DNA of 64,000 nt from Planctomycetota bacterium (lineage in GTDB: Bacteria; Planctomycetota; UBA1135; GCA-002686595), in the NCBI GenBank assembly GCA_028823345.1, contig JAPKBR010000010.1, forward strand, positions 1 through 64,000, written 5' to 3'. The notes beneath the pieces were generated by a model. The model searched no databases, was not told the DNA's origin, and was given only the letters and a program-made list of their open reading frames with translations. Made by a program: the position numbers and the translations under genes. Shown here piece after piece: positions 1 to 64,000 of the stretch. Positions within the stretch are counted from its first letter, which is position 1. Every line of letters begins with the position of its first letter.

Positions 1-55
1 GCAGCAGCCCAGTATGCAGCAGCCCAGTATGCAGCAGCCCAGTATGCAGCAGCCC
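1..55 (+). repeat. 15-bp tandem repeat (ATGCAGCAGCCCAGT) encoding MQQPS
   Basis: Copies at 14-28, 29-43 and 44-55 plus a partial copy at 1-13; array runs off the window edge. Confidence 0.9.
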
Positions 56-439
56 GAGACGGATGAAGCTCCCGCCGCGACCCTACGCATGGCATCGCCC
101 ATGCAAATAGAGGACTCCCCTGCGGCCCAGGCCGGAGCTCAGGAATCCGGCCCCGGTTTGGCTCTCGAGTTTGAGCCCCTCGAACGTCCCGTCGAGTCCG
201 CAACTGTTTCCCATCGCTCCAATCTGATGCGGGTCCCTGCTGATCAGACGACTCCTGCCCCCGCGCCCCGTCGCGCGGTGAATATGAACCCTCCGACGCG
301 TATCCGTCCGCGGGCTCAAGTGGCCGTCACTCCCGTGCAACGCTCAAATAAGAAGGCCGTGACCATCGCGGTGGCTTGCATCGCTGCCGCCATGGGAGCG
401 GGGATGCTCCTCGGTGGTCTTCTATTCCAGTCCATCTGA
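2..439 (+). CDS. C-terminal part of a Gln/Pro-rich protein with a C-terminal TM helix (5' end outside window)
   Basis: Frame is open to the window edge; MQQPS repeats; C-terminal hydrophobic segment VTIAVACIAAAMGAGMLLGGLLF; stop at 437-439. Confidence 0.6.
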   Translation, partial: QQPSMQQPSMQQPSMQQPETDEAPAATLRMASPMQIEDSPAAQAGAQESGPGLALEFEPLERPVESATVSHRSNLMRVPADQTTPAPAPRRAVNMNPPTRIRPRAQVAVTPVQRSNKKAVTIAVACIAAAMGAGMLLGGLLFQSI

Positions 440-450
440 GGAGAACACCC

Positions 451-954
451 ATGCAAACACCCAACGAACGTCTTCGATCGGACCGCATGGTCTTTTATGC
501 GGAGGATGTGCAGCGCTTAGACCGGGAACTCGACGGGTTCCTGGAACTTTCCGGCGCCCGCAGTGCTCTGTTAATCGACACGGAGGGGCACATGATCACC
601 CGCCGGGGAGAGACACCCACCAAGAGTCTTGAGTCCCTCGCCGCCCTTGTGGCTGGTTCCTTTGCCGCCACTCATCAAGTGGCCCAACTTCTTGGGGAAG
701 AGGGCTTTCATTCCCTGGCTCACCAGGGCCAGGACCAGGGCATTCAGTTGTCGGCCGTGGGACCGCGCACGTTGCTCGCGGTGGTCTGGGATTCCACGAC
801 CAACTTAGGCTTGGTGCGTTTCTACGCCCAGGAAACCACCCAACGACTCCAGCGGGTGTTCGATACGCCGAGCCCGAAGCGAGCGGCTGGGGATGATGGC
901 CTCGCTCAGGATTATTCCGAGCAAGCTTCCGCAGCCCTAGACGAACTGTTCTGA
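451..954 (+). CDS. Roadblock/LC7 (MglB-like) domain protein
   Basis: SD GAGGAG upstream of ATG 451; GARSALLIDTEGHMITRRGE...LAALVAGSFAATHQVAQLLGE...LLAVVWDSTTNLGLVRFYA has the roadblock pattern. Confidence 0.7.
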   Translation: MQTPNERLRSDRMVFYAEDVQRLDRELDGFLELSGARSALLIDTEGHMITRRGETPTKSLESLAALVAGSFAATHQVAQLLGEEGFHSLAHQGQDQGIQLSAVGPRTLLAVVWDSTTNLGLVRFYAQETTQRLQRVFDTPSPKRAAGDDGLAQDYSEQASAALDELF

Positions 955-1422
955 GTTCAGGTGGGAGGGGCGACTTACCGCGCGTCATACCCCATGCGTG
1001 ATATGAACGGGTTGTCCACAAGGCGTGCACTTTTCCACATGGAAGGGGCTCTCGCTCTGCCGGAAGCACCTGGAATTTCCGCGGGCCGAGGATGGAGCTG
1101 CTGAGAGGCTCAGGACCGGGATACGAGTCCTTCCAATAGGCCCTAATAGAGGGGTCAGTGATCGTCCTAAGTGACTTGTTATCAACAGGTTAGAACACTT
1201 GTCGAATGTCCCCCAGGCGCCTTGATTGCTTTACATCAGGCTGGATTAGTGGAAGCTGGGGGAAAAGGAATTTTGAGTTTTTCGCGGATTTCGCGCATTT
1301 CCTTGCAATCAGATGTCTCGATTGAGCGTGACCGGGACGATGCTCGTCCTTGATGTTGTGGCTTCGTGCCTCCGCCCATTTTGGGCAACACCCCCCGGAC
1401 AACACGTCCAAGGAGAACTCTC

Positions 1423-1824
1423 ATGGCTAAGAAGAAAAAGGCTGCCAAAAAAAAGGTCACTCGAAAGAAGGCCGCTAAACGTAAGGCCGTAAAGGCCCCC
1501 GCACGCAAGAAGAAGGCCACTAAGAAGAAGGCTAAGAAGAAGGCCACTAAGAAGAAGGCTACTAAGAAGAAGGCCACTAAGAAGCGCGCCACCAAGAAGA
1601 AGGCCACCAAGAAGAAGGCCAAGAAAAAGGCTACTAAGAAGCGCGCCACCAAGAAGAAGGCCACCAAGAAGAAGGCCAAGAAAAAGGCTACTAAGAAGAA
1701 GGCCACCAAGAAGAAGGCCAAGAAAAAGGCTACTAAGAAGCGCGCTACCAAGAAAAAGGCCACTAAGAAGAAGGCCACCAAGAAGCGCGCTACCAAGAAG
1801 AAGGCCGCCAAGAAGCGCCGCTGA
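1423..1824 (+). CDS. Histone H1-like Lys/Ala/Thr-rich DNA-binding protein
   Basis: SD AAGGAG then ATG at 1423; repeated KKATKKKA/KKAKKKATKKRA modules to the C-terminus. Confidence 0.8.
   Translation: MAKKKKAAKKKVTRKKAAKRKAVKAPARKKKATKKKAKKKATKKKATKKKATKKRATKKKATKKKAKKKATKKRATKKKATKKKAKKKATKKKATKKKAKKKATKKRATKKKATKKKATKKRATKKKAAKKRR
1501..1820 (+). repeat. Imperfect tandem coding repeats (AAGAAGGCCACTAAGAAG-type)
   Basis: Recurrent blocks encoding KKKATKK / KKRATKK / KKKAKKKA. Confidence 0.85.
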
Positions 1825-1845
1825 GCCTCGTACCAGGACTTTCCC

Positions 1846-2115
1846 GTGAACAAAGGTAATCTAGTTGAAGTCATCGCCGAGGAACTCTGTGTCTCTCGGC
1901 TACAGGCATCACGCCTCGTGGACACTGTCCTCGATGGTATTACCAATGGTCTCCGGGACGACGGAACTGTGACACTGACGGGCTTCGGAACTTTCGAAGT
2001 CCGTGAGCGTCCGGCCCGCGTTGGCCGCAACCCAATGACTGGCGAACCCATGCCCATCGCGGCAGGTCGCAAGGTCGGGTTTCGCGGCGGCAAAGGGCTG
2101 AAAGCTTCCGTCTGA
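1846..2115 (+). CDS. HU/IHF-family DNA-binding protein
   Basis: GTG start; NKGNLVEVIAEELCVSRLQASRLVDTVLDGITNGLRDDGTVTLTGFGTFEVRERPARVGRNPMTGEPMPIAAGRKVGFRGGKGLKASV is a classic HU signature. Confidence 0.92.
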   Translation: MNKGNLVEVIAEELCVSRLQASRLVDTVLDGITNGLRDDGTVTLTGFGTFEVRERPARVGRNPMTGEPMPIAAGRKVGFRGGKGLKASV

Positions 2116-2133
2116 TCGTCTTTTTGACTTACA

Positions 2134-2170
2134 CCGGGGCCAACACCAGTTTTGCTGGGGTTGGCCCCGG
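2134..2170 (+). terminator. Hairpin terminator-like structure after the HU gene
   Basis: CCGGGGCCAACACCAG ttttg CTGGGGTTGGCCCCGG, 16-bp stem with one mismatch; no clear U-tract. Confidence 0.6.
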
Positions 2171-2242
2171 CCCAATAGGTGGGCACAAAAGAGCCGGGAC
2201 CTGAACCGAAAGGCCCCATAACCGATTCCTAGCTACGATTAC

Positions 2243-2836
2243 ATGAGTACGAAACTTCTATATTTCCTCCTCGGCCTGGGACTCGGCCTCTGCTCTTGGT
2301 GGGTGACGGACCGGGTCCTGGCGTACCGCTTTAATGCACACTACGAAAATCAGATGGCTCGGTACGACACGCAGGGGTTCCTGGATGAGGAACCCCAACT
2401 CGATGTAGAAAAACTCCTCGACCTGGCACTCACGGACGCACGCACGGGGACGAGCACGACCATTCGTGCCGCGAGTGACAAGGTCTTGTTCGTCAATCTC
2501 TGGGCCACGTGGTGCAATCCTTGCATCCTAGAAATGCCTAGCATCGCGCGCCTGAAAGAACTCCGGGGTGATTCGACGGCGTTCTTCCTGATCTCCAACG
2601 AAGAACCAGACCGGGTTCGTGAGTTCGCCACGAACGACGATTCGCCGCTCCCCTTCTACCACTATGATCTTGATGGATCAGGACTCGAAACGATCGCAGG
2701 GCAGGCGATCCCCAGGACATTCATCATTTACAACGCTCGGGTGATCCTCGACCACGTAGGTTCCGCGCCATGGGATAGCGAAAAGGTCCTCGCCATAATC
2801 GACGGACTCCTGGCCAGTGAGCCCGAGAAGCAGTGA
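2243..2836 (+). CDS. TlpA/thioredoxin-like disulfide protein, membrane anchored
   Basis: N-terminal TM; VLFVNLWATWCNPCILEMPSIARLKEL with WCNPC. Confidence 0.85.
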   Translation: MSTKLLYFLLGLGLGLCSWWVTDRVLAYRFNAHYENQMARYDTQGFLDEEPQLDVEKLLDLALTDARTGTSTTIRAASDKVLFVNLWATWCNPCILEMPSIARLKELRGDSTAFFLISNEEPDRVREFATNDDSPLPFYHYDLDGSGLETIAGQAIPRTFIIYNARVILDHVGSAPWDSEKVLAIIDGLLASEPEKQ

Positions 2837-3091
2837 TGCTACGAGCGACAGAGATGGTAGAGGCAAGGTGACACCATCAGAGTTTTCCCGGTAGCGCTTC
2901 GCTGCCCTGAGCCCGCGTAGAACTGCGTAGGAGAGCTGCGCAGCGCTCTCCTGGGTGCCGCCCCCCCTGCCAGCCCAGCGTTGTGGCTTTAGGGGGCGCC
3001 TGGGTGACGAATCCCTGTCCCTGCTGACTCAGGCCTCGAGGTCAATCTCCTTTTGCGCCTTGGGGCTCGAATTCAGTGAGTTCCGCTCAGG

Positions 3092-4765
3092 TCATTCCGG
3101 CGCATCTATGCGCGGGAACAGGGTTCCCAGCTCGCCAAGGGCGCGGCCGCCTAGGCCCGAACGCCATTGGGGATTTTCAGCAGAGGGCACCTTTGGCCAG
3201 CCCCCTTGGGAAACTTCGCCCTCGGCTCCCAGTTGCTGCCACAGCTCTTGGGCCTTGCCAGGGGCGAAAGGCGCTAACCACCGTGCCAAGAGCGCAATCC
3301 ACTCGCAAAGGGTGTTGAGCTGGCTGCCCGCTAGGACGGGATCGGTCTTGTTGGTCTTCCAGGGTTCGCAGCGCTGCATGAACACATTGGCTGCAGTGGC
3401 GAGTGCCAGCACGTCTTCGAGGGAACGCCGAAAGCGGAAGGCCAAGAGGTCCTTGCCCGGGTCCTCGCAGGAGGCGCTGCACTCAAACAACAACTTGTCC
3501 AAGTCCGCTTCGTGCTCTGGGGCCAACTCGGGGATCTGGCTGTCGAAATTCTTGGCGATGAACTTGAGCACCCGCGAACCCAGATTGCCCAGGTTGCTGG
3601 CCAAGGAAGAATTGTTGAAGGTCACCAAGTCTTCCTTCTTGAACTCCGCATCTGCGGTCTCGGGCAGAGTCGCTGTCAGATAGCAGCGCACCACTTCGGG
3701 GTCGATCTCCTTGAGGTACTCTTCAAGGTCAAAGGTACGTCCCTCCGACGTGCTGAACTTTCCGCCCGCCATGGAATAGAACTCGTTGGCCGGGACTGCG
3801 TGGGGCAGGATGTAGTTTTGGCCCGTACCCCACAGCATGGAGGGGAACACCAGGCAGTGGAAAGGGATGTTGTCCTTGCCTATGAAGTGGGTCAGGTGGG
3901 TCTCGTCGTTCTGCCACCAGAGCTTCCAATCGTCGGGTCGGCCCTGTTTGCGAGCCCATTCCTTGGTGAAGCTAATGTAGCCAATAGGGGCGTCAAACCA
4001 CACATAGAGCACTTTACCGCTGATTCCCTCGGCGCGATCTTCGGGGACGGGCACGCCCCACTTCATGTCCCGGGTGATCGCTCGCTCGGGGGCATCTTTC
4101 AGGAGTCCCTTGATGAAGGCTGACACGTTCGACTTCCAGTCATGGTCCTCAATCCACTTGGCGATCTTCTTGTCGCGCAGGGCGGGTAGGTCCAAGAACC
4201 AGTGGCTCGTGGTCCGGCGCTCGGGAGGCCCGCCGCAAAGCTTGCAGCGCGGCTCTTTCAGGCGCAGGGTTTCGATCCACGTCCCGCAGTCGGGGCACTC
4301 GTCCCCCCGTGCATTTTCGGCGCCGCAGTTGTAGCAGGTGCCTTCCACGTAGCGATCCGCCAAGTACATCTCGTCCTTGGTGCAGTACAGCTGTTCGATT
4401 TCCCGTCGGATCAAATAGCCTTGGTCGTCGAGCAGGCGGAAAAACTCTTGGGTGGTTTCCTCGTGATCGGGACAGACGCTCGTGCCCGACCAAGTGTCAA
4501 AGGCAATGCCCAAGCTGTCGAAGGTCTTCTTGATGTCCCCTCGCCAATGTTCCACGTACTCGTCGTAGCCCTGTTTGGCTTTCTCCGCGCCGATGGTGAT
4601 GGCCACACCGTGTTCGTCAGCGCCGCAAACAAACAGGACCTCTTCGCCCATCTGTCGCAAGCCGCGCACGTAGAGGTCGGCTGGCAAATAGGCCCCTGCC
4701 ACGTGTCCCAGGTGAATGGGACCGTTGGCATAGGGCAGGGCGCTGGTGACAAGGTGGCGGGTCAT
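3092..4765 (-). CDS. metG: Methionyl-tRNA synthetase
   Basis: TSALPYANGPIHLGHVAGAYLPADLYVRGLRQMGEEVLFVCGADEHG; zinc knuckle CYNCGAENARGDECPDCG; KFSTS in the KMSKS position. Confidence 0.95.
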   Translation of the reverse strand: MTRHLVTSALPYANGPIHLGHVAGAYLPADLYVRGLRQMGEEVLFVCGADEHGVAITIGAEKAKQGYDEYVEHWRGDIKKTFDSLGIAFDTWSGTSVCPDHEETTQEFFRLLDDQGYLIRREIEQLYCTKDEMYLADRYVEGTCYNCGAENARGDECPDCGTWIETLRLKEPRCKLCGGPPERRTTSHWFLDLPALRDKKIAKWIEDHDWKSNVSAFIKGLLKDAPERAITRDMKWGVPVPEDRAEGISGKVLYVWFDAPIGYISFTKEWARKQGRPDDWKLWWQNDETHLTHFIGKDNIPFHCLVFPSMLWGTGQNYILPHAVPANEFYSMAGGKFSTSEGRTFDLEEYLKEIDPEVVRCYLTATLPETADAEFKKEDLVTFNNSSLASNLGNLGSRVLKFIAKNFDSQIPELAPEHEADLDKLLFECSASCEDPGKDLLAFRFRRSLEDVLALATAANVFMQRCEPWKTNKTDPVLAGSQLNTLCEWIALLARWLAPFAPGKAQELWQQLGAEGEVSQGGWPKVPSAENPQWRSGLGGRALGELGTLFPRIDAPE

Positions 4766-4789
4766 GGGGGGGATGATACGGCCCCGGGG

Positions 4790-5872
4790 TCAGGAAGCAG
4801 ACCTTGGTCCCGTATCCAAGCGACAGATCAGCCACAAACTGCCGATGCTGAGGGCTGGGACCGCGAGAATCGGCCCCAAGATGGGGATGCCCACCAAGAA
4901 ACCGCCGACCACGCCAAAAGCCCCGAATGCGGGGGCTTGGGCCAGCATGAAGTCCATGCGTTGACGTCCGGGCCAGCCTCGCCGGGAGAAAGCTAGGTCG
5001 CAGAGGCCTATGGCCAGCACAAAGCCCGAGAGGGAAATCCACAGGTAGGTGCCGATGATGGGCACAAAGGGCAGCCAGATGAAGAGCACGAGCACGAGGA
5101 TCGAGATCAGCGCGATCTTGGCACTGGTCAGCAGCAAACCAAGCTCGTGCCCGGAGGCCCAGCGCAGCCAAGCCATGTAGCCCGGTTCCCGTTGGGTCAC
5201 CCATTTGAGGGGCAGCAAGAACAGAATCGGCGACAGCACCCATGGCAGGACCGGAGAGAACCAGGCTGCGGCCGCAGCAAGGCCTGCGCCGGGTAACAAC
5301 CACTGGAACGACCGGCGCGTGGCGCTCTCGGAGTCGAGCACCTCGGGGCGGGCGCTGTGCATGCGTGGATCCCGTCCAAACCAGCGCGTTTCCAGGCGTG
5401 CTTGCACCTCGTCCAGAAACGGCCCGGCGATGACCTCAAACAGAAGGGTGAAACTCAGCCAAATGGTCAGGGCCAGGGCGATCAGGCTCGAAAGTCCGCT
5501 GACGGCTTGCAGCAGCCAAGTGTCCGCCAGCCAGGCCAGTGAGCTCTGCCACCAGGACGGGTCAGGTCCCGGATCGCTGGAGAGGGTGAAGAAACCCTCG
5601 ATCACAGGGCTGATCCAAGCCCCGTGCAGCCAAGCGGCTCCCACAACCACCACCAGAATCGGTGGCAGGAGCACTCGTTTGAGCCCCGGGCCGCGGCACA
5701 GGAGGCTGGCACCCACGAGGGGGGCCCGGGCACCTTCGAGCAAGGCGCCCATCCCTCGCACCCTCGGCCGTTCTGCCCGCGGCCCGCTCCAGCGATCCGA
5801 GCAGTGGGGGCAGGTGCCCTCCGGCTTGGGGTAGGCGCAGGTGGGGCAGGGTTTGTGGGGTGTGGGTGCCAT
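4790..5872 (-). CDS. EI24-like multi-pass membrane protein with N-terminal zinc-ribbon-like motif
   Basis: Probable start ATG 5872; CPTCAYPKPEGTCPHC; EI24-like FLDEVQARLETRWFG and several TM segments. Confidence 0.65.
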   Translation of the reverse strand: MAPTPHKPCPTCAYPKPEGTCPHCSDRWSGPRAERPRVRGMGALLEGARAPLVGASLLCRGPGLKRVLLPPILVVVVGAAWLHGAWISPVIEGFFTLSSDPGPDPSWWQSSLAWLADTWLLQAVSGLSSLIALALTIWLSFTLLFEVIAGPFLDEVQARLETRWFGRDPRMHSARPEVLDSESATRRSFQWLLPGAGLAAAAAWFSPVLPWVLSPILFLLPLKWVTQREPGYMAWLRWASGHELGLLLTSAKIALISILVLVLFIWLPFVPIIGTYLWISLSGFVLAIGLCDLAFSRRGWPGRQRMDFMLAQAPAFGAFGVVGGFLVGIPILGPILAVPALSIGSLWLICRLDTGPRSAS

Positions 5873-6074
5873 TGGGGGATCAGGGTTGCAGTTGGGGAGG
5901 CCCAGGGCAAGGGGCAGGGCCAGAACAGGGGGGCCCTTGGGCTGTTCCTCGGTGGAACAAGAGGGCCTCTGACTCCTTCTTTGGATCCGTGCGGGGCTTC
6001 TTGCGCTTATTCTGATCCTGCTGCCCCCGGGGCAGCGAACAGTATTCGAGGCACCCCCCGCCCCAGACGACCCC

Positions 6075-7244
6075 ATGGATCCCTATCAACAACTTGACTT
6101 CCTAGCCCTTGACGATCAATTCTCCGAAGAGGAATTGATGGTCCGCGACGCCGTGCGCGGCTGGTGCTCCGAACGCTTCATGCCCCTGATCATGGAGCAT
6201 TTTGAAGCTGGAACCTTTCCCATGGAATTGGTTCCCGAGTTGGCGGAGCTAGGGGTCTTTGGGCCAACGGTCCCCGAGGAGTACGGCGGCGCAGGTCTCA
6301 ACAGCGTGACCTACGGTTTGATTTGTCAGGAGCTAGAACGCGCGGATTCGGGCCTGCGTTCGTTTGTCTCGGTGCAGGGCTCTCTCGTCATGTACCCGAT
6401 CTTGGCCTATGGCTCGGAAGAACAAAAACAAGAGTGGTTGCCCCAGCTAGCCTCGGGCAAGGTGATTGGCTGCTTTGGTTTGACCGAGCCGGACTTTGGT
6501 TCGAACCCAGGTGGCATGTTGACCACCGGCAAGAGGGATGGGGACGACTGGATCTTGAACGGCCGCAAGATGTGGATCACCAACGGCACTTGCTCCAAGG
6601 TCGCGATCGTTTGGGCGCGCACGGAAGAGGGCATTCGCGGCTTCATCGTGCCCACGGATCTGAAAGGATTTTCGGCGCCGGAGCAACATCACAAATGGAG
6701 CCTGCGGGCCTCGATCACCTCGGAGCTCGTGCTTGAAGATGTGCGCGTTCCCGCCAGCGCCATGATGCCCAAAGCCATCGGCCTGCGCGGGCCCCTGGGT
6801 TGTTTGACCCAAGCCCGCTACGGCATCGCCTGGGGCGCAGTGGGGGCAGCGGAGGCTTGCTTCGACGAGGCCTTGCGCTACTCCAAGCAGCGCATCGTCT
6901 TCGATAAACCTCTTGCCGGGTTCCAATTAGCCCAGAAGAAGTTGGCGGACATGGCCACGGACATCAGCTTGGCGCAACTCTTGGCCCTGCGCCTTGGACG
7001 CCTGAAGGACGAGGGCAAGTTCACCTCGCAACAGGTTTCCATGGCCAAGCGCAACAATGTGGACATAGCCCTGGGGGCCGCGCGCACCTGCCGCGACATG
7101 TTGGGAGCCAACGGCATCAGCCTTGAGTATCACACGGGTCGACACATGCTGAACCTGGAGTCAGTGGTCACCTACGAGGGCACCCACGACATCCACACAT
7201 TGGCCCTGGGCCACGAATTGACCGGTATTCAGGCCTATCGTTGA
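6075..7244 (+). CDS. Acyl-CoA dehydrogenase, glutaryl-CoA dehydrogenase-like
   Basis: GCFGLTEPDFGSNPGGM, GRKMWITNG, RNNVDIALGAARTCRDMLGANGISLEYHTGRHMLNLESVVTYEGTHDIHTLALGHELTGIQAY. Confidence 0.9.
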   Translation: MDPYQQLDFLALDDQFSEEELMVRDAVRGWCSERFMPLIMEHFEAGTFPMELVPELAELGVFGPTVPEEYGGAGLNSVTYGLICQELERADSGLRSFVSVQGSLVMYPILAYGSEEQKQEWLPQLASGKVIGCFGLTEPDFGSNPGGMLTTGKRDGDDWILNGRKMWITNGTCSKVAIVWARTEEGIRGFIVPTDLKGFSAPEQHHKWSLRASITSELVLEDVRVPASAMMPKAIGLRGPLGCLTQARYGIAWGAVGAAEACFDEALRYSKQRIVFDKPLAGFQLAQKKLADMATDISLAQLLALRLGRLKDEGKFTSQQVSMAKRNNVDIALGAARTCRDMLGANGISLEYHTGRHMLNLESVVTYEGTHDIHTLALGHELTGIQAYR

Positions 7245-7247
7245 GGG

Positions 7248-10016
<2,769 letters not shown>

Positions 10017-10017
<1 letters not shown>

Positions 10018-10580
10018 TAGCGTCTTCCGAGTTCCCTCTTGAAGCCTTCTGCATCCTCGACCGACTGTAGGGAATAGACTTGGTTGTAGGCCGCTACAAA
10101 GATCACTTTGGTTTCCTTGAAGTCGCCCAAAACCTGCGCGGACAGGCTCTTGTCGAAACCGAAGTGCTTGGGCTGGCCGTCTACGGCAATTTCGATGGTC
10201 GAGGTGAAATAGCCGCCTTCATGGGGAGTCGAGCCAGTCACCGCATGGTTGTCAAAGTGGAACTCCTCGCGCAGGTGATTCACCAAGAGGGCCGCCTGTC
10301 GATTGTCTAGGACCTTGGTGGTGGAGCCTTGCTTGCCGCGGGTCACCGAGAAGAAGGCTGCCTTGCGCTCGTTGGCCGTGGCGCCCTCGAAGCCCTGACG
10401 CTGCAACCACGCATCGTTGACCATGGTCATCTCTAAGTCGATGCGGTAATCGTTCATCACCATGCGAATGGACTGGCTCTCTAGGCCGTCAAGCTTGGGG
10501 CCGGAGGCGCAGGATGAGGGCAGCAGAACGATGCTGCAAGAAATGAGGGCAGCGGAAATCGTACGGAGGAAGGGGCTCAT
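10017..10580 (-). CDS. Predicted lipoprotein of unknown function
   Basis: Signal peptide with lipobox LLPSSC; stop overlaps kdsB start. Confidence 0.65.
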
Positions 10581-10787
10581 GGGCACGGCCTGGGGGAGGC
10601 CATCGGGGGTTTGGATCGGGGGGATCCGGTTCTATCAGGATATCCGCGGGACGACTTTTGCTCAACCGCTGGTTTTGGAACTCGCGGGTGATCGTTGGGG
10701 CAGGGGACTCGATGGGGAGCTGGGCCCAGGCCCTTCATCTGATCCCCAATGCCAAGGGAGCCCCCCCCATTCAAATTCAGCCCGGAA

Positions 10788-13145
10788 TCAGGGCTTCGAG
10801 GGCTCTTGACCCTCTTGGAGGGGCTCATGGAGGCCCAATTGCGCGTCCGGGGGCACCGCCAGTAGGAATCCGCCCACCTGAACATGGCCCTCTAGACTCC
10901 AGGCAAAGCCCCCTGGCATGGTGCGCAGGGCCTGCTGTCCGGGCCCTCGTAGGGGCTGGCGGGTCCCGGGTCGGGCTAATTCGAGCCTCCCGTTGATGAA
11001 GGCCGAGCCGTCCGAGGGGTCCAAATCGAAGGTCACATAGTCCAGCCAGAGCCAGGCGGGCATCAGGTCCCCGCGGCGATAATCCCCGCCCATGGGCCGG
11101 TAGGGCTTTTCCCAGGCGAAGGGTTCGGCGGCGGCCAAGACGGGGTAACTCTCCCGGATCAGGGTGCCGCGCTTCCAGGTATTGGTGGGGGCAGCCCCCC
11201 AGCCAGGCTGGAAATTGGCCTGGTAACTGTTGGTTTCATCCACCGTAGTCACCCGTTGAATGATCGCGTAGTCCGCTTGGATTTGATCGCTGGCGCACCA
11301 ATGGTGCAGGGTGATCCAGCCGTGATCATCCCCGGGCAGGACTTGGTAGTCAAAGCCCAAAAACCAGACCTCTTCCCCAAGATCGGGTCGCACGAAAATG
11401 CGCGGCCGGGGCAAAAAGTGATCCTGGCGATAGGTCCTGGGGTCCACGTTTTCATGGCGGGCAAACAGAGTACGCTCGTCGCTCCGGCCCGTGCGGCGTT
11501 TCATCAGGAGGACGGGCCCAATGTCCTCAAAGTCCTTTTGATTCCAGAACATTGCGTGCACTGCAAACTGACGGTTGATGACCTTCATCAAATCCAGGTG
11601 CCCGGGATTCGTCAGCACGGGCATGTGCACCACAAAATAATCCTGGCGCAAGAGCGCGCTTAGGTTTTTCCGCCGCTGAACATCATCCAGCAGGCTCCAG
11701 CCATCGATTTGGTGGGGGAGTTTCTCTAGCACGAGCCCAGGTCCCTCGCGTAGGAAACAGGCCCAGTGATAAGCACTTGCCACGCGCAGGTCAGGAACCT
11801 CGGGCATGTGGGCAGCGCGCGCATCTGCTTCGCTCTGGACCCAGGCCATGGCTTCCCAATAGCCCGAGAACTTGCGCGTGTTGCGGTCCAGTAGCTGGTT
11901 CAAGCCAAGCCCCGCGCCTAATGCCAAGACGCAGATCACAATCAAGGCCCGCCCTATCCCCAGTAGGGGTTGATTGCCGTGCCTCAGTTGCGTCAGGCGG
12001 TCCAAGCCCCAGCCGCCATAGGCCGCAAAGACAGGTAGCACCACCAGCAGCAAGCGTTGGTCCTTCCAGCCCTTGGTGGAAATCAAAACCACATAGAAAA
12101 GGGCCGCGATCAGGGGTAAGAGGCTGATGCGTAAACGGCTCCTAAACCCGACCCAAACCCCCACCAACGTGCAAACAGCAAAGGGCAGCACAAGCCAGGC
12201 TTGCACCGAGGTGGCATACCAATGCCAGGGGTAGCGCCCGCGGATTTGCTCGCCCAGGACCGCTTGGGTCTGCTCTCCCATCTGACTGTTGAGGGAATAA
12301 AGCGCTGCGCCGATTTCTTGCAGCCAACGCCCAACCGGAGGAACGATTTCTGCTAGCCAGCCCCCTGGAACCCAAAATAGCTTGCCCGCAAGGGGACCGA
12401 AGTTGGCCCCCATGTAGAGGAAAAGAGAGTGCCCTGGACTGCCATAGGTGGCCCAGTCCAGAAGTACTTGGAAGACAAAGCAGCACGCTAGGCCACCAAG
12501 GAAAGCAAACAGGTGTCGTCGTCCGCGCCAGCGTTCCGCCAGCATTAACGCCAGGAACATGGGGGCCACCGCAGCGATCGCTTTGTAAGCAACAATCACC
12601 CCAAGCCCCATCCAGATTCCAGCGCGCCAGCCGGATTTTTGATCGCGCACTCCCGCTAGATGCACCAGACCAAGAGAAATGCAAAGGGCTGCTCCTAAAT
12701 CCGTCAGGGGCGAAACCGTGTACTGCAAGAAAACCGGATTGAGGGCCATCATCCAACCCGCCCACCAGCCCGCCCGTGGACCTCCCAACCGTCGGCCCAG
12801 GTTCATTGCCGCCAGCACAACCCACAATCCGATGCCCATTTGGAACAGGCGTAAGATCCAAAACAAGGGCCGCTGGTCCTCGATCCCCAGCCGGTCCGCC
12901 AACCAGATGGGGGGAGTCAAGAGCAGGGGGAAGAACGCCGAGCGAATTCCCATGCTGTCGATGACATCGTGTCCGCGCACCAAAGCCTGGGCGTTCTCCA
13001 CGTACTCGATGGAGTCGGCCGTTTGGTACCCATCCAGGATGTCCCAGGAGAGCCCCTGCAAACCCAGGGTGCTCAGGAGCAACAGCCAGAGCATAAGGCC
13101 CCTTGCGCGATCAGGCTTGGGGGGCGGATGGGGGGGGGAGGGCAT
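10788..13145 (-). CDS. Multi-pass membrane protein, GT39/ArnT-like glycosyltransferase with large C-terminal soluble domain
   Basis: Many TM helices; DGYQTADSIEYVENAQALVRGHD...ALNPVFLQYTVSPLTDLGAALC typical of GT-C proteins. Confidence 0.65.
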   Translation of the reverse strand: MPSPPHPPPKPDRARGLMLWLLLLSTLGLQGLSWDILDGYQTADSIEYVENAQALVRGHDVIDSMGIRSAFFPLLLTPPIWLADRLGIEDQRPLFWILRLFQMGIGLWVVLAAMNLGRRLGGPRAGWWAGWMMALNPVFLQYTVSPLTDLGAALCISLGLVHLAGVRDQKSGWRAGIWMGLGVIVAYKAIAAVAPMFLALMLAERWRGRRHLFAFLGGLACCFVFQVLLDWATYGSPGHSLFLYMGANFGPLAGKLFWVPGGWLAEIVPPVGRWLQEIGAALYSLNSQMGEQTQAVLGEQIRGRYPWHWYATSVQAWLVLPFAVCTLVGVWVGFRSRLRISLLPLIAALFYVVLISTKGWKDQRLLLVVLPVFAAYGGWGLDRLTQLRHGNQPLLGIGRALIVICVLALGAGLGLNQLLDRNTRKFSGYWEAMAWVQSEADARAAHMPEVPDLRVASAYHWACFLREGPGLVLEKLPHQIDGWSLLDDVQRRKNLSALLRQDYFVVHMPVLTNPGHLDLMKVINRQFAVHAMFWNQKDFEDIGPVLLMKRRTGRSDERTLFARHENVDPRTYRQDHFLPRPRIFVRPDLGEEVWFLGFDYQVLPGDDHGWITLHHWCASDQIQADYAIIQRVTTVDETNSYQANFQPGWGAAPTNTWKRGTLIRESYPVLAAAEPFAWEKPYRPMGGDYRRGDLMPAWLWLDYVTFDLDPSDGSAFINGRLELARPGTRQPLRGPGQQALRTMPGGFAWSLEGHVQVGGFLLAVPPDAQLGLHEPLQEGQEPSKP

Positions 13146-13441
13146 GGTGAGCAGTCAACTCTAGCCTTCTGGATTGCGTGGGAGAACCGCCCCCCCAAAT
13201 TCCGGTCCTGGAAGCATATCTGCCCCCTCGCGCCTTTTTTCTTTGACTCCGCCTGCTGGGTTTCCGAATCTCGTACTCGTCAAGGTCAACCGCACACGTG
13301 GGCCTTGGCGCAACCACTTTCATTTTTGGGCTTCGGAGCCGGGGGCAACGCGCAGGCACGCGTCGCCTCGGACTTCGGAACCCATCATCACACAGAGCAA
13401 CAATTAAGAGGGGGACCCGGCACCGCCGGGTAAGGGTAGGA

Positions 13442-14083
13442 ATGGGAAAGATCGAGAAGCTGGTCGTTTTAAGCGTACTTTTGGTGATCGTCGGCATTTT
13501 GGGGGCAGCGCAAGTTTGGGCTCCCGAGGAAGCGGTTCTTGCGGCGGAAGTGGACCCGCTAGTGGAGGGGGTGACCCTTGAATTGGTCGGGATGCCCGAG
13601 ATGTCCGAGATGGACCTCACTACGGACCCAACCCCCTTCGTGGCCCCCGGTGATGCCACTCCGGCCATCGGCGAGCTTGAGGTCCCCGAGGTCTCCGAGA
13701 GTCCCCTGGGCGACCTGATCACGCGGCAAGGCCTGGAGGCTTCCCACGATCCGGGCTTGATGCTTTATCAGGTCCAGGCCGGCGACACCTTTGAGTCCAT
13801 CGCCGCTTGCTACTACGGCGAAGCATCCCGTGCCATCATCGTGCGCAGCGAAAACGAAGGCCTCGAAGCACCGGTCGCCGGGAATCAAATCTGGGTCGCC
13901 GTAGAAGATGACGGAACCCTCCCTGGCCGCATGTACACCGTCGTCGAAGGGGACAACCTCTGGGACATCGCCCACAAGGCATATGGCAAGGGCTGGCTTC
14001 ACGAACAGATCCGCGCAGCAAACCAAGACGCGCTGGGTGAATCGAACCGCTTGAGCGTTGGGATGAAATTGCGCTTGCCTTGA
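13442..14083 (+). CDS. Membrane-anchored protein with two LysM domains
   Basis: N-terminal TM; YQVQAGDTFESIAACYYGE... and YTVVEGDNLWDIAHKAYGKGWLHEQIRAANQD...LSVGMKLRLP. Confidence 0.88.
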   Translation: MGKIEKLVVLSVLLVIVGILGAAQVWAPEEAVLAAEVDPLVEGVTLELVGMPEMSEMDLTTDPTPFVAPGDATPAIGELEVPEVSESPLGDLITRQGLEASHDPGLMLYQVQAGDTFESIAACYYGEASRAIIVRSENEGLEAPVAGNQIWVAVEDDGTLPGRMYTVVEGDNLWDIAHKAYGKGWLHEQIRAANQDALGESNRLSVGMKLRLP

Positions 14084-14308
14084 GGGCGAGGGCTTTCAAG
14101 TGGAAGCTCGGATGCGCGAATGGCTGCGCAGTGTTACTCCGCCACACCACGCCCTGTTGAAACCCTAGTGACTTGGGTGAAGTCCAGCGAGATCGGGCTG
14201 CACCAGGCTGGTACCTGCGCGTCCGCGGCAGATTCCACCAGCCGTGTACGCAATACAGTACGATGAGTCCCTCCACCTGATACTTGCCACCTGCTGGCCC
14301 AATAACTG

Positions 14309-14557
14309 ATGAAACTGATAATCCGCAATCTCGATCGCAGCACAACCGAAGAAGACCTAAAGGCTCTTTTTCAAAAGTATGGCACCGTACAGTCCTGTGA
14401 TCTGGTGTCAGACAAAACCAGCGGTGAATCCAAGGGCTTTGCTTTCGCGGTCATGTCGAATCCTGGAGAAGCCAAGGCGGCAATGAAGAGCTTGAACAGC
14501 ACTTCTGTGGACGGGAGCAAGATTCGGGTCAAGAAGGCTGTAGCCAAGGCAAAGTGA
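14309..14557 (+). CDS. Small RRM-type RNA-binding protein
   Basis: KLIIRNLDRSTTEEDLKALFQKYGTVQSCDLVSDKTSGESKGFAFAVM with RNP2 and RNP1 motifs. Confidence 0.92.
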   Translation: MKLIIRNLDRSTTEEDLKALFQKYGTVQSCDLVSDKTSGESKGFAFAVMSNPGEAKAAMKSLNSTSVDGSKIRVKKAVAKAK

Positions 14558-14743
14558 GCCGACCAGCTGTCACGGCGGCGTAAGGGCACACCTCATCTTC
14601 GTGCTGGCGAGGCCTGCGGGAGTACGGTGAGGCAAGTACGGTAGGGACGGGATGATCATCTCCCACCAGACCAACGCTGGAGTGAACACTCCATGCTAGG
14701 TGACAAGATGACGCGAGGGCCTGGCGCTCATGCCCCGGCCTCC

Positions 14744-16156
14744 TCACCTCAGCCCATACCGATCCAGCTTTTTGTACAAGTGACTTCGCTGCATGCCGAG
14801 TTCCTCGGCTGTGCGTTTGATGTTGCCCTCGTTGCGTTCGAGGCGCAGTCGGATGAAGAGGGTTTCGGCTTGGATCTTGAACTCCTCGAAGGTGGGGGCT
14901 TCGAAGGGGTCTTGGCCGGAGGTGCTGGTGGCTTGGCCCGGAGTGGCGAGGCCTGGGCCGTTGGCCAGGATTTGTTCGATGTCGGCGGGCTCGATAGTGG
15001 TGCCGTCGGAAAAGATCGCGGCGCCTTCCATGAGGTTGCGCAGTTGGCGCACGTTGCCGGGATAGCCCTGGGCCAAGAGCAGGGTTTGGGCATCAGGGGA
15101 TAGGACGAGGCTGGGTAGTCCTGTACGTTCGGCGCTCTTGGCCAAAAAGTGGGCTGCCAGTAAGGGGATGTCCTCTTTGCGTTCGCGCAGGGCGGGGATG
15201 CGTAAGGGAACCACATTCAGGCGGTAGAAGAGGTCCATGCGGAATGAGCCGGCTTCCACTTCTGCGGCCAAGTCCGCGTTTGTGGCAGCCAAGACACGGA
15301 TGTTCACAGTCCGGCCTGTGCTCGATCCAAGGCGCACGACTTCGTGGGATTCGAGCGCCCGCAAAACCTTGGATTGGGCTTCGGCGGGCATGTCGCCGAT
15401 CTCGTCAAGAAACAGGGTGCCTCCCTCGGCGGCTTCGAAGTGTCCGATGTGGCGCTCGTTGGCCCCCGTGAATGAGCCCTTTTCATGTCCAAACAATTGG
15501 GACTCGATCAGTTCGGCGGGGATCGCGGCGCAGTTGACGGCGATGAAGGGGGCGGCGGCCCGCGGAGACTGGGCGTGCAGATTCCGAGCGACTACTTCCT
15601 TGCCCACGCCGTTTTCCCCGGTGATCAGCACCGCTGCATCGCTCAAGGCCACTTGTTTGAGCTGCTTGCGCAGGCGTTCAATCGCTTGGCTTTGGCCCAC
15701 AAGTTCCCAGTTCTGAACGAGCTTGTGGCGCAGCTGCCGGTTTTCCTGGGTTAACTCACCCTGGCGCAAGGTCGCCCGGATCGTGGCCCGCAAGCGGTTG
15801 TCCTCTAGGGGTTTTTCGAGGAAGTTCGCCGCTCCTTTTTGCATGGCGGCGACGGCGACTTCCACGTCTCCGTGGCCGCTGATTACGATGACCGGGGGAG
15901 GACTCTCCAGGGACGAGATCTTTTCAAGCAAGCCCATCCCATCGAGGCGCGGCATCTTGAGATCAGACAGCACCAGCGCAGCGGGCTTAGCATCCTCGAT
16001 GCCCTTCTGCAGCCGCATCCAGGCCTCTTCGCCATCTTTAGCGGTCCAGACTTCGAAACCTTCATAGGAAAGGGACATCTCAAGCGCCAAGCGCACATCC
16101 GCATCATCGTCCGCCACCAAGATCACGGTGCGTCCCTTTGATTTGTTATCAGCCAT
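14744..16156 (-). CDS. NtrC-family sigma54-dependent response regulator
   Basis: Receiver domain; GENGVGKE, GSFTGA, GGTLFLDEIGDM; C-terminal Fis-type HTH. Confidence 0.95.
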   Translation of the reverse strand: MADNKSKGRTVILVADDDADVRLALEMSLSYEGFEVWTAKDGEEAWMRLQKGIEDAKPAALVLSDLKMPRLDGMGLLEKISSLESPPPVIVISGHGDVEVAVAAMQKGAANFLEKPLEDNRLRATIRATLRQGELTQENRQLRHKLVQNWELVGQSQAIERLRKQLKQVALSDAAVLITGENGVGKEVVARNLHAQSPRAAAPFIAVNCAAIPAELIESQLFGHEKGSFTGANERHIGHFEAAEGGTLFLDEIGDMPAEAQSKVLRALESHEVVRLGSSTGRTVNIRVLAATNADLAAEVEAGSFRMDLFYRLNVVPLRIPALRERKEDIPLLAAHFLAKSAERTGLPSLVLSPDAQTLLLAQGYPGNVRQLRNLMEGAAIFSDGTTIEPADIEQILANGPGLATPGQATSTSGQDPFEAPTFEEFKIQAETLFIRLRLERNEGNIKRTAEELGMQRSHLYKKLDRYGLR

Positions 16157-16610
16157 CGGTTTTGTCTTCGTTCTTCCAGATCAACGTGTCCAGAGATGTT
16201 GGACGAGCTTAGCAGGCAGTTGGGCGGGCTTGAGGCATGCGGTTGGCGCGATTCCATCAGGAGGCGCATAGCAGATTCTTTTAGGGCCCTGGTCCCGGTG
16301 GGGGGCCGTCATTCCGATGCCCTGGAGGGAGGAAGCGGGGACGACTTGACTGCCCGGTCTGCAGCATGAAGCGCCTGCGATCTGCTTTCTCTGGCGAGAG
16401 GGGAGCAAGTCTGGGGTGGGCAGATCCATAGCTTCGGGTGAGCAGCAGGAGTCCCGGCCCGACGGATGTAGACACGGTGCGAAGCCTTGACCAGAACCCT
16501 TTGCGGACTGCAGTGGTTGCTCGACATGGATTTCTGGCTGGGCATGGAACTTATGGTTCAGCAGATCGAGTAGGCTCCCGGGCGCGGCCTGTATTTGCCG
16601 CCCCGAGACC

Positions 16611-17816
16611 ATGGACCTTGCCACCCTGCACCAGCGATTGTTCTCCGAGGAGGGTCTCGTGTGTGCCGGGATCCTGTCGGGCACTTCGGCGGATGGGGTC
16701 GATGTTGGGCTGGTGCGATTTATCCGCGAAGCAAACGGTGACTGGCAACGTCCGCAGCTACTGGCATTTGAAACTCTTGGCTTCGAGCACGATCTCGGTC
16801 AGCGCCTCAACGGGGTCTTGGGGGGAGGGGCTTGCGGTTTGCGCGAGACGGCACTTTTGCATCGTGACTTGGGCTTGGCTTTTGGTGCAGCGCTCACATC
16901 CGTGCGCGAACAAGCGAACCTGTCTGTGGACTTGATTGCCAGTCATGGCCAGACCCTTTGGCATCACGATGGGGTCGAGCCCTCCGGTCCTGCCAGTTTG
17001 CAACTGGGAGATCCCGCGCGCATCGCCGCTGTGACCGGCTGCTCCGTGGTGGCGGACTTTCGCGCCGGGGACTTGGCTGCGGGAGGAGAGGGCGCGCCCT
17101 TGAGCGCCTACGGGGACGAGTTGGTTTTTGGTCGTGCAGCGAGGCCTCTTTGTGTCCTGAACCTTGGGGGCATTGCGAATCTGACTTGGCTGGGGCATGG
17201 GGGAGAGGTTTCGGCCTTTGACACAGGACCCGCTGGTGCTTTGCTGGATGGACTCGCGCTGCGGCTGCTGAATCAACCATTTGACTTGGGAGGAAAGTGC
17301 GCGCAAAAAGGCACCCCGGACGAGGTCCTCGTTGCGCTCTTCCTCGATCATCCCTTCATCGGATCACCGCCCCCTTGCAGCACGGGCCGGGATTCGTTTG
17401 GTGCCGAATGGTTGGCTGGGCTGGCCGGGGCCTTGCCCGAAAGGTGCAACCCGAGCGATGTGCTCGCCAGCGCTGCAGTGGCTGTGGCCCGGCATGTGGC
17501 GGGAGGGCTCGTACATTTGTCGGAAAAGCCCCGGACGATTCTGGTGGCTGGCGGCGGGGTGCATCATGGACCCTTGATGGAAGCGCTGGCAGCAGAATGC
17601 GAAATGCCAGTGACCACCACGGACGAACTGGGCGTGCCTCCCGACGCCCGCGAGGCCATGGTCTTCGCAGCCCTTGGGGCGCGCTTTGTGGCCGGGGAGG
17701 CCGTGACGAGGCCCGGGGTGACCGGGGCCAAAGAGGGCATGGTGCTTGGGAACTGGACACCGGCCCCGGTCCTGGCCTCTTTCAGTGGTCAAATCGGGGT
17801 ATCCCCTCCTCGATGA
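16611..17816 (+). CDS. anmK: Anhydro-N-acetylmuramic acid kinase
   Basis: GILSGTSADGVDVGLVRF, IASHGQTLWHH, NLGGIANLT, FDTGPAGALLD, VAGGGVHHGPLM. Confidence 0.93.
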   Translation: MDLATLHQRLFSEEGLVCAGILSGTSADGVDVGLVRFIREANGDWQRPQLLAFETLGFEHDLGQRLNGVLGGGACGLRETALLHRDLGLAFGAALTSVREQANLSVDLIASHGQTLWHHDGVEPSGPASLQLGDPARIAAVTGCSVVADFRAGDLAAGGEGAPLSAYGDELVFGRAARPLCVLNLGGIANLTWLGHGGEVSAFDTGPAGALLDGLALRLLNQPFDLGGKCAQKGTPDEVLVALFLDHPFIGSPPPCSTGRDSFGAEWLAGLAGALPERCNPSDVLASAAVAVARHVAGGLVHLSEKPRTILVAGGGVHHGPLMEALAAECEMPVTTTDELGVPPDAREAMVFAALGARFVAGEAVTRPGVTGAKEGMVLGNWTPAPVLASFSGQIGVSPPR

Positions 17817-17988
17817 CTCCTGGAATCCGCAACCTGTCCCCACTCATCGCCCCTCTGGCCCCCCAGGGCCCCCTAGCCCGGGTTTCAACACTCAATGGGC
17901 CGAGTACTTGGGAGATCCCAGTAGCCATCCCAGCCCAGGGCGGTAGGGGGAGCAGCGGGTCTCCCGAGCCATCATTGTCCCTCCGGAC

Positions 17989-18016
17989 TTGACCTCTGGG
18001 GCCCTCCCGCTATGAT
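17989..18016 (+). promoter_or_regulatory. Sigma70-like promoter upstream of the HEAT/TPR gene
   Basis: TTGACC - 16 bp - TATGAT. Confidence 0.5.
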
Positions 18017-18148
18017 TCCGCATCCCACGGAACCGGGACCGACCCGTCTTTGACGAGCGAACCCGGCCTTATCCCCAGCGCACGAGCCCCTCGGCTCCGC
18101 GCTTCCCACCCCCCCAATACGGACCTCGAAAAGAGGACTCGAAACATC

Positions 18149-20215
18149 ATGACCAAGTCGCGCCGGACTTTGGGCCTCTGCCTTGCCCTTGCAGCCCTCG
18201 CCACTCCCTTGTTCTCCCAGGCCACGGGAGACCTTTACTCCGAAGGGGTGGACCTCCTCGCCCGCGGTCGTAAGACCGAGGCCCTGGCGAAGTTCCAGGC
18301 GATCCTTGCTGCGGACCTCAGCAACGAGGCTGCCTACGAGTTGTGGAAAGAAGCGGATCACCAAGTCTTCCTCGACCTAATCGTTGAGGGCGGCGAATAC
18401 CGCTTGGTTGCAGAGCGCCTCTTGGCCCGAGCCAAGCTGGGTCGCAGCGAGCACCGCAACGACACGGACGCTGTGCGCGCCCTGGTCTTGGAGATGCTGG
18501 ACGAGGCTGATGCCTTGGCCCGTCGCAAAATCGTGACTCAACTCTCCAGCGAGCACGGACCCTATGCGGCTCCCGCCCTGGTGCCTTTCCTCGGTAACGA
18601 AGGAGACGGCGACCGTCGCGTGCTGGCTATGGCGACTCTGATCGAGCTCGGTGGTGATGTGATCTGGCCCTTGGTTGCAGCGCTTGGCTCCGACCACGCT
18701 TACCAGCGCCGGAACGTGGCGATTTGCCTGGGCCGCATTGGTGACCCGCGAGCTGCGGGCGCCCTGGAAGCTGTGGCAGCTTTGGACGGTGACAACGCTG
18801 TGGTCAAGGCCGCCAAGAGCGCTGCTGCTGCCTGCGGTTCCACCGGCAACGGTGTGAGCTTGCTGCTTGCTGATGGCGAGGGTTACTACACCCGCAACTC
18901 CAGCCACATCCGTCCTTTCGAGGACCAGAACGTGACCTGGAGCTGGAACGGATCCCTGACCCCCGTCACGGTCTCGGTTAGCTTGTTCAATGACCAAATG
19001 GCTCTGGGCGCTTACTTCAGGGCTTTGGACCTGGACGGGTCCAACGGCGACGCCCAAGCGGGAATCGCTCGGGCCTGCGCTTCGATGGTGGCCAAAGCTG
19101 GTCGCTCCGATGATCTGGCTGACGCTGGTATTGGCGCGCAGTTGGCCCTTTCCGCTGCAGGCATCTCCGCCATTGACACCGCTTTGCTGTGGACCGTCAA
19201 GACTGACGACGCCTCCGCAGGTTCGGTGCTTTGTCAGACTCTCGGCAACATGGCCGGCGCTCCCACATCGGCCTTGATGTCCGCCGTGGCTGCAGGCGAT
19301 CCTACTCTTCGCGGAGAAGGCGCTTTGGCCTTGGCCAGCATTGCAACCCGCAGTGGTACCTCCGCTGGCGGAGCAACCGTGGCCGCCCTAGGCGAAGCAG
19401 CTGGTCGTGAGGTGATGCACATCGCCGCGGTCATCGACGGCAACATGGATCGCGCGGGCAAGGCCCTTGCAGGTCTGTCTTCCCAAGGCGTGATGGTTAG
19501 CCATCGCGGCTCTGGTGTCGAAGGCGTTGTCCTCCTGCGCCGCATGCCCACGGTTGACCTGATTCTGATCGGCGACCGTGTGTCTGGTTTGACCACCGAC
19601 CAGGTTCTGGCCGACATCGCCAACCACGAAAGCCTCGCCGGCACCCCGGTGTTCCTGCTTTCGAGCGACGAAGACTTCAGCGACGCCTACTCGGACCGAG
19701 TGGCGGGCGTGATTTCAGATGCGTCTGATCTTTCCGGTCTGGAAGAAACATTGAGCTCTGGGTTTGAAGGCACCCGTGCCCGCGCCGATAACCTCGGCCA
19801 GCGCGCTGCCTCCGCCATCGGTGCTTTGGCCCTCGCGGGTCACACGGATTGCTCGGCCACTGCCGACGCCCTGGCTTCGACCTTGGCCCACCGCGCCGAA
19901 GCGGTGACCCGTCCCGCCATGGGAGCCCTTGCCCACTGCGGATCTTGGGATCACATCGAGGCCCTGATGGGCGTGCTGAGCGACTCCGACCGTTCCGATG
20001 GCGAGCGCAGTGATGCGGCTTTGGCCATTGGCCCGATCCTGGCGCGCTCCGGCGCGGCAGAGGGTGTGGTTGGTCCCCTGGCGGCGATTGCTGCCGACGG
20101 TGACGAGGCCACGGAGGTTCGCATGGCTGCAGCTCAGGCCCTTGGCATGGCCAAGACTGGCGGCGGCGGCCGGACCCAAGCTCTGGGCGCTCTGCGCGGC
20201 AGTGTCAGCCAGTAA
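18149..20215 (+). CDS. Exported TPR/HEAT-repeat protein with receiver-like insert
   Basis: Signal peptide TLGLCLALAALATPLFSQA; HEAT-like repeats; receiver-like region at about 19420-19730. Confidence 0.7.
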   Translation: MTKSRRTLGLCLALAALATPLFSQATGDLYSEGVDLLARGRKTEALAKFQAILAADLSNEAAYELWKEADHQVFLDLIVEGGEYRLVAERLLARAKLGRSEHRNDTDAVRALVLEMLDEADALARRKIVTQLSSEHGPYAAPALVPFLGNEGDGDRRVLAMATLIELGGDVIWPLVAALGSDHAYQRRNVAICLGRIGDPRAAGALEAVAALDGDNAVVKAAKSAAAACGSTGNGVSLLLADGEGYYTRNSSHIRPFEDQNVTWSWNGSLTPVTVSVSLFNDQMALGAYFRALDLDGSNGDAQAGIARACASMVAKAGRSDDLADAGIGAQLALSAAGISAIDTALLWTVKTDDASAGSVLCQTLGNMAGAPTSALMSAVAAGDPTLRGEGALALASIATRSGTSAGGATVAALGEAAGREVMHIAAVIDGNMDRAGKALAGLSSQGVMVSHRGSGVEGVVLLRRMPTVDLILIGDRVSGLTTDQVLADIANHESLAGTPVFLLSSDEDFSDAYSDRVAGVISDASDLSGLEETLSSGFEGTRARADNLGQRAASAIGALALAGHTDCSATADALASTLAHRAEAVTRPAMGALAHCGSWDHIEALMGVLSDSDRSDGERSDAALAIGPILARSGAAEGVVGPLAAIAADGDEATEVRMAAAQALGMAKTGGGGRTQALGALRGSVSQ

Positions 20216-20260
20216 GGGCATTTAAGTGAACCACGATCAAGTCTCAAGAGCTTAGGTCAA

Positions 20261-20335
20261 GCCAGAGTAGCTCAGTGGTAGAGCATCGCATTCGTAATGC
20301 GACGGTCGTCGGTTCAAGTCCGATCTCTGGCTCCA
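20261..20335 (+). tRNA. tRNA-Thr(CGT), CCA encoded
   Basis: GCCAGAG acceptor stem pairs with CTCTGGC; anticodon loop TTCGTAA; T-loop GTCGG-TTCAAGT-CCGAT; ends TCCA. Confidence 0.95.
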
Positions 20336-20342
20336 TTATTTG

Positions 20343-20379
20343 CAGGCGCACCCTCTTTCAGGGGGTGCGCCTGTTTTAT
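20343..20379 (+). terminator. Intrinsic terminator after tRNA-Thr
   Basis: CAGGCGCACCC...GGGTGCGCCTG followed by TTTTATT. Confidence 0.9.
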
Positions 20380-20403
20380 TGGTGAGCCTGCTAGACTGGG
20401 CGC

Positions 20404-21663
20404 ATGTGGAAGATTCTATGTGTTTGTGCCCTGACTGCTGCGCCTGGTGCTATTGCCCAGGACGGTGCTGCCCCGACCAATGACCAACTCGCAGAGCGTG
20501 CAGTAGAGTTGCTGCTCGAAAAGTTCGAGAGCTACCAACCGGATCGACCGGTGGGGCGCTTGAGCGAAAAGCGCCTGAGTGCTTGGCAGACCAGTGAGCG
20601 CGAGCGGCTAGAGGAGTTGCACGAGGACTCGAAAGGCTTGGGAGCCGAGTGGCCCTATGAGGGAGTTTATCGGGTTGGTCCCGATGGTCGGATTCCCGCT
20701 GGTTATCGGGTGGGAGGCACGGCCATCGTGGCTGAGGGGCTCTTGGAGTTTCCCGGGCTGGAAAAGCGTGACGGCCAGTTGGAAGCGGTGCGCCGCGCAG
20801 CGAAGTTCATCATCAGGATGTTGGACGAGGACCTTGGGCTGGCCCCGGGTCCTAAGCGCGGATACGACGTGCGTGGTTGGGGCCACACCTATGCCCTTTC
20901 GTTCCTGTTGCGTGCATTGGAGAAGGGGACGCTTGAGAAGGGCACGGCTAAATCCGCTCGTGAGGCGGTGGAGCACCTGCTTGTTTGCCTCAAGGTCAAT
21001 GAAATTCCTGAGGGGGGCTGGAACTATGCGAGCAACAGCACTGCGAGTCCCTTTCAAACCGGCGCGACTCTGTTGACGTTGTATCGAGCACAAGCAGGAG
21101 GCTTTGGAGTGGAAGAGGCTCTCGTGACTCGCGGATTGGAAGCGCTTCAAAGGGGTAGGCGCGATGATACGGGTGCTTGGTCCTACAGCGTGCGCCCCGG
21201 GCAGAGCGGGCACCGGGAAGAAATGCACGCTTCTTCCGCCCGGGCGGCCATCGCGGAGTTGGCCTTGCATCACGGAGGTCTTTCTACTCCGAAGGATCTG
21301 CGCCGTGCGGTAGATGGCTTTTTTGATGGCTGGGAGCACTTGCTCAAGCGCAAGAGCCAGCAGGGGACCCATGTGGGGCCCTATTCGATCGCTCCCTATT
21401 ACTTTTTCTTCGGTCATGGCTATGTAGCCCATGCGATTGAAGTCTTGCCCGAAAACCAACGTCCCGAATTGCGGGCCCAGTTGCGCAAGGTGCTGCTTGC
21501 TACCCGGGACGAGGATGGCAGTTGGAATGATCGCATCTTTCCCCGTACTTCGGCCTATTGCACGGCCATGGTCTTGATGGCGCTCCGTGCGCCCGAGTTG
21601 CCGCGGTTTCCCGATTGGAAAACGCCGGCTGTCAAGGGCTCCAAACTTCCGGGAGGGGGTTGA
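20404..21663 (+). CDS. Exported alpha/alpha-toroid (prenyltransferase/squalene-cyclase repeat-like) protein
   Basis: Signal peptide; repeats such as GGWNYASNSTASPFQTGATLLTLYRA and DEDGSWNDRIFPRTSAYCTAMVLMAL. Confidence 0.65.
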   Translation: MWKILCVCALTAAPGAIAQDGAAPTNDQLAERAVELLLEKFESYQPDRPVGRLSEKRLSAWQTSERERLEELHEDSKGLGAEWPYEGVYRVGPDGRIPAGYRVGGTAIVAEGLLEFPGLEKRDGQLEAVRRAAKFIIRMLDEDLGLAPGPKRGYDVRGWGHTYALSFLLRALEKGTLEKGTAKSAREAVEHLLVCLKVNEIPEGGWNYASNSTASPFQTGATLLTLYRAQAGGFGVEEALVTRGLEALQRGRRDDTGAWSYSVRPGQSGHREEMHASSARAAIAELALHHGGLSTPKDLRRAVDGFFDGWEHLLKRKSQQGTHVGPYSIAPYYFFFGHGYVAHAIEVLPENQRPELRAQLRKVLLATRDEDGSWNDRIFPRTSAYCTAMVLMALRAPELPRFPDWKTPAVKGSKLPGGG

Positions 21664-21668
21664 GGATC

Positions 21669-22463
21669 ATGGGTGACTTGTTTATCAGGGGGAGCGCTCC
21701 TCTCATCGGGGTTGTGCACCTAAAGGCTTTGCCCGGGGCACCGGATTGCGCCGGGCTTGCGGGGGTCTTGGAGGCTGCGCTTTTCGATGCGGCGGCTCTA
21801 GCCGAAGGCGGCGTTGACGGGGTGATCGTCGAGAACTTTGGGGACGCGCCTTTTTATTCAAGTAGCGTGCCACCGGAAACCATTGCCAGCATGGCGGTGG
21901 TTGCCGATCGCTTGACAGGTGAGCTCGGTGGATTGCCTCTCGGGATCAATGTGCTGCGAAATGACCCGGGTGCGGGCCTTGGAATTGCCGCATCCATGGG
22001 GGCCGCGTTCTTGCGCATCAATGTTCATGTGGGTGCCATGGTTACGGACCAGGGTTTGATCCAGGGGGATGCGGCCCGGACTGTTCGCTTGCGCGAGCAA
22101 TTGTGTCCTGGCTTGCCACTTCTGTGCGATGTGCACGTGAAGCATGCGGTGCCCCTTGGGGGTGGTTCGATTGAAGTGGCCGCGCGGGATACATTCTCCC
22201 GTGGAAAGGCAGCCGGGCTCGTGATCTCCGGCAGCGGCACTGGCTGCTCGGTAGATACGGACGAGTTGATTCGGGTGCGGGAAGCCGTCCCCGAGGCGCC
22301 TATCTTGATTGGATCTGGTCTGGACCACAGCAACGCCGCCAGTTTGCGTGGCCTAGTGGACGGCGCGATCGTCGGCACGGCCTTGAAGCGAGATGGTCAA
22401 GTTTCCCAGGTCGTGGACGTGGATCGCGTGCGGGATTTGGTGCGGATTTGGGGAGAGGGCTGA
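21669..22463 (+). CDS. BtpA/SgcQ-family protein
   Basis: PLIGVVHLKALPGAP...DAAALAEGGVDGVIVENFGDAPF...LGINVLRND...FLRINVHVGAMVTDQGLIQG. Confidence 0.88.
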   Translation: MGDLFIRGSAPLIGVVHLKALPGAPDCAGLAGVLEAALFDAAALAEGGVDGVIVENFGDAPFYSSSVPPETIASMAVVADRLTGELGGLPLGINVLRNDPGAGLGIAASMGAAFLRINVHVGAMVTDQGLIQGDAARTVRLREQLCPGLPLLCDVHVKHAVPLGGGSIEVAARDTFSRGKAAGLVISGSGTGCSVDTDELIRVREAVPEAPILIGSGLDHSNAASLRGLVDGAIVGTALKRDGQVSQVVDVDRVRDLVRIWGEG

Positions 22464-22467
22464 GCCC

Positions 22468-22980
22468 ATGGGCCTCGAAGAACATCAGCGGGACGCCCAA
22501 GCGTCTCTTGGGATCACGGTGATCACGGTCAGTGACACTCGGGATGAGAGCAGCGACCGGGGCGGGACCTTCCTGGTGGAAGCGCTTGAGGGTGCCGGCC
22601 ATCAGTTGTGCCAACGGATCATCGTGCGGGACGACGTGGACGAAATTCAGGCCGCAGTGCAATCCACCTGCGCTGAGGATTCAGTGGACGTGGTGTTGCT
22701 CACTGGCGGCACGGGCATCGCCCAGCGAGACGTGACCCCCGAAGCAATTGAACCCCTGTTTGATGTGACCATCCCGGGTTTTGGTGAGCTCTTCCGATCC
22801 TTGTCCCACGGGGAAATTGGCCCTGCCGCCATGCTCAGCCGGGCCTGCGCCGGGGTGTACGCGGGCCGCATCCTTGTGGCTCTCCCCGGCAGCCCCAAGG
22901 CTCTGCGTCTCGCCTGGGACAAGCTCTTGGCCCCCGAGCTTGGGCACTTGTGCCAGCAAGCGGCCAGTCGTCGCGGGTGA
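22468..22980 (+). CDS. MoaB/Mog-family molybdopterin biosynthesis protein
   Basis: ITVITVSDTRDESSDRGGTFLVEALEGAGH...VVLLTGGTGIAQRDVTPEAIEPLF...GFGELFRSLS. Confidence 0.92.
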   Translation: MGLEEHQRDAQASLGITVITVSDTRDESSDRGGTFLVEALEGAGHQLCQRIIVRDDVDEIQAAVQSTCAEDSVDVVLLTGGTGIAQRDVTPEAIEPLFDVTIPGFGELFRSLSHGEIGPAAMLSRACAGVYAGRILVALPGSPKALRLAWDKLLAPELGHLCQQAASRRG

Positions 22981-23159
22981 ACCTGCCGATCAGGTTGGAT
23001 TCATCCGGATGCGCCAATCCGAACCTCGTACGGCGCCAGGTCCAAAACCGCCACACTGGCAAGGTGACACGAGGGGCCCAGCGGTTCTCCACTTCATTCA
23101 GGGAAGGTGTGGTTTGCGCCTGATACCGTACTACCGGATTCGTCCGCGAGGTCCCTATC

Positions 23160-24962
23160 ATGGGCACTTCTACCATGACCTCTTCCCCTGAAACTCCCGA
23201 GCCTACCACCGAAGAGCCGGTAGCATCTGCTCCTGGCTGTGTCTTGCGAGGTACGACCGTGGCCGGTGGCTTTGCGTCTGGACCTGCACGGTGTTCCCGG
23301 CAGGATTTGAATTTGGTTCCCGTGCGGCGCATTCCATCCACCGGGGCGGAGGCGGAGCTCAATCGGTTTCACAGTGCCTTGGCCCGGGCGCGGGAAGGGC
23401 TCGAAGCTCAGAAGGGGAGCGCCGACGGGGAGAGTTCCGCGAGCCGCTCACGGGTTATCGAGAATCACCACGCTCTGCTTTCCGATTCGGTTTTTCTGTC
23501 CGACGTGGAGAACCTGATTTTAGGAGAACAGTTTGCGTTGGAGTCGGCGGTGGCAAAAGTCGTGCTCGACTTTGACCGCATCTTTCGCATTGTGCAGAAC
23601 GAAACCCTGCAAGAGCGTGCGGTGGATCTGCGCGATGTGGGCTTGCGCGTTTTACGAGCCCTCTCCAAGGGTGATAAGAGCGAGCACAACTCGATCGAAG
23701 CCTTGGACTTGACCGGCTGCATTCTGGTTGCGCCGGAGCTGACCATTGTGGATTTGCTCGCGAGTGGTGGATCCCGTCCCCGTGGGATTGTCACCGCGGC
23801 AGGTTCCATAGCGGGACGTGCGACCCTGCTGGCTCGTTCTCTGGGCATCCCGACTTTGGTGGGGGTCGAGGGTTTGCTAGAGGCTGTTCAGGACGGTGAC
23901 GCGCTTTTGCTGGACGCCAGCGAAGGGGCGCTGCATGTGCGCCCGGCGCCGGAAATCCTGCAGCAGTTTCGTGAAGCGGAAGAGGGCGCCCCGCTCCCTG
24001 AGCAACCCGCGTGGGCCGAAGGCCCGGTGCACAGCTTCGATGGCACGCGGATTCACTTGGCCGCGTCGGGTGGGTCGCTCCCCGAGATCCAGCGCGCCAG
24101 GTCGCTGGGGTTCCCCTCTATTGGATTGTTCCGCACCGAAGTGCTGTTCTTGCTAGAGGACGAGCTCCCGGGTCTCGACACGCTGACCGAACACTATCGA
24201 GCGCTGCTCAGTGAGGCGGGCCCTATACCCGTCAGCTTGCGCCTCTTGGATCTGAACTCAGCCCTTGCACCCGCCTGGATGAAGGCCGAACACGAGGCCA
24301 ATCCGGCCATGGGCTTGGCTGGAGTGCGTCTGTTGCTGGAGCGGGGGTCGGTCCTGCGTCGCCAATTGCGTGCCGTTCTGTGCGCTGCGGCAGATCACCC
24401 AGCCCAGGTGGAGGTCATGATCCCGCTCCTGGTGGATTGCGGTGAGTTGCGCGCGATCAAGGAGGCTATCTTCGAGGAGCGCTATGAGTTGCGCCGCAAG
24501 GGCATCGCCCATTGCAATGACCTGGCAGTGGGGATCGTGATCGAGACCCCGGCCGCAGTGATTGGCGCCAAGGACCTAGTCTACGAGGCCTCATCGGTCC
24601 TGCTGGCCGTGGACAGCCTGCAGCAGTATCTATTGGCCACAGACCGTGACCATGTGACCCTTGCTGCGGGCCTTGAACATCTGCACCCCTTCCTCTTGCG
24701 TGCCGTTGCGATGGTGCAAGACGCTTGCTTGGATGCGGGGATATCCCTCCGGGTTTGGGGCCACAGCCTGGCCAACCAGGAGTCCCTGGGCCTATTGCTG
24801 GGCTTGGGGCTGACCCATTTGGTGATCCCGCCTGCTGCCTGCGAGAGCGTGGTGGCCTCGATCCGTTCGTGTGACTTGGAAACCCAACGTCTCGATACGC
24901 AACGGGCGTGCTCGCAGAGTACAGCTCCAGATCAGGCTCCGCCCCCGCCGGACGTGCGCTGA
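23160..24962 (+). CDS. PTS Enzyme I-like protein (PtsI/PtsP fold) with degenerate active site
   Basis: LARSLGIPTLVGVEGL; SIGLFRTEVLFL; AVGIVIETPAAVIGAKDL; catalytic residues altered (see findings). Confidence 0.85.
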   Translation: MGTSTMTSSPETPEPTTEEPVASAPGCVLRGTTVAGGFASGPARCSRQDLNLVPVRRIPSTGAEAELNRFHSALARAREGLEAQKGSADGESSASRSRVIENHHALLSDSVFLSDVENLILGEQFALESAVAKVVLDFDRIFRIVQNETLQERAVDLRDVGLRVLRALSKGDKSEHNSIEALDLTGCILVAPELTIVDLLASGGSRPRGIVTAAGSIAGRATLLARSLGIPTLVGVEGLLEAVQDGDALLLDASEGALHVRPAPEILQQFREAEEGAPLPEQPAWAEGPVHSFDGTRIHLAASGGSLPEIQRARSLGFPSIGLFRTEVLFLLEDELPGLDTLTEHYRALLSEAGPIPVSLRLLDLNSALAPAWMKAEHEANPAMGLAGVRLLLERGSVLRRQLRAVLCAAADHPAQVEVMIPLLVDCGELRAIKEAIFEERYELRRKGIAHCNDLAVGIVIETPAAVIGAKDLVYEASSVLLAVDSLQQYLLATDRDHVTLAAGLEHLHPFLLRAVAMVQDACLDAGISLRVWGHSLANQESLGLLLGLGLTHLVIPPAACESVVASIRSCDLETQRLDTQRACSQSTAPDQAPPPPDVR

Positions 24963-25004
24963 ATCTGGTTGCTTTGTGCCCGCTACCGTACTTGCGGATT
25001 CAGA

Positions 25005-26384
25005 TCACTGGAAGGTGATCGAGATTCCGTCGGTGGTGTTGGAGGTCGGGTTCAGGACGTGGTCTCGGTACCACAGCTGGAAGTTCCAGGTGTCGCCCGG
25101 CAAGAACACAGTGTTCTGGGGCAGGTTGGTCAGGTCCGGGGAGAAGGCCACGGTGCCATTGTTACCCGTGTTGAGCACGTTGCCGGAGAAGCGGATCATG
25201 GGTGCGCCGAGGCAGAGAACGCCCATGCTGCCACCGAAGCCGTTGATGTTGCCCTGGTTCAGGCTCATCAAGAGGTATCCGAATTGGTTCAGGGCTGCGT
25301 CATTCACCGTGAAGGTCAAATCGTTGTCGGACACTGTGGGACTGCCGGCCACGTCCAGGGTTGCTCTGAGCCCAGTGCTGTTGAGGTTTGACTGGCAGTA
25401 GCTTGTGCCAAGGCCGCCGCCGCCTACCGGTTGCGCGAGGTTCGGGCGATAGTACTGCAGTGTGCAGCGTATGCGCCGGGTTTGCTCATGGGTGAACTCG
25501 TTCATGCACTGGTCGTCGGTGTAGTCCATGTAGTTGGAGACCGGGTCCGAGCCGCCGCAGCTGGTGGAGTTGCCGCAACCAAAGTGGGGACCGGACTCGG
25601 GGTTCGTGTCGCAGATGCGGTCGCCCGAGGTGTAGCAGTTGCCGCCGCCGCAGCCACCGTTGAAGGTGTGATGCAGGCCGAGGTAGTGTCCCACTTCGTG
25701 GGTAACCGTCCGGCCCTGGTTGTAGGGCGCACCGATCGGAGCGTTGCGACCCACTGCGGAGTAAAGAGCCACGACCCGGTCCGAGTTCGAGCCCGGGGTG
25801 CCGGACTGGGGCAACCAAGGCACGTAGCCCAGGGCTCCGCTGGCTTCGTTGCAATAGATGTTGAGGTAGTGGTGCGGATCCCAAGCGAGGGAGTTGTAGT
25901 AATTGCCCCCGTCGTTGTGCCAAGTGCTGTTGGTGTGGCGGTTGATGCCGTTGGTGGCGTTGCCCGAGGGATCCACTGTTGCCAATTTGAACTGCACCAT
26001 GGTGTCGTAGCCCGGAGATCCCGGGGTGCCAGCCATGGCCTGGAAGTCCTCATTCAAAATGTCGATCTGCGAATTGCAGCGGGCGTCGGTTACGTTGCCG
26101 CTGCCGTTGGAGTCGCGCAGGATGTGAAAGACGACGGTGATCTCCCAAATCTCGGTGGGTTCATATGCCGCCGTGGGATTGGTGCTGTTGGCGGTGCAGT
26201 CGCTGGGGGGATTGAAGTTCCACGAGCCCGGAATTATGTTCGGTGTGCCACAGCGCACGAGGCCTCTGCGGGCGAGGAACGGGGTGGTTGCGGATCCGGT
26301 GGATTGGGAGGTGGGTGGGGCTTGTTGGGCCAGGGCACCGGCGCTGCAGAGGGCGGCCAAGGTGAGGGTCAAAAGGGTTCGCAT
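25005..26384 (-). CDS. Secreted M43-family (pappalysin/cytophagalysin) metalloprotease
   Basis: Signal peptide LLTLTLAALCSAGALAQQ; HEVGHYLGLHHTF; Met-turn SNYMDYTDDQCMNEFTHEQTRRI. Confidence 0.9.
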   Translation of the reverse strand: MRTLLTLTLAALCSAGALAQQAPPTSQSTGSATTPFLARRGLVRCGTPNIIPGSWNFNPPSDCTANSTNPTAAYEPTEIWEITVVFHILRDSNGSGNVTDARCNSQIDILNEDFQAMAGTPGSPGYDTMVQFKLATVDPSGNATNGINRHTNSTWHNDGGNYYNSLAWDPHHYLNIYCNEASGALGYVPWLPQSGTPGSNSDRVVALYSAVGRNAPIGAPYNQGRTVTHEVGHYLGLHHTFNGGCGGGNCYTSGDRICDTNPESGPHFGCGNSTSCGGSDPVSNYMDYTDDQCMNEFTHEQTRRIRCTLQYYRPNLAQPVGGGGLGTSYCQSNLNSTGLRATLDVAGSPTVSDNDLTFTVNDAALNQFGYLLMSLNQGNINGFGGSMGVLCLGAPMIRFSGNVLNTGNNGTVAFSPDLTNLPQNTVFLPGDTWNFQLWYRDHVLNPTSNTTDGISITFQ

Positions 26385-26597
26385 GGGACAGGTTTTTCCT
26401 AGGAGAAATAGCGCGGGGTAGCCGCACTGAGTTGGGTGATCGGGCGTGTTCTGCCCCTGTGACGCAGGGGACACACTATCTAGTTCCAGTATGACCCGAA
26501 AAACCGTTTCGGGGGTCGGTTTCCGGTTCCCCATCTAGTTTGGACCCAATCCGGTCATGAACTCCCGGTTTGGGGCTAGAAGCGCCTCCTCAAGGGG

Positions 26598-27560
26598 CTA
26601 GGGCCTGATCAAGCTGGCTCCTTCGCGCCAGACCCGGGCCACCTGAATGCCTGCAGGGCCGTCCCGCTGTTCGAGCTCCGACGCCATGGCCATGGCCACT
26701 TCCTCGGCCTTTTCGCGGGGGGTGAGGGCGAGTATCCCAGATCCCGCGCCAGAGAGGTTTGCGGTCCAAGCCCCAGCTTTCCGGGCAGCCTTGAGGGCCT
26801 CCGCCCCCCCAGGAATGAGAGGCAATCGGCAGGCCTCATGCAGGTGATCAACCCCCCCCAGAGCCAGCAATTCGCCGTTTCCTGTGCGCAGGCCCTCCAA
26901 CAGAAACGCAAGCCGGCGGGGCTGGTCCGCCGCTTCCTGGAAGGGGATTTCGGGGGGCAGTGCCAGCCGGGCCTCTGAGGTGGAGAGGGGCGTGGCTCCC
27001 CAGGCCAGGGCGATGCCGATGGACTCGGAAACTGGGGGCTCCAGCACGCGCCAGGTGGATTTTTCTGCCAGGGCCAAAGTGCAACCTCCGTAGAGAGATG
27101 CGGTGCTGTTGTCCGGATGCCCTTCGATTTCTGCACCGAGGGTCACAAGTTCCTGGCGTAGGGATTCCCCCTGTGCCCGTCCTGCCACCTCCGCAGCGAG
27201 GGTCAATCCCGCGGCCACAGCGGCTCCGGTAGAACCCAATCCGCGCCCCACGGGGATCTGGCTGGTGACCTTAAAGGCGTAAGGAATCAAAGGCGCGGCA
27301 TAGTGCTCGAGGGCCCGGTCGAAGGCCACGAGAAATGCGTTGGTACCGGAATTACGCGCCTCTGGGGACCCGAGAGGCGCTTTTGGGGGATGAGGCCAGG
27401 AATGCGCTTCTCCCCCTAGGCTAAGAAACTGATGGCTCTTACCCGTGGCCGGACCCACCAATGTGACTTCAAGCAACAGGTCCAAACAGAGCCCAAGGCA
27501 ATCAAATCCGGGGCCTAGATTTGAGGTTGAGGCGGCGACGGTGATGCGAAGGTTTTGCAT
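26598..27560 (-). CDS. thrB: Homoserine kinase (GHMP family)
   Basis: VAASTSNLGPGFDCLGLCLDL; VGRGLGSTGAAVAAGL; NLSGAGSGILAL. Confidence 0.92.
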   Translation of the reverse strand: MQNLRITVAASTSNLGPGFDCLGLCLDLLLEVTLVGPATGKSHQFLSLGGEAHSWPHPPKAPLGSPEARNSGTNAFLVAFDRALEHYAAPLIPYAFKVTSQIPVGRGLGSTGAAVAAGLTLAAEVAGRAQGESLRQELVTLGAEIEGHPDNSTASLYGGCTLALAEKSTWRVLEPPVSESIGIALAWGATPLSTSEARLALPPEIPFQEAADQPRRLAFLLEGLRTGNGELLALGGVDHLHEACRLPLIPGGAEALKAARKAGAWTANLSGAGSGILALTPREKAEEVAMAMASELEQRDGPAGIQVARVWREGASLIRP

Positions 27561-27801
27561 GTGCCCTCAGTTTCCCATCCAGGGCCCAAAAACCCAACTG
27601 ATTCTGTTCTTGTCCTTGGCACTTTTTGTTTCTACTTTTGGTTCATGCGCAGCAGTCCGGATTTTTTTCTGTTCCCAAGGGTCACCACCGCCGTGTGCCC
27701 TTGGAGCAAAGGGGAGAGCGTCTCCCCACCTGACCGTTGCCAAACCCTCTGGACCGACTCCGCACAGTCGCCTGGAGACTCATCGAATCGAGGAGGGATC
27801 G

Positions 27802-28083
27802 ATGCCATTTGAAAATTCACCCGAGAAGGACCGTTTCTTCTCACGCCTGACAACTATTCCTGGAATCAAGCCCATGCCATCGGTGGGGGATTGGATTCTG
27901 ATCCGAGTGGACAATCCGTCGGACTTGGCCCGCAAGGTCAACCGCCGCCTCGAGCCCGGGACCATGAGGGTTCCGCGTGGTGTTGACGGTGCCGTGCGCG
28001 TTCAAGTGTCCCATCCCAGGGACAACGAACGCCTGTTCCAGACCCTGAGGGATGTGACCCGGCCGGATCGTCGGGCCGTATAG
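27802..28083 (+). CDS. Small conserved-looking protein of unknown function (93 aa)
   Basis: SD GAGGAGGG; MPFENSPEKDRFFSRLTTIPGIKPMPSVGDWILIRVDNPSDLARKVNRRL... Confidence 0.55.
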   Translation: MPFENSPEKDRFFSRLTTIPGIKPMPSVGDWILIRVDNPSDLARKVNRRLEPGTMRVPRGVDGAVRVQVSHPRDNERLFQTLRDVTRPDRRAV

Positions 28084-28148
28084 CTTGGCTCGGAATCCGG
28101 GCTAATGCCCAGCCGAGCTCGATTTATTTTGAGTCCTTGGCACCTCAC

Positions 28149-28188
28149 CAGCGGGGTTCTCCAGTGATGGGGGACCCCGCTGTGGTTT
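28149..28188 (+). terminator. Intrinsic terminator
   Basis: CAGCGGGGT...ACCCCGCTG stem followed by TGGTTTT. Confidence 0.7.
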
Positions 28189-28239
28189 TGGCTGGGGTGG
28201 GGGAACTCAGGCGAAGGATCCTCGGTTACCCTGTTCCCC

Positions 28240-29691
28240 ATGAAGACCCCGTTCCTTTGCCTCGGTTGTTTATTTCTGGTTGCCGCGGGGGCTCAAAATC
28301 CCGCGCAAGACTCCGTGAAGAACGTGGAGTTCCCTCCGCTGAATCCGGCGATCACTCAACAAGCCCTGCGCCATCATCTGGCCCAATTGGCTTCCGACGA
28401 GATGCAGGGGCGCAAGGCTGGCAGCCCGGAATCCGTGCTGGTTTCGGATTATCTTGGGCGTGCGCTGGCCCATGTAGGGGTGCAGCCCGTGGAGTCTTTA
28501 GGCGGTATGTTTCAACCAGTGCCCTTGGTCAGTCAGCGCTTTGACGCTTTGCCCGAGTTGACCTTGACTGATGGGGAAGGCGTCGACGTCACAGTTGAAT
28601 TTGGAGTGGAATTTCTCGTGCGTATGTCTGGCAAGGCGGGGGAGCGTGGGCCATGGGATATCGTGCATGTACAGAAGGGGGGTGAGTTGCCGGGGTCCAT
28701 GGGCCCGAACACTTGCCTCATGTTTCACACCAGTGCTGGAGAACAGCGGCGCATGTTGAAGGCGGCGGGTCATGAGCGCGGCAGGGGGTTGGGTTTGCTT
28801 CTGCGTGGAGCGGGTTCTCGTCCCGGCAGTAAGTTGGGGATTCCGCAAGGAGGGCGTTTGAGTTTGCCGAGCAAGGAACAAGATGTTCGTGCTCCTGACA
28901 TCACTCTGCGAGGCGACGCGGGAGTGCGGGCGGAAGAGTGGCAGCGAGCGACTTTTGATCCCCATGGGGGAGACGTGATCGTGGCCGAGCGTAACGTGGT
29001 GGGCGTGATACCCGGGCGCGGTACAAAAGAACATCCCGAGGCGGCGGACGAGATCATTGTGCTCTCGGCGCACTTCGACCACATGGGTGTGGGGGGCGCA
29101 GGCAAGGATGCGGAGGACCGCATCATGAACGGCGCCGATGACGATGCTTCGGGGGTGGCCATGGTGATGGAGCTGGCCGAGGCACTCGCGGCTGGGGAGG
29201 CCCCCGTGCGTACGGTGGTGATCCTCTTGGCTGCCGCTGAAGAAGTGGGCATGTTGGGCACCCATTGGTTCGTGGATCACTGTCCGGTGGACCTGGGAAA
29301 GGTCGTTTGCAACCTAAACTTCGAGATGCTCGGTAGGCCCGATGAACTGGTGGGTGGACCGGGGAAATTGTGGTTTACCGGCTGGAAGCGCACGAATCTG
29401 GGGCCTCTGATCGCCGCAAGCGGCGTGGATATCGTCGCCGATCCACGACCGGACCAGCGCTTTTTCATGCGTTCTGACAACATCGTTTTCGTGCAGGCGG
29501 GCATCGTGGGGCAGACCCTATCGAGTTATAACATGCATACGGATTACCATCGGGTGACTGACGAGCTCGAGACAATCGACTTTGATCACATGCTGGCGGC
29601 GGGCCAGGCCTGCTTGACCGCAGTGCGAGCGGTGGTGGATGGGGATTTGACACCCGCTTGGGAAGAAGGAGAGCCCAAGCTGGGGCGCTGA
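28240..29691 (+). CDS. Exported M28-family peptidase
   Basis: LSAHFDHMGVGGAGKDAEDRIMNGADDDASGVAMVMELAEAL...VILLAAAEEVGMLGTHWFVDH. Confidence 0.92.
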   Translation: MKTPFLCLGCLFLVAAGAQNPAQDSVKNVEFPPLNPAITQQALRHHLAQLASDEMQGRKAGSPESVLVSDYLGRALAHVGVQPVESLGGMFQPVPLVSQRFDALPELTLTDGEGVDVTVEFGVEFLVRMSGKAGERGPWDIVHVQKGGELPGSMGPNTCLMFHTSAGEQRRMLKAAGHERGRGLGLLLRGAGSRPGSKLGIPQGGRLSLPSKEQDVRAPDITLRGDAGVRAEEWQRATFDPHGGDVIVAERNVVGVIPGRGTKEHPEAADEIIVLSAHFDHMGVGGAGKDAEDRIMNGADDDASGVAMVMELAEALAAGEAPVRTVVILLAAAEEVGMLGTHWFVDHCPVDLGKVVCNLNFEMLGRPDELVGGPGKLWFTGWKRTNLGPLIAASGVDIVADPRPDQRFFMRSDNIVFVQAGIVGQTLSSYNMHTDYHRVTDELETIDFDHMLAAGQACLTAVRAVVDGDLTPAWEEGEPKLGR

Positions 29692-29821
29692 AATCTGGCT
29701 GAGGTGATAGTGCGCGGGGGCAAGCTCTTGCTTTCTTTTGCTTTTCACTGGAAGCCCCTGCCGTTAGCATTCAGCGCTCTCTTGAGCATTCGAGTATCCA
29801 TCCCTACCCCCAGCAGCGAAC

Positions 29822-30832
29822 ATGTCCCAGCAATCGAACGGATCCACCCTGTCTCCCGAAGAGGCGACTGTCATCATTCCCAACGGATCCGCATCCACCG
29901 AAAAGAGCCCTGCACCCGTGACCGATCCGACCTCCACCCCCAAGCAAAAGGGCAAGAACAAGAACAAAGAGAAGGGCAAGGGTAAGAACAAAAACAAACG
30001 CAAGAACAAACTCAAGGGCGGCAAGAAGCGCGGCCTGACGGCCAAGACTGCGGACCGTTTGGATCTCTACCAGCGCTCGGTGAACTCGCCGGAGACCGAC
30101 GTGGATTTTGCGTTGAAGGTGTTTGAGGACCTGCGCGAGCGTCCCCTGCGTCACTTCCGCGAGGACTTTTGCGGAACCGCTTCCATGACCGCAGAGTTTT
30201 TGAGCCGGGATCAGCAAAACACTGCAGAGGGTTTCGACCTTGATTCGGATCCCATGGACTGGGGCCGTGAGCACAACTTCAGCAAGGTCTCTGATGGGGA
30301 TGACCGCATGACCTTCCATCTGGCGGACGTGCGCGATCCCTCCGACAAGCGCCCGGACATGACCGTGGCCCAGAACTTCTCTTACTTCTGCTTCAAGCAG
30401 CGCGAGGAGTTGCTCAACTACTTCCGTGGCATCCACAAGGATCTAGCCGCCGATGGCATTTTCATAATGGACATTTATGGGGGCCCCGATGCCCTGATGG
30501 AGCAGGAAGAAGAGCGCGAGATTGACGACAACGCTTTCACCTACGTCTGGGACCAAGTCGAGTACTGGCCCGGCACCGGCGAATACAAATGCGCGATCCA
30601 CTTTCGCTTCAATGATGGCACGGAGATGACCAATGCCTTCACCTACGATTGGCGCCTGTGGGGTTTTGCAGAGGTGAAAGACATCCTCTTCGATGCCGGC
30701 TTCAAAGCTGTGCGCCCTTACTTTGAGGGCACGGATGAGGACGACGAAGAAGAAGGCAACGGCGAGTTCGACTTCGATGAGAAGGGCGAGAACTGCATTG
30801 CCTGGATCGGGTACCTAGTCGCGGTCAAGTGA
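29822..30832 (+). CDS. Class I SAM-dependent methyltransferase with Lys-rich N-terminal tail
   Basis: FREDFCGTASMTAEFLSRD, GFDLDSDPMDWG, DMTVAQNFSYFCFKQREELLNYFRGIHKDLAADGIFIMDIYGG; KQKGKNKNKEKGKGKNKNKRKNKLKGGKKRG. Confidence 0.8.
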   Translation: MSQQSNGSTLSPEEATVIIPNGSASTEKSPAPVTDPTSTPKQKGKNKNKEKGKGKNKNKRKNKLKGGKKRGLTAKTADRLDLYQRSVNSPETDVDFALKVFEDLRERPLRHFREDFCGTASMTAEFLSRDQQNTAEGFDLDSDPMDWGREHNFSKVSDGDDRMTFHLADVRDPSDKRPDMTVAQNFSYFCFKQREELLNYFRGIHKDLAADGIFIMDIYGGPDALMEQEEEREIDDNAFTYVWDQVEYWPGTGEYKCAIHFRFNDGTEMTNAFTYDWRLWGFAEVKDILFDAGFKAVRPYFEGTDEDDEEEGNGEFDFDEKGENCIAWIGYLVAVK

Positions 30833-30987
30833 GACCGTTCGATTGGGGCCGTTGCTCTGCCTCCTGTCCATATGGGCCGCTGAGTCACTAAGCAGGCCTC
30901 TAGGGCTAAAATGACTTCTGTTGGGTCTGGTCAGCGAGTCGCAGACCCCCTTGGGCTCGTGCCGGAGGAGGCAGCGTATTGTCAGCC

Positions 30988-31443
30988 TCACTTCGGGTCT
31001 TGGTCGGCGATTCCGGTGCGCACATGGGTGATGCGCCCGCCCTGGTTGATGAGCAGCACCGTTGGGGTGGGGACCCCATAGCCACGGGATAGGCGGTGAA
31101 GTTCGAGGTGATCGTGTTTCGGGGCCTGGTCCCGCACGCTGGGGCCGTCATCTTCGGGTTCGGGCACCAGGATGAGAGTCAGGGCCCCGGACATTTGGTT
31201 TTTGGCCAAAGCCGCGAAGTGGTCACCGCATTGTTTGCAGCCCGCGCGGTAGAGAATGACTCGCGCGGGGAGTTCGATCGTGTCCACGCCGTCGATGATC
31301 CATGGAGCCAGGGAGGTTTCTCCCATGAGTTGGCCCTCCCACTCGGTTGGCTCGAACCAGGCCCAGTCCGGGGCGGGGGGTTGGTCGTCGCAGGCGCAGA
31401 GGCCCAGGGCGATGGCGAGGCCCAGGACGAGCTTGGCGAACAT
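30988..31443 (-). CDS. Predicted lipoprotein with thioredoxin-like CxxC domain
   Basis: Lipobox LGLCAC; VILYRAGCKQCGDHF...GYGVPTPTVLLINQGG. Confidence 0.65.
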   Translation of the reverse strand: MFAKLVLGLAIALGLCACDDQPPAPDWAWFEPTEWEGQLMGETSLAPWIIDGVDTIELPARVILYRAGCKQCGDHFAALAKNQMSGALTLILVPEPEDDGPSVRDQAPKHDHLELHRLSRGYGVPTPTVLLINQGGRITHVRTGIADQDPK

Positions 31444-31445
31444 GA

Positions 31446-32495
31446 TCAGTGACCCTCTCTGAGGTCTACAAGGTTCTGGACCGTCATCTCATCGGAGATA
31501 TCAAAGGACTGGGGCGTTTGGATCGCATAGCCTTTTTTGAGGTGGAACAATTCGCCACTCCACACTGCCTCGGGCAAAACATCCACCACGGAGGTCACCG
31601 ATTCGTCTGCGTCGGGAATGCGAATCAAGGCGATGGGCACGCTTGGGTCTGGGTTCATAGCGAGTTCACTCAGATGCTCGGCGCAAACATCGCAGCTTCG
31701 CCGATAGAGAATCACTCGCCCGCCGGGGGGAACCATGTACATCATGTCGGCGCCTTCCGTGAGCCAGCGAGCCAGATCCAAGGAGCCGATGTCGGTGCCC
31801 TCCCAGGATTCTGGGTGCAACTCTGCAAAGTCCGGCAGGGTGGGGGTGGCGGGTTCGAGCGGGTCCTCTTCGGGCTGGACGTCTGTTGCCTTGTCGGGGT
31901 CTTGGGTTCCATCGCCAGCGTCCTGGTTCGTCTCTTGACCTTGCTCTGTTGGTGCCACCAACACCGGGGCGTCTGCGGTGGTGAAGAAATGATAGGGCGC
32001 CCAGGCGGCGGCTCCAAAGGACACAGCAAGGGCTGCGATGGAAATCCAATGGCCCATTTGCACCGGCAAGCGCAGCCAGGGACGGGAAGCCAAGAGTCCA
32101 ACCAGTAGGGAACCATCCACCAGAGCCATCTGCCAAGGCTTCACATCTACGGTTCCTCCAAAGCAGCCGCAGTGCTCGGCGCCGGCAATCATCAACTGCA
32201 CGAGGATCGCCAGAAAGATCACGTACTGCAGTACGAGGAGCAGCCAGCCCACGCGGGGTTTGATCACGGCTGTGGCCACAATCCAAAGCTCAATCGTGAT
32301 CGCTCCTCGATAGGTCGTGGCCGCGTCCAATCCGAGCCAGTTTTTGGCAAGGTCGCGCACGACCTCCGGCACATCCATGGGCGAAGCCGAATGCAGCTTG
32401 AAGGCTGCCCCCAGCGCAATCCAAAGGCTGGCCAAGAGGATGGCAATCCAGGCCGGGTCGGGGGATATCTCGTCGTCGTAGTTGGAGTCGCTCAT
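31446..32495 (-). CDS. MauE/DoxX-like membrane protein fused to a C-terminal thioredoxin-like CxxC domain
   Basis: ELWIVATAVIKPRVGWLLLVLQYVIFLAILVQLMIAGAEHCGCFGG; C-terminal VILYRRSCDVCAEHL. Confidence 0.75.
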   Translation of the reverse strand: MSDSNYDDEISPDPAWIAILLASLWIALGAAFKLHSASPMDVPEVVRDLAKNWLGLDAATTYRGAITIELWIVATAVIKPRVGWLLLVLQYVIFLAILVQLMIAGAEHCGCFGGTVDVKPWQMALVDGSLLVGLLASRPWLRLPVQMGHWISIAALAVSFGAAAWAPYHFFTTADAPVLVAPTEQGQETNQDAGDGTQDPDKATDVQPEEDPLEPATPTLPDFAELHPESWEGTDIGSLDLARWLTEGADMMYMVPPGGRVILYRRSCDVCAEHLSELAMNPDPSVPIALIRIPDADESVTSVVDVLPEAVWSGELFHLKKGYAIQTPQSFDISDEMTVQNLVDLREGH

Positions 32496-32701
32496 GGGTT
32501 GATTGAGATGCTACGGAACCGGGGTGGCAGAGTGAGTCTCGAATCGGATCTTGGTGTGCTGAAGGACTCGATTTGAGTCGGTTTCAGAAGGGGCCGGCCA
32601 GGGACAGAGGAATCATGCGGGGAGAAAGTCGCGTGATTGGCGTTTACTCCCAGGGATCAACTCTCGCGGAGTTGCGATGGGGAGGTCACTTGTGAATCCA
32701 C

Positions 32702-33274
32702 TCAGGACCCAAGAGCCTGATCCAGGAAGCACCAGAGGCGATCGTCCCGGTTCCAGGCCTCTTCGATCAGGCTGGTGAACTGCCAATGGGAAAGGTCCTT
32801 GGTGGCCTGGGCACTGGCTTCCTCCGCGAAGAACGCCAGCTCAAGAGGCCCCGCAGCTGCGCCCGCCAGCAGGAACGCATCGCCCCCCCGTTCGCCCACC
32901 ACCAGTCCAAGGTCCAGATCTGTGAGGGACGATGGGTGGGCAAAGAGGTGCAGTCCCGCGGGCAGGCAGCTTCGAATGCGCTCCACGGCCCCTGGGGATG
33001 CAAAGCCAGTCACGAAGGCGCGCCTTCGTTCCATGCGCCCGTCTGCTCCCGGACGCTGGGCTCCCGCTGGCTGGGATGCCACGGTCAAGAATCCCCCCTG
33101 GCAGCAGCGCTTGAGGGTGGCCAGCAGAGGGTCCGTTTCCTCGTCCACGTCCGGCGCTCCCCAGCCCGGAAAACTGTCGAGCTCTCCGTCCAAGAATCGG
33201 ACTGCGCAGGCGCACAAATCTTCGGCGCTGAGCGCATCCTGCCATGCGCTTGGGGTATTTGATGCAGATCCCAT
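32702..33274 (-). CDS. Hypothetical protein (190 aa)
   Basis: Complete ORF with protein-like composition; no family recognised with confidence. Confidence 0.55.
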   Translation of the reverse strand: MGSASNTPSAWQDALSAEDLCACAVRFLDGELDSFPGWGAPDVDEETDPLLATLKRCCQGGFLTVASQPAGAQRPGADGRMERRRAFVTGFASPGAVERIRSCLPAGLHLFAHPSSLTDLDLGLVVGERGGDAFLLAGAAAGPLELAFFAEEASAQATKDLSHWQFTSLIEEAWNRDDRLWCFLDQALGS

Positions 33275-33321
33275 CCCCAGCAGCCTAGCCCTTCGAGCCC
33301 CAAAGCCGCTACCCTCACTCC

Positions 33322-34851
33322 ATGCCTGAGCTCCCCCCCGAACCCTTCACCCTGAGTACGCTCTGGGAGAACCCCTATCTGCTCTCCAGTCTGATTTACC
33401 TTTTGGCCTTGATAGGCGTAGGTTTTTGGAAGGCGCGCAAGGTCAAGAACTCTGAAGATTTCATGGTGGCGGGGCGCACCTTGCCCTGGTGGGTCTTGGT
33501 GGGCACCTTGCTGGCTACCTGGATTGGCAACGGGTCCCTGTTCGGAGGCGCGGGTCTTGGCTACCGCAACGGACTGTCGGGGCTTTGGTCCAGCTGCGGG
33601 GCTTGGCTCGGAATCCTGCTGGTGTTTTTCATCGCCAAACGCGTGCGGAATCTAGGGAAGGTCACCGTGCCCGAGATCCTCGAAGCGCGCTATGGCCCGG
33701 CGGCTTCGACCCTAGCCACGATCACCACGGTGATTGCCTACTTGACCATCGTCTCCTATCAGTTCAAGGGCGGCGGGAAGATTTTGTCGATCGTGACCGA
33801 AGGCAGTATCGACCCGAACACGGGGGTGATCCTCACCGCTGTGTTTGCCGTGTCCTATACGGTGTTGGCGGGAATGTTGTCAGTGGTCTACACGGATGTG
33901 GTCAACGGGGTCTTGATGACGTTCGGTGTGCTGTTTTCTCTTGCTTGGTTGCTCAACGCAGTGGGGGGCCTGGATGAGGTTTTTGCCGTGGCCGAAGCCG
34001 CGGGCAAGACCGACTTGTTTGGCCATTGGGCGGCCGAGAGCGATACGGGGGCCAGCGGCCCCATGGTGGCCCTCGTGTTCTTTGTGCCCACGGCGCTGCT
34101 CTTGCTGGGCGACGCTAATGTGTACCAGCGGATTTGCAGTGCCCGGGATGCGGGTAATGCGCGCAGGGCCGTAGGTTTTTGGGTTGTTGGCGTGATCGTG
34201 TTGGAGAGCGCCATTAGCTTGATGGGCTTGACTGGCAGCGTGGCCGCAGAGCAGGGCCTGATGCCTGATCTTGCCGCAATGGGCCCAGGCGCAACCGAAA
34301 CCGTGATCCCGACTCTGGCTCTTTCAGTCTTGCCTCAGGGGCTTGGCATGTTGATGGTGGCCACCATGCTGGCCATCGTTGTCTCCACCGCTGACTCGTT
34401 CTTGTTGGTACCCGCCACGAACTTGACCCGCGATGTGTACCAGCGTTGGATCAACCCGGGCGCAGATGGAAGGCAGGTGGTCTTGATCAGTCGCATGCTG
34501 GTTTTGGTGTTGGGCTTCGTGGCTTTCTTGTTGGTTAATCAATTCCCGACGATCCTGGCCGCGGCTTTTACCGCGTACTTGATCTATGGAACCTCGATTA
34601 CTCCGGCCCTGTTGGCGGCCTTCCTTTGGCGTCGAGCGACTGGAGCGGGCGCGGTGGCTTCGATTGTGGTTGGCACGGCTACCACTCTGATCTGGACCTT
34701 TGTTCTGAATACAGAGGGTTGGCACCCAGTTCTGGCTGAAGTCATGTTCCCGGCCGTGGGCCTCTCTCTGACGGCTCTGGTCGCGGTGAGTTACATGACC
34801 CCGCGCCCCCCGGAACATGTCTTGGCCAAGTTCTTCGAGTTTGGTGACTGA
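33322..34851 (+). CDS. Sodium:solute symporter (SSS) family transporter
   Basis: About 13 TM segments; SEDFMVAGRTLPWWVLVGTLLATWIGNGSLFGGAGLGY...LLGDANVYQRICSARDAGNARRAV. Confidence 0.9.
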   Translation: MPELPPEPFTLSTLWENPYLLSSLIYLLALIGVGFWKARKVKNSEDFMVAGRTLPWWVLVGTLLATWIGNGSLFGGAGLGYRNGLSGLWSSCGAWLGILLVFFIAKRVRNLGKVTVPEILEARYGPAASTLATITTVIAYLTIVSYQFKGGGKILSIVTEGSIDPNTGVILTAVFAVSYTVLAGMLSVVYTDVVNGVLMTFGVLFSLAWLLNAVGGLDEVFAVAEAAGKTDLFGHWAAESDTGASGPMVALVFFVPTALLLLGDANVYQRICSARDAGNARRAVGFWVVGVIVLESAISLMGLTGSVAAEQGLMPDLAAMGPGATETVIPTLALSVLPQGLGMLMVATMLAIVVSTADSFLLVPATNLTRDVYQRWINPGADGRQVVLISRMLVLVLGFVAFLLVNQFPTILAAAFTAYLIYGTSITPALLAAFLWRRATGAGAVASIVVGTATTLIWTFVLNTEGWHPVLAEVMFPAVGLSLTALVAVSYMTPRPPEHVLAKFFEFGD

Positions 34852-35117
34852 GTGCGATCAGCGAGAGGTTGCAGGACCGTCTCTTGGGCTCACCCCTAGC
34901 TACCCCAAAGGGCGTCTTGCGCGAATGGGGGGGGGCGCATGAAGACTCCTCGGCGGCCTCCCGGGGTCGGGGGCTTCAGGCTGCTCACGGATCCCACGGG
35001 GCGACCTTTGGATTGAGCCCGTGGCTATGTCAGATGTGGGCTAGGCCTGGAGGGTTCTCGCTCCAGTAATTAGGCATCAAATGCCGATAAAAGGTCACAG
35101 GCGCCTTCTTCCGTGGG

Positions 35118-36365
35118 GTGCCACTTGGAGCACCTATGGCCTGGATCGATTCACTCTTCACCCGTATGCACGAAGTCGGCGCGTCCGACCTTCACATGAC
35201 CAGTGGGCGTAAGCCCATGTTGCGCGTCTCGGGCGAGATGGTCACCATCGACGAGGCCCCGTTGCTCAACCCTGAGCAGATGCGCCAAGTCCTGCTGGAG
35301 ATCACGCCTGAAACCAACGCTGCCCAATTCGAGCAGGAAAAGGACACGGACTTTGCCTATCACTTGGAAGGGGTCGCGCGCTTTCGAGCCAACCTGTTCG
35401 AGGACCACCGTGGACCCGGCGGGGTCTTTCGGGTAATCCCCGAAGAGATCCTGACCGCCGAGCAGCTGGGCCTGCCGCCTGCGATTTTGGAGATGTGTGA
35501 GCTGCACAAGGGACTGGTGTTGGTCACAGGTCCCACGGGCTCGGGCAAGTCCACCACCCTCGCAGCCATGGTGGATCACATCAACCGTACCCGCCGGGAT
35601 CACATCATCACCATCGAGGATCCCATCGAGTTCGTGCACCAGGACAACCAGTGCTTGATCAACCAGCGAGAAGTGGGCGGTCATACCCAGTCATTCAAGC
35701 GGGCCCTTCGAGCGGCACTACGCGAGGACCCGGACATTGTTCTGGTGGGGGAGATGCGCGATTTGGAAACCATCGAGATCGCCATCGAGACTGCAGAGAC
35801 CGGGCACTTGGTCTTCGGAACTCTGCACACCACCACCGCGCCGTCGACAGTGGACCGCATCATCGATCAGTTTCCCGCGGACCGTCAAGCTCAGATTAGG
35901 ACCATGCTTTCGTCCAGTTTGAAAGGTGTCGTGGCCCAGACCCTCTGCAAGAAAACCGAGGGAGGCCGAGTGGCAGCCCTCGAGGTTTTGGTGGTGAACA
36001 GCGCAATCTCGAATCAAATCCGCGAAGGCAAAACCCACCAGATTCCGTCGATGATGCAGATGGGGGCACGCCAGGGCATGCGTATGTTGAATGACTCCCT
36101 GTTTCAGTTGGCCCAAGTGGGCACGATCTCACCCAAGGAAGCTCTCGCTAAGAGCGTGGACAAGGGTGGCATACGAAGTCTGCTTGAGGGAGCGGGTTTC
36201 GTGCTCGACGGGGACGCCCCCGTTCAGGAGTTGGGCACGGACTCCGGAGCTTCTGCTCCCATGGGGCCAGAGGAGCCCAAGAGCCCCTTGCCCTCTGTAC
36301 CGAAACCAGAGGAAGGCGCCTCCGACGACGCCTTCGAGCGCTTTAAGCAAATGCGCGGCCGGTGA
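35118..36365 (+). CDS. pilT: PilT/PilU-type twitching ATPase
   Basis: ASDLHMTSGRKPMLRVSGEM; GLVLVTGPTGSGKSTTLAAMVDHIN; HIITIEDPIEFVH; GEMRDLETIEIAIETAETGHLVFGTLHT. Confidence 0.93.
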   Translation: MPLGAPMAWIDSLFTRMHEVGASDLHMTSGRKPMLRVSGEMVTIDEAPLLNPEQMRQVLLEITPETNAAQFEQEKDTDFAYHLEGVARFRANLFEDHRGPGGVFRVIPEEILTAEQLGLPPAILEMCELHKGLVLVTGPTGSGKSTTLAAMVDHINRTRRDHIITIEDPIEFVHQDNQCLINQREVGGHTQSFKRALRAALREDPDIVLVGEMRDLETIEIAIETAETGHLVFGTLHTTTAPSTVDRIIDQFPADRQAQIRTMLSSSLKGVVAQTLCKKTEGGRVAALEVLVVNSAISNQIREGKTHQIPSMMQMGARQGMRMLNDSLFQLAQVGTISPKEALAKSVDKGGIRSLLEGAGFVLDGDAPVQELGTDSGASAPMGPEEPKSPLPSVPKPEEGASDDAFERFKQMRGR

Positions 36366-36540
36366 TTCCCGCCGCGCTTGGCTGGACGGGAACCCGGCTC
36401 ACCCCAATCAAGCCGGGCTCTTCAGCATCCCCGATGGGTACGCCGCCCCGGATGGCAATTCCCATGGATGAAATGCGTAAGGTCTGGGTGGGGTGTTGGG
36501 GAAGCACTAGACTGGGGAGTTCCTTGACCCCAATTGATCT

Positions 36541-38817
36541 ATGTTGCGCCTGATTTCATCTTTGCTGGTTGGTTCCTTGTTGTTGGCATCCCTGGGCTTG
36601 AGTCAGGGGACCAAGCGTTTGACTTTTGCGGACTTGTATGCTCAGCAGGGGCGGGTTTCGTTTCGGGAGGTGGTTCCTGCTTGGGCCTGGGCCCATGACC
36701 AGGAGCACTTGGCCACCAAGAAGGGGGGCGAGGATCTTTGGATTGATCCCTCTGACTTGAGCGAGGTGCAGCCGGTGGTGCGCTTGGAGATGCCGGCGAT
36801 CGTGTTCGATGGGGCCGCTGCTCTGGAGGCAGCGGGAATGGAAAGGGCGGCCGCTGAGGAGTGGGCCACGGGACGCCACTGGGCGAAAGGAAAGGGGCAC
36901 TTGTTTCAGCATGACAAGGGTTTGGCTTGGATGCGCACCGATGGGGTAGGAGGCGCCGGCGTGGTCTTGGACGCGGAGTTGGGTCAGCTGGCTCCGGACG
37001 GAATGCGTCTGGCCTATGTGCTGGGGAACGATCTATATGTGTTGCACCTGGGCACGGGCGAGACCTGGCGCATCACGAGCAACGGGAGTGCCGAGCGATT
37101 CAATGGTAAACTCGACTGGGTTTATCAGGAAGAGCTCTATGGGCGCGGCCGCTTTCGGGGCTTTTGGTGGAGCCCAAATTCCACCCACCTTGCGTTCTTG
37201 TCCCTCGATGAATCCCCGGTTCACAGTTTCACCGTGGTGGATCACCTGGTGGAAGACCACTTCAGGGTGGAGGCGGAAGTGACCAACTATCCCAAGGCGG
37301 GAGATCCCAATCCCATCGTTTCCCTTGGGGTGTGCCAGATCCAAGGGAGCACCGTGGCTTGGATGGACTTGGATAAGTTCCAACAGGATGAAGCGCTCAT
37401 CGTGCGGGTGGATTGGACTCCCGATGGGGCCCACTGCCTCGCGACAGTCCAAAACCGAATCCAAAATGAACTCGCTGTGGTAGCCCTCGATCCTAACAGC
37501 GCCGAGGGTGAGGTTTGGCTGCAAGAGGAAAGCAACACTTGGGTCGCGCGCCCTAGGGCACCCCATTGGTTGGCGGACGGCAGCTTCCTGTTCCTCAGTG
37601 AACGGGATAGCTGGTGGCACCTTTATCGCCGGCAGCCGGGCGGGAAAGTCGTGCAGATTTCCAAGGGCGAGTGGGAGGTTCGCTCGATCGAGCATGTGGA
37701 CGAACAGACCGGGGAAGTTCTGCTTGAGACCAACATGGGCTACCCCCCGGGGAACCAATTTTTGGTCGTGCATCTGGACGGTTCGGAGCCCCGGCGCATC
37801 ACCCAGGATAGAGGCAGTCACCGCTTATCGTTCAACGGAGATCGGAGCCTGTTCCTGGACCACCTCGGAAGTCTTATTGAACCCACCGAGGTGCGTTTGT
37901 GTCGCAGTTCGGATGGGGCGATCCTCCAGGTCTTGGGCCGAGGATCCGTGCCCGCCGCGAAGGATTATGGGATGAGCCGTTGGGAGCGGATCACGATTCC
38001 CACACGGGATGGCATTGCCCTCGATGGGTCCCTGTTGAAACCCGTTCCCTTTGATAGCGATCAGCGCTATCCGGTTTGGATCCCGACCTATTCGGGTCCG
38101 CGGTCTCCGAGCGTCCGCGAGCGATGGAATAGTTCCGCGTGGTATCAGTTCTTGGCTCAGCACGGTGTGATCGTCATGCAAGTCAACGTGCGTAGTGCCA
38201 GCCATGCGGGCCGTGCAGTTGTGGGTCAGGCTTACAAGCGGATGGGAGTGCTGGAGGTACGCGACATGGAAGACGCCGTGGACTGGCTCTGCCAAAACCC
38301 CTGGGCGGACCAGGGGCGTGTGGGGATCAGCGGGCACAGTTATGGTGGATTCATGACCGCCCGCTGTATGTTGACCAGTGACCGCTTCCGGCTGGGGGTG
38401 GCGGGCAGTGGTGTGTATGACTGGCGCATGTACGACACGATTTACACCGAGCGCTACATGAGTACTCCCGAGCTGAACCCGGAGGGGTATCTGGAAACCT
38501 CGTGCTTGCCCCAGGCCAAGAACCTGCGTGGCTTTCTGCACCTCTCCCACGGCCTGATGGATGACAACGTCCATGTGCAGCAGCTGTTTCACCTCACGGA
38601 TGCATTGCAGCAGGCCGGAAAAACAAATTGGAGCATGATGGTCTATGCGAACTCGCGGCACGGCATCAGCGGCCGCGCGCGGACCAGGCACGCGAGGCAA
38701 ATCACCTGGGACTTGATCCAGGAACACCTCGCGCCGCCCGTCGATGGGGACGCGGCCAGGGATTCTGAGCAGGCATTTGAGGCCCAATTCGGGGGCCAGG
38801 AATCCAGCGATGACTAG
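36541..38817 (+). CDS. Dipeptidyl-peptidase IV/prolyl oligopeptidase family S9 peptidase
   Basis: Signal peptide; RVGISGHSYGGFMTARCMLTS; VYDWRMYDTIYTERYMSTPELNPEGY. Confidence 0.93.
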   Translation: MLRLISSLLVGSLLLASLGLSQGTKRLTFADLYAQQGRVSFREVVPAWAWAHDQEHLATKKGGEDLWIDPSDLSEVQPVVRLEMPAIVFDGAAALEAAGMERAAAEEWATGRHWAKGKGHLFQHDKGLAWMRTDGVGGAGVVLDAELGQLAPDGMRLAYVLGNDLYVLHLGTGETWRITSNGSAERFNGKLDWVYQEELYGRGRFRGFWWSPNSTHLAFLSLDESPVHSFTVVDHLVEDHFRVEAEVTNYPKAGDPNPIVSLGVCQIQGSTVAWMDLDKFQQDEALIVRVDWTPDGAHCLATVQNRIQNELAVVALDPNSAEGEVWLQEESNTWVARPRAPHWLADGSFLFLSERDSWWHLYRRQPGGKVVQISKGEWEVRSIEHVDEQTGEVLLETNMGYPPGNQFLVVHLDGSEPRRITQDRGSHRLSFNGDRSLFLDHLGSLIEPTEVRLCRSSDGAILQVLGRGSVPAAKDYGMSRWERITIPTRDGIALDGSLLKPVPFDSDQRYPVWIPTYSGPRSPSVRERWNSSAWYQFLAQHGVIVMQVNVRSASHAGRAVVGQAYKRMGVLEVRDMEDAVDWLCQNPWADQGRVGISGHSYGGFMTARCMLTSDRFRLGVAGSGVYDWRMYDTIYTERYMSTPELNPEGYLETSCLPQAKNLRGFLHLSHGLMDDNVHVQQLFHLTDALQQAGKTNWSMMVYANSRHGISGRARTRHARQITWDLIQEHLAPPVDGDAARDSEQAFEAQFGGQESSDD

Positions 38818-38967
38818 GGGCGTGGCGGGCTCGATCTTCGGGCCCTGACCTACCCCGGGGAGTCCCTCTGGGAGGACAGGCCCCCTGGGCGAGGGGGAGA
38901 ATCGAGGTCCCAGGCGCTCCGGGCAGGGGTGCTTTCTGCGGTCCGATATTTGCATGAATGAGGAATC

Positions 38968-40200
38968 ATGACCCTTTCCAGCACCGCCGTTTGCCTGTTG
39001 CTCGGCTTGTCCCCGATTGCTCTTGGCCAGGAGCTCCCGGCCCCCCCCGTGGATACCCAGCAAGTCAGCACCGGGCGGGAACATCCTTCGCGTGAGCGTA
39101 TTTTGGTCCTGGACGACGGCACCACCCTGCGCGGTCGCACCCGTTGTCAGGGGGGAAACTGGGAGCTCCATGGCAAACAGGGGTGGCAGCAGGTTGAACC
39201 TTCGGTCATTCGCCAGCGCCTCGAAGCCGACGCCCTCTTGGAAGCCCGAGCCCTTGAACGCTCCCTCAAGGGAGTCCCCGCGGCGGACTTGCGCCGGGTG
39301 GAGTACCTCTCTTGGTTGGATCGCCAAGGTTTGGAGTTAGAGGCGCAGAAGGCACTGGCGCGCGCCCTTGAGGTGGAGCCCGATGAGGCTCGACTGCTCA
39401 AGCTCATCCAGCGCATGGGGCTGAAGTTGTCATTGAAGGAAAGCCTCGTCCCAGGCAGTGTTGCTTGGCAGCGAGCCGCGATTCAGGAGGGTGCGCGGGG
39501 GGATGCTCTCCAACGGGAATTAGCCGCCCGGGCATTGATGACCATGAGAGACCGTCCTGGTTTTGATGCTTTTCTCAAGTCGTTGCGGGGCGAGGCTAAT
39601 TCCAATGTGCGCCGATTCGGGCTCTTCCTGGAGAGGCGGCGATCAGGTGGAGAAGCATGGCGGGTGTTTTCACGGGTGGCGTTGCTCGATCCTTCCGAAA
39701 GGGTGCGCAGCGAGGCGGCCCTTGGCATGAAACTCTTTGGAGACGCGCGGGTGATCGGCCCCGCAGTTGCCGCCATGGGATCCAAGTATCCCGCCGTGCG
39801 CCGGAATGCGGCCCAGGCCATGGGGGTGATGGGGTACTCGGCTGCGGTTGAACCGCTGATCGCGCGGCTCGCGGCTATCGGTGGGGGGGCCGGACCGCGC
39901 TCGAACATTTCGATCCTGACCCAGCGGGCGGTGCTCTTCGACTTTGATGTGGAAGTGGCCGCGGGCGCATCGATCGCCGACCCTCAGATCGTGCCCGTCA
40001 CCGAGGGGGTCGTGCTGGATGTGCGCGTGCTTTCCTCCGGCCAAAGCGCCGTGATGGAAGCCCCCGCCGTGCGTAGCGCGCTCTCCAAGTTGACCGATGG
40101 CGAAAAGCGGAGCGCTCGGGGGTGGCAAAAGTGGTGGCAGGCGAATCAGGCAGAGTGGGCCATGGCCAAACATCTGCCCAATGCCGACGATCAGCGCTGA
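38968..40200 (+). CDS. Exported HEAT-repeat protein
   Basis: Signal peptide; RSEAALGMKLFGDARVIGPAVAAMGSKYPAVRRNAAQAMGVMGYSAAVEPLIARL. Confidence 0.7.
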   Translation: MTLSSTAVCLLLGLSPIALGQELPAPPVDTQQVSTGREHPSRERILVLDDGTTLRGRTRCQGGNWELHGKQGWQQVEPSVIRQRLEADALLEARALERSLKGVPAADLRRVEYLSWLDRQGLELEAQKALARALEVEPDEARLLKLIQRMGLKLSLKESLVPGSVAWQRAAIQEGARGDALQRELAARALMTMRDRPGFDAFLKSLRGEANSNVRRFGLFLERRRSGGEAWRVFSRVALLDPSERVRSEAALGMKLFGDARVIGPAVAAMGSKYPAVRRNAAQAMGVMGYSAAVEPLIARLAAIGGGAGPRSNISILTQRAVLFDFDVEVAAGASIADPQIVPVTEGVVLDVRVLSSGQSAVMEAPAVRSALSKLTDGEKRSARGWQKWWQANQAEWAMAKHLPNADDQR

Positions 40201-40245
40201 GCCTGGAGTATCAGGTCTTGATTCTGCGATCCACAGGTCTAGGCT

Positions 40246-41370
40246 GTGCATATGTCCAACGCCCCTTTTCCCACGATTCACCCGCCCACTCGAATTCTGA
40301 TGGGTCCCGGCCCCTCGGTCATGGAACCGAGTGTCCTGAACGCCATGGGACGGCCGACCCTAGGGCACCTCGATCCCGCCTTCCTCCAGATCATGGATGA
40401 GTTGCGGGTCATGTTGCGCCTGGCCTTTCGCACGGACAACGAACTGACCATGCCCATGAGCGGTACCGGGTCCGCCGGGATGGAGACCGTGTTGGTCAAC
40501 TTGATCGAGCCTGGTGATCGCGTGCTGGTGGGGATCTGCGGAGTCTTCGGTCAACGCATGGCCGAAGTGGCCCTTCGTGCGGGGGCAGAAGTGGTCAAGG
40601 TCGAAGGAGAGTGGGGCCGAGCCCTAGATCCTGATGCTCTGCGCAAGGCGGGGGCAGGTGGCTCGTTCAAGGCCCTTTGCGTCGTACACGGGGAAACCAG
40701 TACGGGGGTCTTGCAGCCAATGGAGGAGATGCGCGGCATCGCCGATGAATTGGGGGCCCTGTTGATCATGGACTGCGTCACTTCCCTGGCCGGTGTGCCC
40801 GTGGAAATCGACAAATGGGGGGTGGATGCGGCCTACTCGGGCACACAAAAATGCCTCTCCTGTCCGCCCGGTTTGTCGCCCATCACATTCAGCGCGCGAG
40901 CCCAGGAAGTGCTGGCCAAGCGCAAGACCAAGGTGGCATCGTGGTATTTGGATCTGACCTTGATCGGGTCCTACTGGGGACAAGAGCGCGTCTACCATCA
41001 CACCGCTCCGATCAACGGGCTTTATGGGCTACATGAGGCTGTGCGGGTTGCGCTGGAGGAAGGGCTTGAAACCCGCTGGGCCCGGCACCGAGCGGTGAGC
41101 CAGCACCTGTATGAAGGGCTCACGGAAATGGGTTTAGATTTACGCGTTCCGGCTCCGGAACGGTTAGCTCCCTTGACTGCTGTTGCCGTACCCGCTGGGG
41201 CCGACGACGCGTTGGTGCGTGGGGCTTTATTGCAGAATTTCGACCTGGAAATAGGCGGTGGCCTGGGTCCCATGAAGGGCAACACCTGGCGCATCGGCTT
41301 GATGGGGGCGGGGGCCACTCGGGCCCATGTGGAACTCTGCCTCGCGGGCTTGCGCAGTGCGCTCGCCTAG
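40246..41370 (+). CDS. Class V aminotransferase (serine/alanine-glyoxylate aminotransferase-like)
   Basis: MGPGPSVMEPSVLNAMGRPTLGHLDPAFLQIMDEL; SGTGSAGMETVLVNL; AYSGTQKCLSCPPGLSPITFS. Confidence 0.92.
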   Translation: MHMSNAPFPTIHPPTRILMGPGPSVMEPSVLNAMGRPTLGHLDPAFLQIMDELRVMLRLAFRTDNELTMPMSGTGSAGMETVLVNLIEPGDRVLVGICGVFGQRMAEVALRAGAEVVKVEGEWGRALDPDALRKAGAGGSFKALCVVHGETSTGVLQPMEEMRGIADELGALLIMDCVTSLAGVPVEIDKWGVDAAYSGTQKCLSCPPGLSPITFSARAQEVLAKRKTKVASWYLDLTLIGSYWGQERVYHHTAPINGLYGLHEAVRVALEEGLETRWARHRAVSQHLYEGLTEMGLDLRVPAPERLAPLTAVAVPAGADDALVRGALLQNFDLEIGGGLGPMKGNTWRIGLMGAGATRAHVELCLAGLRSALA

Positions 41371-41373
41371 GGC

Positions 41374-42567
41374 CTAGCGCCTAGCGCCTTCGAATCCACG
41401 GAAGAGCTCAACCTCGGCGGGTCGCAGCCGGCTCGCGTCGCGGCCCACTTGGAGGGATAGGGGGTAATCGCCCCATTGTTCTCCGGCTGCCCACCAGGCG
41501 GTTTGGACTCCGGCTTGATCGAGGGATTTCAACATGCTGGGCAGCAGAGCGGCCCAACGATGATCATTAACGGGCACGGCGAATTCACCCAATAGCCCGT
41601 CGGCATTGTTGGTTTCGAGCCACTTTAGGAAGGGTTCCAGGCGCTCCACGGCCCGCGTGCGAAGATCCGGGTCGAACTCTAATTCCTCTTCATAGGACTT
41701 GTGGTATTCGCCCGATCCGTCTTGATCGAGGTAGCAGTGAGCTTCGTAGGTCACCTTGTTTTCAGGATCTTGGATCCAGGGGCTTGAAGGGTTGACCAAG
41801 TCCCAGTGGGGGGAGCTCGACCACCGATCTCCAGCCACATAGAGGCGCGTTTTGTCCCCCTCAGCCCGGATGGCTTTTGCTGCTGCTTGGGAGGCGCGGA
41901 TCCAGGCCTTATCGGGAAGGTCGTGGGGCTCGTTCATCAGACCATAGCCGATGATTCCGGGCTGGCCACTGAAGGCATGGGCCATGCGAGCCCAGAAGTC
42001 GGCGAGGTGATCGGGACCTACCAAGACCTGACCATCGAACTCTTCATCCAAACCACAGGCGATTGGTTCCCCATCCACATGGCGCGTGTAGCGGCCATAA
42101 TTGTGCAGGTCGAAGAGTACGCTTGCGCCCACACGGTGGGCGAGATTCATTTGCAGGCGCAGGTGTTGCACCCCGTCCGGATCTAATGGGCCACCCAGGT
42201 TTGGTTGGATACGTTCCCAACGGAACGGAATGCGGAAGGTGGTGAAGCCCGCATCACTCAAGCGCTCATAGGTCGAGCGTGTGTTGAGGAAAAAATCGCG
42301 GCCCAATTGACCGGGAAAGTCGTTGCAGAAGCCCGGAAGTTGGACGCCGAACTCAAGGCCCGCAACGCTGATCCAACGGGGAAGCGGTGCGTTCTCGGGT
42401 ACGGAGCTCAAGGCGCGCGGGCGAGCCAGCGTGTTCTTCGGGTTGAGGGCGGTGTGCAACCCGCGCACAGTTTTGCGGTGGACTGGGTCCATAGATAGGA
42501 ATGATCGGAGTGGGGACTGCCTTAGCTTGAGGACTACCCCCAAGGAACCCGCCAAAATTGCAAGCAC
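41374..42567 (-). CDS. Glycoside hydrolase family 5 (cellulase-like), start uncertain
   Basis: LDLHNYGRY-type motif (LFDLHNYGRY), YGLMNEPHD (acid/base), DGLLGEFAVPVND (nucleophile). Confidence 0.88.
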   Translation of the reverse strand: MLAILAGSLGVVLKLRQSPLRSFLSMDPVHRKTVRGLHTALNPKNTLARPRALSSVPENAPLPRWISVAGLEFGVQLPGFCNDFPGQLGRDFFLNTRSTYERLSDAGFTTFRIPFRWERIQPNLGGPLDPDGVQHLRLQMNLAHRVGASVLFDLHNYGRYTRHVDGEPIACGLDEEFDGQVLVGPDHLADFWARMAHAFSGQPGIIGYGLMNEPHDLPDKAWIRASQAAAKAIRAEGDKTRLYVAGDRWSSSPHWDLVNPSSPWIQDPENKVTYEAHCYLDQDGSGEYHKSYEEELEFDPDLRTRAVERLEPFLKWLETNNADGLLGEFAVPVNDHRWAALLPSMLKSLDQAGVQTAWWAAGEQWGDYPLSLQVGRDASRLRPAEVELFRGFEGARR

Positions 42568-42639
42568 CCCCGGACCTGGGAAGGCTCGGCGGTGCTCGCG
42601 CTGGGCCGAAATAGGCCCTCTGATGTGCCTAGGAGCCTA

Positions 42640-45600
42640 TCAACGATCCCGGGCGCCCGCTAGCAGGGCACGGTAGTGGTGGTGGGCCCGTTTGTGTTCC
42701 CCGGCTGCCACCAAGGCATCCGCGAGACGCAGGCGCGTACCACGCTCCTCGGGGTTCGCTCGCACGATGTCCTCCAGCAATTTGATGGCCTTTTCAGGGG
42801 CTTTGGCCCGCACTAGACACATGGCAAGGCGACCGGCGAGGTCACTGTTGAGGGTTACTCCTGCCTGGTGTCGTTGCAGCATCCAGTGTAGGCGGTGCGC
42901 ATCACTATTCGAGGGGTCGGTGGCTCCCAGGTAGGCATCGAGGAACCCGGCCGTCAGGCGTGCTCCGTCCAGGCCGCGGTCCAGAAGGCGGGTGAAGATA
43001 ACCAAGGCCTCGTCGCCATTGCCGGACCAGGTGAGGGCTTCGCCCATGGCCAAAGCCACGTCCGCGTTTCCAGGATCGGTGGTGTGCAGTTCACGGAAGA
43101 TCCGTACGGCACCATCAAAGTTCCCTTGCCAGGTCAAGACGTTGGCTAGGTCGATATGCAGACTGATGTCCGTGGGGTTGTCCCGCAGAATGCCACGCAG
43201 TGTCGCTTCGGACTTCTCGAAGTCGCCAAGAGCACTGTGGATGGCCACCAGCTGTCGAAGGGTCTCTTCGTTCTGGGGTAGTACCGAGTACTGACGCAGG
43301 GCTTCTTCGGCAAGTCCAGCTTGCAAGAGGATGCCAGCGTATTCGCGTCGAACCTTCTGGTCCTCGGGCCGGGCTGCCACGATGCGCCGGAAGATGTCCA
43401 TGGCTGCGTACTCGTCGCCGGATCGCAAGATGTTCCGTGCTGCAAGGTTCTCGAATTCTTGGTAGTGGGCGGCTTGGTTTATGGGGTCGAGGACAGCAAT
43501 CCAGCGGGAGGATAGATCAGCGGCTTCATCGAAGCGGCTGGCTCCTGTGAGAGCAGCCACCAGAGCCTTGCCCATGTCCGGATCTTCCGGAGTGTAGGTG
43601 GTCAGAATACGGCAGACGCGCACCAGTTCATCGGTGCGGCCGCGCACCTCAAGTGCCTCCTTGAGCAGAATGAGGCGCTGTTGATCCGGGTACTCATCGG
43701 CCAGGGTCTCGACCAGAATACGGTCCAAGTCTTTGCCCTCGAGGAGGGAAAGGTCAATCTGTCCGCTGTCCATAGAGCGCACCAACAAGAGGTCATCGTT
43801 GTGCACTCGCTGGAAGACTCCCACGGCCACTGGAGCCAAGGCCAGTACAGCAATGGTCGCGGCTGCCACGGGGCGTACCACGGGCTTGCGTTGTTCGGTG
43901 TGTTCGACGGCCAAGTCCTGGCGCATTTTGGGCTCTTCGCTGAGTTCCAAAAGAGACTGGAGGGTGCTCCGGCCTTGGTCTTCAAAATTATCAAAGTTCA
44001 GCACATACTCGAGGATGCGGTGGGGAGGCCCGGTGACCTCGCGGGTTACCGAGACCGAGATCATGGCAAACACCGAACCGAGGGGCGTGTAGATCTCTGC
44101 CCGCATTTTATCTCCTTCGGCCACTTCCGAAGCCAAAAGGCAGCGCATGGCGCGAGTCGAAATGTCGCGGGTGCTGCAGTAGATATCGCCGGCATCGGTT
44201 TCAAGGCGCACAGGTATCTTGAAGGGAGCTCGACCAATTTCGCGCTTGGAGAACAAGCTGCTGGTCCGCGGATTGGTGCGGTGGCGGTCGAATACCTGGT
44301 ACCAAGGGGCCACCACGAAACGCTGCACCAGGCGACTGGCTGCGTCGATGGCCTCGGGCGGCGGGTCGATGAACTCAACACCGTAGCGATAAATGGATGT
44401 TCCATCTACGCCTTCGCCCTGCTTGTGGGCGGCGTAGCGGATGATACCTTGGGTCTCTAGGGTGTCGTTACTGACGATTAGTTTGACAGTGCCGCGCTCA
44501 TTGACCGGCAAGCTGTTGTAGGCAACAAAGCCCAAGCCTTCCTCATTGAGATCAGTGGAGACACCCATACCCTCGATGGTCCGGCCATCCTGGTCGGTGA
44601 AGCTATACTTGAGGGGCATGTTCAAGCGGTGGCGGTAGCCCTCGCGCTTGGAAGAGGGGGTCATGGCAGTCCGCAGGTACGCAATGGCATAGCGGGCGTG
44701 GTGCAAGATCAGGAAGGTCGCGATGCCCAAGCCTAATAGTTCGAGCTGAGGATCAAACAGGAGGTGCCGGGACCAACCGTAGATCAGAGAGAACTGACAT
44801 AGGGCCAGCAGCACGATCTGTGGCAAGACGTGGGGCAGGATCGAACCCTGACGGCCACCACGCTTGTTGGTCACAACGAACTTGGACTTCTTGCGGTAGA
44901 CCAGTGCACGCACTGTGGCTCGGATCTGGGTCCAGAAGTTGGCCATGTTGAAGAACTCGACCAAGTCGTAGTTCATGTAGCCGCGATAGACCGCCTTGAG
45001 GGACACCATCATGAGCACGATGTAGGTCACGAAGACCGCAGCCAGGGTCGGAGTGAACTCCTTGACCGGGGACACGCCCGTGAGGAGCATCAGGATCGGG
45101 GTCAGGTACAGGGCCAGGCGGGGCAGACCTCCTGCCCAGTGGATGATGGACCCAAAGTAGGTTAGGCGCTGAACGAGGGTCAGCCCCTTCATGGTCAGGG
45201 GGTTGTCGTAGGCCAGGATACTCAGGTTCCCTTCGGCCCAGCGCAGACGCTGGGTATGGAAAGTGGTCACATCGGCGGCTCCCTGCCCTGCAATCAGGCG
45301 CTCGGGCACGAACATCGATTTCCAACCCCGGGCAGCCATACGGATTCCCGTGTGCATGTCCTCGGTAATCGTCTCGGTCGCGATGTAGCCCACATCCTTG
45401 AGGGCCTCGCGCCGGAAGAGGGCCGCCGAGCCGGCAAAGATTACCGAGTTGGTGGCCGTGCGTCCTGGCTGAATGACCTTGTAGAAGAGCTCTCCCTCAT
45501 CCCAGAAGCGTCCCTTTTCGTAGTTCACACGACCCTGGAAGGTGTCGAAGTTGGAGAACGCGTGGGGGGACTGCACGATGCCCAATTCCGGATCCCGGAA

Positions 45601-46227
45601 GTAGCCGATCATGCGTGTAAGGAAGTGTGGCTCGGGGACGTGGTCCGCATCGAGGATCGCAAGAAACTCGCCGTCCGTCTGGTCGAGCGCGTTGTTCAGG
45701 TTGCCCGCCTTAGCGTGGAGGTTGTTGTCACGAGTGATGTAGTGCACGCCCAGCTCTTCACATAGCTGGCGCATCTCATCCCTCTTTCCATCATCCAGTA
45801 GGAAGGTGCGGTGGGGGTAGTCCATGGCCAAGCAGGCCTGCAGCGTGCCCCGAAGAATGGCTAGATCCTCGTTGTAGGTGGGGACAAAAACGTCGACGGT
45901 GACGTTCTCGAGGGGCGGCTGTTCCTCAGGGCTCTGGGTGTCCCAGACTTGCATGAAGAACAAGAAGAGGGACATTCCTCCCCATATTTCAGCTGCGTAG
46001 AGCATCCACGAGGCGATGCTGGCATACAGGCTCTGATGATTGAGCGTGTAGAGGCCTCTGTATGCCAGGTAGACCAGTGTCACAAGGGCACAGGTCGCCA
46101 TCAGGGCTTGTCTCGGTTTTTGGGACACGATAGGGAAGGGGTGAGTCGAGGTGGGGGGGTGAAGAATGTCGGCACTTCGGGAGTACACCCTGAGTCTCCC
46201 TTGTTGAAAGTGATCGTGCGGCACCAA
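42640..46227 (-). CDS. BcsA-like glycosyltransferase family 2 synthase with two PilZ-like domains, TM helix and C-terminal TPR region
   Basis: VPTYNEDLAILRGTLQA, LLDDGKRD, ILDADHVPEPHFL, TITEDMHTGIRMA, TQRLRWAEGN; gating-loop-like KFVVTNKRG; RxxxR at KREGYR and KREIGR; C-terminal TPRs. Confidence 0.9.
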   Translation of the reverse strand: MVPHDHFQQGRLRVYSRSADILHPPTSTHPFPIVSQKPRQALMATCALVTLVYLAYRGLYTLNHQSLYASIASWMLYAAEIWGGMSLFLFFMQVWDTQSPEEQPPLENVTVDVFVPTYNEDLAILRGTLQACLAMDYPHRTFLLDDGKRDEMRQLCEELGVHYITRDNNLHAKAGNLNNALDQTDGEFLAILDADHVPEPHFLTRMIGYFRDPELGIVQSPHAFSNFDTFQGRVNYEKGRFWDEGELFYKVIQPGRTATNSVIFAGSAALFRREALKDVGYIATETITEDMHTGIRMAARGWKSMFVPERLIAGQGAADVTTFHTQRLRWAEGNLSILAYDNPLTMKGLTLVQRLTYFGSIIHWAGGLPRLALYLTPILMLLTGVSPVKEFTPTLAAVFVTYIVLMMVSLKAVYRGYMNYDLVEFFNMANFWTQIRATVRALVYRKKSKFVVTNKRGGRQGSILPHVLPQIVLLALCQFSLIYGWSRHLLFDPQLELLGLGIATFLILHHARYAIAYLRTAMTPSSKREGYRHRLNMPLKYSFTDQDGRTIEGMGVSTDLNEEGLGFVAYNSLPVNERGTVKLIVSNDTLETQGIIRYAAHKQGEGVDGTSIYRYGVEFIDPPPEAIDAASRLVQRFVVAPWYQVFDRHRTNPRTSSLFSKREIGRAPFKIPVRLETDAGDIYCSTRDISTRAMRCLLASEVAEGDKMRAEIYTPLGSVFAMISVSVTREVTGPPHRILEYVLNFDNFEDQGRSTLQSLLELSEEPKMRQDLAVEHTEQRKPVVRPVAAATIAVLALAPVAVGVFQRVHNDDLLLVRSMDSGQIDLSLLEGKDLDRILVETLADEYPDQQRLILLKEALEVRGRTDELVRVCRILTTYTPEDPDMGKALVAALTGASRFDEAADLSSRWIAVLDPINQAAHYQEFENLAARNILRSGDEYAAMDIFRRIVAARPEDQKVRREYAGILLQAGLAEEALRQYSVLPQNEETLRQLVAIHSALGDFEKSEATLRGILRDNPTDISLHIDLANVLTWQGNFDGAVRIFRELHTTDPGNADVALAMGEALTWSGNGDEALVIFTRLLDRGLDGARLTAGFLDAYLGATDPSNSDAHRLHWMLQRHQAGVTLNSDLAGRLAMCLVRAKAPEKAIKLLEDIVRANPEERGTRLRLADALVAAGEHKRAHHHYRALLAGARDR

Positions 46228-46355
46228 ATATAAGGATGTCGCTTATCGGGAATGGTTCTGAGGCCGAGTGTCTCGAAGCGATTCAACGAAAGCCCTTCAG
46301 GTTAGGGGGATGAGGATCCGAATCTCTTATTTCTAGGACTCCAATTAATATTCCC

Positions 46356-49300
46356 ATGAATCACTCCCCCTCTCGGCGCGCCACGTGTGTTTGTCTACTC
46401 CTCTTTCTTGGTGTGCTCAGTGCCTGTCGCCCTGCAGACCCAGTCTCCTCGACTCGCCAGGGGCAGTTACAGCCGCCCACGGCCAGTTCCGCAGTGCCTC
46501 CCAGTGTCTTTGGTCCGGGACCTGTTCAGCGTCTCACCCCTCAGCGCACCATGCTGAACGTGGGTGATCCCAGCTTCCCCACCCTCCAGCGCCCTGGCTC
46601 TGTACCCCAGGACCCCCTGGTGCGCACACCTGAACAGGAATTGCTGTTGCGCTCCGCGCGCAACGCTCTTGCATTGGGACACCTTGGAGAAGCCCTGGAC
46701 CTTTTTGATTCATACCTTTTGCAGCTTCCGGATGACCAAGAGGTGCGCATTGAGTATGCGGGTCTATTGGTGCGTGAAGGGAAATTGGCCGGAGCGCGGG
46801 AGATGTATGAGGAAGCAATCATCATGAAATCCACGGACACCGGGCTGCGTCGCAGCTTGGCAGATGTGTTCATCATGGGCGGTGAGTACGGCCTAGCGGT
46901 GAAGCAGCTGGAAGAGGTCGTGGCCCTGCAACCCGAAGATCTGGATGCGGCAGCTATGCTCTGCCGGACCTACACCTGGCTGAAGGATTTTGAGCGCGCC
47001 CAGGAGGTGTACGAACGCCATTTGCGCAAGCTCGACCCCTCAAGCGAAGCCGACCAGCTCCTGCTAGCGCCGGTTTTGCTCGATATGCAGCGGCCCCGAG
47101 AAGCTCTGCCCTACTTGGAGCGCCTCCACAGGCGTTATCCCCGGGAATTGCGCTGGGCCACGCACATGGTGCTTTGCTATCAGCTCACAGGCCAAGGCGA
47201 GCGTGCGGCCAAGACCGTCCTGGCCATGGCTTCTCTGGAGCCTAGCGCGATCGACATGCGAATCCGCCTCGGCGATCAGTTGCTGTCCTTGCAGAATTAC
47301 AAGCTTGCCATGCAGGTCAACGAGCAGGTTATGCGGGCTTCCCCTACAGACCCGATGGCGCGCCTAATGGCCGCCCGGATTCTGTTGGAGGCATATGATA
47401 CATCTCGGGCCAGGGAGGCCCTGGAAGCCTTGGATCACGAATTGGGCACCGTGCGCAAGTACCAATTGGCCCTTGCGCAGCTCTATCACTTGACCGGTGA
47501 GTGGGTTGCGTCTCAGAGCGTCTTTGAGATGATGTTGCTCGATAATGAGGATGACCACGAGGTGCGAATTCGCCTGGCGATGCTTCGACGCGAAAAGGGT
47601 GACTTCCAGCAGGCCAAAGCCGAGCTGCGCAAAGTTCCCCTCGCCACACCCCAAGGCCCACGGGCCCGACTCGAATTGGGCCTGACTCTGATTGCTCAGG
47701 GCCGTGCCACGGACGCGGTGGGGATTTGCTCTGCCCTTGCTGCCCAACGTCCCAACGATGTGGATGTGCTTCTGGGCCTGGTGCGTGCACAGTTGGAAAT
47801 GGGTGCGATCACCCAGGCCAAGGCTACTTGCCAGCGCTTTGTGGACGGGCACCCCTCGGACAACATGGCCATCGGCCAGGTGCGCGTGCTCTTGGCGAAT
47901 GCTCACCTACAGGAAGGCAACGCCGTACAGGCAGCGCGCATCTACCAGATGGCTCTGTCCGAGCCGACTGTGCATGCGCCGGAAGTCTTCTATGGACTTT
48001 CCTTAGCTCGCACCCGGGGAGTCAACTCCGCCGCAGGCGAAATGGCAATGATGTCTTCCACCGTGGTTTCAAGCGGTGAGGACGTGCGCTTGCGCATTGA
48101 GTTGGGCAAGCTGGCCCTGGGCGACCAGGATTACCGCCGTGCCATTGGCTATCTGTCCAACGTGCTGCGTTGGCAACCGAACAACATCACCGCTATGGTG
48201 CTCCTGGGTGAGGCTGAGAGTCTAGCCCTCAAGGCCGGAGTCGACGCATCACCCGTGCGCACCTTCTCCACCGCCCTAGCGCGGAACCCTGGCAACACTC
48301 GGGCCCGCTTGGGCCTGGCTCGGGCCTATGTGATTAGGCGTGAGTTTGACCTTGCAATTCCCGAATATGATGCACTCGTGGCCCAGGACGCAGGCTATGC
48401 CTTCGCCAAACGGGAGTACGCGCGTGCCCTCTACTGGGACCATCGCTACGAGGAGGCTTTTGAGGCCTACGATGAGTTGATCGCTGGCTTGCCCACGGAA
48501 GCCGTTGCGGTCGATGTGTTCGGCAGTGGCTCGCCGGGATTTGGGGCGCGGGCCGAGTTCGACTTCGAGGCAGAGTTGGAGCTTTCCGAGGCGGTACGCC
48601 TTGAACTCGCTGCCAAGATCAACCGGGACTGGCGTCCTGCTATTGCCACCAAGGCCCTCGAGCAGCTAGTGGTTTTGGAACCCGCAAACCAAGAGGCGCT
48701 CTTTGACCTGGCTCAGCTCGATCATCGTCGTGGCCATACCAGTCGTGCCATGCACCAATACGAAGAGTTAATCAAACTCTCTGGTGGACACCGCGAGGCG
48801 ACCCAGGCCCTGGCGGGTGCTGAGCGCGAAATTTCAACGCGCGTGGATGTGATCACCGGCAACGAAGACCGCAGTGGACGAGATGGTCTGGCGGTGATCA
48901 AGGAGGCCTGGACCCTGTCTGATGTTTCATTCCCCCTTGGGGATCGCGCGGACTATGCGGGTATCGGCATCGGCCGTCGTTCCTATGACGCGGGCAGCGA
49001 TGTCGTGCTGAACGCAAACGTGTTGCGTGTCTTTGGATCGAGCGAAGTTGGACAGAGCACGGTCATTGACGGCCGTATCGAGATTCCAGCCTATGACATG
49101 GAAGGGTTCCTGAACGAGAGGATCTACTATGACATGGGTGTTCGATACACTTCTGACTCAGAGATGGCTATAGACGTGCGCCTCTTCAGCGAACCCGTTG
49201 CGGAGAACCTGGAGACCATGCGTCGTGACCTCAACCGTTCCGGTGCACGAGTAGGCTTGTCTAAAAAGGCATCCCAACGGGTGGACTATGGGGGCAGCAT

Positions 49301-49751
49301 GATGTTTGCTAACTACTCGGACAATAACTCCCAGCTAGAGGCCAACCTTTACGCCGCCTACGAGTTCAACCCGGCGCCCATGGAATTCCGCATGCTCTTG
49401 AAAGCAGACTTCGAGAACTTCACCAGTGAGAACACGGACTTGACCGATTCTGTCCTAGCGGATTTGGATACTCCCTACTTCGCTCCCAAGGGGTACTCGG
49501 TGTATTCCCTGCAATTGGACTGGAAGCACCAGTTCGGCGATGACTGGTTCACCGGTTCGAAGGAGATGTACTACCGGGCCTCAGGTCGGGCTGCACTCGA
49601 CGCGAACTCAGTGGGCTACTACGAGTTCGATGTGGGAGCCGCCTATGACTTTACCGACTGGTTCGGTGTGCGCTTAGGAGTCCGACTGCTGCGATCCAGT
49701 GCGATCGACATGACGACCACCAATGCACTGGTCGTTGTCCGTTGGCCTTAA
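46356..49751 (+). CDS. TPR-rich predicted lipoprotein with C-terminal beta-barrel-like region (BcsC/PgaA-like exporter role inferred)
   Basis: Lipobox LGVLSAC; many TPRs; C-terminal about 300 aa alternate as beta-strands (YGGSMMFANYSDNNSQLEANLYAAYEF...VGAAYDFTDWFGVRLGVRLLRSS...ALVVVRWP). Confidence 0.7.
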   Translation: MNHSPSRRATCVCLLLFLGVLSACRPADPVSSTRQGQLQPPTASSAVPPSVFGPGPVQRLTPQRTMLNVGDPSFPTLQRPGSVPQDPLVRTPEQELLLRSARNALALGHLGEALDLFDSYLLQLPDDQEVRIEYAGLLVREGKLAGAREMYEEAIIMKSTDTGLRRSLADVFIMGGEYGLAVKQLEEVVALQPEDLDAAAMLCRTYTWLKDFERAQEVYERHLRKLDPSSEADQLLLAPVLLDMQRPREALPYLERLHRRYPRELRWATHMVLCYQLTGQGERAAKTVLAMASLEPSAIDMRIRLGDQLLSLQNYKLAMQVNEQVMRASPTDPMARLMAARILLEAYDTSRAREALEALDHELGTVRKYQLALAQLYHLTGEWVASQSVFEMMLLDNEDDHEVRIRLAMLRREKGDFQQAKAELRKVPLATPQGPRARLELGLTLIAQGRATDAVGICSALAAQRPNDVDVLLGLVRAQLEMGAITQAKATCQRFVDGHPSDNMAIGQVRVLLANAHLQEGNAVQAARIYQMALSEPTVHAPEVFYGLSLARTRGVNSAAGEMAMMSSTVVSSGEDVRLRIELGKLALGDQDYRRAIGYLSNVLRWQPNNITAMVLLGEAESLALKAGVDASPVRTFSTALARNPGNTRARLGLARAYVIRREFDLAIPEYDALVAQDAGYAFAKREYARALYWDHRYEEAFEAYDELIAGLPTEAVAVDVFGSGSPGFGARAEFDFEAELELSEAVRLELAAKINRDWRPAIATKALEQLVVLEPANQEALFDLAQLDHRRGHTSRAMHQYEELIKLSGGHREATQALAGAEREISTRVDVITGNEDRSGRDGLAVIKEAWTLSDVSFPLGDRADYAGIGIGRRSYDAGSDVVLNANVLRVFGSSEVGQSTVIDGRIEIPAYDMEGFLNERIYYDMGVRYTSDSEMAIDVRLFSEPVAENLETMRRDLNRSGARVGLSKKASQRVDYGGSMMFANYSDNNSQLEANLYAAYEFNPAPMEFRMLLKADFENFTSENTDLTDSVLADLDTPYFAPKGYSVYSLQLDWKHQFGDDWFTGSKEMYYRASGRAALDANSVGYYEFDVGAAYDFTDWFGVRLGVRLLRSSAIDMTTTNALVVVRWP

Positions 49752-49776
49752 GCCGGGGCCTGTGGAGATCGGGGCG

Positions 49777-50937
49777 ATGAACTACTGCGAGAGCATTATT
49801 GCCAAGGCTGGCAGTCTCCTGTTGTGGGGTCTTGCCTCCTGTGGCGGACCTAACGATGCGCCCACCGTGGGCTTCGGAGTAAACCTGGCGGGAGCCGAAT
49901 TCGGCTCCCATGGTAAAGATTTCTCGAATGAAAACTCCGGCCGCCATGGTCAGGAATATGTGTTTCCCCAGAAGGAAACCATGGCCTACTTCGCGAGCCG
50001 CGGCTTGCGGATTATCCGCTTGCCGCTCTCCTGGGAACGTCTACAGCCTATTCTTGGGGCGGGTCTTGATCAGTCCTACACAGGACGCGTGCTTGAACAA
50101 TTGGACACGGCCGCATTCCATGGTTGCAAGGTGGTGCTCGATCTGCACAACTATGGGCGCTACCGCCTAAATGATCGTGGCCGAGCGCATGAGTTTGTTT
50201 TGGGTGAACCCCAAGGTGGCGGCCAAGGGCTGCGCGCCGAGCACCTGAGTGATCTCTGGTTGCGACTTGGAGCCCATGTGCGGGAGCATCCGGCTCTTAT
50301 GGCTTACGGTTTGATGAATGAACCCCATGATATGGGGCGTGCGAATTGGCACGACACCTCGAATCAAGTGGTGCGCGCCCTGCGCAGTGCTCAGGATCGC
50401 ACTTGGATTTGGGTCGCGGGTGATGGGTGGTCGAAGGCGCACGAATGGCTGAAACACAACCCCAAAACGCCCTGGATCAAGGACCCTCTCGAGCGTACGG
50501 CCTACGAAGCTCACCTCTATTTCGATCGTGACGGGAGCGGCCGCTATCAGTCGACTTTTGATCAGGAACTGCGAACGGATCCGAATATCCTCTTGCGGGG
50601 CTCCGAACGTCTGGAGGTCTTTGCCCAATGGTGCGAGCGGGGAGGAGTGCAAGGAGTCATCGGTGAGTTCGGCGTGCCTTGGTTCGAAAGGCGCTGGCTG
50701 CCGGTGCTCGACGGCTTTCTAGACCGAGCTAAGGAGAAACAGATGACCGCTGTTGCCTGGGCCGGAGGAGACTGGTGGGGCGAGTACCCTCTATCCTTGC
50801 AGCCGCGTAACGATCAGGACGTTGGGCCTCTGATCGCGATCCTTCGAGCGGCGCCAAGACTGTCGCTTTCCGGCTCACTCAGGGTAGACGTCCCTGCAGT
50901 CCAATCCGCAGGAGCAGCGATTTCCCTTCGGCAGTGA
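49777..50937 (+). CDS. Glycoside hydrolase family 5 (cellulase-like) predicted lipoprotein
   Basis: Lipobox LWGLASC; LDLHNYGRY; YGLMNEPHD; GVIGEFGVPW; paralog of 41374-42567. Confidence 0.87.
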   Translation: MNYCESIIAKAGSLLLWGLASCGGPNDAPTVGFGVNLAGAEFGSHGKDFSNENSGRHGQEYVFPQKETMAYFASRGLRIIRLPLSWERLQPILGAGLDQSYTGRVLEQLDTAAFHGCKVVLDLHNYGRYRLNDRGRAHEFVLGEPQGGGQGLRAEHLSDLWLRLGAHVREHPALMAYGLMNEPHDMGRANWHDTSNQVVRALRSAQDRTWIWVAGDGWSKAHEWLKHNPKTPWIKDPLERTAYEAHLYFDRDGSGRYQSTFDQELRTDPNILLRGSERLEVFAQWCERGGVQGVIGEFGVPWFERRWLPVLDGFLDRAKEKQMTAVAWAGGDWWGEYPLSLQPRNDQDVGPLIAILRAAPRLSLSGSLRVDVPAVQSAGAAISLRQ

Positions 50938-51796
50938 TCACCGGAATGCGGGCGATGCCCCGCCAGGTGTTGCCCTGAGTGGTCCAACCTTCAAGGGTTG
51001 CAGTCATAGATTTCCCCACGCTGAACTTGTCGGGAACCCCGAGCGGACCACCTGCGGGAATTTCCTCCGGGAGAGAGATGCTGTCGGGTTGCACGCCCAG
51101 CACAAGCACATCGAGGTCGTGGTTTTGTTCCCCTTGGCCCCAGCCCTTTTCGGCTGAGACTAGAAGATGGTCCCGGGCCACCATGGCTCCCAAGCGCAGA
51201 ACCGCTCCGGCCACCGCAGGATTCACTTCACCAGCTGCAATCGCTCTCCAGGCCTGGGGCGCATCCAGGGGGATGCTCAAGGCGCCGATTCTGAGGGCGT
51301 GCGGGCCGTCGGGCACAGCCCGTGGGAGGCGCGCAATCAGGGAATCGTCTCCGTCCAGCAGCAAGACAAAAGTTTCGAGTTGGCCAGCCTTGGAAAAAAC
51401 CTGCACGAGCAATGCATCAAGGGGCGGCGCCGTTGGCGGGGCGCTTGCCAGGAGGCGCACTCCGTGGAGTTGATCCGCTGGAACCTCGAGGTGGGGCTGG
51501 ACCCGGGCGGTGAGGGGCTTGGCCAAGCGCTCAAGGGCTCGGTCTTGGGTGGTGGTGGGTTTAGGTGTTGGCTTGTCCCCGGGATCTGGGGCGTCGGGAT
51601 CTGGGGCACCCGAAACGATGGGGGTGCTGTGGCGTTTCTCTAGGGGTTCCGTGGTTTGGCTGGAGCCTTGATCGGGGCCAGCTCCCTTGGGCATCTGGCG
51701 GATTCCGGCCTTGGACCCCCCTGCGGGGCAGGCGGCGAGGACCACCACAGCGAGCCAGAGGAATTGTGGGTTGGGTTTCATGGTTGTAGGCGTCAT
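50879..51796 (-). CDS. Predicted lipoprotein of unknown function
   Basis: LWLAVVVLAACPAGG lipobox; Pro/Thr-rich linker then globular region. Confidence 0.55.
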   Translation of the reverse strand: MTPTTMKPNPQFLWLAVVVLAACPAGGSKAGIRQMPKGAGPDQGSSQTTEPLEKRHSTPIVSGAPDPDAPDPGDKPTPKPTTTQDRALERLAKPLTARVQPHLEVPADQLHGVRLLASAPPTAPPLDALLVQVFSKAGQLETFVLLLDGDDSLIARLPRAVPDGPHALRIGALSIPLDAPQAWRAIAAGEVNPAVAGAVLRLGAMVARDHLLVSAEKGWGQGEQNHDLDVLVLGVQPDSISLPEEIPAGGPLGVPDKFSVGKSMTATLEGWTTQGNTWRGIARIPVITAEGKSLLLRIGLQGRLP

Positions 51797-51799
51797 GGA

Positions 51800-52150
51800 T
51801 TAGCCCCTCTTAGCACGGAAGTAAGTGGCAGTCAAGTTGCTGTGGCTATCGTGCCAGCGTAGTTCGCCGGCTTCGAACCACAGGGCTTGGGGTGATTGAT
51901 GCTCGATCTGGAGGGCGCTGGTTAGGCCGCGGGCAAGGGAGCGGCGGGCAAGAACATCGATCGTCACCGTGATCAATGGGTCGTCGTCGGCGAGTCCCTT
52001 GAGGTAGTTCTTAAACTCCCATTGCGCCTTGTGGGAAATGGGGCAGGTTGGGCTGGCCTTGAATACGACCACGGGGCCCTCGGCGCTGGCGGCGCGCAGG
52101 ATGGGGAGGGCCGCAGCGGGATCATCGGGCAATTCGATGGTGCGGGGCAT
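51800..52150 (-). CDS. YtxJ/BrxC-like bacillithiol-system redox protein (DUF2847-like)
   Basis: GPVVVFKASPTCPISHKAQWEFKNYL...ITVTIDVLARRSLARGLTSALQIEHQSPQALWFEAGELRWHDSHSNLTATY. Confidence 0.82.
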   Translation of the reverse strand: MPRTIELPDDPAAALPILRAASAEGPVVVFKASPTCPISHKAQWEFKNYLKGLADDDPLITVTIDVLARRSLARGLTSALQIEHQSPQALWFEAGELRWHDSHSNLTATYFRAKRG

Positions 52151-52167
52151 GGTTGGATCGACCGGAT

Positions 52168-52827
52168 TTAGACCCGGATATGTTTGAAGTACACTAATTC
52201 TACCCCGCGCGTGAAAGCGACCCCGGGTAGGTTTGAGGTATAGGGTTCTGTGTTAATTCCGCGACCGGGCCAAGTGAATTCGCCGCGCAGGCCTCCCTCG
52301 AATTCGATCTCGAAAAAGTAGGTCGTGCCACCGCCCATTCCTTGCAGAGTGATTTCTGAGCGGCGGTCCACGATTACGCCGGGGCGGCGGAGCATTTCTT
52401 TCGATGTGGCAGCAGTGCGCACGCCCTTGCCTTGCCGTATCAAGAAGGTTCCGCCGCTGATGAAGGCAATTCCAATTACAAACAGAAGATTGAGGGGATC
52501 GAACACAAAGGACCCGTCGACAAAAGGCCTAAGGATGCACGCGCCCGAAAGAATGGCGCCGATCACAAAGACGAGTTTGCCCCGGAAGACAAGTTGTCCG
52601 CCGCGCACGAATTCGGGCCCTTCCGCCGGGGTCCAGGCCATGGCCTCGGCCAAGGTATCGTGGGCTAATATGCGCGTGATACGAGCTGCATAGGGGCTCT
52701 CTTTCCCATCCGCTTTGGGCGTGATTCCCAGGGGGGTCACGCAGTAGGGACAAATGGACAGGGCCACATCGGGGAGCTTGGCTCCGCAGCCGGGGCAGGT
52801 CTTGATCTGGGTTTGGTTAGTGGACAT
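52168..52827 (-). CDS. Membrane protein with N-terminal zinc ribbon
   Basis: CPGCGAKLPDVALSICPYC; two TM segments. Confidence 0.6.
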   Translation of the reverse strand: MSTNQTQIKTCPGCGAKLPDVALSICPYCVTPLGITPKADGKESPYAARITRILAHDTLAEAMAWTPAEGPEFVRGGQLVFRGKLVFVIGAILSGACILRPFVDGSFVFDPLNLLFVIGIAFISGGTFLIRQGKGVRTAATSKEMLRRPGVIVDRRSEITLQGMGGGTTYFFEIEFEGGLRGEFTWPGRGINTEPYTSNLPGVAFTRGVELVYFKHIRV

Positions 52828-52938
52828 GGGCCGCTGGTTCCGGGGGACTGGACTCGGGTCACAGCTTTCGGAACACAGAAGGTAGCCACTTGGGGCCGCG
52901 ACTTGAATCCCCGACTTGGCGAATGGTGCCCTGGGGGG

Positions 52939-54258
52939 TTATTTTTTCGGCTGTACCTCGTTCCAGGCAATTCGTTGCCCTTCCCAGAGAGCCAGACGCC
53001 CGGCGCGCATGACTGCCAGGGGTTTTTCTGTGAGCCCAATGTCACCCCTCGGATCGGCGGAGAGGGCTACTAGATCGGCCGCGTAGCCCGGGGCTAGCTT
53101 GCCGTGGCTTTCCGCAAGCCCGCAGAGTTCCGCCGCGCCGGTGGTGGCGGAGGTCAGGGCGGCGGTGGGGCTCATGCCGGCACGCACCATGAGGCTGAAT
53201 TCCTCGGCGTTCAATCCGTGGGCGCCCACACCGCAGTCCGTGCCAAAAGCGATGCGCACCCCTGCCTTATGGGCGCGTCCGAGGGAGCGCATCATGACCG
53301 GTCCCACCATGCGCGCCTTGCGTGCAATCACCGCTGGAAACCAGTCGGGATCTCCCGCATATGTAAGTACGGTTTGCCCAGCGTGCAGAGTCGGCACCAG
53401 CCAGGCACCCTTTTCGAGAAACAGGGCGAGACACTCTTGGTTGAGAAAGGACCCATGCTCGATGGAATCCACTCCAGCGCGTAGGGCAGCTGCCATTCCC
53501 GTGGGGCCGTGGGCATGGGCGGCAACACGCCGCCCAAGCATGTGGGCCGTGTCGATAATCGCCCTGAGTTCATCATCGAAGAACTGTTGATCCGTGCCCG
53601 CTGCGGTTTCCGAGAGTACTCCTCCGGTGGCGGTCAACTTGATCACATCGGCACCTCGTCGCACCTGGTGACGTACGGCGGCACGGCATTGGGACACACC
53701 GTCCGCCACGCCAGAGGAAATTCCAGGCAAGTCAAAGAGCGTCTCCCGGTAGCCGTGGGTGGGATCTCCGTGCCCGCCGCTGGGAGTCACCGCACTGCCC
53801 GCCGCCAAAATGTGTGGGCCGGGAATCTCTCCGCGCTGGATCGAGTCCCGTACGGCAAAGATGGCCCCCGTGTCGGCTCCCAAATCACGGACGGTGGTGA
53901 AACCCGCTTCCACTGTGCGGCGCGCGTGCATCACCGTGCGCAGGGTGACGGCAGCTTCTGAGAGGGTTACATATTCGAGGCGCGATTTGCGGCTGAGCTC
54001 ACCGGTCAGGTGTACATGGCAATCGATCCATCCGGGCATCACAAACGCCTCGGAAAGATCGTGGACTTGATCCAAGGGGGGCAACTGTTCGCCGGCGGCC
54101 AACACCTGCTGGATTTTGCCCTCACGAATGAGGAGCACGACGTTGCTCTGAACTTCTGCCGAAGGCTCGGGCCAGAATTCGCCGCAGCGCACGGCCACGA
54201 ACTCGGCCTGGGGCGCGGGGGAGGACAAGCAGGCAGCGGCTAACAAGAGGGTGAGCAT
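52939..54258 (-). CDS. Exported metal-dependent amidohydrolase
   Basis: MPGWIDCHVHLTGE; HAHGPTGMAAALRAGVDSIEHGSFL; FGTDCGVGAHGLNAEEFSLMV. Confidence 0.9.
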   Translation of the reverse strand: MLTLLLAAACLSSPAPQAEFVAVRCGEFWPEPSAEVQSNVVLLIREGKIQQVLAAGEQLPPLDQVHDLSEAFVMPGWIDCHVHLTGELSRKSRLEYVTLSEAAVTLRTVMHARRTVEAGFTTVRDLGADTGAIFAVRDSIQRGEIPGPHILAAGSAVTPSGGHGDPTHGYRETLFDLPGISSGVADGVSQCRAAVRHQVRRGADVIKLTATGGVLSETAAGTDQQFFDDELRAIIDTAHMLGRRVAAHAHGPTGMAAALRAGVDSIEHGSFLNQECLALFLEKGAWLVPTLHAGQTVLTYAGDPDWFPAVIARKARMVGPVMMRSLGRAHKAGVRIAFGTDCGVGAHGLNAEEFSLMVRAGMSPTAALTSATTGAAELCGLAESHGKLAPGYAADLVALSADPRGDIGLTEKPLAVMRAGRLALWEGQRIAWNEVQPKK

Positions 54259-54413
54259 GGGAATCCTTGGGGTGGGGTTGGGGCGGGTCGACACCAGAGC
54301 CTAGCGCCATGGGGAGCCGGCTCGAAGTGTGACTTGGGGGCCAGACCCTTAATCACTGCAAGTTGCTGGGACTCGAGGCTTGCGCTTTCCGTTGTGCATA
54401 GCAGCATGGGGCC

Positions 54414-56297
54414 ATGGGAAAAGTACTTGTGCTGTTGATGGGGGGTGTTCTGTTGGTGAGTGCGGGGTGTCGAGGGCCGAAGCCTGTGCTGACGCCCAGG
54501 TATTCACAGGCTCCAGAAAACCCTGATTTGCATTCGGCCAGCCAGCCGTGGCTGGTGCGCGTGGTGCACGTGGACATGGAGCTTCAGCTGGACTTCGAGT
54601 CCGAGTGCTTGGTCGGCAGCGCGGTTTATTCTCTCCAGCGTTCAGACCCTCACGAGCCGCTGATCTTGGACGTGGCGTCCTTGGATCAGATATCCGTGCA
54701 CGGCCTCGACGGAGAGCCGCGTGGGTTTCATTTGGGTGACACCCAAGAGCGCTTGGGCCAAGCGTTGACGATTCAATTAGAAGAGTTTGATCAGGCGGTC
54801 CGCGTCCGGTGGAAGACGCGACCCGAGGGAGAGGCTCTCCAGTGGCTGGGTCCAGAACAGACCGCAAGTGGTCTCGGCCCCTTCATGTATAGCCAAGGGC
54901 AAGCGATTCTGACTCGCTCTTGGTTGCCGATTCAGGACACGCCAGGGAATCGGATCAGCTGGAGCGCGCGGGTCACGGCGCCCCGGGATTTGCGCGTGGT
55001 CATGAGTGGTGAAGGAACCGGTGCGCAAGAAATCCCGGGTGATCCCAGCCGCTTGGTCTGGCAGCACGAATTGAGCCTGACTGTCCCCCCGTACTTGATT
55101 GCCTTGGCCTGTGGCCGTTTGGAGCGTCGCGCAATCTCGCCCCGAGTGGCGGTCTTTGCAGAGCCAGCCACCATCGAGTTAGCCGCGACGGAACTGGGTG
55201 GAACAGAGGCCATGTTGGTCGCCGCGGAGAAGCTTTTTGGCCCCTACCTCTGGGGCCGTTATGACGTGTTGGTCCTGCCCCCAGCATTTCCCTTTGGGGG
55301 CATGGAGAATCCGCTCTTGACCTTTGCCACCCCGACGATCTTGGCGGGGGATCGTTCTCTCGTGTCCTTGATTGCTCACGAGCTGGCGCACTCTTGGTCG
55401 GGCAACTTGGTGACCAATGAAACCTGGGAGGACTTTTGGCTCAATGAGGGCTTCACGGTTTACTGCGAGCAACGGATCATCGAAGAGATCTTTGGCAAGG
55501 GTCGCTCAGAAATGGAACAGGCCCTCGCACGTACGGACCTATTGGCCGAGATGGAAACCCTCGAACCTTGGCAAACCGTGCTGGCTATCGACCTGGACGG
55601 TCGCCACCCGGACATGGGATTCTCTTGGGTGCCCTACGAAAAGGGGGCGCTGCTCCTGCGGCGTATGGAAGAGTTGGTGGGCCGTGAGGACATCGATGAC
55701 TTTCTGAGCGCTTGGTTCGAGGCCCATGCCTTTCAAAGCGCGAGTACTGCTGACTTTGAAGAGTTTATCGCCGCGGGGCTCGCCAAGCTGCGCCCAGGTG
55801 CCATGGCAAACTTGGATCTGAACCTCTGGCTGCACCAACCGGGCTTGCCGGATGATGCGCCGATGGCGATCAGCGAGTCCCTCCTGATGGTGGATGCGGC
55901 GGTTTCGCGCGTGATTGCGGGGACGGACCCGGCCATGGTCATCGACGCTGAATGGAATACCTTTCAATGGCTGCGCTTCATTCACGGCTTGGGACAAGAC
56001 GCGAGTCCCGAGCTGCTAGGGACGTTGGATGGGCAATTTGGTTTGACGAGTAGCGGCAACGCGGAGGTGCTCTGCGCATGGCTGGAGTTGGGCGTCCGTC
56101 GGGGCTATGGGGGGATCGACGAGCGCTTAGAGCAATTCCTCTTGACCGTTGGGCGACGCAAGTATCTGGTGCCCCTGTACGATGCCCTGTGTTCCAGCAG
56201 CGAGGGGCGCGTTCGGGCCCAGCAGATCTATTTACGGGCGCGGCCTTTGTATCACGCTGTCAGCACCCAGACCCTTGACACACTGATCCATGACTGA
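54414..56297 (+). CDS. M1-family aminopeptidase, predicted lipoprotein
   Basis: Lipobox LLVSAGC; GGMENPLLTF; HELAHSWSGNLVTNETWEDFWLNEGFTVY. Confidence 0.93.
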   Translation: MGKVLVLLMGGVLLVSAGCRGPKPVLTPRYSQAPENPDLHSASQPWLVRVVHVDMELQLDFESECLVGSAVYSLQRSDPHEPLILDVASLDQISVHGLDGEPRGFHLGDTQERLGQALTIQLEEFDQAVRVRWKTRPEGEALQWLGPEQTASGLGPFMYSQGQAILTRSWLPIQDTPGNRISWSARVTAPRDLRVVMSGEGTGAQEIPGDPSRLVWQHELSLTVPPYLIALACGRLERRAISPRVAVFAEPATIELAATELGGTEAMLVAAEKLFGPYLWGRYDVLVLPPAFPFGGMENPLLTFATPTILAGDRSLVSLIAHELAHSWSGNLVTNETWEDFWLNEGFTVYCEQRIIEEIFGKGRSEMEQALARTDLLAEMETLEPWQTVLAIDLDGRHPDMGFSWVPYEKGALLLRRMEELVGREDIDDFLSAWFEAHAFQSASTADFEEFIAAGLAKLRPGAMANLDLNLWLHQPGLPDDAPMAISESLLMVDAAVSRVIAGTDPAMVIDAEWNTFQWLRFIHGLGQDASPELLGTLDGQFGLTSSGNAEVLCAWLELGVRRGYGGIDERLEQFLLTVGRRKYLVPLYDALCSSSEGRVRAQQIYLRARPLYHAVSTQTLDTLIHD

Positions 56298-57072
56298 GCA
56301 ACTACAGGCCTTGATGCGCACCCCGGGGGAGGACCTGGGTGCTTGCGAGTTGACCCACCTGAAACGTCGAGACATTGACTTGGATCTGGCGCAGGAACAG
56401 CACGCCGGGTTGGCCGACCTGTTGCGCCGGTTGGAAGTTGACGTGACCGTACTGCCCGCCTTGGCCGGTGCACCGGATGCTTGCTTTGTAGAGGATCCCG
56501 TGCGCGTCTTTGATGAGGTGGTGCTTTACACGCGACCCGGTGCCCTCAGCCGCCGAGCGGAATTGGAATCGTTGCTGCCATTCTTGCCCCAGGATCGGCC
56601 CCGGGTGGAATTGCTCGGAGAGGCCGCGACTCTTGATGGGGGAGACCTCATGCGCTTGGGAGACGTCTTGTATTGCGGTCAAAGCAGTCGCACCAACCAT
56701 GCGGGGTTGAAGGAGTTGGCTCACGCGGTCTTGTCCTATGGGTTGCGCGTGAAGGCGATCCCCGTGCGAGGTGCGCTGCACCTACTGACCGGGGCCTGCG
56801 CCGTGGCTGAGGATACGGTGCTGGTGCAACCGGAATGGGTGGACCTGGGGCGTGCTCCGGATTTCAGACACATGGAAATCGATGGGGGGGAACCCTTTGG
56901 GGCCAACGCACTGCGGGTCGGAGACGTGTTGGTCATGCCAGAAGAACATCCCCGCAGCGTTGGGATCGTGCGTGCGGCTGGCCTTCGGGTGGAGACCACG
57001 CCGATCTCGGAGTTCTTGGCGGCGGAGGCGGGTGTCACCTGCCTAGCTCTCGTTTGGAAAACGATGGGCTGA
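56290..57072 (+). CDS. Dimethylarginine dimethylaminohydrolase (DDAH)-like protein
   Basis: DACFVEDPVRVFDEVV; ATLDGGDLMRLGDVLYCGQSSRTN; ALHLLTGACAV; GVTCLALVWK; 8-bp overlap with upstream gene. Confidence 0.85.
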   Translation: MTEQLQALMRTPGEDLGACELTHLKRRDIDLDLAQEQHAGLADLLRRLEVDVTVLPALAGAPDACFVEDPVRVFDEVVLYTRPGALSRRAELESLLPFLPQDRPRVELLGEAATLDGGDLMRLGDVLYCGQSSRTNHAGLKELAHAVLSYGLRVKAIPVRGALHLLTGACAVAEDTVLVQPEWVDLGRAPDFRHMEIDGGEPFGANALRVGDVLVMPEEHPRSVGIVRAAGLRVETTPISEFLAAEAGVTCLALVWKTMG

Positions 57073-57290
57073 AGGGGTTTTTGACGGGGGCTAGGTTTGC
57101 TGGAGCGAGGCCCATGGGGCGGCTCCGGGCAGCAAACAAGCAGGACCCGTTCGACCCGACACTGTTCGGCGCGCTCTTCGGCATAGCATCCATGAGCGAC
57201 GGAATCCACATGACGATCGGCCTGTAGTACGGCGCCAGGCACAGCGGAAGCCATACGACTTATCCGCTCTTTGCGGGTCCAGAGTGGTGG

Positions 57291-57581
57291 CTAGGCCTTC
57301 GCGTTCTCAATGGCGTTGACGATGCCAGCACCCGAAAAGGCCACCACGCTGATGAGGAAGAACCGCGCTACTTGATCTTCACGTAACCAGTCAGCACCAA
57401 GCTCGATACCGATCCCCGTCAGAGACAGAAACGCGCACAGCAACGCCACGATGCCAGCAATCTCGAGCACTGGATTCTTCGACTTGCTCCACAGGACATG
57501 GAGTCCCCAGAGAAGAGCCAACAGCGCTACGATTGCGACAATAGGGGCGAGCGCTACGACTGCGATAATAGATAAGGTCAT
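57291..57581 (-). CDS. Small hydrophobic membrane protein (96 aa)
   Basis: Three hydrophobic segments in a complete ORF. Confidence 0.5.
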   Translation of the reverse strand: MTLSIIAVVALAPIVAIVALLALLWGLHVLWSKSKNPVLEIAGIVALLCAFLSLTGIGIELGADWLREDQVARFFLISVVAFSGAGIVNAIENAKA

Positions 57582-57781
57582 GGCTGCCTAGCTTACGCTG
57601 GCCGCATCCTGAAGTGTGCGGATAAGGAGTTCAGAGGGTCTCCGCACGGCGGAGTAGGCCTAGGCCGAGACAGGTCCTATCTCCTCTCCCCCTCGGGAAG
57701 GTGGCTTGGGCCTTTGTAGGGCACCTTGGTGCTCAGTTGCTGATTCAGATGCAGGCCCTCTGCCCGCGCGCGGGCAGGGGT

Positions 57782-57814
57782 AAAAAAAGAGGAAGGCGCC
57801 ATAAGGCACCTTCC
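57782..57814 (-). terminator. Strong intrinsic terminator on minus strand
   Basis: Minus strand GGAAGGTGCC-TTAT-GGCGCCTTCC-TC-TTTTTTT. Confidence 0.88.
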
Positions 57815-57920
57815 CGGGTCGTTTGAAGAACCCTGTGCAACCATCGAAAGAGTCCTCTCCTTCTCTTTCGAGGTCGGCCCTCGTACCCGAAGGTAGGGGC
57901 TGAGCCATTGGCTCTTGCGT
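57782..57920 (-). ncRNA. Candidate structured RNA or structured 3'UTR (unclassified)
   Basis: Consecutive hairpins: GAGCC-AAT-GGCTC, TACC-TTCG-GGTA, TCGAAAGAG-N10-CTCTTTCGA, then the terminator. Confidence 0.35.
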
Positions 57921-57979
57921 ACAGTCTAGGGGGAGAACCAGGGGAGGTGCTAGGTAAAACGCCTAAAAATTAGATATAT

Positions 57980-59350
57980 CTATCTAGAGTCATAGGGATT
58001 ACCCCCATATCCGAGCTGTTCCATGGCCCTCATGGCTTCCTCATCCAGCTCCACCGCGCCCCCGGGTGGGGCCATTTTCAGGCCACCGAAGCTCTCTAGG
58101 GCGCTTTCCTGGTGCTTGGTCTGGGTCTCGTCTGCCATCAGGGGCAGGTTCTCCTGGGGGTCTTCGAGGAGGTTGTAGGTTTCGTGGTTTCCGTCGCTGG
58201 AGAGGATGGTCTTGAGACTTCCTGACACCAAGACGCGACGGGAGCGGCGAAAACGATCTCCCCAGGGGGCACGCAGGTCATGCACTCGGCTGTCGTAATT
58301 TTCCGAGAGCACCCCGTCTCTGCGGGGCCAGTGGCTGCGGAGCGGGGAGTCGGTTTCGGAATGGTTCAGGGCATCGAGGATCAGGCCGGGCAGGTGCACG
58401 TGACCGATCCAGTCATGGTCGTCCATGCGCTTGGTCTGACCGGGGGCTTTGACGATCAGGGGAACGTGCAAGGTGCCCTGGTAAACATCCTTGGAGTGCT
58501 CAATCAAGTCGTGTTCCCCGAGGAACTCCCCGTGGTCGCTGGTGACCATGAGGCACATGTTGTCGTAGAGGCCGTCCTTCCGCAGGGTCTGGAAGAAGTC
58601 ACCCAGGCCCTCGTCCAGATTGGCGATCGCCGTGTCGTACTGGTCCTTCAAAGCGTCGAGTAGCTCTGGCGAAGCGCTCGCATTGGGGTCGAGGATCAAA
58701 GGCACCAAGCGCTTCAGCAGATTGCCATCCGAGGAACGGTCGGGAATCGGCGGGTGGGGACGCACGTTGTAGGGCCGGTGGGTGTCCATCAGATTGACGA
58801 ACAGGAAAAAGGACTCGTGCTTGTGGGCTTCAATGAATTGCAGCGCGCGGCGCGTGATTTCTTCCACCGGGCCGCGCTGGCGTTGGTAGGAATCGAATCC
58901 CTGGGCGATGCCGTAACGCTCATGCATGTAGGCCACATTCGCTACAACCGCACCCGTGGCCCAACCATGGGCTTGGAACAACTCCGCCAGAGTGGTGTGG
59001 TGGGCCGCAAGAGGGCCCACGTTGTTGCCCTCAGACCAGCCCTTGTCCCGAAGGTCCTTGAGATCGTCTCCGGACCAGGTACGCGCCCCGTGTTCGCTGG
59101 GATAAAGCCCGGTGAAAATGGAGGCGTGAGAGGGCAGGGTCCAGGGAGCAGCGGCTTGGGCTCGGTGGTAAACCGTCGACTCTTGGGCCAATTGTTCGAG
59201 GTTCGGACTGGTGGGGCGTGAGTACCCGTAAAGGGAAAGGTGGTCCGCCCGCAGGGTGTCACAAACCACCAGCACCACCTGCTGGGGTGGCTCGGGGCTG
59301 GGCGTACAGCTCGGCAAGCAGCCCGCCAGAATCCAACACAGTCTCCGCAT
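57980..59350 (-). CDS. Sulfatase/alkaline-phosphatase-superfamily hydrolase, exported
   Basis: VVLVVCDTLRADHLSLYGYSRPTSPNLEQLAQESTVY...WTLPSHASIFTGLYPSEHG; MVTSDHGEFLGEHDLIEHS. Confidence 0.9.
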   Translation of the reverse strand: MRRLCWILAGCLPSCTPSPEPPQQVVLVVCDTLRADHLSLYGYSRPTSPNLEQLAQESTVYHRAQAAAPWTLPSHASIFTGLYPSEHGARTWSGDDLKDLRDKGWSEGNNVGPLAAHHTTLAELFQAHGWATGAVVANVAYMHERYGIAQGFDSYQRQRGPVEEITRRALQFIEAHKHESFFLFVNLMDTHRPYNVRPHPPIPDRSSDGNLLKRLVPLILDPNASASPELLDALKDQYDTAIANLDEGLGDFFQTLRKDGLYDNMCLMVTSDHGEFLGEHDLIEHSKDVYQGTLHVPLIVKAPGQTKRMDDHDWIGHVHLPGLILDALNHSETDSPLRSHWPRRDGVLSENYDSRVHDLRAPWGDRFRRSRRVLVSGSLKTILSSDGNHETYNLLEDPQENLPLMADETQTKHQESALESFGGLKMAPPGGAVELDEEAMRAMEQLGYGGNPYDSR

Positions 59351-59433
59351 GGGGGCAGTCTACGGTTCGGGGACCGCAGAGTTAGGTCCCTTCTGTTGGC
59401 AACCACCCGGCCTAGGGTGGATACTTCCCCGCA

Positions 59434-61048
59434 GATGATCTTGTTTGGACTTCGATGGATGGGGCCGGCGCTTTGCTGGGTGATGCTTGGGCCACTGCCC
59501 CTGGCGGGGAACTCTTTCGCCGGGTCGGCCCATCTAGGTCTCAGCCCAGTCGAATCCAGGGAGACCCTTGAGGATCCCAGGGAGTCCCAGGTCGTGCATA
59601 GTCTCGAGCGTTATGCCCGGGACCTAGAACGGGGAAAGCTGCCCGACCTGCCGGGGCCAGGAACCCTCAGGGTCCTGACCGGGATGTTGGAAGATCCCCA
59701 GTGGGTGCCCGAGTTGGTCGGACCTCTGCTCGACATCTTTGGCATGGTCGAGGCTACTGCGGGGGACCCACTGTTTCGGGTGGGAGCCGGAGGGACCAGT
59801 ACTAAGGTGCTCAAGGGTTTGGTTCGGCGTGCCCTGGGCCGGAAGACGGGGTCGTCGCCTCTCATCAACGAGCTTTCATTTGGCGTGGTCTTGGATAAGA
59901 AAAAATCCATTTCACGTCGAAGGACTGCAATGGTTTTGCTCCAGGACCAGGGGCTCTCTGCTGGTCGGCAGTGCCTCCTGACCCTGGGCCGAGATGCCGA
60001 GGACCCACTGCAGCCGGAGGCCTTGATGAACGCGGCAGGTTGGACCGACCCGGCCCTGGATCGAATGCTGGTGGGTCTTCTCAGTGGTCCGCAGATCATC
60101 GGCCTTGTGCACCCCACCGTGCCCCTGCTGCGGCGCACACAAGCGGGCCGCCGTCCCTTGGGTAAGCGTGCGTGCAAGGACCTCGAGCCTCTGCTGGTCA
60201 AGATGATGGCCGGTCCAAATTGGCGTGACAGCGTGCGCGGAATTCAACTGTCCCGCGGTTTCGCCCCGGAGGAACGGGTGCCGCTTCTGATCGATGGCAT
60301 GTTGGTTTGGGACCAGCGCAAGCGCGCCAAGATTGGTTCCCGGCGGGTGACCCGCGACTATTCTCAGGCCCTCTCGCTGATCGCAGGCCGTTCCATTGGG
60401 AGCAATCCGCGCAATTGGATTCAGTGGTGGGTTTCCGTGCGTCAGGGCAAGATCCCCATGCATAAGGCAGCGGACAACTCCAAAGGTCCACGCACCCGGG
60501 CCTCCTTTTTTGGCTTGGACATCGAAGGGGACCGGGTGACGTTTGTGCTGGATAAATCGGGCTCCATGGGGAGTGAAATGTCCTCGGGTATCACCCGTTA
60601 TGAGCTTGCCCAAGAGCAGTTGTTTAGCGCGCTTGATGGTCTAGGGCAGGACGTCCAATTCAAAGTCATCCTGTTCAGTTCCGGGCCGCCGGTGGACTCC
60701 GGCGCGATGGTTGCGGCCACTCCCAAGAATATTGCTCGCTTGCGGAAGTCCCTTTCTAGCCGTGAACCGGGTGGAGGGACCAACCTGCGGCCCGCCATTG
60801 AAAAAGCCCTCGGCCATGAAGCGTCTGGTGAAATTGATTCAGAAGCCTGTGAACCGGACACGGTGGTGGTGCTGTGCGACGGGGCCACCAGCAGCGGGCG
60901 CTCATGGGTCAAGCCCTATCTTGAGCGACTGTTGCCCGTGTTGCAGGTGCGTTTCTATTGCGTTCTGTTAGGTGGGCGCGGAGACGGGACCTTGGACCTT
61001 CTGGCGGAACACTCGGGCGGCCAGATTGTCTCGCCCGGTGATGGCTGA
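59434..61048 (+). CDS. Exported vWA-domain protein
   Basis: MIDAS motif TFVLDKSGSMGSEMSS; REPGGGTNLRPAI; VVVLCDGATSSG. Confidence 0.85.
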
Positions 61049-61063
61049 GGGATTGTTCGGGGC

Positions 61064-61969
61064 CTAGCGCGAATGGGCTATGGCCCAAGCGAGAGTCACT
61101 AGCACCAATGCCAGCAGCCCGGCGAGACCTTGGCCCTTGGTGCTCAAACGTTGGGGCACGCGCGCGCTTCCCACCAATGCACCGAGTCCGATGCCTCCGA
61201 GGAACCCGAACACGTGTGCACCGATGTCCACCCGGCCCGCGCCATCGCCGCTGCCCATGCCCAGGTACCCGAGCAGGACCGCCGCGCCCATCAACGGTGC
61301 CACACGACGAAGAGCAACGAGGGGCAAATGCTTGCGACGAACCCACTCGTAACTGCTCATCACCCCAAGCAAACCAAAGACCGCGGTGGATGCGCCGAGG
61401 GACCGGTGGTTGGGATCGCTCACCATTACGTTGATCCAGTTGCCCAGGGCGCCAGCGCTGAGGGCCAGGAACCAGGCCAAGCCGCTTCCCAGGGTGTGGC
61501 TGGCGAGAATGCCAAAACCGATTCCGAAGAGCAGGTTGCCCGCCAGGTGGGGAAGGTCTGCGTGCAGGGTCAGGGCCGTCACTAGGCGCTCCCATTCTCC
61601 CTCGCGCAAACGTTGCCCGTCCACGAGTCCCGCTTCAAACCAATTCCTGCCAGCCAGTCCGTCTTGCCCAATGGGGAACAAGGTGATCATCAATAGTCCG
61701 TAGATCACGCCTCCTAGACGCCCATTGCTCACCTGCCGAAAAGGGATTTGTTTGGGGGGCCATAAGGCATTCTCGTCTTGATATCCCCGGAGTTCGGCCG
61801 CCGCCTCGGGGGCCGCACTCGCTAATACCAAAATGCTCCACCCGTCGGGGCTGCCCACCAGTTGGTGCTCGAGGCCCATGGCGCGCAGGACCAGAGCTGC
61901 TTCCTGGGCGGCCTTCCGGCTTGGGCTGGCCCAAACCACGGCTTGGGATTCGGGTAGGGGAGGGATCAT
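61064..61969 (-). CDS. Rhomboid-family intramembrane serine protease with N-terminal DUF2007-like extension
   Basis: HLAGNLLFGIGFG; GASTAVFGLLG (Ser); GAHVFGFLGGIGLGAL (His); N-terminal AVVWASPSRKAAQEAALVLRAMGLEHQLV...SILVLASAAPEAAAEL. Confidence 0.88.
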   Translation of the reverse strand: MIPPLPESQAVVWASPSRKAAQEAALVLRAMGLEHQLVGSPDGWSILVLASAAPEAAAELRGYQDENALWPPKQIPFRQVSNGRLGGVIYGLLMITLFPIGQDGLAGRNWFEAGLVDGQRLREGEWERLVTALTLHADLPHLAGNLLFGIGFGILASHTLGSGLAWFLALSAGALGNWINVMVSDPNHRSLGASTAVFGLLGVMSSYEWVRRKHLPLVALRRVAPLMGAAVLLGYLGMGSGDGAGRVDIGAHVFGFLGGIGLGALVGSARVPQRLSTKGQGLAGLLALVLVTLAWAIAHSR

Positions 61970-61988
61970 GATCGGGTCGCCCCTTGGC

Positions 61989-62339
61989 CTAGAACAAGCG
62001 CAAGCCGCATCCGGGGCAGCGTCCGTTTCCTTTTTCGAGTTCGGTCATGCAAGCGGGGCAGGTGGCCTGGTCCGCGTCGAGGTCCACCACCGCATCCGCC
62101 GCGGCCAGTTGGTCCTGGTCCATGCTCTCGCGCTCAGCTTCATCCAGCAGAGCTCGGGCATTTTTGGCGTCAGGGCCCGCGACCGCGAGCCAGAATTTGG
62201 GGCTTCAGCTCCCCGCATCGGAGCCTGGAGGGCGTACGAGGGCAGCTTCAAAGCCGCCTCGCTCCAGGAGGGTGCGGGATTGCTTGAGTTGGGGTAGGAG
62301 GCCCTCGGCGATGACGACTTGTTGCTCCATGGGGTCCAA
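61989..62339 (-). CDS. Candidate selenoprotein, or TGA-interrupted small DUF2007-like protein with C-terminal zinc ribbon
   Basis: SD AAGGAGGT at 62351-62344; TTG start 62339 (or ATG 62330); reads MEQQVVIAEGLLPQLKQSRTLLERGGFEAALVRPPGSDAGS[TGA]SPKFWLAVAGPDAKNARALLDEAERESMDQDQLAAADAVVDLDADQATCPACMTELEKGNGRCPGCGLRLF*; not in the supplied ORF track. Confidence 0.55.
62174..62191 (-). promoter_or_regulatory. SECIS-like hairpin 13 nt downstream of the in-frame TGA
   Basis: Minus-strand RNA GGCUCGC-GGUC-GCGGGCC; loop GGU lies 21-23 nt after the UGA. Confidence 0.4.
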
Positions 62340-62443
62340 GCTTACCTCCTTAGGGCTGGGAGGGGGACGCTTCGGTTGTAGAACCCACTCTGGTTTCAGC
62401 TAGGTACAGTATGCACTCCATTCGGTCGAGATCTTACACACCC

Positions 62444-64000
62444 ATGATTGCCCAACTTTCCCTTTCGGTTCTCCTTGCCCTGCCCCTCGTTCCCTTGCAA
62501 GAGGGTTGGCCCCCGGAGGTACAGGCTGCTCTGCAGCACGCAGGTTCTGCGCAAGAGGCTTGGCTGGACTGCTTCGATCAGGTGCCCCTTGAGTTGCGCG
62601 CCGATTTGGGGCACTTGATCAGCGCCATGCCCGCGGCGGATTTGGCGACCCTCTCTCCTGCGCGAGTCTTACGTGAGGTCGAGCTGGCGGTGAAGGTGCG
62701 CGCCCAAGTCCCATGGGGCGCGGCCTTACCCGATGGTCTATTCCGAGAATATGTGCTGCCCTATGCCCATGTGTCCGAAGCCCGGGATCCATGGCGTCAA
62801 GAATTGACCGACCTTTGCTTACCCATGGTGGCGGATTGCAAGACTCCGGCAGAGGCAGCGCAGCGATTGAACGAGCGACTGTTCAAGCAGGTCGGCGTGA
62901 TCTACTCCACCAAACGCAATCGTCCAGATCAGAGTCCATTGGAGTCCATGGATCTGGGGCTTGCCTCTTGTACGGGCCTCTCGATTCTGTTGGCCGATGC
63001 CTGTCGCGCGATTTGCATTCCCGCACGACTAGCGGGAACAGCGAGTTGGGCGGAGAAGCCGGGCAACCACACCTGGGTCGAGATATGGGACCAAGGCTGG
63101 CACTTCACCGGGGCCTGTGAGCCGGATGCCCGTGGCTTGAATCACGGCTGGTTTGAGGGAGACGCGGCACGGGCCATCAAGGGCGATCCCCTCAAGGCGA
63201 TCTTTGCCGTAAGTTGGAGTTCAGGCAAGGCATTCCCCATGGCTTGGGCTCCTGATCGAATGGTGGGTGGCGTGGATGTTACGAATCGTTACTTGCAGGA
63301 CGAGGTCAAGCCCAAGCTCGACGACCGCCATGCGCGTCTCTTGATCACACTGCGCGATACTCCAGGTGGCGAACGGATCGAGATTCCCATCGCTGTGACC
63401 TTGGTGGACGACAATCGCGCCAGAGTTGAGGGCTTAACGAGGGGCGAAAGCGCAGATACGAACGACGTGTTCGAGTGCGTGGTCTTGCGGGGCAAGAAGT
63501 ACTTCATCCAAGTGGAGGAATCTCCGGGCTCATGGAGCTTCCCCTGGTTCATCGAAACCCCCAGGGATCAGGGGGTGGTGCACTATTCCAACAACCTGTG
63601 GTCCAAGGAAGGATTTTCGGCCAGTGGGAATCCCACGGAAATTGTGGCCCAGTGGTTCAGCGATGTGGAGCGGGACCCTAACGCGAGCTTCCCCGAAGCA
63701 GCCTTCCGCGGCCGCAGCACGGAAGGGGTCAGGGGCTGCATCGAGCAGGCCTGGCTGCAGAGCACGGTCACCCAACAGATGCGCGCCGATGCCCTCGGGC
63801 GAAAGGTGCGGATCAACGGTCAAGAGGCCATCTATACCCTGCGAGCCGTGGGGGAACGACCCGCCGGGGGTTGGCCCGTGGTCATTGCTATGCACGGCGG
63901 CGGGGGAGTTCCCAAGGAGGTCAATGACAGTCAATGGAAGATGATGCAGTCCTATTACAAGGACCACCCGGAAGTTACGGGCTACCTGTACCTGGCTCTG
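62444..64000 (+). CDS. Exported transglutaminase-like protein, continuing into an alpha/beta-hydrolase-like domain (3' end outside window)
   Basis: ATG 62444, open to window end (519 codons, missing from ORF track); DLGLASCTGLSILLADACRAICIPARLAGTASW...NHTWVEIWDQGWHFTGACEPD (Cys-His-Asp); GWPVVIAMHGGGGVP. Confidence 0.8.
   Translation, partial: MIAQLSLSVLLALPLVPLQEGWPPEVQAALQHAGSAQEAWLDCFDQVPLELRADLGHLISAMPAADLATLSPARVLREVELAVKVRAQVPWGAALPDGLFREYVLPYAHVSEARDPWRQELTDLCLPMVADCKTPAEAAQRLNERLFKQVGVIYSTKRNRPDQSPLESMDLGLASCTGLSILLADACRAICIPARLAGTASWAEKPGNHTWVEIWDQGWHFTGACEPDARGLNHGWFEGDAARAIKGDPLKAIFAVSWSSGKAFPMAWAPDRMVGGVDVTNRYLQDEVKPKLDDRHARLLITLRDTPGGERIEIPIAVTLVDDNRARVEGLTRGESADTNDVFECVVLRGKKYFIQVEESPGSWSFPWFIETPRDQGVVHYSNNLWSKEGFSASGNPTEIVAQWFSDVERDPNASFPEAAFRGRSTEGVRGCIEQAWLQSTVTQQMRADALGRKVRINGQEAIYTLRAVGERPAGGWPVVIAMHGGGGVPKEVNDSQWKMMQSYYKDHPEVTGYLYLAL

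Follow-up and report, generated by a model that had tools for sequence, protein, structure and literature searches.

A predicted selenoprotein with a covarying SECIS hairpin in Planctomycetota, and relatives that carry TGG at the selenocysteine site

A SMALL GENE WITH ONE IN-FRAME TGA

Near the end of the window (the whole stretch of planctomycete DNA that we analyzed, 64,000 nucleotides), a small gene on the minus strand runs through a single in-frame TGA before it reaches its stop codon. Is this gene broken, or is the TGA read as selenocysteine (Sec)? A preliminary description, made from the DNA of the window, had favored Sec insertion into a small protein and named a nonsense pseudogene or a sequencing error as the alternative. 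The features on which the question turns are these.

61989..62339, minus strand: predicted selenoprotein gene, 116 residues from TTG or 113 from ATG; the predicted Sec is residue 45 (42 from ATG)
62344..62351, minus strand: Shine-Dalgarno sequence AAGGAGGT, recognized from the sequence
62205..62207, minus strand: TGA codon for the putative Sec, codon 45 from TTG and 42 from ATG
62174..62191, minus strand: predicted SECIS hairpin GGCUCGC-GGUC-GCGGGCC, judged by covariation, synonymous constraint and energy
62127..62321, minus strand: N-terminal alpha/beta domain, residues 7-71, a putative distant relative of DUF3343/PF11823
62007..62060, minus strand: zinc ribbon past the TGA, C94-P-A-C97 ... 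C108-P-G-C111
61064..61969, minus strand: gene for a rhomboid-family protein (PF01694, E 2.1e-20), 19 nt past the TAG

Translation can start at TTG (62339-62337) or ATG (62330-62328) and ends at TAG (61991-61989), and the TGA at 62207-62205 is the only one in frame. The joined product is LDPMEQQVVIAEGLLPQLKQSRTLLERGGFEAALVRPPGSDAGS-U-SPKFWLAVAGPDAKNARALLDEAERESMDQDQLAAADAVVDLDADQATCPACMTELEKGNGRCPGCGLRLF. The preliminary description had this arrangement and its coordinates right, from the Shine-Dalgarno sequence and the TTG/ATG start through the single TGA to the CxxC...CPGCG zinc ribbon and the TAG.

One TGA that breaks an otherwise normal frame, in a window taken from a draft assembly of 102 contigs, could be a disabling mutation or a miscall. 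Comparison with related genomes argues against this. Homologs of the protein are present in 106 of 151 related genomes, and exactly one in-frame TGA, aligned at the TGA column of the window gene, was kept in 97 of the 107 matched stretches, which come from 106 separate genomes. Altogether, 106 family genes have TGA in this column, as do two short paralogs. The frame is conserved on both sides of the codon: protein conservation continues past the TGA, where zinc-ribbon cysteines 94, 97, 108, and 111 are invariant in 54 aligned relatives, and the hairpin that follows the TGA covaries. These comparative data refute the pseudogene or sequencing error, which we regard as vanishingly unlikely. Selenoprotein genes of this type are easily annotated as broken or as split in two.

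A HAIRPIN DOWNSTREAM OF THE TGA

The RNA past the UGA can fold as GGCUCGC-GGUC-GCGGGCC, with a 7-bp stem that begins 14 nt past the UGA. Its GGUC loop lies at 62184-62181, which is +21 to +24 from the UGA and puts GGU at +21 to +23, as had been stated earlier. The E. coli fdhF SECIS, which is of the SelB type, carries GGU at its apex some 20 nt past the UGA, and the window hairpin resembles it in this respect. It differs from fdhF in its combination of a GGUC tetraloop with a 7-bp stem and in a sequence that is nearly invariant across families, because the stem also encodes a conserved L-A-V-A.

Folded as a single sequence, the hairpin is unremarkable for G+C-rich DNA: it has an energy of -13.1 kcal/mol (z = -0.18), and 78 of 200 shuffles fold equally well. 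The case for a SECIS therefore rests on comparison across species. The hairpin does satisfy the published bacterial SECIS model, which specifies a loop of 3-9 nt, a stem of 4-16 bp, G in the first two loop positions, a spacing of 16-37 nt, and an energy of at most -7.5 kcal/mol (PMC13188914).

For the covariation test, we used 56 distinct hairpin segments, with slid positions and 500 shuffles as controls. Pairing holds in 93.9% of cells, compared to 28-48% for the slid controls, and five of the seven pairs show compensatory two-sided changes. The covariation score is 0.316 versus 0.155 after shuffling, and none of the 500 shuffles scored as high. Compensated stems include CTTGC/GCAAG (L039, L072), CTGGC/GCCAG (L108), CTCGT/ACGAG (L126, L127), and ATCGC/GCGAT (L164), and the family thus supplies a SECIS with clear covariation. 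The GGUC loop is invariant in the TGA genes. It is found at +21 from the TGA in 103 of 108 of them and at +24 in 4; in the fifth exception, L158, a chance GGTC lies further upstream, and the hairpin is also present at +21.

The codons that encode L-A-V-A are constrained as well. Among the TGA genes, these residues are written CTC (100/105), GCG (104/104), GTC (106/106), and GCG (100/105), while the background shares of the same codons are 0.38-0.47. By a binomial test that ignores relatedness, this gives P values of about 1e-34 to 1e-45. The hairpin that the preliminary description had proposed past the TGA is thus present, covaries and fits the published model.

CYSTEINE AT THE SELENOCYSTEINE COLUMN AND THE SELENOCYSTEINE MACHINERY

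We extended the homolog search to 399 genomes of the phylum. This added families f23, f72, and f96 on the TGA side and families f15, f33, f99, and f103 on the Cys side, the latter with motifs of the type APGCSAGTCGCRF. In these distant families, Cys occupies the Sec column within a C-x(2-4)-C-G-like motif; of the 14 distant homologs without TGA, most have Cys there. TGA and Cys, either of which was expected of homologs if the codon is read as Sec, thus both occur at the same column. The switch can be seen within one genus, where G102 has TGA (L208) and G510 has TGC (L207), apparently a recent Sec/Cys difference; in the TGC gene, the hairpin is already broken. A separate single-protein search for related loci returned two loci from metagenome-assembled genomes (MAGs), one of them from Planctomycetota.

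The GGTC hairpin is absent from all 13 Cys genes scanned. In a lenient scan, four Cys genes of f33 and f99 (L167, L170, L171, and L176) showed hairpins of 5-8 bp with GG/GT loops near +20. None of these four has the GGTC core, and they are possibly SECIS remnants or chance folds.

Two features, the nearly perfect palindrome of the stem and its persistence in genes with TGG at the site (see below), could also mark a DNA-level site for protein binding or recombination that overlaps the gene by coincidence. Such a site would not readily account for the fixed distance from the TGA (+21, or +24 in four genes), the asymmetric and invariant GGTC loop, or the absence of the GGTC hairpin from the 13 Cys genes scanned. 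Moreover, TCGCGGTCGCGRG has one copy in the whole genome, at the hairpin of the window gene. We consider a DNA-level site extremely unlikely.

If the TGA is read as Sec, the genome should encode the machinery. The search for it, proposed in the preliminary description, found all four components above their cut-offs.

SelB: 342 bits (cut-off, 242)
SelA: 453 bits (cut-off, 268)
SelD: 330 bits (cut-off, 125), with one in-frame TGA
tRNA-Sec: 73.7 bits (cut-off, 47), anticodon TCA (UCA in RNA)

The SelD gene (L018 1501-2448, contig C59) has its TGA within CAGUAAK, a UxxK motif, and the TGA is followed by a hairpin with a GGUC motif in the loop. Therefore, this genome probably uses Sec in further genes besides the one in the window. 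The GGU of the SelD hairpin lies at +33 to +35, a spacing unlike that of the window gene. SelA is present in 146 of the 151 related genomes; since nearly all relatives have it, its presence does not discriminate among them.

From the conserved frame, the covarying hairpin, the machinery, and the Cys homologs, we infer that the TGA of the window gene is very probably read as selenocysteine, as the preliminary description had proposed. When the ribosome arrives at the UGA (62207-62205), SelB with Sec-tRNA(UCA) would bind the hairpin, whose stem begins 14 nt further on. This binding would lead to insertion of selenocysteine at the UGA, after which translation would go on into the zinc ribbon.

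RELATIVES WITH TGG IN PLACE OF TGA

The sister family f6 includes eight species in which the codon at the Sec position is TGG, for Trp.

TGG genes L051-L058: genomes G137, G127, G145, G089, G135, G117, G125, and G133

The preliminary description had taken an unrelated residue at this position as evidence against Sec. This holds in part, since eight relatives have Trp, but those genes keep the hairpin, which is intact at +21 in all eight. The tree suggests that TGG arose about three times, with well-supported branches forcing only one change. The four hairpin codons for L-A-V-A are identical across all eight TGG species (4/4); among other conserved columns whose synonymous codons vary freely, 3 of 21 are identical and 18 of 21 have changed. 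The hypergeometric P value for this conservation is 0.0028, or 0.010 for the six-species clade.

Eight relatives with TGG and an intact hairpin could mean that the UGA, too, is read as Trp: the hairpin would aid a near-cognate Trp-tRNA, and UGA and UGG genes would make the same Trp protein. Several observations speak against such programmed readthrough. Distant homologs have Cys at the site, in the C-x(2-4)-C-G-like motif; within one genus, one species uses TGC and another TGA; and the conserved Cys of DUF3343 aligns with the Sec column. The genome encodes SelA and tRNA-Sec, the loop (GGUC) and its spacing match the SelB type, and TGA is the ordinary terminator of many of the same genes. We judge Trp readthrough very unlikely and retain Sec insertion at the UGA.

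Why, then, is the hairpin kept next to a Trp codon? Eight relatives with Trp and a retained hairpin leave room for a different function of the hairpin, or for Sec being dispensable. In the TGG genes themselves, a hairpin that is no longer needed may be decaying slowly, or it may serve a second purpose. There is also a precedent for a third reading. In E. coli, a UGG followed by a SECIS is decoded by native tRNA-Sec(UCA), through wobble, as a mixture of Trp and Sec (Xu et al. 2013, PMC3834832). That system was an engineered thioredoxin reductase and gave good yields only with selA, selB, and selC overexpressed (PMC3834832). The TGG genes share the layout of UGG and then a SECIS; unlike the engineered construct, theirs is natural. 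On the precedent of E. coli, we regard these genes as candidates for dual decoding, in which Sec-tRNA(UCA) would wobble at UGG under SECIS control to give a natural Sec/Trp mixture. No truncated product would be made. We searched the TGG genomes and found SelA in 8/8 and tRNA-Sec with anticodon TCA in 7/8, with no tRNA-Sec found in G135, which is 72% complete. A tRNA-Sec with anticodon CCA was sought in the TGG genomes and was not found. Dual decoding is in our estimate a rather unlikely account of the TGG genes; if true, it would show that a SECIS can recode the sense codon UGG in nature, and these genes allow Sec insertion at a natural UGG to be tested directly. Taken together, the 106 TGA genes, 14 distant non-TGA genes, one TGC congener, and 8 TGG genes are a natural experiment on Sec codon loss.

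IDENTITY OF THE PROTEIN

The window protein matches NCBIfam model NF049953 with an E value of 6.2e-20 and 71.8 bits, over positions 54-171 of the 172 in the model; the score does not reach the curated cut-off of 130 bits. NF049953 matches all 54 aligned members of the family. This model bears the name "zinc ribbon-containing (seleno)protein DG" and represents the "hypothetical protein DG" that was predicted in Desulfosediminicola in 2025 (PMC12013277, deep-Sep) and is listed under NF049953 in a 2026 review (PMC13188914). The window protein appears to be a distant relative of DG, homologous over its own whole length, and the zinc ribbon and the Sec and Cys forms of NF049953 are all present in the planctomycete branch. 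It differs from DG in leaving the first 53 model positions unmatched. The Sec motif, published for DG as GUxG, is SUSP in the window protein and mostly GUG in the planctomycete branch. Since DG was predicted in 2025 and reviewed in 2026, the kind of selenoprotein is already known. In the papers searched, we did not find the branch described here, a predicted selenoprotein in about 100 planctomycete species; the string "Planctomyc" is absent from the main text of PMC12013277 and PMC13188914.

The N-terminal domain appears to be distantly related to DUF3343 (PF11823), a putative Se/S carrier with a proposed role in Se trafficking (PMC5322559). An hhalign comparison of the family with DUF3343 gave an E value of 1.7e-5 and a probability of 79%, and it placed the conserved Cys-Gly of DUF3343 on the Sec/Cys-Gly column. 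Direct matches to PF11823 are weak: with an E threshold of 0.1, it matches 16 of 54 members, the best of them at 2.5e-5, the window protein does not match at E up to 10, and member L065, at 19.9 bits, stays below the gathering score of 25 bits. What sets the window protein apart from DUF3343 is the added C-terminal zinc ribbon and Sec in place of Cys. DUF2007 (PF09413), the family to which the preliminary description had likened the protein, is not supported: it is absent from the Pfam matches of the window protein at E up to 10, and the alignments are instead with DUF3343/PF11823 for the N-terminal domain and with NF049953 for the whole protein.

In an AlphaFold2 model of the protein (pLDDT, 84.6), Sec lies in the loop that precedes the strand at residues 49-54. 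Foldseek comparison with solved structures gave weak matches only, of the ferredoxin-like/PII-like and zinc-ribbon kinds, with a best E value of 0.03. The window protein is most likely a small cytosolic thiol/selenol protein whose ribbon would bind zinc. In the DUF3343-like domain, Sec would replace the conserved Cys of the Cys-Gly motif, and the protein might carry Se/S or perform redox chemistry, a role that we propose tentatively and with somewhat less than even confidence.

NEIGHBORING GENES AND A SHORT PARALOG

In the clade of the window, a rhomboid-family membrane protein is encoded beside the selenoprotein gene. At 23 family loci, a rhomboid relative lies 3' on the same strand, and this gene is probably the operon partner of the selenoprotein gene. 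Outside the rhomboid clade, the gene neighborhood gave no clue. The N terminus of the rhomboid protein shows only weak similarity to the domain of the selenoprotein family (hhalign, 21%). An Rfam search of the window returned one tRNA and nothing else.

A short paralog that lacks the zinc ribbon occurs in G066 (L126) and G071 (L127) and also at G038:C19:27404-27610. It reads CNTST-U-RRSWWLVVTS and has its own compensated hairpin, CTCGTGGTCACGAG, which makes it a candidate for a further selenoprotein.
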